Source: Rhodocyclales bacterium (GTDB lineage Bacteria; Pseudomonadota; Gammaproteobacteria; Burkholderiales; Rhodocyclaceae). From it: 32,082 bases of DNA. Shown here piece after piece: positions 1 to 32,082 of the stretch. The notes under the pieces were generated by a model. The model was not told the DNA's origin. It saw only the letters and a program-made list of their open reading frames with translations, and made no database searches. A program made the translations under genes and the position numbers. Where the stretch lies: contig JAPLQZ010000069.1 in NCBI GenBank assembly GCA_026399415.1, positions 1 to 32,082 on the forward strand. The letters are read 5' to 3'. Position 1 is the first letter of the stretch, and each line of letters begins with the position of its first letter.

Positions 1-391
1 GACCGCGGTCAGCCAGAGTCCGGCCGGAATCACGGCCGCCAGCAGCGTATAGCCGAAGACGCCCGTGGCACGAAGGGACAGGACGCCGTTCTGGATGAAG
101 CGACTGCCGCCGGTAAACGGAAACTGCCGCTCGGTATTGGCCCCGTCGCAGCCGGACAGCGCATCGTAATAGTCGTTGATCACATTGGCCCCGGCATGCG
201 CCACCAGGGCGAAGAACAGCGTCGCCGTGGCCAGTGCCGGGCCGACAGCGATGCCGGAATACGCCGCGGTCGCAAGCCCCAGCAGGCAGCCGACGAAGGT
301 GACGGAAAGGAAGGCCGGTCGCGTTGCGGCGAAGTAGCGCAGGAATGGATTGGGCAGGGCATCCAGCGTCGGTTCCAGCGGTTTGGTCATG
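1..391 (-). CDS. UbiA-family prenyltransferase, MenA-like (3' end cut by window)
   Basis: Only the first 130 codons are in the window; the gene runs off the left edge. The visible part has hydrophobic segments and the NDYYD motif near residues 70-75, the Asp-rich Mg2+-diphosphate site of UbiA-type aromatic prenyltransferases, followed by FPFTGGSRFIQNG, which resembles MenA-like members more than UbiA of ubiquinone synthesis. Such enzymes attach a polyprenyl chain to an aromatic acid at the membrane. The ATG at 391 has GAGGA about 9 nt upstream. It starts 24 nt after the TlpA-like gene on the same strand, so it may be the last cistron of the nos transcript. The exact substrate (1,4-dihydroxy-2-naphthoate or another) cannot be settled from this fragment. 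Confidence 0.8.
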
Positions 392-415
392 TATCGCGTC
401 CTCGGTTGATCCTGT

Positions 416-931
416 TTACTTGAGTACCAGTTCGGCGGCGGCGTCGAGATCCGCCTTTTTCATGGCGCCCAGCTTGCTTGCGACGATCTGGCCATTGCGA
501 TTGATCGCCACGGTAAAGGGCAGGCCCGCGCGCACGTTGCCCAGCGCCTGCATCAGCGGGATACCCTGATCCTTCGCCAGCAGCACAGGGTAGTTCATCT
601 CGTAAGCCTTCATGAAATCGCGCACCGATTCCGCCTTGTCTTCGAGGCCGATGCCGATCACCACCAATCCCTTCTGCCGGTACTTGTCGTGGGCCCGGAT
701 CAGTTCCGGAATTTCGACGCGACAGGGCGCGCACCAGCGCGCCCAGAAGTTCACGATCAGGGGTTTGCCACGAAAACTTTCCAGCGCGACGAGTTTGTCG
801 TCGGTTCCGGCAAGCGTCATCGCAAACAGGGCGTCGCCACTGGCCGCCCGTGCCAAACCGGCCGTCACGAGCAATGCAAGCACGAACAATCGCCGCACCA
901 CCGGCGCCGACTCTTGACCGGGAATGATCAC
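416..931 (-). CDS. TlpA-like periplasmic thioredoxin
   Basis: This 171-residue protein has a hydrophobic N-terminal segment (about residues 14-28) ending in Ala-Arg-Ala, which looks like a signal peptide or anchor, then a thioredoxin fold with WCAPC at residues 66-70 and a cis-Pro candidate in LPFT. Proteins of the TlpA/ResA group reduce disulfides in the periplasm, for example in apocytochromes or copper-site proteins. The GTG start overlaps the nosY stop as GTGA, which implies translational coupling. An internal GTG just before the Arg-Arg of the signal segment is an alternative start. The position behind nosF-nosL-nosY suggests, by inference, a role in keeping NosZ or NosL cysteines reduced for copper loading, or in maturing the cluster's cytochromes. 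Confidence 0.85.
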   Translation of the reverse strand: MIIPGQESAPVVRRLFVLALLVTAGLARAASGDALFAMTLAGTDDKLVALESFRGKPLIVNFWARWCAPCRVEIPELIRAHDKYRQKGLVVIGIGLEDKAESVRDFMKAYEMNYPVLLAKDQGIPLMQALGNVRAGLPFTVAINRNGQIVASKLGAMKKADLDAAAELVLK

Positions 932-1755
932 GGCAGATCGCCACGACGAAACAATTGATAGCCGAGGGTCGCCGCCGCAACACCGACAACCGTCGGATAC
1001 ACCAGGGCAAATACCTTGTAGCCGGTGACGCCGAACAGGTCGAGAATCACATAGGCTGAAGGGCCCAGGACGATAAGTTGCGGATCGAACAAAGCCAGGG
1101 CGGCGGTGCGAAACACCTGCAGGGGATTGGCCAGGGCCACGGTCACGGCGACCTCCGGCGAGACCTTGCCCTGGATCATTACGCCGAGCAGGATCAGATC
1201 AAGGAACAGCAACAGTGTCAGCCAGACAACGAAGGCAGCGCCCTGCGCCATGTCGGTGCTGCGCGCCAGCGCCGAGATCAGCATGCCGATACCGAGGAAG
1301 CAGGCGGCCATTACCGCCAGCAAGGCCGTGTAATAGGTGAACATGCCCCACGGCACCTCGATGCCGCGCACCAGCGCGATCAGCACCGCCAACACCATGG
1401 CGCCGAACACCGGCAGAAAGATCACGATATAGCGGCCGAGGATCTTGCCCCAGAACCACGCCGCAAGCGATACCGGCAACGACAGCAGATATTCATAGAC
1501 GCCAGCCTCGCGGTCCCCCGCGACCGAACGTACAGTGGTGATAAGGACGAAGATCGGCAGGATCGCCATGGTCAACTGAATATAGGTGACGAGCAGGCGC
1601 GACAGGCCGATGAAGCCGAGCACGCGCGACTCAGTCAGACCGAACAGAAACAGCAGGGCGACAATGCCGCCGAAGACCAGCGTGTAAACCTGGAACCAGC
1701 GCGCACGCAGTGATTCGACGATGTCGAGTTTGGCGGTCAGCCAGAGTTGATTCAT
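928..1755 (-). CDS. nosY: NosY, ABC-type permease for N2O reductase maturation
   Basis: This 275-residue integral membrane protein has about six hydrophobic segments and a motif GDREAGVYEYLLSLPVS typical of ABC-2/NosY permeases. Its length matches the NosY family. NosY forms a membrane transporter with NosF, and together with NosD it is needed to assemble the CuZ sulfide-bridged copper site of NosZ. I chose the ATG at 1755, 4 nt after the nosL stop, because it begins at MNQLWLTAKLD, the usual N-terminus, and has AAGGG upstream inside the end of nosL. A longer open frame to 1923 overlaps nosL and is rejected. Its stop overlaps the start of the TlpA-like gene. Confidence 0.93.
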   Translation of the reverse strand: MNQLWLTAKLDIVESLRARWFQVYTLVFGGIVALLFLFGLTESRVLGFIGLSRLLVTYIQLTMAILPIFVLITTVRSVAGDREAGVYEYLLSLPVSLAAWFWGKILGRYIVIFLPVFGAMVLAVLIALVRGIEVPWGMFTYYTALLAVMAACFLGIGMLISALARSTDMAQGAAFVVWLTLLLFLDLILLGVMIQGKVSPEVAVTVALANPLQVFRTAALALFDPQLIVLGPSAYVILDLFGVTGYKVFALVYPTVVGVAAATLGYQLFRRGDLP

Positions 1756-1759
1756 TTTG

Positions 1760-2224
1760 CTATTTACCCTTGGCCAGCACGTGCTGCCGCATTTCTTCAA
1801 AATCGAAAGCGCCGGCCTGCGCATAGGCAATGGCGCCATAGTTGTAGGCCATCGGCGAGGTCTTGCCACCGGCATACTGTGCCTTGCGCGCCTCGAGCCA
1901 TTTGTCGCCCGCGCTGGTGACATCGGCCACCCAGAAACGGGTGGCGGAATCCGTCAGCCACGGATAGTCCTGCTGCTTGTCACGCATCCAGAACACGGCG
2001 CAACCAATGTCGTCGAACTTGAACACCGCGCTCTTCTCGCCGCCCCGCATCTGCGCAGCAAAACGGCGATCCGAAATCACCATGCTGCAGCGGGCACAGG
2101 TATCGCGATCCCATTTGATCTCGGCCATGCCCTCCGGCCATGCGCCGGAAGGACCGCAGGCAGACAGCGCAGCCGCCAGCGGCGTCAGGGCGAAACCGGC
2201 AGCGATGAAGCGGCGCCGATCCAT
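1760..2224 (-). CDS. nosL: NosL, copper-binding lipoprotein
   Basis: This 154-residue protein has an Arg-rich start, a hydrophobic stretch and a lipobox L-S-A-C at Cys23, so it is probably a lipoprotein facing the periplasm. It contains CARCSM at residues 43-48, the Cys-Met copper(I)-binding region of NosL. NosL is a copper chaperone that delivers Cu(I) for the NosZ metal sites. The ATG at 2224 shares its A with the nosF stop (TGATG), giving tight coupling; the frame also opens with a TTG at 2227, which I consider less likely. The gene order nosF-nosL-nosY is slightly different from the more common nosF-nosY-nosL order. Confidence 0.93.
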   Translation of the reverse strand: MDRRRFIAAGFALTPLAAALSACGPSGAWPEGMAEIKWDRDTCARCSMVISDRRFAAQMRGGEKSAVFKFDDIGCAVFWMRDKQQDYPWLTDSATRFWVADVTSAGDKWLEARKAQYAGGKTSPMAYNYGAIAYAQAGAFDFEEMRQHVLAKGK

Positions 2225-3135
2225 CAATTCGCCGCACCATCAGCGCCGTCCGCAGGGGATACCGTCCCCGGCTCGGCCGGAGACATAACTTCTTCAAGCG
2301 AGAAGTCGCTGATCAACGCCACATAGCGCGATGTCATGCCCATGAAACGCAGCCGGTCGGGGCCCGGCACATCGCCCTCCCATTCCAGTCCGTTGCCCAG
2401 ATCGCTGAAATTCCAGGCGAGCATCGCCTTGGCAAATGCGGCCTCGTTGCGTTTGATCGAGATACGACAGGAAAACTTTCCGGAAAGGGACACGTCATCG
2501 GCGACACGGTCATCCAGTACCACCTTGCCCATGTCCATTTCGATCACGCGATTCACCAGCGCCGAGACCTCGTTCAGTCGATGGCTGGAAATCAGCATGG
2601 TGACGTCCTCCTGCCGTTCGGCAAGAAGTTCGAAGAATATCTTGCGCGCTTCCGGGTCGAGGTTGGCGGCTGGTTCGTCCATTACCAGCACTTTCGCATC
2701 GCGCCCCAGCGCAATCGCGATCAGCAGTTTCTGCTTCATGCCGCCCGATAGCTTGACGAAGGGACGCGTCAGGATCGGCTCCAGATCAAGGCCCAGACGC
2801 TGCGCCAGTTGGTGAATGTTGGCAGGGTCGGTGCCGCACAGCGCGGCGGAAAAGTCGATCAACTGGGCCACCGGCATTTTCAGCGGCGGCGGCAGCTGCG
2901 GCACGAAACCTATCGTGCCCAGTACTGCGGTACGTTCCTGACGCGGATCACGACCAGCGATGGTGACCTGGCCGTCGAAGGTGTATTCGCCCAGCAGACA
3001 GCGGATCAGCGTGGTCTTTCCGGCGCCGTTGGAGCCGATCAGCGCGACGCGCTCGGACAGCCCGATCTCGAGGCTGATGTCATCGAGCACGCGCGTCTTG
3101 CGAAAGCTTTTTGAAACGTTTGAAAAACAGATCAT
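2224..3135 (-). CDS. nosF: NosF, ABC transporter ATPase for N2O reductase maturation
   Basis: This 303-residue ATPase has Walker A GSNGAGKT at about residues 34-41, the signature LSGGMKQ at about 129-135, and Walker B VLVMDEPAANLDP shortly after, followed by the SSH switch region. About 90 C-terminal residues lie beyond the nucleotide-binding domain, as in NosF. It powers the NosFY transporter that works with NosD in CuZ assembly. The start is the ATG at 3135, 19 nt after the nosH stop; longer versions of the frame would run into nosH. No strong ribosome binding site is visible, so translation may depend on coupling to nosH. Confidence 0.93.
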   Translation of the reverse strand: MICFSNVSKSFRKTRVLDDISLEIGLSERVALIGSNGAGKTTLIRCLLGEYTFDGQVTIAGRDPRQERTAVLGTIGFVPQLPPPLKMPVAQLIDFSAALCGTDPANIHQLAQRLGLDLEPILTRPFVKLSGGMKQKLLIAIALGRDAKVLVMDEPAANLDPEARKIFFELLAERQEDVTMLISSHRLNEVSALVNRVIEMDMGKVVLDDRVADDVSLSGKFSCRISIKRNEAAFAKAMLAWNFSDLGNGLEWEGDVPGPDRLRFMGMTSRYVALISDFSLEEVMSPAEPGTVSPADGADGAAN

Positions 3136-3154
3136 GATGTTCAGCAGGCGTGGT

Positions 3155-4132
3155 TCATAGCAGCTTGGAAAGGCCCTTGACGTCGAAGGAAAGCGAGCCC
3201 GTCGGGCAGGTATCGACACACAGTCCGCAACGGGTACAGTCGGGACCTATGGGTATTTCGGTGGCCACCGCGCGGCCCTTGATCACCGTGTCGAGTACGT
3301 GGGGCACCAGGCAGACCTTGCGGCAGTCGCCCTCATGAAAGCAGCTGTCCAGCGTGTACTTGATGCGCAGCGGCGAGAAGATGCCGACCACGCCGTAGGT
3401 GAGTCCGATCGGACAGGCATAGCGGCACCAGGCGCGGCGCGAAAAGAACACCTCGAATACCAGCAAAGCCAGTACCCACAGCAGGGCCAGCCCCGGCCCG
3501 TAGATCAGCGCCCGCGACAATATACCGGTGGGGGATATGGCTTCAAACACCGTGTAGCCGGTGCCCGCGGCGAGCGCGGCAAAGACGATCCAGGACAAGC
3601 TGCGCAAACGCCGATCGATGTTCTGGTCGGTCAACAACTTTTCCTTGACGAGGTAGAGGTGAATCTTCTCCGCGCCCTCCGCCAGCAGATGATAAGGGCA
3701 TACCCAGGAACAGAAGGTGCGCCCTCCCAGCAGCAGCCAGAGCACAAATACGGTGGCGGTGCCGATCACCAGATTGACGATGATGTGCTTGTGCGCCAGC
3801 ATGACCTGCAGCGCGGAGTTGAGATCGATCAGATGAAAGCCGACGAAGCGCGACGCCGTCAGCGCCCCTTCGAGGATCTGGATGTCGAACCAGAACGAGA
3901 AGGTAAACATCAGATTGACGATGATCAGCGTCGCCCAGCGCCGTTTGCGCCACTTGTGCGTATGAACTGCGTGGGCGCGGGCATGCAGCTTCTCGGCAAT
4001 CAGATCCCGGTTGCCACGCTTGTGGAGATGAATCTTTTGCGCCTCGGGAGCTATTGCCTCCGGCTTTTTCGGTTCGCGGCCGAACATCACCACGATCTGG
4101 TCGAAGAAGCGGCGGCGGAGGAAGGCATTCAT
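3155..4132 (-). CDS. nosH: NosH, NapH-like membrane ferredoxin (quinol oxidation module)
   Basis: This 325-residue protein resembles NapH. It has a cytoplasmic N-terminus rich in His and Lys, about four hydrophobic segments, two CxxxCP motifs (CSWVCP and CRYACP) after membrane segments, a Cys cluster CFHEGDCRKVC, and a ferredoxin motif CTRCGLCVDTCP near the C-terminus. In clade II nos clusters NosG and NosH are proposed to form a quinol dehydrogenase that passes electrons towards periplasmic cytochromes and NosZ. The ATG at 4132 overlaps the nosG stop as ATGA. A longer frame to 4207 lies inside nosG and is rejected. nosH is found where clusters with nosR would have nosR. Confidence 0.88.
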   Translation of the reverse strand: MNAFLRRRFFDQIVVMFGREPKKPEAIAPEAQKIHLHKRGNRDLIAEKLHARAHAVHTHKWRKRRWATLIIVNLMFTFSFWFDIQILEGALTASRFVGFHLIDLNSALQVMLAHKHIIVNLVIGTATVFVLWLLLGGRTFCSWVCPYHLLAEGAEKIHLYLVKEKLLTDQNIDRRLRSLSWIVFAALAAGTGYTVFEAISPTGILSRALIYGPGLALLWVLALLVFEVFFSRRAWCRYACPIGLTYGVVGIFSPLRIKYTLDSCFHEGDCRKVCLVPHVLDTVIKGRAVATEIPIGPDCTRCGLCVDTCPTGSLSFDVKGLSKLL

Positions 4133-4977
4133 GTATTCCACACCTCGCGCGCGTCGATGACAATGCAGGTCGGCTCGACCGGACAGATCATCTCGCAAAC
4201 ACCGCAACCGACGCAGGGCTCATGCACCACCGGCGACTTGCGTTTCGAGCCATTCGGCGCAAACACGGTTTCGATGGAAATCGCGCCCTTGACCGGACAT
4301 TCGCGCACGCACAGGTCGCACTCGGCAAGGTCATAGGGATGTTCGCTGATGCCGATCGGCTTCCAGCGGTTGACCTCCATATAGCGCATGCGCGCCGTGA
4401 AGGAGGCCCCCCGCACTTGTCCCTTGAAGCCCTTGCCCTGAATCGCCAGGCAGGCTTCCGGGCGCGTCAGGCGCGCGACGCCGATGCGCTCGCTCAGGTT
4501 CAGGGTCGGCTCGGGGTCCTTTTCCTTGGCCTTGAGGATCGGCGCCGCAGCTAGCTTTGCGCCCTTGCGAACATTGAGAAACGCGGGCTTCTTGTAGACC
4601 AGCGCACCGGTCGGGCAGGCCAGGATGCACTGCACGGCATCACAGGAGAAATCGCAGGCCTGCTCGCGCGCATCGATGTACGGCACGCCGACAGCAACAC
4701 CATCAACCAGATCCGCCAGCTTGATCGCCTGCACCGGGCAGACCTGCACACATTGGCCGCACTTGATGCATGAGGCCAGGAAATCCTTTTCGTCCAGCGC
4801 CCCCGGCGGCCGCAGACGCTTGGTCCGGGCGTATACCAGCGGCAGAAAACCTGAGAGCGCGGCGCCCATCACCCCGCCGGTGAGCAATATGGTACGCAGC
4901 CAGCGACGGCGCGCCTGCTGCAACCGCTCCCGCGAAGCAGGCGGCTTGGGTGTGGCCGGTGGTGCCGACTCGCTCAT
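4129..4977 (-). CDS. nosG: NosG, NapG-like ferredoxin with four [4Fe-4S] motifs
   Basis: This 282-residue protein has an N-terminal RRRWLRTI followed by a hydrophobic stretch, which looks like a twin-arginine signal or anchor as in NapG. Four cysteine clusters are visible: CIKCGQCVQVCP, a CDFSCDAVQCILACP region, CDLCVRECP and CVGCGVCEMICP, consistent with four [4Fe-4S] clusters. It is expected to sit on the periplasmic side and pair with NosH in electron transfer from quinol. Its start overlaps the nosD stop as ATGA and its stop overlaps nosH, so the three genes are probably translated as a coupled unit. Confidence 0.88.
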   Translation of the reverse strand: MSESAPPATPKPPASRERLQQARRRWLRTILLTGGVMGAALSGFLPLVYARTKRLRPPGALDEKDFLASCIKCGQCVQVCPVQAIKLADLVDGVAVGVPYIDAREQACDFSCDAVQCILACPTGALVYKKPAFLNVRKGAKLAAAPILKAKEKDPEPTLNLSERIGVARLTRPEACLAIQGKGFKGQVRGASFTARMRYMEVNRWKPIGISEHPYDLAECDLCVRECPVKGAISIETVFAPNGSKRKSPVVHEPCVGCGVCEMICPVEPTCIVIDAREVWNT

Positions 4978-6359
4978 CCTGTCACCCTGGTCCTTATCAA
5001 CTCCGGCTTGATGAAGCGCGGCTTGTCATCCTTCAGCGTCATTTCCGGCGATGAAAAAGGCGCCAGCCGCTCCAGAAAATCCAGCAGTTCCATCACCGGC
5101 GCCGTCTTGAAGAACTTCGCCGGAGGCAGCTCGATCCATATCTGGTCGGCATAGGCATAGAGCTCGTAAGGCGCGTCGCCAACGCCATCGTGATTGCGAT
5201 CGAAACCCTGATAGTCATCCCAGTAATTGCCGCGCCATTCGTTGAGGCCGGACTTGCCGCGACCGGCCTGCACCACGTTGGTCAGATTGCCTTCAAAGAT
5301 GTTGTCGGTGACGATGTTGCCACCCAGTTCACTGGTCAACTTTACCGCGATACCGTTGTAGGCGAAGCGATTGTTGCGCACCCAGAGCTTGCTGTCGGGC
5401 TGGAACGGCGACAGGTCGGAGCCGATGCCGACGGCGCAATAGATGATCTCGTTGCCTTCGATGACCGCATTGCTGGCTTCCTTGAAACCGATCGCCATGC
5501 CGGCCGCGCCCGTGGCATGGGAAATAAGGTTGTTGCGCATCACGCCGCCCTCGGTGTACATGAAGTAGACGCCGACGGCATTGTCGTAAAAACGGTTGTC
5601 CTCGACCACGTTGTTGTTGGCAAACATGAAGTGGATCGAATAGCGGCTGCGCATGCCGACGTTCTTGCGAAAGATGTTGTCGTTTGAATACCAGGCCACC
5701 ATGTCGCGCGAATCGGCGACTTCATTGCCTTCGATCAGGTTGCGGTCGCTGTACCAGAGGCGCAGGCCGTCGCCGCGCACCCCCAGTTCGCGCGGCTTGG
5801 AGCGGACCTTGTTGTTGCGCAGGACACTATCGCTCGACTGTTTGAGGTCGATGCCGAACAAACAGTTGTCGATCACCAGATTCTCGATCACGTTGCGGTG
5901 ACCGCGCACATCGAGACAGGAATCGTCGGTGTCGTGCGAATCGCCGGACCCAGTCAGATGCAGGCCGCGTAACACGGCGCCATCGGTCTGCAGCGAGAAC
6001 ACGGTACCCCTGTCACCGGCATCGATTGTGACTTGCCCGCCGCCTTCGATGATCAAGGGCTTGGTCATCACCACAGGACCGGAATACACACCGGGCGGCG
6101 GACGCAGCGTCGAGCCGGACGGCGCCGCATCCACCAAATTTTGGAACGGTTTCAAGCCATGCACGCGCTTGTCGCGCTCGTGCAGCATGTAAGTGGGCTT
6201 GGGCCGGTCGACACCGACTCTTGGTGCGGCCGACAGATCAGCCGTCGCGCCAAGAGCGGGAGGTTTGTCATCATCGCGATCTGCCGGACGCGCCACCAAC
6301 AACGATGAAACACCGAGCAGCAAGGCCGGCAGCAACGCCAGCCAGCGTTTGCGGTTCAT
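4974..6359 (-). CDS. nosD: NosD, periplasmic beta-helix maturation protein
   Basis: This 461-residue protein has a Sec-type signal peptide and then many short repeats of the N-x-I/V-x-x-N type (for example RNVIENLVIDNCLFGIDL and NVVEDNRFYDNAVGVYF), the pattern of a right-handed parallel beta-helix of the NosD/carbohydrate-binding CASH family. NosD works with NosF and NosY in assembling the CuZ site of NosZ. The ATG at 6359 follows the nosB stop by 7 nt. The length and the C-terminal PAPVMELL-like segment (here APVMELLDFLERLAPFSSP) match NosD of other bacteria. Confidence 0.95.
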   Translation of the reverse strand: MNRKRWLALLPALLLGVSSLLVARPADRDDDKPPALGATADLSAAPRVGVDRPKPTYMLHERDKRVHGLKPFQNLVDAAPSGSTLRPPPGVYSGPVVMTKPLIIEGGGQVTIDAGDRGTVFSLQTDGAVLRGLHLTGSGDSHDTDDSCLDVRGHRNVIENLVIDNCLFGIDLKQSSDSVLRNNKVRSKPRELGVRGDGLRLWYSDRNLIEGNEVADSRDMVAWYSNDNIFRKNVGMRSRYSIHFMFANNNVVEDNRFYDNAVGVYFMYTEGGVMRNNLISHATGAAGMAIGFKEASNAVIEGNEIIYCAVGIGSDLSPFQPDSKLWVRNNRFAYNGIAVKLTSELGGNIVTDNIFEGNLTNVVQAGRGKSGLNEWRGNYWDDYQGFDRNHDGVGDAPYELYAYADQIWIELPPAKFFKTAPVMELLDFLERLAPFSSPEMTLKDDKPRFIKPELIRTRVTG

Positions 6360-6366
6360 GACGGTA

Positions 6367-7350
6367 TCAGTTTGCCGATGACTCGCGCATCTGCCTGCGG
6401 CGCAGCAGTAACGCCATCATCAGGCAACCGGAAGCAATCAACAGCAGCGCGTAGCCCCAGTAGGGATAGGAGAAGGTCGAGAACTGCGCCACCTTGCCCT
6501 CGCCAAAAACCGTCGGCATGAAGGGCTTGACCGTAAAAGCGCCCCAGGGATGCATGTTGTGGCCGAAGAACCACAGCCAGCCCGCGTAGTCGACCACGAA
6601 GAACACCGGCAGCAGAGCGGGAACCAATGCCAGCAACAGTGAGAAGCCGTGGATTTTCCAGACCCCCAACAGGATGATCGCCATCGCCACAACCATCCCG
6701 GCCATCGACACCTGGGTGGCGAGTATCAAATTGGCTTTCCAGCGATCCAGCACTTCAGGCTGATTGAAGAAGGTGCTCGCCTCATGGTAGTAATGGGCAG
6801 CGAAAGCATCGAGCTGGCCCATGGCGACCTGATCGATCACCATCCATACGGCAATCGCCGCAAAACCGGCACCCAGAATCTTCAGTTGATTCTTCGGCTG
6901 CGTCGCCAGGAAACCCAGCAGCATGACGGCAAACCAGCCAAAGATGAACTTCGCCAAACGCAACTCGACCGGGGAACCGGTGTCGATCGGATACATCCCC
7001 ACATAGTGGTTGATGGTGTTCATTTCGTGAACGCAATCTAGGCTCTTCGCGTCCTTGTTCACGTCCTTGCCCTTGTCCAGAATCGGATTGAAACGAGGCG
7101 TGTCCTGGCCCAAGTCTGCCTGCAGGGTTTCGTTGCCCATCTGGGTGCCTTTTCCGACAGCGGTGCAACCGTTAAACACCCCGTTGAAGTGGAAGTGGAT
7201 ACGAATACCGTCAGGAAAGGCGTCCTTGGGGTAGTTGGGCGCCGTCAGCGAAACCCACCAGATCGGCGCAAAGTAGGCGGCAATCAAGGCCACCAATGCC
7301 ACCAGGGTCAGCCCGGTGATCAACATGTTCTGTTTTTTTTGGTCTTGCAT
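6367..7350 (-). CDS. nosB: NosB-like integral membrane protein of clade II nos clusters
   Basis: This 327-residue membrane protein has one N-terminal hydrophobic helix, a periplasmic-looking loop of about 100 residues containing Cys (NGCTAVGKG and LDCVHEMN) and His residues, and then about five more helices ending in a basic tail. The shape and position between cytochrome genes and nosD match NosB, a protein typical of clade II nos clusters whose exact role is not settled; an electron transfer role has been suggested. I chose the ATG at 7350 (AGAGAA upstream) over an upstream GTG at 7398 because it begins just before the first helix. Two stem-loops lie directly upstream. Confidence 0.8.
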   Translation of the reverse strand: MQDQKKQNMLITGLTLVALVALIAAYFAPIWWVSLTAPNYPKDAFPDGIRIHFHFNGVFNGCTAVGKGTQMGNETLQADLGQDTPRFNPILDKGKDVNKDAKSLDCVHEMNTINHYVGMYPIDTGSPVELRLAKFIFGWFAVMLLGFLATQPKNQLKILGAGFAAIAVWMVIDQVAMGQLDAFAAHYYHEASTFFNQPEVLDRWKANLILATQVSMAGMVVAMAIILLGVWKIHGFSLLLALVPALLPVFFVVDYAGWLWFFGHNMHPWGAFTVKPFMPTVFGEGKVAQFSTFSYPYWGYALLLIASGCLMMALLLRRRQMRESSAN

Positions 7351-7395
7351 TCTGTTCTCTGTTTGCGAGGGTGCAGACTGGCCGGAAGCGTCCCA

Positions 7396-7440
7396 CACTC
7401 CGGCATAAGCCAGAGTGCGGAAGCCTCGGTTGAGAGGCTT
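7396..7440 (-). other. Two tandem stem-loops between diheme cytochrome gene and nosB
   Basis: Two inverted repeats follow the cytochrome stop codon on the minus strand. The first (7421-7440) has arms AAGCCTC and GAGGCTT with a 6-nt loop. The second (7396-7417) has 9-bp arms CACTCTGGC and GCCGGAGTG with one U-G pair and a 4-nt loop. No T-run follows either, so they look more like mRNA processing, stability or attenuation elements than classical terminators. Confidence 0.6.
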
Positions 7441-8185
7441 ACTTCTTCTTGCTGCCCTTGGCTGGAGCTTTGCCCACCTTGCACATGGAGCCGGGCATGG
7501 TCAGGCTGGACTGATAGGCCGAAATCGCCACCAGTTGCTTGTCATCGTACTTCTTGATGATCGTGACCATATCCGGATTCGCATTGCGGCGCTTGCCGTC
7601 ACGGATCTCGGTCATCTGGCGCAGCAGATACTTGTAATGCTGTCCGGCCAGCACAGGGTAGAACTTGTCCTTGACGCCCTCGCCGTTGGCCTTGTGGCAT
7701 TCGATGCACTCCTTCTCGTACATCGCCTTGCCATCGGCGACCTGCTTGGCGGCGTCAGGGCCCTCGTACTTGCCATGGTCAGCCGGGATGCACAGACTCT
7801 CGATATAGGCCGAGACGTTGGCCAGTTCCTGGGCGTCGGTCAGTTCCTTGGCGAAGGGATACATGGTCGGATTGTCGCGCAGACCGGCGCGGATGTCGGC
7901 CATCTGCTTGATCAGCACCGTGGTGTGCTGGCCGGCCAGTTGCGGGAACGTGCCGTCGGGACGACCGGCGCCGGAAGGCAGGTGGCAGGCGCCGCAGACC
8001 TCGTAGCCCTCCTTGCCCGCCTTGGCGGTGCCCTTCATCTTGAGCGCTTCGATCTTCTCACCCTCCTGGGCGTTCCACTTGTAGTCCTTCGACTCGATGC
8101 CGGCCTTCTTCTCGGGCGGCGGTCCCGCCTGCGCGAATGCTGGGATCAGCGCCATTGAGAGCGCCAGTGTCAGTGCCTTGTACAT
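7439..8185 (-). CDS. Diheme cytochrome c of the nos cluster (NosC-like)
   Basis: This 248-residue protein has a signal peptide ending near Ala-Gln-Ala and two heme c sites, CGACH and CIECH, each in a c4/c553-like half with the LAGQH-x-Y/L-x-x-Q-M pattern that supports the heme. The C-terminus is Lys-rich. Two-domain cytochromes of this kind shuttle electrons in the periplasm; its place behind nosZ suggests it donates to NosZ or accepts from NosG/NosH. The ATG at 8185 has AGGA upstream; a longer frame to 8239 would cover the FNR-like box and is rejected. It appears to have its own promoter region (box at 8249-8262). Confidence 0.9.
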   Translation of the reverse strand: MYKALTLALSMALIPAFAQAGPPPEKKAGIESKDYKWNAQEGEKIEALKMKGTAKAGKEGYEVCGACHLPSGAGRPDGTFPQLAGQHTTVLIKQMADIRAGLRDNPTMYPFAKELTDAQELANVSAYIESLCIPADHGKYEGPDAAKQVADGKAMYEKECIECHKANGEGVKDKFYPVLAGQHYKYLLRQMTEIRDGKRRNANPDMVTIIKKYDDKQLVAISAYQSSLTMPGSMCKVGKAPAKGSKKK

Positions 8186-8248
8186 TTTCGATTCCTCATC
8201 AGTGTGTATGGACTGCCGCAATGGTCCCACATGCAACATCAGCGTTCA

Positions 8249-8262
8249 TTGATATTCCTCAA
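8249..8262 (-). promoter_or_regulatory. FNR/DNR-type box upstream of the diheme cytochrome gene
   Basis: The plus-strand sequence TTGATATTCCTCAA matches TTGAT-N4-ATCAA with one mismatch in the second half. Its centre is about 70 nt upstream of the cytochrome ATG at 8185. This suggests an oxygen- or NO-responsive promoter inside the nos cluster. I see no convincing -10 element at the expected spacing. Confidence 0.55.
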
Positions 8263-8302
8263 TGAAAGAGCTTGCGTGTTGCACGGGTCGGAGCCGCCGC
8301 CG

Positions 8303-8620
8303 CTATTTGATCTCGGAGAGGTACTTGGCCAGTTGCTTGATGTCCTCGTCGGTAACCAGATGCATGACACCTTTCATCGCCGCGGTATTGCCATTGGCGC
8401 GTGCACCGCTCTTGATGTCCTTCATCTGGTTCTCGGCGTACTTTGCGTTCTGTCCGGCCAGCCTGGGATACTCCGGGGTCAGCGGCTTCTTGGCATCCTT
8501 GCCGTGACAGGCGATGCAGGTCTTTTCCATATAAAGGGTTTTGCCGTCGGCCAGAGCCGGTGCGGCGAAGGAAGCAGCGGCGATAGTGACAGCGGCCGCG
8601 AGAATCAATCCGTTCTTCAT
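8303..8620 (-). CDS. Monoheme cytochrome c of the nos cluster (c553-like)
   Basis: This 105-residue protein has a signal peptide ending near Ala-Leu-Ala, one heme c site CIACH at about residue 35, and a Met-containing stretch (AAMKGVMHLV) that could supply the sixth ligand. It resembles small c553/c5-like carriers and the NosC proteins of clade II clusters. It lies directly after nosZ and the ATG at 8620 has AAAAGGAAT upstream. The likely role is electron delivery to the CuA site of NosZ, by inference from position. The downstream diheme gene has a separate FNR-like box. Confidence 0.9.
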   Translation of the reverse strand: MKNGLILAAAVTIAAASFAAPALADGKTLYMEKTCIACHGKDAKKPLTPEYPRLAGQNAKYAENQMKDIKSGARANGNTAAMKGVMHLVTDEDIKQLAKYLSEIK

Positions 8621-8643
8621 GGTTATTCCTTTTCGTAAATGAA

Positions 8644-8670
8644 CGGGGGGCAGAATAATTCTGCCCCCCG
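8644..8670 (-). terminator. Perfect 13-bp stem-loop after nosZ (terminator or attenuator)
   Basis: Arms CGGGGGGCAGAAT (8644-8656) and its exact complement (8658-8670) flank a single base; the real loop would be a few bases. It begins 44 nt past the nosZ stop and ends before the monoheme cytochrome start. On the minus strand only TTCATTT follows, not a clean T-run, so partial termination or 3'-end protection of nosZ mRNA is as likely as full termination. Confidence 0.65.
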
Positions 8671-8714
8671 GGACTTGCCTTGATCTAGTTCATCCCACTA
8701 GGAGGGGACATACC

Positions 8715-11006
8715 TTACTTGACCTTCTTGGCTCCATTCTGCTCCAGGTAGGTCTTGGCGCGCAAACCGAGGTCGGCTGTCTTGACCTGGTATTGCCAGA
8801 TTTGCTCGGCCCAGAGGTTGGCATTTTCCCAATCCTTCTTGGCGGCAAAGCCTTCATGCTTCTCTTTCAGACCCTTGGTCTTGCCCAGTTGGTCGAATGC
8901 ATCTTCAACCATGGCCACGACATCCGGGAAGTCCTTGTAGTTGACGCTGGTGATGTAGGCCACGACGGAGTCGATGATCGCCTGCGTGTCGACGACCTTC
9001 TTCACCGTTGCCTTGTAGTCGGCTTCGGTGTAGCTACCCTTGGCCAGTTCCATCTTGGTCGGCTTCCAACCCTTCGGCTTGACCAGCAGGTAACCCATCA
9101 TCTCCAGGTGCAGTGCGGAGCAGAACTCCGTGCAGTAGTAAGGATAGACACCTTCCTTGTCGGCCTTGAACTTCACCGATACCGTCTTGCCCGGCTCGAC
9201 CGACGCATGCACGTTGAAGGTCGACACCGTGAAGCCATGGGTCTCGTCCTGCGCACGCTCAAGGTTGGTCAGGTGGATCGTCACTTCGTCACCGACATCG
9301 ACTTCGATGGTTTCCGGCGTGATGTGCGAACGGATCAGGGTGCCAAATACTTCGACCTTGTTGCCCTTCTTGACGGTCTTCTCCTGGCCGGCAAGAGTGG
9401 CGCCCGGATGCGGCTTGTCGGTGCGGCTGTCGGTGCCGACCTTGTAGCGCACGGCAGGCTTCAGCTTCTTGGCATCGATCCCCACGGCATAGTGCGGCTC
9501 GCCCAGCGGCAGCGGCATGTCGTACAGCAACTGCATCTTGTCGCCACTGATGTCGATCAACTGGTGGTTCTGCGGATGCAGCGGGCCGACAGGCACGAAG
9601 CGATCGATCGCCAGCTTGTTCAGCGCAACAAGATACTTGCCGGCCGGCTTGGTCGAATCGCCTTCCATGGTCATCAGGTGGCCGATGTTGTAGTGCACGC
9701 TGAGCTTGTCCAGCACCTTGCCTTCGCAGTAGTTCCATTTGGCCACTTGCGAGTCTACATACAACGAGGTGTAAGCAATGCAGGGCTTGCTGTCATACTG
9801 GGTATGCAAGGGGCCGAGGCCCAGCGATACCTGCACGTGCAAGGCGTCCTTCATGCCGATCACCGGAATGCCGTAGGGATCCTTGGATTCGAATTTTCCG
9901 GACTGGATGGCAGCCTGGATCTTTTCGAAACTGAACACCGAGACATGCGTATCAAGCTTGCCGGCAACAATAATCAGCTTGCCATCGGGTGTTACATCCA
10001 CGCCGTGCGGGCTCTTGGGTTCCGGAACTAGGAACAGGATGCCTTCCTTTACCGAGACTTCGATCGGAAGCACATTGTGGCCGTTGATCTTCTTGGCCTT
10101 GCCTGCCTTGACCAGTTCGGCGGCCTTCTTCCAGTTGATCACGTGCAGGTAGTCGGTGTCCTTGGCGGAGCACCCGGCTTCATACGGCGGACGGCCCTTC
10201 TCGATGCCGCCGACGTAGCGCTCGGAACAGAAGGAATTGGTGAACGACCAACCCTCGGAGGGACCCTTGCCGGCGTCCGACAGATCCTGCCAGTAGGGCG
10301 GCAGTTCAAGCGAGAAAGACTCGTTGGTCTGAATGCGGCCTTCCTTGCGATCAAACTTCCAGTAGGTCACGCCGCCACGATACTTCTCGTTCATTTCCTC
10401 AAGCGGGTAGAATTTCTTGTTCTCCAGCGGAGCCGGATACTGGGCCGCTTCGATCACGTACTCGGTATTGGTGGTGACGAAGGTGCCACCGTGTTCGGAT
10501 TTGAAAACCGGATTGACGACGATTTGCTTGGTTTCGAAGTCGCGCAGGTCGATCACGGCAATGCGCGGATTGGCCTTGTCGTTGATGAACAGAAACTGGC
10601 CGTCGTACTCGCCGTTGGTTTCGGAGATTGCCGGATGGTGGGTATCGCCCCAGGTGATGTCCTTGCCGTCGATGCGACCACCGGCCAGCACCTTCTTCGA
10701 ACTTTCGTCAAAGCCATAGCCCTGCCAGGGTTCCGGCGTAAACACACCGATGTACTTCAGAATGCGCATCGAGGGAATGCCGTAGACAATGACCTGGCCC
10801 GACTGACCACCTGAACTGAACACGACGAATTCGTCGCGCTTGCCGGTCGGTACGTAGGTCTTGGCCGCGGCCAGCAGATCCTGCTGACTCAAACCCCGCG
10901 CTTTCAGTACATCCGCCAGATTGTCGGCCGACCACGCTGCGGTCGCCGCGAGCCCCATCCCGGCTGCCAGCAGCAGCGAGGTGGCTTGCTTGTTAAACTG
11001 CTTCAT
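8715..11006 (-). CDS. nosZ: NosZ, nitrous oxide reductase, clade II (Sec-exported) type
   Basis: This 763-residue multicopper enzyme reduces N2O to N2 in the periplasm. The N-terminus (KQFNKQATSLLLAAGMG) is a Sec-type signal without twin arginines, which together with the DTHHPAISETNGEYDG motif marks clade II. CuZ histidine motifs are all visible: DTHHP, EHGG, SPHG, GPLHTQ, QNHQ and GEPHY. The CuA site is CTEFCSALHLEMMG at about residues 625-638. About 116 residues follow, predicted helical and lacking CxxCH, so there is no fused heme domain. The ATG at 11006 has GGGAGCG upstream; longer open frame to 11216 crosses the FNR boxes and is rejected. Maturation genes nosB-D-G-H-F-L-Y follow. Confidence 0.97.
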   Translation of the reverse strand: MKQFNKQATSLLLAAGMGLAATAAWSADNLADVLKARGLSQQDLLAAAKTYVPTGKRDEFVVFSSGGQSGQVIVYGIPSMRILKYIGVFTPEPWQGYGFDESSKKVLAGGRIDGKDITWGDTHHPAISETNGEYDGQFLFINDKANPRIAVIDLRDFETKQIVVNPVFKSEHGGTFVTTNTEYVIEAAQYPAPLENKKFYPLEEMNEKYRGGVTYWKFDRKEGRIQTNESFSLELPPYWQDLSDAGKGPSEGWSFTNSFCSERYVGGIEKGRPPYEAGCSAKDTDYLHVINWKKAAELVKAGKAKKINGHNVLPIEVSVKEGILFLVPEPKSPHGVDVTPDGKLIIVAGKLDTHVSVFSFEKIQAAIQSGKFESKDPYGIPVIGMKDALHVQVSLGLGPLHTQYDSKPCIAYTSLYVDSQVAKWNYCEGKVLDKLSVHYNIGHLMTMEGDSTKPAGKYLVALNKLAIDRFVPVGPLHPQNHQLIDISGDKMQLLYDMPLPLGEPHYAVGIDAKKLKPAVRYKVGTDSRTDKPHPGATLAGQEKTVKKGNKVEVFGTLIRSHITPETIEVDVGDEVTIHLTNLERAQDETHGFTVSTFNVHASVEPGKTVSVKFKADKEGVYPYYCTEFCSALHLEMMGYLLVKPKGWKPTKMELAKGSYTEADYKATVKKVVDTQAIIDSVVAYITSVNYKDFPDVVAMVEDAFDQLGKTKGLKEKHEGFAAKKDWENANLWAEQIWQYQVKTADLGLRAKTYLEQNGAKKVK

Positions 11007-11114
11007 GTTTGTCGCTCCCATTCCGATTAATACTGCGTTAGCGCAGCTTCCGGTGCGCCCTTGCTGCCTGATCGCCGCTACGACAACTCTCGCCATTGCG
11101 ACAATATGTCGCGT

Positions 11115-11120
11115 ATTTGA
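11115..11120 (-). promoter_or_regulatory. Possible nosZ -10 element
   Basis: On the minus strand this hexamer reads TCAAAT (4 of 6 matches to TATAAT). Its centre is 32 nt from the centre of the nearer FNR/DNR box (11143-11156), the spacing of class II FNR promoters. It is weak evidence alone. Confidence 0.35.
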
Positions 11121-11141
11121 CGCCTCGTAGCACCTCGGGAC

Positions 11142-11175
11142 ATTGACTTGGATCAAATATTGACTTGGATCAAAT
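11142..11175. promoter_or_regulatory. Two tandem identical FNR/DNR boxes (exact 17-bp duplication)
   Basis: The 17-bp unit ATTGACTTGGATCAAAT occurs at 11142-11158 and again, without a gap, at 11159-11175. Each holds TTGACTTGGATCAA (11143-11156 and 11160-11173), one base off the TTGAT-N4-ATCAA consensus. The boxes lie between divergent nosZ and the 11216 gene, so they may control both. The box nearer nosZ is correctly spaced from a -10-like TCAAAT. Confidence 0.8.
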
Positions 11176-11215
11176 ATCTGTATGCTTACATAATGCATTG
11201 CGATAAGCGCCGGCA

Positions 11216-11686
11216 TTGAAATCCACCCGATCTCACATGCTCACTCTGGCGACAATCGTCGCGCTGCTTGGCATAGCCATCGTCGGTCACCAGTTGTCGC
11301 CGCTGTTGCTGCCCAAGGCGGACGTGACGGGCGTGGTGGAGCCCGGTTGCGACCTGCACCGGCGTGCCTGCGCGGCGACCCTGCCGCAAGGGGGGCGCAT
11401 GGAGTTTTCCATCACGCCGCGACCGATACCGTTTCTTCAGACCTTGCGTGTTGAGGTGACCGTCGGTGGAGTCGAACCGAGAAAAATCGAAGTGGACTTT
11501 GCCGGCGAGAACATGAACATGGGCTACAACCGAGGCGAACTCATCGCCACCGGTCGTGGCACCTACGCCGGCGAAGCCGCACTGCCGGTCTGTGTCTCCG
11601 GCAGCATGGCCTGGGTGGCCACGGTGATGGTCGAAACCGACCGACAGCGTATTGCCGTGCCTTACCGCTTCGACGTCGGACACTAA
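11216..11686 (+). CDS. Small membrane-anchored protein, FixH/YtkA-like, divergent from nosZ
   Basis: This 156-residue protein has one N-terminal hydrophobic helix and a periplasmic-looking domain. I do not recognise it firmly. The segment DFAGENMNMGYNRGEL followed by a beta-rich part with LPVCVSGSMAW recalls FixH/YtkA-like domains, some of which are tied to copper or oxidase assembly. Cysteines at PGCDLHRRAC and LPVC and the Met-x-Met pair could bind copper, but this is inference. The frame starts with TTG at 11216; the ATG at 11237 directly before the hydrophobic helix is an equally good start. It shares the duplicated FNR/DNR control region with nosZ and is followed by a cytochrome gene, so an anaerobic respiration role is likely. 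Confidence 0.75.
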   Translation: MKSTRSHMLTLATIVALLGIAIVGHQLSPLLLPKADVTGVVEPGCDLHRRACAATLPQGGRMEFSITPRPIPFLQTLRVEVTVGGVEPRKIEVDFAGENMNMGYNRGELIATGRGTYAGEAALPVCVSGSMAWVATVMVETDRQRIAVPYRFDVGH

Positions 11687-11700
11687 CCCCACCCCACCAC

Positions 11701-11714
11701 TGGATACAGATCAA
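11701..11714 (+). promoter_or_regulatory. Weak FNR/DNR-like box upstream of the cytochrome c4-like gene
   Basis: TGGATACAGATCAA keeps a perfect second half (ATCAA) and one mismatch in the first half. Its centre is about 68 nt before the ATG at 11776, and a GACAAT at 11738-11743 sits at the class II spacing (33 nt centre to centre). One half is degenerate, so confidence is modest. Confidence 0.4.
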
Positions 11715-11775
11715 GGAAATGCTCGTTCCGGGTCTGCGACAATGCGTCACATCATCCGACTCTTAGATTATTGCA

Positions 11776-12429
11776 ATGCGAAACCACTTTTATTTTGTGC
11801 TGCTTGCGCTGTGCGTCAACGGCCCGGGGCACGCCCAAAATCTCGAAAAAGGCAAAGAAATAAACAGCACCTGCGCCGGCTGCCACGGCGAACTCGGACA
11901 GGGAGGCTCGCGCGGCGAATACCCGCGCATCAGCGGTCAACGACCGGCTTATATCGTTGATCAGCTCAAATCATTTCGCGCCCGCAAACGCGTGAATATT
12001 CCGATGTACCCCTATACCCAGGAGCGCGAGCTTCCCGACGAGGACATCAAGGACGTTGCCGCCTACCTGGCATCCATCGAGTTGCCCACCAAGTGGCCGG
12101 TGTTCAAGGACAGCGACGACGCTTTGACCCGACTCACCCTGACCGAGCGCGTGATGATCATTCCCCGCGTAGCGGGCAACCTCGCCAACGGTGAAGCCAT
12201 CTATCAGAAGAAGTGTTTCGCTTGCCACGCGCCCACCGGCATGGGGCGCGGCATGTTCCCCATGCTGGTCGGGCAATACACCAGCTATCTGATGCGGCAG
12301 ATGGAGAAATACATCAAGAGCGAGCGCCCGCATGACGAGGAAGGGGTCGGCGGCGTGCTCAACACGCTCAGGGAAGAAGACCTGCAGGACATCCTCGCCT
12401 ACCTGACATCGATTCAGGAACGTCAGTAA
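11776..12429 (+). CDS. Cytochrome c4-like diheme cytochrome c
   Basis: This 217-residue protein has a signal peptide ending near Gly-His-Ala and two heme c sites, CAGCH (about residues 34-38) and CFACH (about 149-153). Each half has the Y/F-P-x-I/L-x-G-Q motif of cytochrome c4. It is homologous in layout to the diheme cytochrome of the nos cluster. Cytochromes of this class carry electrons between the bc1 complex or quinol dehydrogenases and periplasmic reductases, so NirS or NosZ are plausible partners given the location between the two clusters. Its stop is only 9 nt from the end of the convergent nirH remnant; no terminator is visible there. Confidence 0.9.
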   Translation: MRNHFYFVLLALCVNGPGHAQNLEKGKEINSTCAGCHGELGQGGSRGEYPRISGQRPAYIVDQLKSFRARKRVNIPMYPYTQERELPDEDIKDVAAYLASIELPTKWPVFKDSDDALTRLTLTERVMIIPRVAGNLANGEAIYQKKCFACHAPTGMGRGMFPMLVGQYTSYLMRQMEKYIKSERPHDEEGVGGVLNTLREEDLQDILAYLTSIQERQ

Positions 12430-12438
12430 GGACTGGTA

Positions 12439-12805
12439 TTACCCGGCAATGCGCAGGCCGGTTTTTTTCAGGATGGCGGTGCTGTAGAGAATGTCGTGCG
12501 ATCTGCAGGCATCATCCAGCAGCGCCTCTATCTCCGCCACGCGAGCCGCAACCTCCTCCCGGTTCCGCCCATGCACCATGGCGAACAGGTTGTAGGGCCA
12601 GTCTGGCAGACGGCGCGGGCGGCGGTAGCAATGCGTGACGAATTCCAGTGCGCCGACCTGCACACCCAAGTCGTCGACACGGGCATCATCGACATCCCAC
12701 ACCGACATGCCATTGGCCGTGTAGCCGATGGCATAGTGATTGGGCGGCGACCATCAGGCGCCGGTCGGTGGCGTCGAGTTCGGGCTTCTGCCTCGTGTCA
12801 GGCAT
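12439..12805 (-). pseudogene. nirH: nirH-like siroheme decarboxylase gene broken by an internal deletion
   Basis: The gene starts at ATG 12805, overlapping the nirG stop by 8 nt, and codes MPDTRQKPELDATDRRLMVAAQ, the normal start of an AsnC-like NirD/L/G/H protein. It then jumps directly to NHYAIGYTANGMSVWDVDD in another frame. The original frame would end after 39 residues. The downstream frame stays open to 12439 and keeps THCYRRPRR and WPYNLFAMVHGR, the conserved core. Comparison with the intact nirG shows roughly 45 residues missing, with a length that is not a multiple of three. A short protein could start at ATG 12708 (89 aa) but would lack the HTH half. Either a real decay or an assembly error. 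Confidence 0.85.
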
Positions 12806-13271
12806 GCAGCTTCATCTCCACAAAATATTCGCGTTCTTTGGGAAACGCGAATACCTGCAAGCCTGTTGCCGCTTCGATCGCGGCAATGGTTTCGGCAATG
12901 CCCTGCGGTGTCGCCGTGGCGAGGACAAACCACATGTTCAGAGCGTGCTCGCGGCGGTAGTTGTGCGCCACTTCGGGGAAGGCGTTCACCTGCGCCACGA
13001 CCCGCTCGAAGCTTTCTTCCGGCACGCTCATCGCCGCCAGCACAAACGCGCCGCCGGCCCGTTCGATCTGAAACATGGGGCCGAAGCGCGTCAGCACGCG
13101 ACGTTCGAGCATCGAATCAAGACGCCGCAGCAGTTCCGTCTCGCTCATGTCGAGGGCTTCCGCGACCTGGCGATAGGGTTCGGCAACCAGCGGGAAATCG
13201 CCCTGGAGGGCGTTGATCAGCCTTCTATCGGTCTCGTCCGGCGGCGCCGTGGACGCTGCTGCGTCATGCAC
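12798..13271 (-). CDS. nirG: NirG-like siroheme decarboxylase subunit (heme d1 synthesis)
   Basis: This 157-residue protein belongs to the AsnC/Lrp-like NirD/L/G/H family. An N-terminal winged-helix part (DRRLINALQGDFPLVAEPY, then SETELLRRLDSM) is followed by the conserved HNYRREHALNMWFVLATA core. These proteins decarboxylate siroheme to 12,18-didecarboxysiroheme in heme d1 synthesis rather than bind DNA. I chose the GTG at 13271, which overlaps the nirDL stop by 8 nt, because the same 8-nt overlap links nirG to nirH; a frame opening at 13310 lies inside nirDL. Assignment to NirG rather than NirL rests on the neighbours. Confidence 0.82.
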   Translation of the reverse strand: MHDAAASTAPPDETDRRLINALQGDFPLVAEPYRQVAEALDMSETELLRRLDSMLERRVLTRFGPMFQIERAGGAFVLAAMSVPEESFERVVAQVNAFPEVAHNYRREHALNMWFVLATATPQGIAETIAAIEAATGLQVFAFPKEREYFVEMKLHA

Positions 13272-14268
13272 GGATCGATCCGTTCGCTGCCGGCAGGGAG
13301 GATTCGGCAAAATAGCGCGCCCCGCATTGCTTGAAGCGCCGCGTCGAGAACAGTGCCTGCGCGGGCAGGCCTGCCAACCGGCTCAAGTGTTCGATTACCG
13401 GTTGTACTTCCTCGCGCGAACGGCCATGCACCATGCAATAGAGGTTGTAGCGCCAGTGCGGCAGGCTGCGACCGCGCCGGTAGCACAGCGTCACGCCGGC
13501 TTCGGCGGCGAACAGCCGGCCGATGCGGTCGACGTCCGCGTCGGGTGCGTCGAACACCACCATTGCGTTGGCGCGGTAGCCCAGTTCGTGGTGGCGCACG
13601 ATGACGCCGAAACGCTTGATCAGACCCTCTTCGAGCCAGCCGCTTATCCGCGTCAGGACTTCACTCTCGCTCATGCCGACGCGCTCGCCGAGACGCGCGA
13701 AGGGGCGCGACACCAGTTCAAGGCCGGGCTGCAGCGCCGCAATCAATTGCTTCTCGGCGGCATCCGGCGCGCGCACCGGTGTGTTCGGGGTTTCGGCGTG
13801 ATGCTTGTGCGGCGACTTCAGATCGAAACCGAGGTCGATGTGATATTCCTGCTCCAGCGGCAGGGAGATGACTGCACAGCCCGTCTCGTTCTCGATCGCG
13901 GCGAGCGCGGCCGCCAGCGTGGCCTGGTCGGCGGCCGTGGCAACGAACCACAGGTTGTAGTGATGCTCGCGCTGGTAGTTGTGATTCACTTCCGGCCTGG
14001 CGCTGACCTGTGCCGCGATCTGCTCCAGCCTTTCAGCCGGAGCAGCGAGCGCCGCCAGCGTCGAGGCGCCCACGCGCCGCGGCGCAAACACTGCCCCGAC
14101 GCGACTGATGGCGCCGCGCGCCTGCAATCGCCTGAGTGTCGCCAAAGTCGCCGTGTCGTCAGCGCCGACTCCTGCGCCAAGCTGCGCGAATGGCTGCGTC
14201 GTAATTGGAAAGTCGCGCTGCCAACCATTCAGCAGGGCAAATTCAAGTGGGCTGTAGGGCGAATCCAC
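13264..14268 (-). CDS. nirDL: NirDL fusion, siroheme decarboxylase (heme d1 synthesis)
   Basis: This 334-residue protein has two AsnC-like halves. The first (about residues 1-150) carries HNYQREHHYNLWFVATA and the second (about 180-320) carries LCYRRGRSLPHWRYNLYCMVHGRS, joined by a linker with His/Pro. Fused NirDL proteins, as in Paracoccus and Hydrogenobacter, decarboxylate siroheme to 12,18-didecarboxysiroheme. It starts with GTG at 14268, 2 nt after the nirF stop, and its stop overlaps the nirG GTG. With nirH broken, NirDL plus NirG would have to carry this step. Confidence 0.88.
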   Translation of the reverse strand: MDSPYSPLEFALLNGWQRDFPITTQPFAQLGAGVGADDTATLATLRRLQARGAISRVGAVFAPRRVGASTLAALAAPAERLEQIAAQVSARPEVNHNYQREHHYNLWFVATAADQATLAAALAAIENETGCAVISLPLEQEYHIDLGFDLKSPHKHHAETPNTPVRAPDAAEKQLIAALQPGLELVSRPFARLGERVGMSESEVLTRISGWLEEGLIKRFGVIVRHHELGYRANAMVVFDAPDADVDRIGRLFAAEAGVTLCYRRGRSLPHWRYNLYCMVHGRSREEVQPVIEHLSRLAGLPAQALFSTRRFKQCGARYFAESSLPAANGSIRA

Positions 14269-14270
14269 GA

Positions 14271-15446
14271 TCAGAATCCGATGCGTGCGGCGCGGCTGGT
14301 GAAAAAGATGCCGGAAGGAGCATCGGCGGCAAGGCTGCCCAGATTCCGGAAGGTCTTCGTGTCGTAAATGACGACGCGGTTGTCATCGCGCGCCGACAGC
14401 CAGACGGCCTCGCCGCGCGGCGTGAACTCCATGTGCAGCACGGCCTTGCCCGGCTGCAGGGTTTGCACTATTTTCCCCGTCAGCGTGTCGATCACCTGTA
14501 CCCAGCCGTTGTCCGGAAACGCGAAGTTAACCCAGACCTGGCGGCCGTCCGGGCTGGCCATGACGAACACCGGCTGGCCCTTGACCGCCACCCTGCCGGT
14601 TTCCTTCCAGCTTGCCGCGTCGGCTATCAGTACCTCATGGCGGCCGATGGCGGGCAGCCAGGCACGACCTGCCGCCACTGACCAGCCACGCAGATGCGGC
14701 ATCTTGAATACCGGCAATTTTTCCTCGCCACGGCCGTATTTTTCCAGGATCTTGCGCGAACCCTGCTCCGGCTGCCACAGATCGAGCAACGCGATGCCGT
14801 CCTCGCCAAACAGACCGGCAAGGTAGTAGCGTCCGTCGGGCGTGACCAGACCGTCATAAGGCTGCAGGCCGGCCGGATAGCGCTTGGTCACGGGCCGCTT
14901 CGAATCGGAAAAATCGCTGACCCATATCTCGCCGCCATCGAACAGCGCGTAGGCAAACTTGTTGCCCGGCACGTCGGCCAGACCGACCACCTTGGAGAAA
15001 CTTCCCGGCGCGTACTCGGCCGGGACTTCAGAGAGCAACTCAAGCGTTTCCGCATCGAAGGCCTTGATTCCACCCGGCGTGTAGTTCTGCGCCACGACAA
15101 TGCGTCCGTCCTGCGAGATCGAGCCGCCGATGGCGTTACCCGACTGCATGATGCGCTTGACGATGCGGGCTTCGAGCAGATCGACTTTGGTCAGTCCGCC
15201 ATCGCGACCAAAGATGAACGCGTAACGGGCGTCGCGCGAATAGACGACGGACGCATGCGAGAGGTCACCGAGACCGCCGATGCGGGCATAGGCCTCCCGG
15301 CTGCTGGTATTCACCAGCGTGACATGGCTGCTGGCGCGCTCGACGACCAAGCCGAGGTCGCCCGTGCCGCGCAGCGGCATCCCGCTGCATGCACTCAGCA
15401 GGACGGCCAGAAGGCCGGAGAAGAACAGTTGCATGATCCGTCTCAT
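14271..15446 (-). CDS. nirF: NirF, heme d1 biosynthesis lipoprotein
   Basis: This 391-residue protein resembles the d1 domain of NirS without the cytochrome c domain, as NirF does. It has a short hydrophobic start and a lipobox L-S-A-C with Cys20, so it is probably a periplasmic lipoprotein. Beta-propeller-like repeats such as SPDGRQVWVNF, TPDGRYYLAG and SQDGRIVVAQN run along it. NirF is required for late steps of heme d1 synthesis. Its ATG overlaps the nirC stop as ATGA. NirN, a relative with a cytochrome domain, is excluded because no CxxCH is present. Confidence 0.93.
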   Translation of the reverse strand: MRRIMQLFFSGLLAVLLSACSGMPLRGTGDLGLVVERASSHVTLVNTSSREAYARIGGLGDLSHASVVYSRDARYAFIFGRDGGLTKVDLLEARIVKRIMQSGNAIGGSISQDGRIVVAQNYTPGGIKAFDAETLELLSEVPAEYAPGSFSKVVGLADVPGNKFAYALFDGGEIWVSDFSDSKRPVTKRYPAGLQPYDGLVTPDGRYYLAGLFGEDGIALLDLWQPEQGSRKILEKYGRGEEKLPVFKMPHLRGWSVAAGRAWLPAIGRHEVLIADAASWKETGRVAVKGQPVFVMASPDGRQVWVNFAFPDNGWVQVIDTLTGKIVQTLQPGKAVLHMEFTPRGEAVWLSARDDNRVVIYDTKTFRNLGSLAADAPSGIFFTSRAARIGF

Positions 15447-15772
15447 TCAGGAAACCCCGCCATTAACCGCTCAACAATCCACTGTGCTTCATCTTCCGCC
15501 AAGAATCGGTGCCACGGCGGCATCGGCGTCCCCGGGCGGCCGCCGATGATGGTTGCCACCAGGCCCTCTGCCGGTTTATCGGCGAGCGTTGCCGGCAGCA
15601 GCGCCGGCCCCAGTCCGCCGCGCAAGGTCATGCCATGACAGGAACCGCAATCCTGCCGCACCAGGTGGACCAGTTCCTTCTGGCGAGCCGCCGTCAATTC
15701 GGCCATGCCCGGCATGGCCAGGCTGCCAAGCAGGATTGCCGTCAGTGCGTAAAGGAAGCGACTACTCGACAA
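15443..15772 (-). CDS. nirC: NirC-like monoheme cytochrome c
   Basis: This 109-residue protein has a signal peptide ending at Gly-Met-Ala, a heme c site CGSCH at about residue 42, and the segment RPGTPMPPW with Met as the likely sixth ligand. Small cytochromes NirC encoded between nirS and nirF deliver electrons to NirS or take part in d1 maturation. The frame starts with TTG at 15772, overlapping the cupredoxin stop by 11 nt. No strong ribosome binding site is seen, so reinitiation after the cupredoxin is likely. Confidence 0.9.
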   Translation of the reverse strand: MSSSRFLYALTAILLGSLAMPGMAELTAARQKELVHLVRQDCGSCHGMTLRGGLGPALLPATLADKPAEGLVATIIGGRPGTPMPPWHRFLAEDEAQWIVERLMAGFPE

Positions 15773-16070
15773 CGATGACTCCCTTCATTTCCTCGTGCGG
15801 ACCACAGCGGTAGCTGTAGGACCCGGGCTGCGCGAAGCTGCGTTGCCAATGCTCGTCCGGAAACAGGCGGTCCGATTCGAGTCCGTTCTCGGCGGGAAAA
15901 AGTACCGAGTGACTGGTCCGCTTCTCGCGGTTGACCCAACTTACCGTATCGCCTGCCTTGATGCGAATTTCCTGCGGAGAAAAGCGATAGTCCCTGATCG
16001 TCACCTCCACCGTTTGCTGGGCCGCCGCGCCAAGAGAAATCATCGCCAGCAATGCCATCGCTCGTTTCAA
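15762..16070 (-). CDS. Periplasmic cupredoxin (type 1 copper) in the nir operon
   Basis: This 102-residue protein has a signal peptide ending at Gly-Ala-Ala-Ala-Gln and a single plastocyanin-like domain. Type 1 copper ligands are visible: His in RTSHSVLFP and the Cys, His and Met in YRCGPHEEMKG. It is thus probably a small blue copper protein related to amicyanin or pseudoazurin, which can donate electrons to nitrite reductases. It starts with TTG at 16070: GGAGG lies 6 nt upstream (16077-16081), whereas the internal ATG at 16058 has no such site. It is transcribed between nirS and nirC after a stem-loop. Confidence 0.85.
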   Translation of the reverse strand: MKRAMALLAMISLGAAAQQTVEVTIRDYRFSPQEIRIKAGDTVSWVNREKRTSHSVLFPAENGLESDRLFPDEHWQRSFAQPGSYSYRCGPHEEMKGVIVVE

Positions 16071-16123
16071 GACCAGCCTCCACTGAAACTTCGGTTCCTG
16101 TCCGTGACATCTGGATATAAATA

Positions 16124-16151
16124 GGATAAAGGGGCTTGCGCCCCTTTGTCC
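16124..16151 (-). terminator. Stem-loop between nirS and the cupredoxin gene
   Basis: The core is AAAGGGGC (16128-16135), loop TTGC and GCCCCTTT (16140-16147). It extends outward to about 12 bp with one mismatch (or G-U pair). It lies about 86-113 nt past the nirS stop and before the cupredoxin. The bases after it on the minus strand (ATCCTATTTATA) are A/T-rich but not a clean T-run, so partial termination or processing is likely. Confidence 0.6.
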
Positions 16152-16236
16152 TTGCTGCCAATCAAGCTTTGCTTACAGCCGACAGGCTCGACGTCACTGG
16201 ACCGGCGTCAATCCCCGCTGAAACTTCACCCCAAGA

Positions 16237-17913
16237 TCAATAAATGTCGTGCTGCGTGTTGTAGACGTTGAACTTGCCGGTCGGGGTGATCATCTTCGGA
16301 TCGGTAATCACCTTCTTCATGGCCAGGGTCTTGTCGTCATAGACGACGATGGCGGACTGGTCGGTCTTGCCGCCCCACAACGAGATCCACACCTCGGAAC
16401 CATCGGCGCTGTATTCCGGATGCACGGCACGACGGGTTGCCTTGGTCACCGGCAGGCCGGAATCCTTGGCCACGTTGATGATCTTCTTCGGCTTCGACAG
16501 GTCGGCCATATCCCACACCGCGACGGACTCGGCGAGTTCCTTGTCCGGATTCTGCGGCGCGTCGGCCCACAGATTCTTCGACTTCGGATGGGTCTTGACG
16601 AACAGGTTGCCCGGCACGTGCTTGACTTCCTGCACCACCTTCCAGTTGAACTCCTTGAACTTGGCGTTCTTCTTTTCGTCGGACGGCGTGCTGATCAAGG
16701 TCACGACATCGGCGCCGAGGTGGCCCGTAGCCCAGACCGGACCGAACTTCGGATGCATGAAGTTGGCACCGCGACCCGGATGCGGAATCTTGGCCGTGTC
16801 GATCAGGGCAGCCAGCTTGCCCAGCTTGGTATCCACGGCGGCGATCTTGTTCGAGGCATTCGCCGCGACCAGGAAGTAGCGCTTGGAGGCATCCCAGCCG
16901 CCGTCATGCAGGAACTTGGCGGAAGCGATGGTGGTGGTCTTCAGGTTCTTGATGTCGCTGTAGTCCACCAGCAGGATCTGGCCGGTTTCCTTGATGTTGA
17001 CAACCCACTCGGGCTTGATCTCGGAGGAGACGATCGAGGCCACGCGCGGCTCGGGGTGATATTCGCCGTCCACCGTCATGCCGCGGGTCGACACCACCTT
17101 CAACGGCTTCAGCGTGTCGCCATCCATGATCACGTACTGGGGCGGCCAGTAGGAACCGGCAATCGCGTACTTGTCGTCGTAGCCCTTGAACTTGGAGGTA
17201 TCCACCGAGCGGGCATCGAAACCGATTTTCAGTTCGGCCACCACGGCAGGCTTCTCCATCCACAGGTCGATCAGCGACAGGCGGCCGTCGCGGCCGATCA
17301 CATAAATATAACGGCCGGACTTCGACATACGCGAAATGTGCACTGCGTAGCCGGTCTTGACGATGCTGCGAATTTCCTTGGTATCGCCGTCGATCAAGGC
17401 CACTTCGCCGGTGTCGCGCAGCGTCACGGAGAAGAAGTTCTTCAGGTTGAACTTGTTCATCTGCTTGGTCGGACGATCCTTGACCGGGACGATGACCTTC
17501 CACGACTCCGACATTTCCTTGAAGCTGTACTCGGGTGGTACGTCCGGGGTGTTCTGGATGTACTTGGCCATCAGGCCGATTTCTTCCTTGGTCAGGATGT
17601 CGTCGAAGTTCACCATGCCGCCATCAGTACCGTAGCCGATGATCTTTTCCAGACGATTCTGGCCGAGTTTAAGCGTGCCGCCTTCGGTCTTGGCGCCGTC
17701 CTTGGCCGTCTTGGTCCAGTGCGGCTCGAGGTTCTTGCCGGTGGCGCCCTTGCGCAGCACGCCGTGGCAACCCGCGCAACGCTCGAAGTAAATCTTCTTG
17801 GCCTGCTCCTTTTCGGCGGCGGTCAAGGTCGGTGCGGCTTCCTGCGCAAACGCGCTGCCCATGGCGCCGGCCATGGCAGAAACAGCAAATAATCCAAGTA
17901 ACGTCCGTTTCAT
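16237..17913 (-). CDS. nirS: NirS, cytochrome cd1 nitrite reductase
   Basis: This 558-residue periplasmic enzyme reduces nitrite to nitric oxide. It has a Sec signal peptide ending at Phe-Ala-Gln, an N-terminal cytochrome c domain with CAGCH at about residues 46-50, and the eight-bladed d1 domain. The YAVHISRMSKSGRYIYVIGRDG segment holds the His that ligates heme d1, and EYHPEPRVASIV and FMHPKFGPVWATGHLG hold the catalytic histidines. The length is typical. The ATG at 17913 has GGAGAG upstream. An FNR/DNR box lies about 115 nt before the start. It heads a minus-strand operon with cupredoxin, nirC, nirF, nirDL, nirG and the broken nirH. Confidence 0.97.
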   Translation of the reverse strand: MKRTLLGLFAVSAMAGAMGSAFAQEAAPTLTAAEKEQAKKIYFERCAGCHGVLRKGATGKNLEPHWTKTAKDGAKTEGGTLKLGQNRLEKIIGYGTDGGMVNFDDILTKEEIGLMAKYIQNTPDVPPEYSFKEMSESWKVIVPVKDRPTKQMNKFNLKNFFSVTLRDTGEVALIDGDTKEIRSIVKTGYAVHISRMSKSGRYIYVIGRDGRLSLIDLWMEKPAVVAELKIGFDARSVDTSKFKGYDDKYAIAGSYWPPQYVIMDGDTLKPLKVVSTRGMTVDGEYHPEPRVASIVSSEIKPEWVVNIKETGQILLVDYSDIKNLKTTTIASAKFLHDGGWDASKRYFLVAANASNKIAAVDTKLGKLAALIDTAKIPHPGRGANFMHPKFGPVWATGHLGADVVTLISTPSDEKKNAKFKEFNWKVVQEVKHVPGNLFVKTHPKSKNLWADAPQNPDKELAESVAVWDMADLSKPKKIINVAKDSGLPVTKATRRAVHPEYSADGSEVWISLWGGKTDQSAIVVYDDKTLAMKKVITDPKMITPTGKFNVYNTQHDIY

Positions 17914-18010
17914 CCTGCTCTCCTTTTTTAAGTGATCCCTGAGTGGTCCCGCGCCGCGCCGGCAATCAAGACCCTAGTAGCGCAATGGTCGCAAGAGTGC
18001 GCTTACATAC

Positions 18011-18035
18011 TGTCAAACTCCTTGACACGGATCAA
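18011..18035. promoter_or_regulatory. FNR/DNR box overlapping a small palindrome upstream of nirS
   Basis: TTGACACGGATCAA at 18022-18035 differs from TTGAT-N4-ATCAA by one base and is almost the same as the boxes upstream of nosZ. Its left half is also the right arm of TGTCAA-N5-TTGACA (18011-18027). It is the likely control site for nirS; the distance to the ATG is about 115 nt, leaving a long leader. Confidence 0.7.
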
Positions 18036-18056
18036 GTTCAATTATTGCTCGCGATC

Positions 18057-18079
18057 GATGCAAGTCAAGGACTTGCATC
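18057..18079. repeat. Perfect 10-bp inverted repeat between nirS and the cobalamin riboswitch
   Basis: Arms GATGCAAGTC (18057-18066) and GACTTGCATC (18070-18079) flank AAG. No T-run follows on either strand, so an operator is more likely than a terminator. It lies 22 nt from the nirS FNR/DNR box and about 60 nt from the btu promoter candidate. Confidence 0.75.
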
Positions 18080-18139
18080 ATCGAAGCACACAGGTGCCGG
18101 CTGCCACACAACAAAACCTGCCGGGAAGGAAGGTCGTCT

Positions 18140-18148
18140 TGCTATACT
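18140..18148 (+). promoter_or_regulatory. Extended -10 promoter for the btu transcript
   Basis: TGCTATACT matches the extended -10 pattern TGN-TATAAT with one mismatch and sits just upstream of the riboswitch. No good -35 is seen 17 nt upstream, which fits an extended -10 promoter. Confidence 0.55.
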
Positions 18149-18159
18149 GACGCCTGTTC

Positions 18160-18332
18160 GTGGTGCCCGTGCATGGTTTTCCGTGCCGGGTGAAACGGGA
18201 AGCCGGTGAGAGTCAACAACTCGATTCCGGCGCTGCCCCCGCAACGGTAAGGAAGTGCGGGTTCATCAAGAAGCCACTGGGACCAACCCGGGAAGGCGAT
18301 GAACCAAGACTTCCAAGCCCGGAGACCGGCCA
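18160..18332 (+). ncRNA. Cobalamin (B12) riboswitch
   Basis: Conserved elements appear in the family order: a GGTGCCCGTGC start, TGAAACGGGAAGCCGGTG, a CCGGCGCTGCCCCCGCAACGG block (split here around 18226-18246), the hallmark GCCACTG at 18273-18279, and the closing AAGCCCGGAGACCGGCC. Cobalamin riboswitches of this class bind adenosylcobalamin or a relative and switch off translation or transcription of the downstream gene. btuB follows after about 140 nt. A GGGGTT/AACCCC stem-loop at 18374-18391 lies in the expression platform; no T-run follows, so translation control is more likely. Confidence 0.95.
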
Positions 18333-18472
18333 GGGACAAACCAGCGAATGCGTTGCGGGGTTGCGGCGTGCCGGGGGTTTGTGCCAACCCCGACCAACAC
18401 CCTCACCTCTCAGGCATTCAATCGCCACCTACCGGCTGCGGGGACGCTCGCCGGGTTTTGGGAGTATTTTCC

Positions 18473-20542
18473 ATGCACAACCGTTTCGTCATCGCCGCCT
18501 GCGCGGCAATCCTGCTTTCTCCCGGATTTTCCATGGCTGCCGCCGATGAAGCGACCGTAGTCGTATCAGCAACACGATTTGCCGACAGTTCCTTGTCCAA
18601 ACCGTTGTCGGTAACGATCATCACCGCCGAAGACATCCGCGCCAGCGCAGCCACCCTGCTGCCCGAGCTGCTCGCCCAGCAGGCGGGAATCCATATGCAA
18701 GAGGTGAACGGCAACGGCGGCATCAGCGCAACGGTCGATATTCGCGGATTTGGCGCCACTGCAGGACAAAATACATTGATCCTGCTGGATGGCCGGCGCC
18801 TTACCGACATGGATCAGGCGAACGTCAATTGGTCCTCGATCCCGATGAGTTCCATTGAACGCATCGAGATTCTTCGGGGTTCCGGGGCGGTTCAATTTGG
18901 AGACGGGGCCAGTAGCGGTGTCATCAACATCATTACCAAATCTCCCGGGAGCGGCGATCAGACCGTGGTGAATGTCAGGTCGGGAACGTACAACACGCGC
19001 GAAGCCCAGGCTTTTCTGGCGCGAGGCCTTGACGGCTTTGGTTTTGCCCTGAACGGAAGCCACTACGAGAGCGACGGGTACCGAGCCAACAACCGTGCCC
19101 GGCAAACCAATGCCGGGATGAAACTGCAGTTCGACTATGCGCAAGGATCGGTGCAAGCGGGAATCGATGCCAACTGGATGACGATGAGGATGCCGGGCTT
19201 CCGCCAGGTCGAACCGGCAGTCAATCGAGACGATCTGGCAACCGACCGGCGCGGCACGCCGACACCGAACGACGACTCGGCCCGGCGCGGCAACCAGTTC
19301 TCGCTCGGCTGGCGCCATCGACTCGGCGTAGGAGAGTTCGCCGTCGACTACGCGCACCGGACGCGAGAGCAATGGATCTACTCGGATGCACGGCAATTCG
19401 CCCGTCTCACCGACATGACGCTGGACTCGTTGTCACCTCGCCTGCGACTGCCGCACACCTTATTTGGCAGCAAGGGCAGTTTCGTCGCCGGGGTCGATTG
19501 GCAGGGATGGGACTACCTGGCCAAAGACGCGGTGGCACTCCGCCTCATGGGGCAGCCCTACAGCAAAGTGGATGCAAGACAGAACAACGTGGGCATCTAC
19601 ATCCAGGAATCCCTGGATCTGACGGATCGGCTGAGCCTGCTCGCGGGCGCCCGCAGAGAGCGGCAGAAGCTGTCCGCGATCAATACCGTCGATGCAGGCG
19701 CCGTCTGTCCTTTCTTCTGGTGCCCTACCGTGGCGCCAGCCGACGCAGGCAACCAGTGGCAATCGGCATGGGAGTTGGGCGGACGCTACCGTCTGGACAT
19801 GAATCTGGCGGCCTTCGCCAAAGTCGCCCGGGCTTTTCGTTTCAACAATGTAGATGAAATCTACGAAACCGACGCTGCCGGCAACAACCAGTTCCAGTTC
19901 CTCCGTCCGCAAACCAACCGCCTCACCGAACTGGGTCTGCAGTGGCAGACAGCCAGGGGGTCCCTGAAGGGAAGCGTATTCCAGAACGACGTGCAGAACG
20001 AAATCCATCTCGACGCATTTACTGCCGGCATCGGCAACACCAATCTGCCGCCATCGCGCCGAAAAGGAATCGAACTGGAAACTGGCTGGCGACCCGTCGA
20101 TACGCTGCGTCTGAACGCTTCCGCCACGTGGACCGATGCGCGCTTCCTCTCGGGCGTTCTGCCAGGGACATGGGGGCTGATGAACAATGTGATCGCCGGC
20201 AAGAATGTGCCCCTGGTACCGCGACAGAAGTTCAACATCGGCGGCGACTGGGAGTTCCTGGCGAAAACCCACCTCAAGGCCAACCTTGCCTACGTCGGCA
20301 AACAGTACATGGACAACGACGAGGCCAATGATCTTGGTGTCATGATTCCGGCCTATACACTAGTCAACCTCAAGCTGGAACGGCAGGTGGACAGGTGGAC
20401 CCTGGCGCTCGCGACAAACAACCTGACCAATCAGAAATACTTCAGCTACGCCGTGAAAAGCCAGTTCAACGCCACCCGCTACAACGCTTACCCGCTGCCT
20501 GAACGGGCGCTGTTCGTTTCCGCCGCATACGCCTTCGAGTAA
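18473..20542 (+). CDS. btuB: BtuB-like TonB-dependent cobalamin receptor
   Basis: This 689-residue outer-membrane receptor has a signal peptide ending at Ser-Met-Ala-Ala, a TonB box candidate (EATVVVSA), a plug domain of about 120 residues (GISATVDIRGFGATAGQNTLILLDGRRL, then SIERIEILRGSGAVQFGDGASSGVINIIT), and a beta-barrel that ends in FVSAAYAFE. The riboswitch upstream and btuC and btuD downstream identify cobalamin as the substrate. The ATG at 18473 has GGGAG 8 nt upstream and begins the signal peptide; a longer frame from 18299 lies inside the riboswitch and is rejected. Confidence 0.92.
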   Translation: MHNRFVIAACAAILLSPGFSMAAADEATVVVSATRFADSSLSKPLSVTIITAEDIRASAATLLPELLAQQAGIHMQEVNGNGGISATVDIRGFGATAGQNTLILLDGRRLTDMDQANVNWSSIPMSSIERIEILRGSGAVQFGDGASSGVINIITKSPGSGDQTVVNVRSGTYNTREAQAFLARGLDGFGFALNGSHYESDGYRANNRARQTNAGMKLQFDYAQGSVQAGIDANWMTMRMPGFRQVEPAVNRDDLATDRRGTPTPNDDSARRGNQFSLGWRHRLGVGEFAVDYAHRTREQWIYSDARQFARLTDMTLDSLSPRLRLPHTLFGSKGSFVAGVDWQGWDYLAKDAVALRLMGQPYSKVDARQNNVGIYIQESLDLTDRLSLLAGARRERQKLSAINTVDAGAVCPFFWCPTVAPADAGNQWQSAWELGGRYRLDMNLAAFAKVARAFRFNNVDEIYETDAAGNNQFQFLRPQTNRLTELGLQWQTARGSLKGSVFQNDVQNEIHLDAFTAGIGNTNLPPSRRKGIELETGWRPVDTLRLNASATWTDARFLSGVLPGTWGLMNNVIAGKNVPLVPRQKFNIGGDWEFLAKTHLKANLAYVGKQYMDNDEANDLGVMIPAYTLVNLKLERQVDRWTLALATNNLTNQKYFSYAVKSQFNATRYNAYPLPERALFVSAAYAFE

Positions 20543-20580
20543 TAGTCATGTGCCCTGCCGCAATGCTTGCGTAATCGCCC

Positions 20581-21585
20581 ATGCCGACCCGCCGCCGTGC
20601 CCTGCTGGTCCTTGCCGTTCTGGTCGGCCTGGCGCTGCTTAGCCTGCTTGTAGCACTGGCTGCGGGCAGCCTGCCGGTCTCGGCCGGCGATGTCCTGTGC
20701 GCGCTGAGCGGGGAAAAAGGCGGGCTGGCGGTCGACGTGATCCGCGGCCTGCGTCTGCCGCGCGCGCTCGCGGCATTTGCCTGCGGCGGCCTGCTGGCGC
20801 TGGCCGGTGCGCTGATGCAGGTGCTGCTGCGCAATCCGCTGGCCGATCCTTATGTCCTCGGCATCTCGGGTGGCGCCGCCGTGGGCGCGCTGTCGGCCAT
20901 GCTGGCGGGCCTGACACTGGCCTTGATGAACCTCGCCGCCTTCGCCGGTGCGCTGGCGGCCATGCTATTGGTATTCGGCCTGGCGCACGGCGACAGCAGC
21001 TGGACCCGCTCGCGCCTGCTGCTCACCGGCGTCATCGTCGCCGCCGGCTGCGGTGCGGTGGTCGCACTGATCCTGTCGATTTCGCCGGACGACGGATTGC
21101 GCGGCATGCTGTTCTGGCTCATGGGCGATCTGGGGCAGGCCATCAGTCCCTGGCCGGCCCTGGTGGTGCTGGCGCTGGGTCTGCTGGTGACGCTGCCCTT
21201 CGCCCGCGAACTCAACCTGCTGGCGCGTGGCGACACACTGGCCCAGGCGCTGGGCGTGTCGGTGGGTTCCGTCAAGCACGGCATCTATCTGGTGGCGTCG
21301 ATGCTCACCGCGGTTGCCGTGACGACGGCGGGCAGCATCGGCTTCATCGGCCTGGTGGTACCGCACCTGGTCCGGCTGGCGATGATCCGGCTGGGCTGGG
21401 GCAACGACCAGCGCCTGCTGCTGCCTGCATCCGCGCTCGCCGGCGGCAGCCTGCTGGTCCTCGCCGACACGCTGGCGCGCACCGTGATCGCCCCGCAGCA
21501 GTTGCCCGTCGGCGTGCTGACCGCACTGCTGGGCGTACCGGTGTTTCTTTTCCTGCTCGGACGCCAGCCGAATGACCGCCAGTAA
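20581..21585 (+). CDS. btuC: BtuC-like ABC permease (FecCD family)
   Basis: This 334-residue protein has about ten hydrophobic segments and the FecCD/BtuC motifs GLRLPRALAAFACGGLLALAG, QVLLRNPLADPYVLGISGGA and GSIGFIGLVVPHLVRL. It forms the inner-membrane channel of the vitamin B12 importer. It starts 38 nt after btuB and overlaps btuD by 14 nt. The substrate is assigned from the riboswitch; by sequence alone an iron-siderophore permease would look similar. Confidence 0.9.
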   Translation: MPTRRRALLVLAVLVGLALLSLLVALAAGSLPVSAGDVLCALSGEKGGLAVDVIRGLRLPRALAAFACGGLLALAGALMQVLLRNPLADPYVLGISGGAAVGALSAMLAGLTLALMNLAAFAGALAAMLLVFGLAHGDSSWTRSRLLLTGVIVAAGCGAVVALILSISPDDGLRGMLFWLMGDLGQAISPWPALVVLALGLLVTLPFARELNLLARGDTLAQALGVSVGSVKHGIYLVASMLTAVAVTTAGSIGFIGLVVPHLVRLAMIRLGWGNDQRLLLPASALAGGSLLVLADTLARTVIAPQQLPVGVLTALLGVPVFLFLLGRQPNDRQ

Positions 21586-22375
21586 ACCCGCGATGAACGC
21601 GCCTTTGCTGGAAGCCGCACAGCTTGCGGTCAACATCGGTGGCCATCGGGTCTGCCATGACCTCAATTGGCGCGTTGAAGCCGGCGAGTCGTGGGCCATT
21701 CTCGGTCGCAACGGCGCCGGCAAATCGACGCTGCTCGCCACCCTGGCCGGTTTGCGGGCACAGGACCGCGGCCGCCTGAGCATCGCCGGCCATGCCTTGC
21801 CCCTGGCCAGCCAGGGCGCGGGAGCGCGGGCAATGGCCCGCGTCCGCGGCTATCTGTCGCAACACCAGATCGACCCCTTTGCCTCCACCGTGATGGAAAC
21901 CGTGCTGGTCGGTCGCCACCCGCATCTGGGCCGCTGGGATTGGGAATCGGCCGAGGACCGACGCATCGCCGGCGCCGCGTTGAATGAGGTTGATCTCGGC
22001 GGCTTTGCCGAACGTGAAGTACAAACGCTTTCAGGCGGGGAGCGCCAGCGCCTGGCCGTCGCGCAACTGCTGGGCCAGGAGCCGCAACTGTTCCTGCTCG
22101 ACGAACCGCTGACCCATCTCGATCTGTCGCATCAGGTGGCGGTGATGGAACTGTTCACCCGTCGCGCGACCGAGGGTGCCGCCATCGTCGCCGTATTGCA
22201 CGACCCCGGCTTCGCCGCCCGCTACTGCCGGCAGACCCTGCTGCTGTTCGGCAACGGCGAGTGGCTGGCCGGTCCGGCCGACGAGGTGATTACCGCGACA
22301 AATATGACCCGGCTTTACGGTCATCCGCTGCGCGAACTCTGTGCCGACGGCAACCGCTGGTTCGTGCCCGGCTGA
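21572..22375 (+). CDS. btuD: BtuD-like ABC ATPase for cobalamin import
   Basis: This 267-residue ATPase has Walker A GRNGAGKST at about residues 45-53, Q-loop LSQHQ, signature LSGGERQR, Walker B LFLLDEP, and a switch histidine in VLHDPG. It would power BtuC. The ATG at 21572 overlaps the end of btuC by 14 nt; an ATG at 21593 is possible but gives a shorter N-terminus. The substrate-binding protein BtuF lies about 7 kb away on the other strand (29607-30500). Confidence 0.9.
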   Translation: MTASKPAMNAPLLEAAQLAVNIGGHRVCHDLNWRVEAGESWAILGRNGAGKSTLLATLAGLRAQDRGRLSIAGHALPLASQGAGARAMARVRGYLSQHQIDPFASTVMETVLVGRHPHLGRWDWESAEDRRIAGAALNEVDLGGFAEREVQTLSGGERQRLAVAQLLGQEPQLFLLDEPLTHLDLSHQVAVMELFTRRATEGAAIVAVLHDPGFAARYCRQTLLLFGNGEWLAGPADEVITATNMTRLYGHPLRELCADGNRWFVPG

Positions 22376-22393
22376 GGCTTCCATTGCCGGCGC

Positions 22394-22410
22394 TTGACCG
22401 TCGTGGTCAA
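22394..22410. promoter_or_regulatory. Inverted repeat TTGACC-N5-GGTCAA upstream of the molybdenum hydroxylase genes
   Basis: Two perfect 6-bp arms flank GTCGT. It lies 19 nt after btuD and 87 nt before the 2Fe-2S subunit start. The arms resemble FNR halves but the spacing is wrong (N6 or more between TTGAC and GTCAA), so a different regulator, or a weak stem-loop, is likely. Confidence 0.4.
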
Positions 22411-22496
22411 TCGGGAAATACTTCTCTTGGCGTCGTCGGATCTGTTGTTCCCAGCTCCTGCGCCAATGGCAGCGTCACATCTCCACGGGAGGTCCC

Positions 22497-22973
22497 ATGC
22501 TCAAGCTGAACGTAAACGGCAAGCCGCACCAGGTCGATGTCGAGCCGGAGATGCCGCTGCTGTGGGTGTTGCGCGACCACCTCGGCCTGCTCGGCGCCAA
22601 GTACGGCTGCGGCGTTGCGCTGTGCGGCGCCTGCACGGTGCATGTCGACGGCGTGGCGGTACGCTCCTGCGTGGTGCCGGCGTCTGCCGCCGCGGGGAAA
22701 AAAGTGGTGACCATCGAGGGCCTCGCCAAGAGTGGCCTGCACCGTTTACAAGAGGCGTGGATCCAGCACGAAGTGCCGCAGTGCGGTTATTGCCAGACCG
22801 GCATGATCATGTCGGCGGCGGCGCTGCTGACAGAGAAGCCCAAGCCCTCCGACGCCGAGATCGACCAGGCGATGAGCAACCTGTGCCGCTGCGGAACCTA
22901 CACCCGGGTACGCGAGGCGATCCATGCCGTCGCTGCCAGTCCGGCATCGCCGGTTGCGGCGAAGAAAGCTTAG
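22497..22973 (+). CDS. 2Fe-2S subunit of a molybdenum hydroxylase (IorA-like)
   Basis: This 158-residue protein has a plant-type 2Fe-2S domain ([17 protein letters not shown], about residues 38-55, with the fourth Cys in VRSC) and a second helical 2Fe-2S domain (QCGYCQTGM and [13 protein letters not shown]). This is the layout of small subunits of isoquinoline 1-oxidoreductase, aldehyde oxidoreductase and nicotinate dehydrogenase. Its ATG has GGGAGG 5 nt upstream. It passes electrons from the molybdenum subunit encoded by the next gene. The natural electron acceptor is not encoded beside it. Confidence 0.93.
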
Positions 22974-22983
22974 GGAGGACGCC

Positions 22984-25137
22984 ATGAAAATCAATCGTCG
23001 CGAATTTCTCAAGGCATCCGTTGCGCTGGGCGGCGGGCTCTCGCTCGAGTTTTCCTTCCCGCTGCTTGCCAGGGCATCGATTTCCCCGAGGGCACCCGTC
23101 ACCGAAGTCAATGCCTGGGTGGTGATCCATCCTGATGACCGGGTGGTGGTGCGCATCGCCCGCTCGGAAATGGGACAGGGAACCTACACGGCGCTGGCCC
23201 AACTGGTAGCCGAGGAACTGGATTGCGACTGGGGCAAGGTCAGTTCCGAGTTTGCTTCGCCGAATGAGCACATCCGCCGCAAGCGCATCTGGGGTTCGAT
23301 GTCCACCGGCGGCAGTCAGGGCGTACGCAGTTCCCACGATTACGTGCGCAAAGCCGGTGCCGCCGCGCGCGTAATGCTGATCAACGCCGCCGCTGCGCGC
23401 TGGAAGGTATCGGTGGCCGAATGCTCCGTCGAGCGCGGCGTCATCACTCACGGCCCGAGCAAGCGCACGCTGCGCTACGGCGAAGTGGCGGCCGAGGCAG
23501 CCAGGCTGGAGCCGCCGAAAGACATCGTCCTGCGCGATCCGAAGGACTGGAAGATCGCCGGCAAGTCGATGCATCGCTTCGACATTCCGGACAAGGTCAT
23601 GGGCAAGCCGGTGTTCGGCGTCGACGTGGTCCTGCCCGGCATGCTGCACGCCTCGGTGGCGCAGTGCCCGGTATTCGGCGGCAAGCTGAAGAGTCTCGAT
23701 GCCTCGCCAGCGCAAAAGATGCGCGGCGTGAAGAAGGTGGTGCGCGAGGCCGATTTCGTCGCCGTCATTGCCGACAGCTGGTGGCGTGCCGACCAGGCAC
23801 TGAAGGCGCTCAAGATCGAATGGGATGTCGGCGCCAACGGCGACGCGTCGACCGCGAGCATCATGGCCATGCTGCGCGAGGGCTTGGCCGATCCGAACTT
23901 GCCGCAGGCCAGAAGAGTCGGCGCTGGTGATACGGCGCTGGCCGCAGCGGCGAAGGTGATCGAGGCCGAATATTCCTCGCCCTACCTCAATCACGCCACC
24001 ATGGAGCCGCAAACCTGCACGGCTTGGCTGAAGCCGGAAGGATTCCTCGAGGTGTGGACCTCGACCCAGAACGGCGAAGCCTCGATGGCCACCGCCGCGG
24101 AGACCTCCGGCCTGCCGCTGGAGAAGGTCGAGGTACACAAGATGATGCTCGGCGGCGGCTTCGGTCGCCGCGGCGGGCCGCAGGATTTTGTCAAGCTGGG
24201 CGTGATGATCGCCAAGGCGATGCCGGGAACGCCGGTGAAGACGATGTGGTCGCGCGCCGAGGACATGCAACACGGCTACTACCGTCCGGCAAGCGTGGTG
24301 AGGATGAAGGCCGGCCTCGATGCAACCGGCAATCTCATCGCGATGCACGCCAGGATCGCCTGTCCGTCGATCCTCAAGGTCCTGATGCCGGGGGCGCTCA
24401 ACAAGGAGGGCATCGACTTTACGGCGGTACGCTCTTTCACCGACATGCCCTATGCGGTGCCGAACCAGCAGGTCGACTACGCCATGCGCAACGGTCACGT
24501 TCCGGTCGGCTTCTGGCGTGCGCCGGGTCAGCAGAACGCCTTCTACCGCGAGTGCTTCATCGATGAACTGGCAGTCGCTGCGGCGAGGGATCCGCTCGAG
24601 TACCGGCTGGCGATGCTGAAGCCGGAAGACAAGAACCGTCTCGTCCTCGAAGCCGTGGCCAAGGCGGCGGGCTGGGGAACGCCACTGGCGCCGGGCGTTC
24701 ATCGCGGTCTTGCGCTCGCCGACGGCTTCGGCAGTTTCTCTGCAATGGTCGCGGAGGTATCGGTCAGCGCCAAGGGGGAAGTCAAGGTACAGCGCATTGT
24801 CGTCGCCATCGATTCGGGTCACGTCGTTAACCCCGATACCTGCCGCGCGCAGGCTGAGGGCAACGTGATCTATGGTCTCGGCGCCATTCTCTACCAGGAG
24901 AACAACGTCAGGAACGGGCGCATTGTGGAATCGAACTTTCACGACTTCCGCCTGCCGCAGATGGCCGAGATGCCCAAGGTTGAAACCGTGCTGGTGCCAA
25001 CGGGAGGCTTCTGGGGTGGGCACGGCGAGCCGGCCATCCTGCCGCTGGCCCCGGCAGTGTGCAACGCCCTCTTCGCCGCCACCGGCAAGCGTATCCGTTC
25101 GCTGCCGCTCAAGCACCACGACCTGCGCCGGGCGTGA
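22984..25137 (+). CDS. Molybdenum-binding subunit of a periplasmic hydroxylase (IorB-like)
   Basis: This 717-residue protein starts with a twin-arginine signal (INRREFLKASVALGGG) and continues as a xanthine oxidase-type large subunit: GQGTYTALAQLVAEELD, GGGFGRRGGPQDF and VGFWRAPGQQNAFYRE. The GGHGEP near the C-terminus holds the Glu that acts as base in this family. It probably binds molybdopterin cytosine dinucleotide and is exported together with its 2Fe-2S partner. The ATG at 22984 has GGGAGGA upstream, 10 nt after the small subunit. The substrate, probably an aldehyde or N-heterocycle, cannot be told. No XdhC-like chaperone or cytochrome subunit is adjacent. Confidence 0.9.
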   Translation: MKINRREFLKASVALGGGLSLEFSFPLLARASISPRAPVTEVNAWVVIHPDDRVVVRIARSEMGQGTYTALAQLVAEELDCDWGKVSSEFASPNEHIRRKRIWGSMSTGGSQGVRSSHDYVRKAGAAARVMLINAAAARWKVSVAECSVERGVITHGPSKRTLRYGEVAAEAARLEPPKDIVLRDPKDWKIAGKSMHRFDIPDKVMGKPVFGVDVVLPGMLHASVAQCPVFGGKLKSLDASPAQKMRGVKKVVREADFVAVIADSWWRADQALKALKIEWDVGANGDASTASIMAMLREGLADPNLPQARRVGAGDTALAAAAKVIEAEYSSPYLNHATMEPQTCTAWLKPEGFLEVWTSTQNGEASMATAAETSGLPLEKVEVHKMMLGGGFGRRGGPQDFVKLGVMIAKAMPGTPVKTMWSRAEDMQHGYYRPASVVRMKAGLDATGNLIAMHARIACPSILKVLMPGALNKEGIDFTAVRSFTDMPYAVPNQQVDYAMRNGHVPVGFWRAPGQQNAFYRECFIDELAVAAARDPLEYRLAMLKPEDKNRLVLEAVAKAAGWGTPLAPGVHRGLALADGFGSFSAMVAEVSVSAKGEVKVQRIVVAIDSGHVVNPDTCRAQAEGNVIYGLGAILYQENNVRNGRIVESNFHDFRLPQMAEMPKVETVLVPTGGFWGGHGEPAILPLAPAVCNALFAATGKRIRSLPLKHHDLRRA

Positions 25138-25177
25138 CGCGGTGACCGGCCTGGCCAATACAATTGAACAGATTCCT

Positions 25178-25206
25178 CTGACGTCCGCCCGGACTTTCGA
25201 TAGAGT
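25178..25206 (+). promoter_or_regulatory. Weak promoter candidate upstream of dksA-like gene
   Basis: CTGACG (25178-25183) and TAGAGT (25201-25206) lie 17 nt apart, each with 4 of 6 matches to consensus. The 198-nt region between the hydroxylase and the dksA-like gene also holds TCGATA-N10-TATCGA at about 25197-25218. I see no open frame in it that I would call a gene. Confidence 0.3.
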
Positions 25207-25335
25207 AGCGAGTATCGACTTCCAGAGGGCAGCATATGGAGTGCCCCCTTGCCTCTACCACGAACGGCATATTCACCGCCAGTCGAATGACCGCCTTGCC
25301 ACCCGCTACCGAACAGAGCCCCAGGAAAACACCCG

Positions 25336-25758
25336 ATGCCCAACACAACCAAAACACTGAGCGAAAAGGCCCTGCTGGCGATGCCCGTTCGTTCCTACAT
25401 GAACGCGGCACAGCTCGACTTTTTCCGTGATCTGTTGCGCAAGCAGCGCCAGGATCTTCTCGACAACGCCACCATGACCATCGATCACCTGCGTGACGGA
25501 GAGGCGGAAGCGGACCCCAACGACCGCGCCACCATCGAAGAGGAAAACTCCATCGAGCTGCGCATCCGCGATCGCGAGCGCAAGATGCTGCCGCGTGTCG
25601 AAGCGGCACTGAAGCGCATCGACAACGGGCAATTCGGTTTCTGCGAGGAGACCGGCGATCCGATCGGCTTGCGTCGCCTTCTGGCGCGCCCGACGACCTC
25701 GTTTTCGATCGAAGCGCAGGAGCGCCACGAGTCGCGCCAGCGGATACAAGGCAAATAG
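25336..25758 (+). CDS. DksA/TraR-family protein lacking a full zinc finger
   Basis: This 140-residue protein has the DksA coiled coil, with the tip residues Asp60, Asp63 and Ala65 (ADPNDRAT) conserved, and the globular domain GFCEETGDPIGLRRLLARPT. Of the four zinc cysteines of DksA only Cys103 remains; the others are Thr106, Ser124 and Ala127. It should therefore fold without zinc, like the zinc-independent DksA2 type of Pseudomonas. DksA proteins bind RNA polymerase and, with ppGpp, adjust rRNA and stress promoters. The ATG at 25336 has AGGA about 9 nt upstream. It may be an auxiliary copy beside a normal dksA elsewhere. Confidence 0.9.
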   Translation: MPNTTKTLSEKALLAMPVRSYMNAAQLDFFRDLLRKQRQDLLDNATMTIDHLRDGEAEADPNDRATIEEENSIELRIRDRERKMLPRVEAALKRIDNGQFGFCEETGDPIGLRRLLARPTTSFSIEAQERHESRQRIQGK

Positions 25759-25791
25759 TCAAGCACGCATCGCTTCCGCAAAGCAGACGTC

Positions 25792-26457
25792 ATGGTCGGC
25801 ACCACGACTCCCAAGCGCAAGACGCCCGCGAGAAAGCGCCAGGCGGCAACGCCTGCGCCAAAAACACCCGCGCCCGAACCCGTCGAGCCCGGCCTGGTCG
25901 ACCAGATGCGCGTCATGGCCGGCAAGGTACTCGACATGGGCGCCACCACGGTTGGCGCCGCAAGAACCTTGCACACGGCGACCGAGATCGCCAAGGCGCT
26001 ACTGCCGGGTTTGTCCGAACCCGGTGTCTGGACCAGGACGGGAGCGACTCTGCGCCGCATACGCGAAGCCGCGGGCCTGACCATCACCGAAGTGGGGGCG
26101 GCGATCAACCTGAAGGACCCGTCGTTGATTGAAGCCTGGGAAAACGGCCGCATCGCCGTTCCCTTCGAACTCATTCTGCGTCTGGCGGCCGTGCTTGGCC
26201 GCAACGATCCGGTCGGCTTCGTCATGAAGTTCACCCGCGGTTCCAATCCGGACCTGTGGCACAGTCTCGAAGGACTCGGTGTCGGCAAGCTGCTGATCCA
26301 GTCGGCGCGCGAACGCGAGTTCGCCAATATCTACCGCGGCGACGACGAGGCACGGAGCCTGACAGACAAGGAGTTCGCCGAGGTTCTGACATTCACGCGC
26401 GCGGCATTTGAAATGGCCCTGGCGTTTCGCAGGCGGAGCACCAAGCGCATCAAGTGA
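25792..26457 (+). CDS. XRE-type helix-turn-helix protein of unknown role
   Basis: This 221-residue protein has a Lys/Pro/Ala-rich N-terminus (about residues 1-35), a segment VLDMGATTVGAARTLHTATEIAKAL, and then a XRE-type HTH (about residues 84-140): LRRIREAAGLTITEVGAAINLKDPSLIEAWENG and FELILRLAAVLG. The C-terminal 80 residues are mostly helical and not recognised. It probably binds DNA, but its target is unknown. It starts 33 nt after the dksA-like gene on the same strand and ends 46 nt before the lipoprotein gene, so the three may be cotranscribed. The ATG follows CGTC with no clear ribosome binding site. Confidence 0.75.
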   Translation: MVGTTTPKRKTPARKRQAATPAPKTPAPEPVEPGLVDQMRVMAGKVLDMGATTVGAARTLHTATEIAKALLPGLSEPGVWTRTGATLRRIREAAGLTITEVGAAINLKDPSLIEAWENGRIAVPFELILRLAAVLGRNDPVGFVMKFTRGSNPDLWHSLEGLGVGKLLIQSAREREFANIYRGDDEARSLTDKEFAEVLTFTRAAFEMALAFRRRSTKRIK

Positions 26458-26503
26458 AGTACTGCAGACCATCGCCGCGGCGCCCTTGAATTTCCCATCC
26501 TCC

Positions 26504-27373
26504 ATGCGCCGTTTCATCCGTCACCTGCTGCCCATCCTCGTCGCCGGCCTGCTCCTTCAGGGCTGCAGCGGCGTGCGCCTCGGCTATGGCAATGCCGACA
26601 GCCTGGTCCGCTGGTGGATTGACCCCTACCTCGACATGTCGCCGGAGCAGGACGCACTGGCGCGAGAGCGTCTGGCCCGCTTTCATGCATGGCACCGCAA
26701 GACCCAGTTGCCGGATTACATTTCCTTCCTGCGCCAGGGCCAGAAGTTTGTCGGCGGCCAGCCCACGGCCGCCGATGCGCTGTCACTCGGCGATGGCATC
26801 ATCCGCCGCAGCCGGACAATGGCCGAGCAGGCAACGCCGGACATCGCCGACTTCCTGCTTACCGTCAGCGCCGAACAGATCGAGCGCATGGCCACCCGCC
26901 TGGCGGAAAAGAATGCCGACTACGCCAAGGATGTGCAGCTCGCGGATGGCGAAGGCGGACAGCGCAAGGCGCGCTACAAGCGCCTGCTGGAGCGGGTCGA
27001 GTACTGGTTCGACAACTTCAGCGGCGAGCAGAAGGCGACGCTGCAAAAGCTGATAGACGGTCAAAGCGCAGGCAGCCAGTTCTGGTACGAGGAGCGATTG
27101 CGGCGCCAGCGCGACTGGCTGGCCCTGGTGCGCCAGGTGCAGCGCGAGCGCCCGCCGCGTGAGCGGATCATTCAGTTGCTGCGCGACTATGCGGCACGTT
27201 TCGACCTGCCGGCTGATCCCGTGCGACTGGCCGAGGCCGTCGCCCTGCGTCGCGCCTCGGCTGAAATCGCCGTGGCCATCCACGCCATGACCACAGCGGC
27301 GCAACGCGCGCATGCCGAGCACAAGCTGGATGACCTGATACACGATTTCACCGAGTTGTTACAAGACGCTTAG
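26504..27373 (+). CDS. DUF6279-type lipoprotein
   Basis: This 289-residue protein has a short basic start, a hydrophobic stretch and the lipobox L-L-Q-G-C at about residues 15-19, so it is probably a lipoprotein. The body is helical and contains the WWIDPYLDMSPEQDALARERLARFHAWHR region typical of this uncharacterised family. The start is the ATG at 26504, which begins the signal peptide; a frame open from 26408 lies inside the HTH gene. No function is known. It ends 11 nt before ycaO. Confidence 0.82.
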   Translation: MRRFIRHLLPILVAGLLLQGCSGVRLGYGNADSLVRWWIDPYLDMSPEQDALARERLARFHAWHRKTQLPDYISFLRQGQKFVGGQPTAADALSLGDGIIRRSRTMAEQATPDIADFLLTVSAEQIERMATRLAEKNADYAKDVQLADGEGGQRKARYKRLLERVEYWFDNFSGEQKATLQKLIDGQSAGSQFWYEERLRRQRDWLALVRQVQRERPPRERIIQLLRDYAARFDLPADPVRLAEAVALRRASAEIAVAIHAMTTAAQRAHAEHKLDDLIHDFTELLQDA

Positions 27374-27384
27374 AGGAACACCCC

Positions 27385-29097
27385 ATGCAAACAGAAAGCT
27401 TCATCCCGGGCAAAGATGCCTCCCTCGAATCGTCGATTGCCACCATGCAGGGCAAGCTCGAAAACCTTGGATTCCATGTCGAGGAGCGCTCCTGGCTGAA
27501 CCCGGTGGACGGCGTCTGGTCGGTGCATGTGCGTGACCGGGACTGCGCCCTGCTGTTCACTAACGGCAAGGGCGCTTCCCGCCTGGCCGCGCTGGCGAGC
27601 GCTCTGGGCGAGTTCTTCGAGCGCCTTTCCTGCAACTATTTCTGGACGCACTATTACCTGGGCGATCAATTCGCCAGCCGCAGCTTTGCCCACTACCCGC
27701 GCGAAAAATGGTTCCAGCCCGGCGAAAACGGCGAATGGCCGGGACAACTGCTGACCCCCGAGCTGCGCGAGCTATACAACCCCGACGGTTCCATCGATGC
27801 CGATGCCCTGATTGACCTGAATTCGGGCGATGCCGGGCGCGGCATCTGCGCCCTGCCCTACGTCCGCCAGCGCGATGGCGCGACTGTCTGGTTTCCGGTG
27901 AATATCATCGGCAACCTGTATGTCAGCAACGGCATGTCGGCCGGCAACACGGAGGTCGAGGCCCGCACCCAGGCCCTGTCGGAAATTTTTGAGCGCCACA
28001 TCAAGTTTCGCATCATCAGTGAAGGGCTTTGCCTGCCGGATGTGCCGCAGCAGGTGATCGCCCGCTATCCGCGCATCGCGGCCGGCATCCGCGGCTTGCG
28101 CGAGGCGGGCTTCGGCATCCTGGTCAAGGATGCTTCGCTCGGCGGCGAATATCCGGTGATGAACGTCACCCTGCTCCACCCCGACGATCAGGGCTGCTTC
28201 TCCAGCTTCGGCGCCCACCCGCGTTTCGAGATCGCCCTCGAACGCGCTCTGACCGAACTGCTGCAGGGCCGCGGCCTCGATGCCCTCGCCGGCTTCCCCG
28301 CGCCCGGCTTCGATCTCGACGAAATCGCCGCCTCGCCCAATATCGAAATTCACTTCGTCGATTCCAGCGGCATCATCAGCTGGAACTTCCTCGGCGACAG
28401 GCCAGACTTCGAATTCCGCGACTGGAACTTCAGCGACACCACCGCAGAGGATTACCGGTGGCTGGTGGACCGTGTGCATCGCTCCGGCCATGACATCTAC
28501 ATTGCCGACTTCAAACACCTCGGCGTCTATGCCTGCCGCATCCTGGTGCCGGGCATGTCGGAAATCTACCCGCTGGATGACCTGGAATGGGAGAACAACA
28601 GCGTCGGCAACACGATCCGCGAGGCCATCCTGCACCTGCCGGAACTGGACGACGACGAATGCGCCGATCTGCTGGATACGCTGAACGAGCTCGATGTGCA
28701 GGACCAGCGACCCGTGGCTGCACTGATCGGGCTGGCCGCCGATGAAGGCTCGCTATGGAGCGACCTGCGGGTGGGCGAGTTGAAAACCCTGCTGGCGCTG
28801 GCAGTCGGCGACGAGGAAGCGATCCGCGAAGGTTGCGAATGGGTGCGCCACTTCGAACAGCTGGACGCCGGGCGGCGTCGCGTCTATCGCTGCATCGAAA
28901 CCCTGCTGGATATGGGCGGCGCCGACCGGCACCGCAATGCACTGGAACATCTCTACGGCAGCGACACCGTGGCCACGGCTGAAGCCATGCTGCGGCAGGA
29001 TCAACGCTTCTTTGGCATCGAGACACCGGGCATGGGTCTCAAGGGCTGCGATCTGCACCAGCGGCTTCTGGCGGCTTACGCCAAGCTGCGCCACTAG
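27385..29097 (+). CDS. ycaO: YcaO-domain protein (RimO accessory-factor type)
   Basis: This 570-residue protein matches the length and layout of E. coli YcaO (586 residues). An ATP-binding YcaO domain holds LASALGEFFERLSCNYF and NTEVEARTQALSEIFERHIKF, the glutamate-rich motifs that bind Mg-ATP. The C-terminal part is helical, with a tetratricopeptide-like character. YcaO enzymes activate amide bonds with ATP; in E. coli YcaO is linked to methylthiolation of ribosomal protein S12 by RimO. No peptide precursor or rimO gene lies nearby, so I favour this role over peptide modification. The ATG at 27385 has GAGGA upstream. Confidence 0.88.
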   Translation: MQTESFIPGKDASLESSIATMQGKLENLGFHVEERSWLNPVDGVWSVHVRDRDCALLFTNGKGASRLAALASALGEFFERLSCNYFWTHYYLGDQFASRSFAHYPREKWFQPGENGEWPGQLLTPELRELYNPDGSIDADALIDLNSGDAGRGICALPYVRQRDGATVWFPVNIIGNLYVSNGMSAGNTEVEARTQALSEIFERHIKFRIISEGLCLPDVPQQVIARYPRIAAGIRGLREAGFGILVKDASLGGEYPVMNVTLLHPDDQGCFSSFGAHPRFEIALERALTELLQGRGLDALAGFPAPGFDLDEIAASPNIEIHFVDSSGIISWNFLGDRPDFEFRDWNFSDTTAEDYRWLVDRVHRSGHDIYIADFKHLGVYACRILVPGMSEIYPLDDLEWENNSVGNTIREAILHLPELDDDECADLLDTLNELDVQDQRPVAALIGLAADEGSLWSDLRVGELKTLLALAVGDEEAIREGCEWVRHFEQLDAGRRRVYRCIETLLDMGGADRHRNALEHLYGSDTVATAEAMLRQDQRFFGIETPGMGLKGCDLHQRLLAAYAKLRH

Positions 29098-29185
29098 AAG
29101 CCGGAAGACTCTGCTCAACAATTCCCCGCTCCCGCTGTTACCTCTGATACCGTAGACATCTTGTTATCCGCATCGCTTCGTCCGC

Positions 29186-29587
29186 ATGACCGATACCGCC
29201 CCCTTGCCTCCCCGTCGTCCAAAGAACACCGCTCTGGAAACCCTGATCGCGACGTTCGCGGTCTTTCGCGATTGCCAGCCCCTCGCTATTGGAGTTCACA
29301 AGACCATCCGCGAGCGCCTGCCAGGCATCGGCGCCGGCCAGTTGCATCATGCCCTCAAAACCCACACCGCATCTACCCGTTATCTCAAAGCCCTGTCACA
29401 GGGAACAACCCGCTTCGACCTCGACAGCATCGCCGCCGGGATCGTGACTCCCGAACAGCAAAAGCAGGCTCTCGACAGTCTGCGCGAGCGCTTCAGGAAA
29501 CAGGCCGAGCGGCGCAAGACCGAACTTCAGGCGCAAGAGCATCAACAGAAACTCCTCAAGCTGGTCGAGACATTCAACTCCCGCTGA
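29186..29587 (+). CDS. ProQ/FinO-domain RNA chaperone, minimal form
   Basis: This 133-residue protein has one FinO/ProQ domain (about residues 15-105), with PLAIGVHKTIRERLPGIGAGQLHHALKTHTASTRYLKAL and the following helices, and a Lys/Gln-rich helical tail. Such proteins bind structured RNAs, sRNAs and mRNA 3' ends. The length is like the minimal ProQ of Neisseria rather than the longer E. coli ProQ, which has a C-terminal Tudor-like domain. It starts 88 nt after ycaO and converges with btuF. Confidence 0.88.
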   Translation: MTDTAPLPPRRPKNTALETLIATFAVFRDCQPLAIGVHKTIRERLPGIGAGQLHHALKTHTASTRYLKALSQGTTRFDLDSIAAGIVTPEQQKQALDSLRERFRKQAERRKTELQAQEHQQKLLKLVETFNSR

Positions 29588-29606
29588 GTCCGGCCTCTCT
29601 GTATCC

Positions 29607-30500
29607 CTACCTGGTACGCTTGCCGCGCGCTGCTTCGAGATGCATGCAGAGCTTTTCTGCGCCATCCAATACGCGCGGCGTGTGGCGCTGGATCAGGTCC
29701 GGCGGAACGAAATACAAGTTGTTCCGCTCCACCGCGGCCAGCGTACTCCAGCGCTTCCAGTCGTCCAGCCATTCCGGTCGCGCATCGCCCATGCCGCTGG
29801 CAACGATGACCTCGGGATTGGCGGCGATGACGGCTTCCACGGTGACTGTCGGCGCCAGCGTCTGCAGTTGCGAGAATACGTTGCGCCCACCGCACAGACG
29901 TATGGCATCGCTGATGATCTGCTTGCCGTTGACCGTCATCAGGGGCTGCTTCCATATCTGATAGAACACATCAACCGGCGGCCGCTGGCTATAGCGAGCC
30001 GCCAGGCTTGCGTGGCGCTCACGAAACGCCTTCGCCGCGGCGCCGGCCTTCACCCCGGTTCCGGCAAGTTCGCCGATGCGCTCCAGGTCGCCGGCAATGT
30101 CCTGAATCCGCTTCGGCTCGAAAACGTAAACGTTCAAACCCATGGTTCGCAGGCGGGAAAGCGACGCCGGCGAGTTGCCACTTTCCCACGCCATTACCAG
30201 ATCGGGTTTGAGCGCAACGATGGCTTCCAGGTCGAGGCTGGAAGCTCCACCCACCTTGGGCAGGGCTTTCGCCGCCGGCGGATAGTTTCCGTAGTCGATA
30301 TTCCCCACCACCCGATCTCCCGCACCGGCGGCAAACAGCAGTTCCGTAATGTTCGGCGCCAGGCTGACGATACGCCTTGCCGGCGCAGCGAGTTTGATAG
30401 TGATGCCGCTGACATCGGTCACGACAATCCCGGCACATGCCGGCTGGCACGCGAGCGCCGACAGCGCTGCCTGGCACAGGCGCCGGATCAGGTTCCCCAT
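29607..30500 (-). CDS. btuF: BtuF-like periplasmic cobalamin-binding protein
   Basis: This 297-residue protein has a signal peptide (about residues 1-25, ending near Ala-Cys-Ala-Gly) and the class III periplasmic binding protein fold: RRIVSLAPNITELLFAAGAGDRVVGNIDYGNYPP, KVGGASSLDLEAIVALKPDLVMAWESGN and the later APTVTVEAVIAANPEVIVASG. This is typical of BtuF and related metal-chelate binders. It would deliver cobalamin to BtuCD at 20581-22375. The ATG at 30500 begins the signal peptide; a frame open to 30590 is rejected. No riboswitch is visible upstream, unlike btuB. Confidence 0.87.
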   Translation of the reverse strand: MGNLIRRLCQAALSALACQPACAGIVVTDVSGITIKLAAPARRIVSLAPNITELLFAAGAGDRVVGNIDYGNYPPAAKALPKVGGASSLDLEAIVALKPDLVMAWESGNSPASLSRLRTMGLNVYVFEPKRIQDIAGDLERIGELAGTGVKAGAAAKAFRERHASLAARYSQRPPVDVFYQIWKQPLMTVNGKQIISDAIRLCGGRNVFSQLQTLAPTVTVEAVIAANPEVIVASGMGDARPEWLDDWKRWSTLAAVERNNLYFVPPDLIQRHTPRVLDGAEKLCMHLEAARGKRTR

Positions 30501-30558
30501 GGCCCGCGGGTGACTCTCAATTGCCGTCCTGCGCTCGGCAGCGCCGGGGAGTGACAAG

Positions 30559-31839
30559 GTGGAACATGGGATAATCATTCGATGGAACACGCAGCATTTT
30601 AACGATCAGCGGACCGGTAAATCTGCCTTGACGAAACAATCCCATATCCGACCTGCCGACGTCCGCGGCTACAGCCGCCTCGCCATCGACGCAACGCTCG
30701 GCCTGACCCGCCTGGTCGAGACCATGCACCACAACATCTCGCGCACCCCCGGAATAATCGGGAAGCATACCCAGGAACCGACCCGGGGAATTACCGGGCT
30801 GGTCTATCGCACCATACAGGGCACGACACGGCTGGTCGGTAGCGGTATCGATGCACTGCTCGCCCAGTTGACTCCGCTTCTCGACCGACAACCGGCTTCG
30901 TCATCAAACCAGCGCGAAGCAGTCCTTGCCGCTCTCAACGGCGTATTGGGCGATCACCTTGCCGCCAGCGCAAACCCGTTGGCGATTCCGATGCATTTGC
31001 GCCGCAACGGGCATCCATTGACCCTGACGTCGCAGGATCTGGCGGCAAGCATTCCAAAGCCCGGCGGCAAGATTCTGCTGCTGGTGCACGGGCTCTGCAT
31101 GAACGATCTGCAGTGGCGCCGCAACGGGCACGACCATGGCGAGGCGCTGGCAAACGCGGCCGGTTTCACTCCGCTCTATCTGCACTACAACAGCGGCGAG
31201 CATGTTTCCAGCAATGGCCGCGCCTTTGCCGACATCATGGAAGCACTGCTGCAAGCCTGGCCCGTTCCCGTGGAGAAACTGGCGATCATCGGGCACAGCA
31301 TGGGCGGGCTGGTCGCACGCAGCGCGTGCCACTACGGTGAACTTGCCGGGCAGACATGGCTGAAGCATTTGCGGCAAATGGTATTCCTCGGCACTCCGCA
31401 TCACGGCGCCCCGCTGGAACGCGGCGGCAACTGGGTGAACTTCATTCTCGAGGTCAGTCCCTACACCGCCGCGCTGGCCCGCCTGGCGAAGATTCGCAGC
31501 GCAGGCATTACCGATCTTCACCACGGCAGCATCCTTGATGCGGACTGGCAACATGGCGACCGCTTTGCGCACTCAAGGAAACGGAAGTTCGTCGCGCTGC
31601 CGGAGACGGTGAAGTGCTACGCGGCAGGCGTCACGATTGCGAAAGCGGCGGGCGAGCCTGATGAATCGCTGCTTGGCGACGGGCTGGTGCCTTTGCGCAG
31701 CGCGCTCGGTCAACAAAAGGATGCGCAGCAGAGCCTGATTTTCCCCGAATCGCAGCGATGGGTCGGCTGCGGCATGAATCACATGGATCTACTCGATAGC
31801 GCCGAGGTATGCGAGCAGTTGCGCAAATGGCTTTGCTGA
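30559..31839 (+). CDS. Alpha/beta hydrolase, PGAP1/lipase-like
   Basis: This 426-residue protein has a classical hydrolase core in its second half: VHGLCMND (oxyanion region), the nucleophile elbow GHSMGG with Ser at about residue 247, FLGTPHHGAPLERGG, an acid candidate in GDGLVPLRS, and a His in MNHMDLL. The N-terminal 130 residues are amphipathic and Thr/Arg-rich (TLGLTRLVE, ITGLVYRTIQGTTRLV). No signal peptide is obvious. It may hydrolyse lipid or polymer esters. I keep the ATG at 30559 with AAGGTGG upstream; the TTG at 30628 is an alternative. It is divergent from btuF. Confidence 0.8.
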   Translation: MEHGIIIRWNTQHFNDQRTGKSALTKQSHIRPADVRGYSRLAIDATLGLTRLVETMHHNISRTPGIIGKHTQEPTRGITGLVYRTIQGTTRLVGSGIDALLAQLTPLLDRQPASSSNQREAVLAALNGVLGDHLAASANPLAIPMHLRRNGHPLTLTSQDLAASIPKPGGKILLLVHGLCMNDLQWRRNGHDHGEALANAAGFTPLYLHYNSGEHVSSNGRAFADIMEALLQAWPVPVEKLAIIGHSMGGLVARSACHYGELAGQTWLKHLRQMVFLGTPHHGAPLERGGNWVNFILEVSPYTAALARLAKIRSAGITDLHHGSILDADWQHGDRFAHSRKRKFVALPETVKCYAAGVTIAKAAGEPDESLLGDGLVPLRSALGQQKDAQQSLIFPESQRWVGCGMNHMDLLDSAEVCEQLRKWLC

Positions 31840-31861
31840 GCTCTCAGTGGAAGGCCCGCAG

Positions 31862-31879
31862 GCCGAGCATCGGCTTTTT
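31862..31879 (+). terminator. Intrinsic terminator after the hydrolase gene
   Basis: GCCGA (31862-31866), GCA loop and TCGGC (31870-31874) are followed by TTTTT (31875-31879). It lies 22 nt after the hydrolase stop and directly before the acyl-CoA ligase gene. The stem is short (5 bp), but the T-run makes this a good terminator. Confidence 0.8.
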
Positions 31880-31920
31880 GTTGCGACTACAATGCAGAAA
31901 ACTTTGAGGAGGAACATGTC

Positions 31921-32082
31921 ATGGAAAAGATCTGGCTCAAAAATTATCAGGCAAACGTGCCCGCCGAAATCGATCTCGATGAATTCCGCTCGATCGGCGA
32001 CCTGTTCGCCAAGAGCGTAAAGCTTTACGGGCCGCGCAAGGCCTACATCAACATGGACAAGGCGATCACTTACGCCGAACTC
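31921..32082 (+). CDS. fadD: FadD-like long-chain acyl-CoA ligase (5' part only)
   Basis: Only 54 codons are in the window. The start MEKIWLKNYQANVPAEIDLDEFRSIGDLF and then AYINMDKAITYAEL matches the N-terminus of FadD-type long-chain fatty acid:CoA ligases, before the AMP-binding motifs. These enzymes activate fatty acids to acyl-CoA with ATP. The ATG at 31921 has GAGGAGGAA about 6 nt upstream. An overlapping ATG at 31916 is in another frame. The remainder lies outside the window. Confidence 0.8.
   Translation, partial: MEKIWLKNYQANVPAEIDLDEFRSIGDLFAKSVKLYGPRKAYINMDKAITYAEL

Follow-up and report, generated by a model that had tools for sequence, protein, structure and literature searches.

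The NirDL protein of Hydrogenobacter is sufficient alone. Haufschildt et al. 2014 reportedly name two essential histidines in the title of their study. The siroheme decarboxylase of Hydrogenobacter is a single two-domain chain, and in the excerpted text of PMC4835899 the binding histidine is placed on strand beta 2 in both known structures, both domains possessing one. For AhbA, AhbB, and their homologues, the excerpts of Palmer et al. (PMC4145669) describe a conserved HXYXR motif that faces the cavity. According to the same excerpts, His115 of AhbA is an iron ligand, and His98, Tyr100, and Arg102 of AhbB are proposed to be catalytic, with His98 acting as acid/base. The exchange Arg102Ala in AhbB leads to an inactive complex, and some decarboxylation was observed in vitro with AhbA or AhbB alone, in excess (PMC4145669, same excerpts). 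In Pseudomonas aeruginosa, NirDLGH is presented as the siroheme decarboxylase of heme d1 synthesis in the excerpted part of PMC3942049.

The window, i.e., the whole stretch of 32,082 nucleotides analysed here, is one contig of a draft assembly that comprises 315 contigs and is 85.8% complete. On the minus strand the genes occur in the order nirS, a small frame, nirC, nirF, nirDL (fused), nirG, and nirH; past nirH, a convergent cytochrome gene is followed by the nosZ cluster. Similar to NirH of the P. aeruginosa NirDLGH system, the window nirH is located behind nirG in a nir operon. Its start at 12805 overlaps the nirG end, and the direct succession of both genes was also observed in the genomes G002, G012, and G009. 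As in H. thermophilus NirDL (PDB 4CH7/4CZC), D and L halves are fused. The features are as follows:

12439..12805, minus strand: nirH with an internal out-of-frame 134-bp deletion (translation, alignment to relatives)
12686..12805, minus strand: frame from the native nirH start, 39 residues and then a stop (translation)
12745..12746, approximate, minus strand: deletion junction (alignment; breakpoint uncertain by a few bases)
12442..12753, minus strand: remnant open frame of 104 residues with AsnC-type binding domain (PF17805) and intact HXYXR (profile match)
12798..13271, minus strand: nirG, open, AhbA-like, HXYXR present (start codon inferred)
13264..14268, minus strand: nirDL fusion, open, 334 aa
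13474..13488, minus strand: NirL motif LCYRR, with Leu in place of the His of HXYXR (motif according to PMC4145669)
14271..15446, minus strand: nirF-like cytochrome d1-domain gene, open
15443..15772, minus strand: nirC-like c-type cytochrome gene, open
16237..17913, minus strand: nirS, cytochrome cd1 nitrite reductase, open

The native nirH frame begins with MPDTRQKPELDATDRRLMVAAQ, runs into SLCHRLHGQWHVGVGCR, and stops after residue 39. Its first 22 residues are as expected; beyond approximately residue 22 the frame departs from the family, and the core NHYAIGYTANGMSV is read in another frame up to the TAA at 12439-12441. Alignment with nirH of nine relatives from the same genus revealed a single 134-base gap in the window gene. 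All nine relatives have these bases and none of them carries an indel within this stretch; further gaps are confined to the ends and to the vicinity of the start, a region that varies among the relatives as well. The match coordinates of G012, G009, and G004 also yield 134 missing bases. Since 134 equals 3x44+2, approximately 45 codons are gone and the reading frame breaks. An internal out-of-frame deletion of nirH and a loss of roughly 45 residues had been claimed in the original prediction, and both claims are borne out by the alignment. It also described nirS and the rest of the operon as looking intact; nirS, the nirC- and nirF-like genes, nirDL, and nirG are all open.

The window copy lacks the single uninterrupted frame of about 160-170 residues that is expected for NirH. 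The N-terminal HTH domain (PF22451) is likewise missing; its three matches in this genome fall twice into NirDL and once into NirG. Judged from NirG, in which the HTH family is matched, the lost segment comprises most of the HTH. The remnant retains the binding domain (PF17805, 93.3 bits, 12466-12729) with the motif THCYRR, and its identity to NirH of G012 and G004 amounts to 88% and 93%, respectively. It aligns to positions 51-146 of the 146 positions of AhbB, the siroheme decarboxylase beta subunit (NF040707; PDB 4CZD/4UN1), including HXYXR, but lacks the N-terminal third and with 118.4 bits remains under the cut-off of 125. Compared to a functional NirH of NirDLGH, the window copy thus differs by the missing 134 bp, the broken frame, and the absent HTH match, and we consider nirH to be very probably disabled. 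PF17805 was matched four times in the whole assembly, always within this operon. A second intact nirH, which according to the original prediction would have weakened the functional point, was not seen in searches of the 85.8% complete assembly with PF22451 and PF17805.

Production of a shortened NirH from the internal ATG of GMSV (89 residues), lacking the HTH and still pairing with NirG, would be compatible with the remnant having kept the motif and almost all of the binding domain, and the changes in the remnant are mostly synonymous. However, this substitution pattern is explained equally well by recency, a ribosome-binding site was not seen by eye before the GMSV ATG, the domain would lack its first residues, and none of the 28 further genus genomes with nirH has this form. 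We regard such a product as very improbable.

The genus compared is Sulfuritalea-like, and its 30 other genomes were surveyed with NirH of the nearest relative as query. Full-length nirH (162-172 residues open; two copies in G046) was observed in 28 of them, i.e., in every other genome of the genus that bears the gene. Both exceptions are incomplete and have no domain of the family at all (G021 and G045, 85% and 80% complete, respectively, with nirS present). A broken nirH is not the usual state of the gene in this genus.

In the order sample, 87 out of 399 genomes, the window included, match NirH at E <= 1e-10; through the NirDL match, this survey would also catch a nirDL-bearing genome without nirH. 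At least 52% identity over nearly the whole NirH query was found for 83 of the 87, the window being the 84th. One internal stop occurs in eight of these 83 rows, all of which were kept, and the three inspected ones proved harmless (G371 shows the gene-end terminator, G253 and G235 no stop to residue 155). The remaining three genomes are G060, G301, and G416. The domains seen in G060 and G301 are limited to D, L, and G, at which point their contigs end, the nirH start still being visible in G060 (L149). In case of G416 (C37, L157/L158), nirH is split into two overlapping frames and the cytochrome d1 gene occurs in two pieces, which suggests sequencing frameshifts of the draft. Within the named collection, at least 592 stretches match NirH, and the best 80 each cover residues 15 to 160 or more. 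A clear natural loss of nirH was not found, and no operon readable past nirG was seen to lack this gene among the genus and order genomes.

The gap may have arisen in assembly or scaffolding, through local misassembly, a chimeric join at a coverage dropout, or the mixing of strains, in which case the strain itself would carry an intact nirH. This main alternative had rightly been named in the original prediction, and we hold it to be a serious possibility, if somewhat short of an even chance. The draft quality of the assembly leans towards an artefact, all other nirH genes found in the genus are full length, and the split nirH and cytochrome d1 genes of G416 suggest that technical breaks of nir genes occur in drafts. 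On the other hand, the two ends of the deletion share only CCCA, approximately four bases by eye, which is far under known assembler overlaps and too short for a repeat to have misled an assembler. Furthermore, of the 28 other window frames compared with the complete genome G002, 20 are covered by a single match over at least 75% of their length, and no second such gap is present among them; of the other eight frames, a TonB receptor was matched over 62 of 747 residues and seven are without a listed match. The short shared end and the lack of a second gap relative to G002 slightly favour a real event. A repeat search of the post-deletion window, which does not cover the lost ends, revealed a pair of 21 bases with 71% identity, one copy of which lies across the junction. 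Due to the fact that the window has GCC at the junction and the aligned relatives have ACC, ACT, or ACG, a perfect 5-base repeat would require an ancestral change.

The age of the lesion was approached via branch changes, polarised against the nearest relative plus further sequences (28 for nirH, 28 for nirG, 25 for nirDL, and 6 for nirF) and tallied per base, so that codons with two changes count twice. On the window branch, nonsynonymous and synonymous changes occur at 4:12 in the remnant and at 29:54 in nirG, nirDL, and nirF combined (Fisher p = 0.57, with few changes); the sister branch shows 4:8 for the nirH part and 43:53 for the three other genes. One remnant change converts Gly to Asp at a position occupied by Gly in 37 out of 37 other sequences compared. 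This ordinary substitution pattern, with neither an additional stop nor an indel in the remnant, is also in agreement with an artefact. Judged from the sequence comparison, an old gene-breaking deletion appears unlikely; a deletion of very young age would fit, and so would an assembly error. Relaxation would be expected after a loss of any age, and in view of the little decay of the remnant the event would have to be placed at the extreme tip of the branch, which is how an artefact would also look. The explanation that we tentatively favour, at slightly less than an even chance, is that the sampled strain lost nirH function through a very recent deletion; the evidence for it stems from one draft genome.

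For a survey of the HXYXR motif, each distinct stretch round the site in the fetched loci was counted once, and subunits were assigned by best match to the window or G012 queries. Eight plasmid DLGH loci of Alpha-, Beta-, and Gammaproteobacteria are included, the plasmid loci being taken from 12 of 26 plasmid records; four plasmid fusions without adjoining nirG/nirH (Paenibacillus polymyxa, three Cupriavidus) were left out of the count. The window motifs are HNYQR in NirD, HNYRR in NirG, HCYRR in the nirH remnant, and LCYRR in NirL, which still has the motif Tyr and Arg. The motif letters HYR were observed in all distinct sequences of NirD (111/111), NirG (119/119), and NirH (117/117). Distinct NirL sequences are without the motif His in 118 of 118 cases, 117 of them with LYR and one with LAR, the latter from the frameshift-bearing draft G416. 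No discussion of this change was found in the literature listings and excerpts consulted.

NirG is of the D/AhbA type and contributes no B-type His. By motif, NirH is thus the only B-type subunit here with a full HXYXR. It is tempting to speculate, although we consider it rather doubtful, that the four-subunit siroheme decarboxylase consists of a complete pair NirG-NirH and a degenerate pair NirD-NirL, with NirH as the non-redundant B-type subunit; this genome would then represent a natural NirH knock-out, provided that the deletion is real.

The original prediction had proposed that NirDL plus NirG may suffice here, in which case didecarboxysiroheme would be made without NirH and the loss would be neutral. 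The single-chain enzyme of Hydrogenobacter (excerpts of PMC4835899) and the in vitro activity of lone AhbA or AhbB subunits (excerpts of PMC4145669) speak for this proposal, and the L-half His is also missing from three Cupriavidus fusions that have no nirG/nirH in their vicinity. However, Hydrogenobacter NirDL has His in both halves, as do Desulfovibrio AhbAB in both subunits and the Paenibacillus polymyxa fusion, whereas the window L half has Leu and thereby differs from the NirDL that acts alone. NirL being devoid of the motif His and NirG being of A type, NirG cannot replace NirH by sequence. In addition, nirH is retained in every operon readable past nirG, and published heme d1 work, in the excerpts seen, employs NirDLGH, or "NirDL, -G, and -H", jointly. 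Sufficiency of NirDL plus NirG is thus not supported by the 118 NirL sequences and the readable operons; it appears unlikely, and its neutral-loss version highly so. Some residual function is possible in view of the NirL Tyr and Arg and the lone-subunit activity.

In the three Cupriavidus megaplasmid fusions (L193-L195), the motif His position of the L half is occupied by Leu, Met, and Leu, respectively, and that of the D half by His, Gln, and His. Should they be such enzymes at all, they would break the rule that both halves of an enzyme acting alone carry His. By eye, the neighbours of the fused gene of C. metallidurans do not look like nir genes.

In the sequence, 134 bp are missing and the frame is broken, and the other nir genes of the contig are open. 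If the favoured deletion is real, NirDLGH would lack its only B-type subunit with complete HXYXR. Siroheme would then be expected to be turned into didecarboxysiroheme very weakly or not at all, and the supply of heme d1 to NirS would presumably suffer likewise. The strain would then reduce nitrite by NirS poorly or not at all and, with nosZ kept, would be a partial denitrifier.

Regarding other parts of the pathway, nirK was not found in the host assembly, where the sole match (27.5 bits, cut-off 296.3) is located inside nosZ. A second NirS-like gene on another contig of this genome (G000:C158) shares 62% identity with the window NirS over residues 27-457 (431 residues). nirJ (TIGR04051) is not above cut-off in the host assembly; it is above cut-off in 26 of 31 genus genomes. 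G002 and G010, which have the gene order of the window, carry nirJ 3.0 and 4.6 kb, respectively, beyond the last window-matching gene, past the nos cluster. In this comparison, the last gene matching the window is situated 0.9 kb from the left end (position 1). A nirJ at this location would fall off the contig, and it probably lies beyond the contig end; loss of the whole pathway, as could be read from the missing nirJ, was therefore set aside and the absence treated as assembly incompleteness. G012 and G009 have nirJ approximately 1.2 kb after nirH instead.

Two differences in spacing were observed as well. Window positions 11683-11776 span less than 100 bp, and the same two genes are separated by about 2 kb in G002 and G010; the G002 insert reads by eye as a sensor kinase and a response regulator. 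At window positions 16161-16240, G002 has approximately 1.7 kb extra, by eye a NapC/NirT-like gene and another c-type cytochrome gene, both absent from the window.

Taken by itself, the lesion is an ordinary break of a gene, seen in a single draft genome and perhaps artefactual. If it is real, a nirS carrier has turned into a partial denitrifier, and the presence of nirS is no proof of nitrite reduction. The side result on NirL is more interesting than the lesion. In the DLGH loci examined, NirL is without the motif His and NirD, NirG, and NirH keep it, which makes it possible to test directly why four subunits are needed by heme d1 makers and two are used by other organisms.
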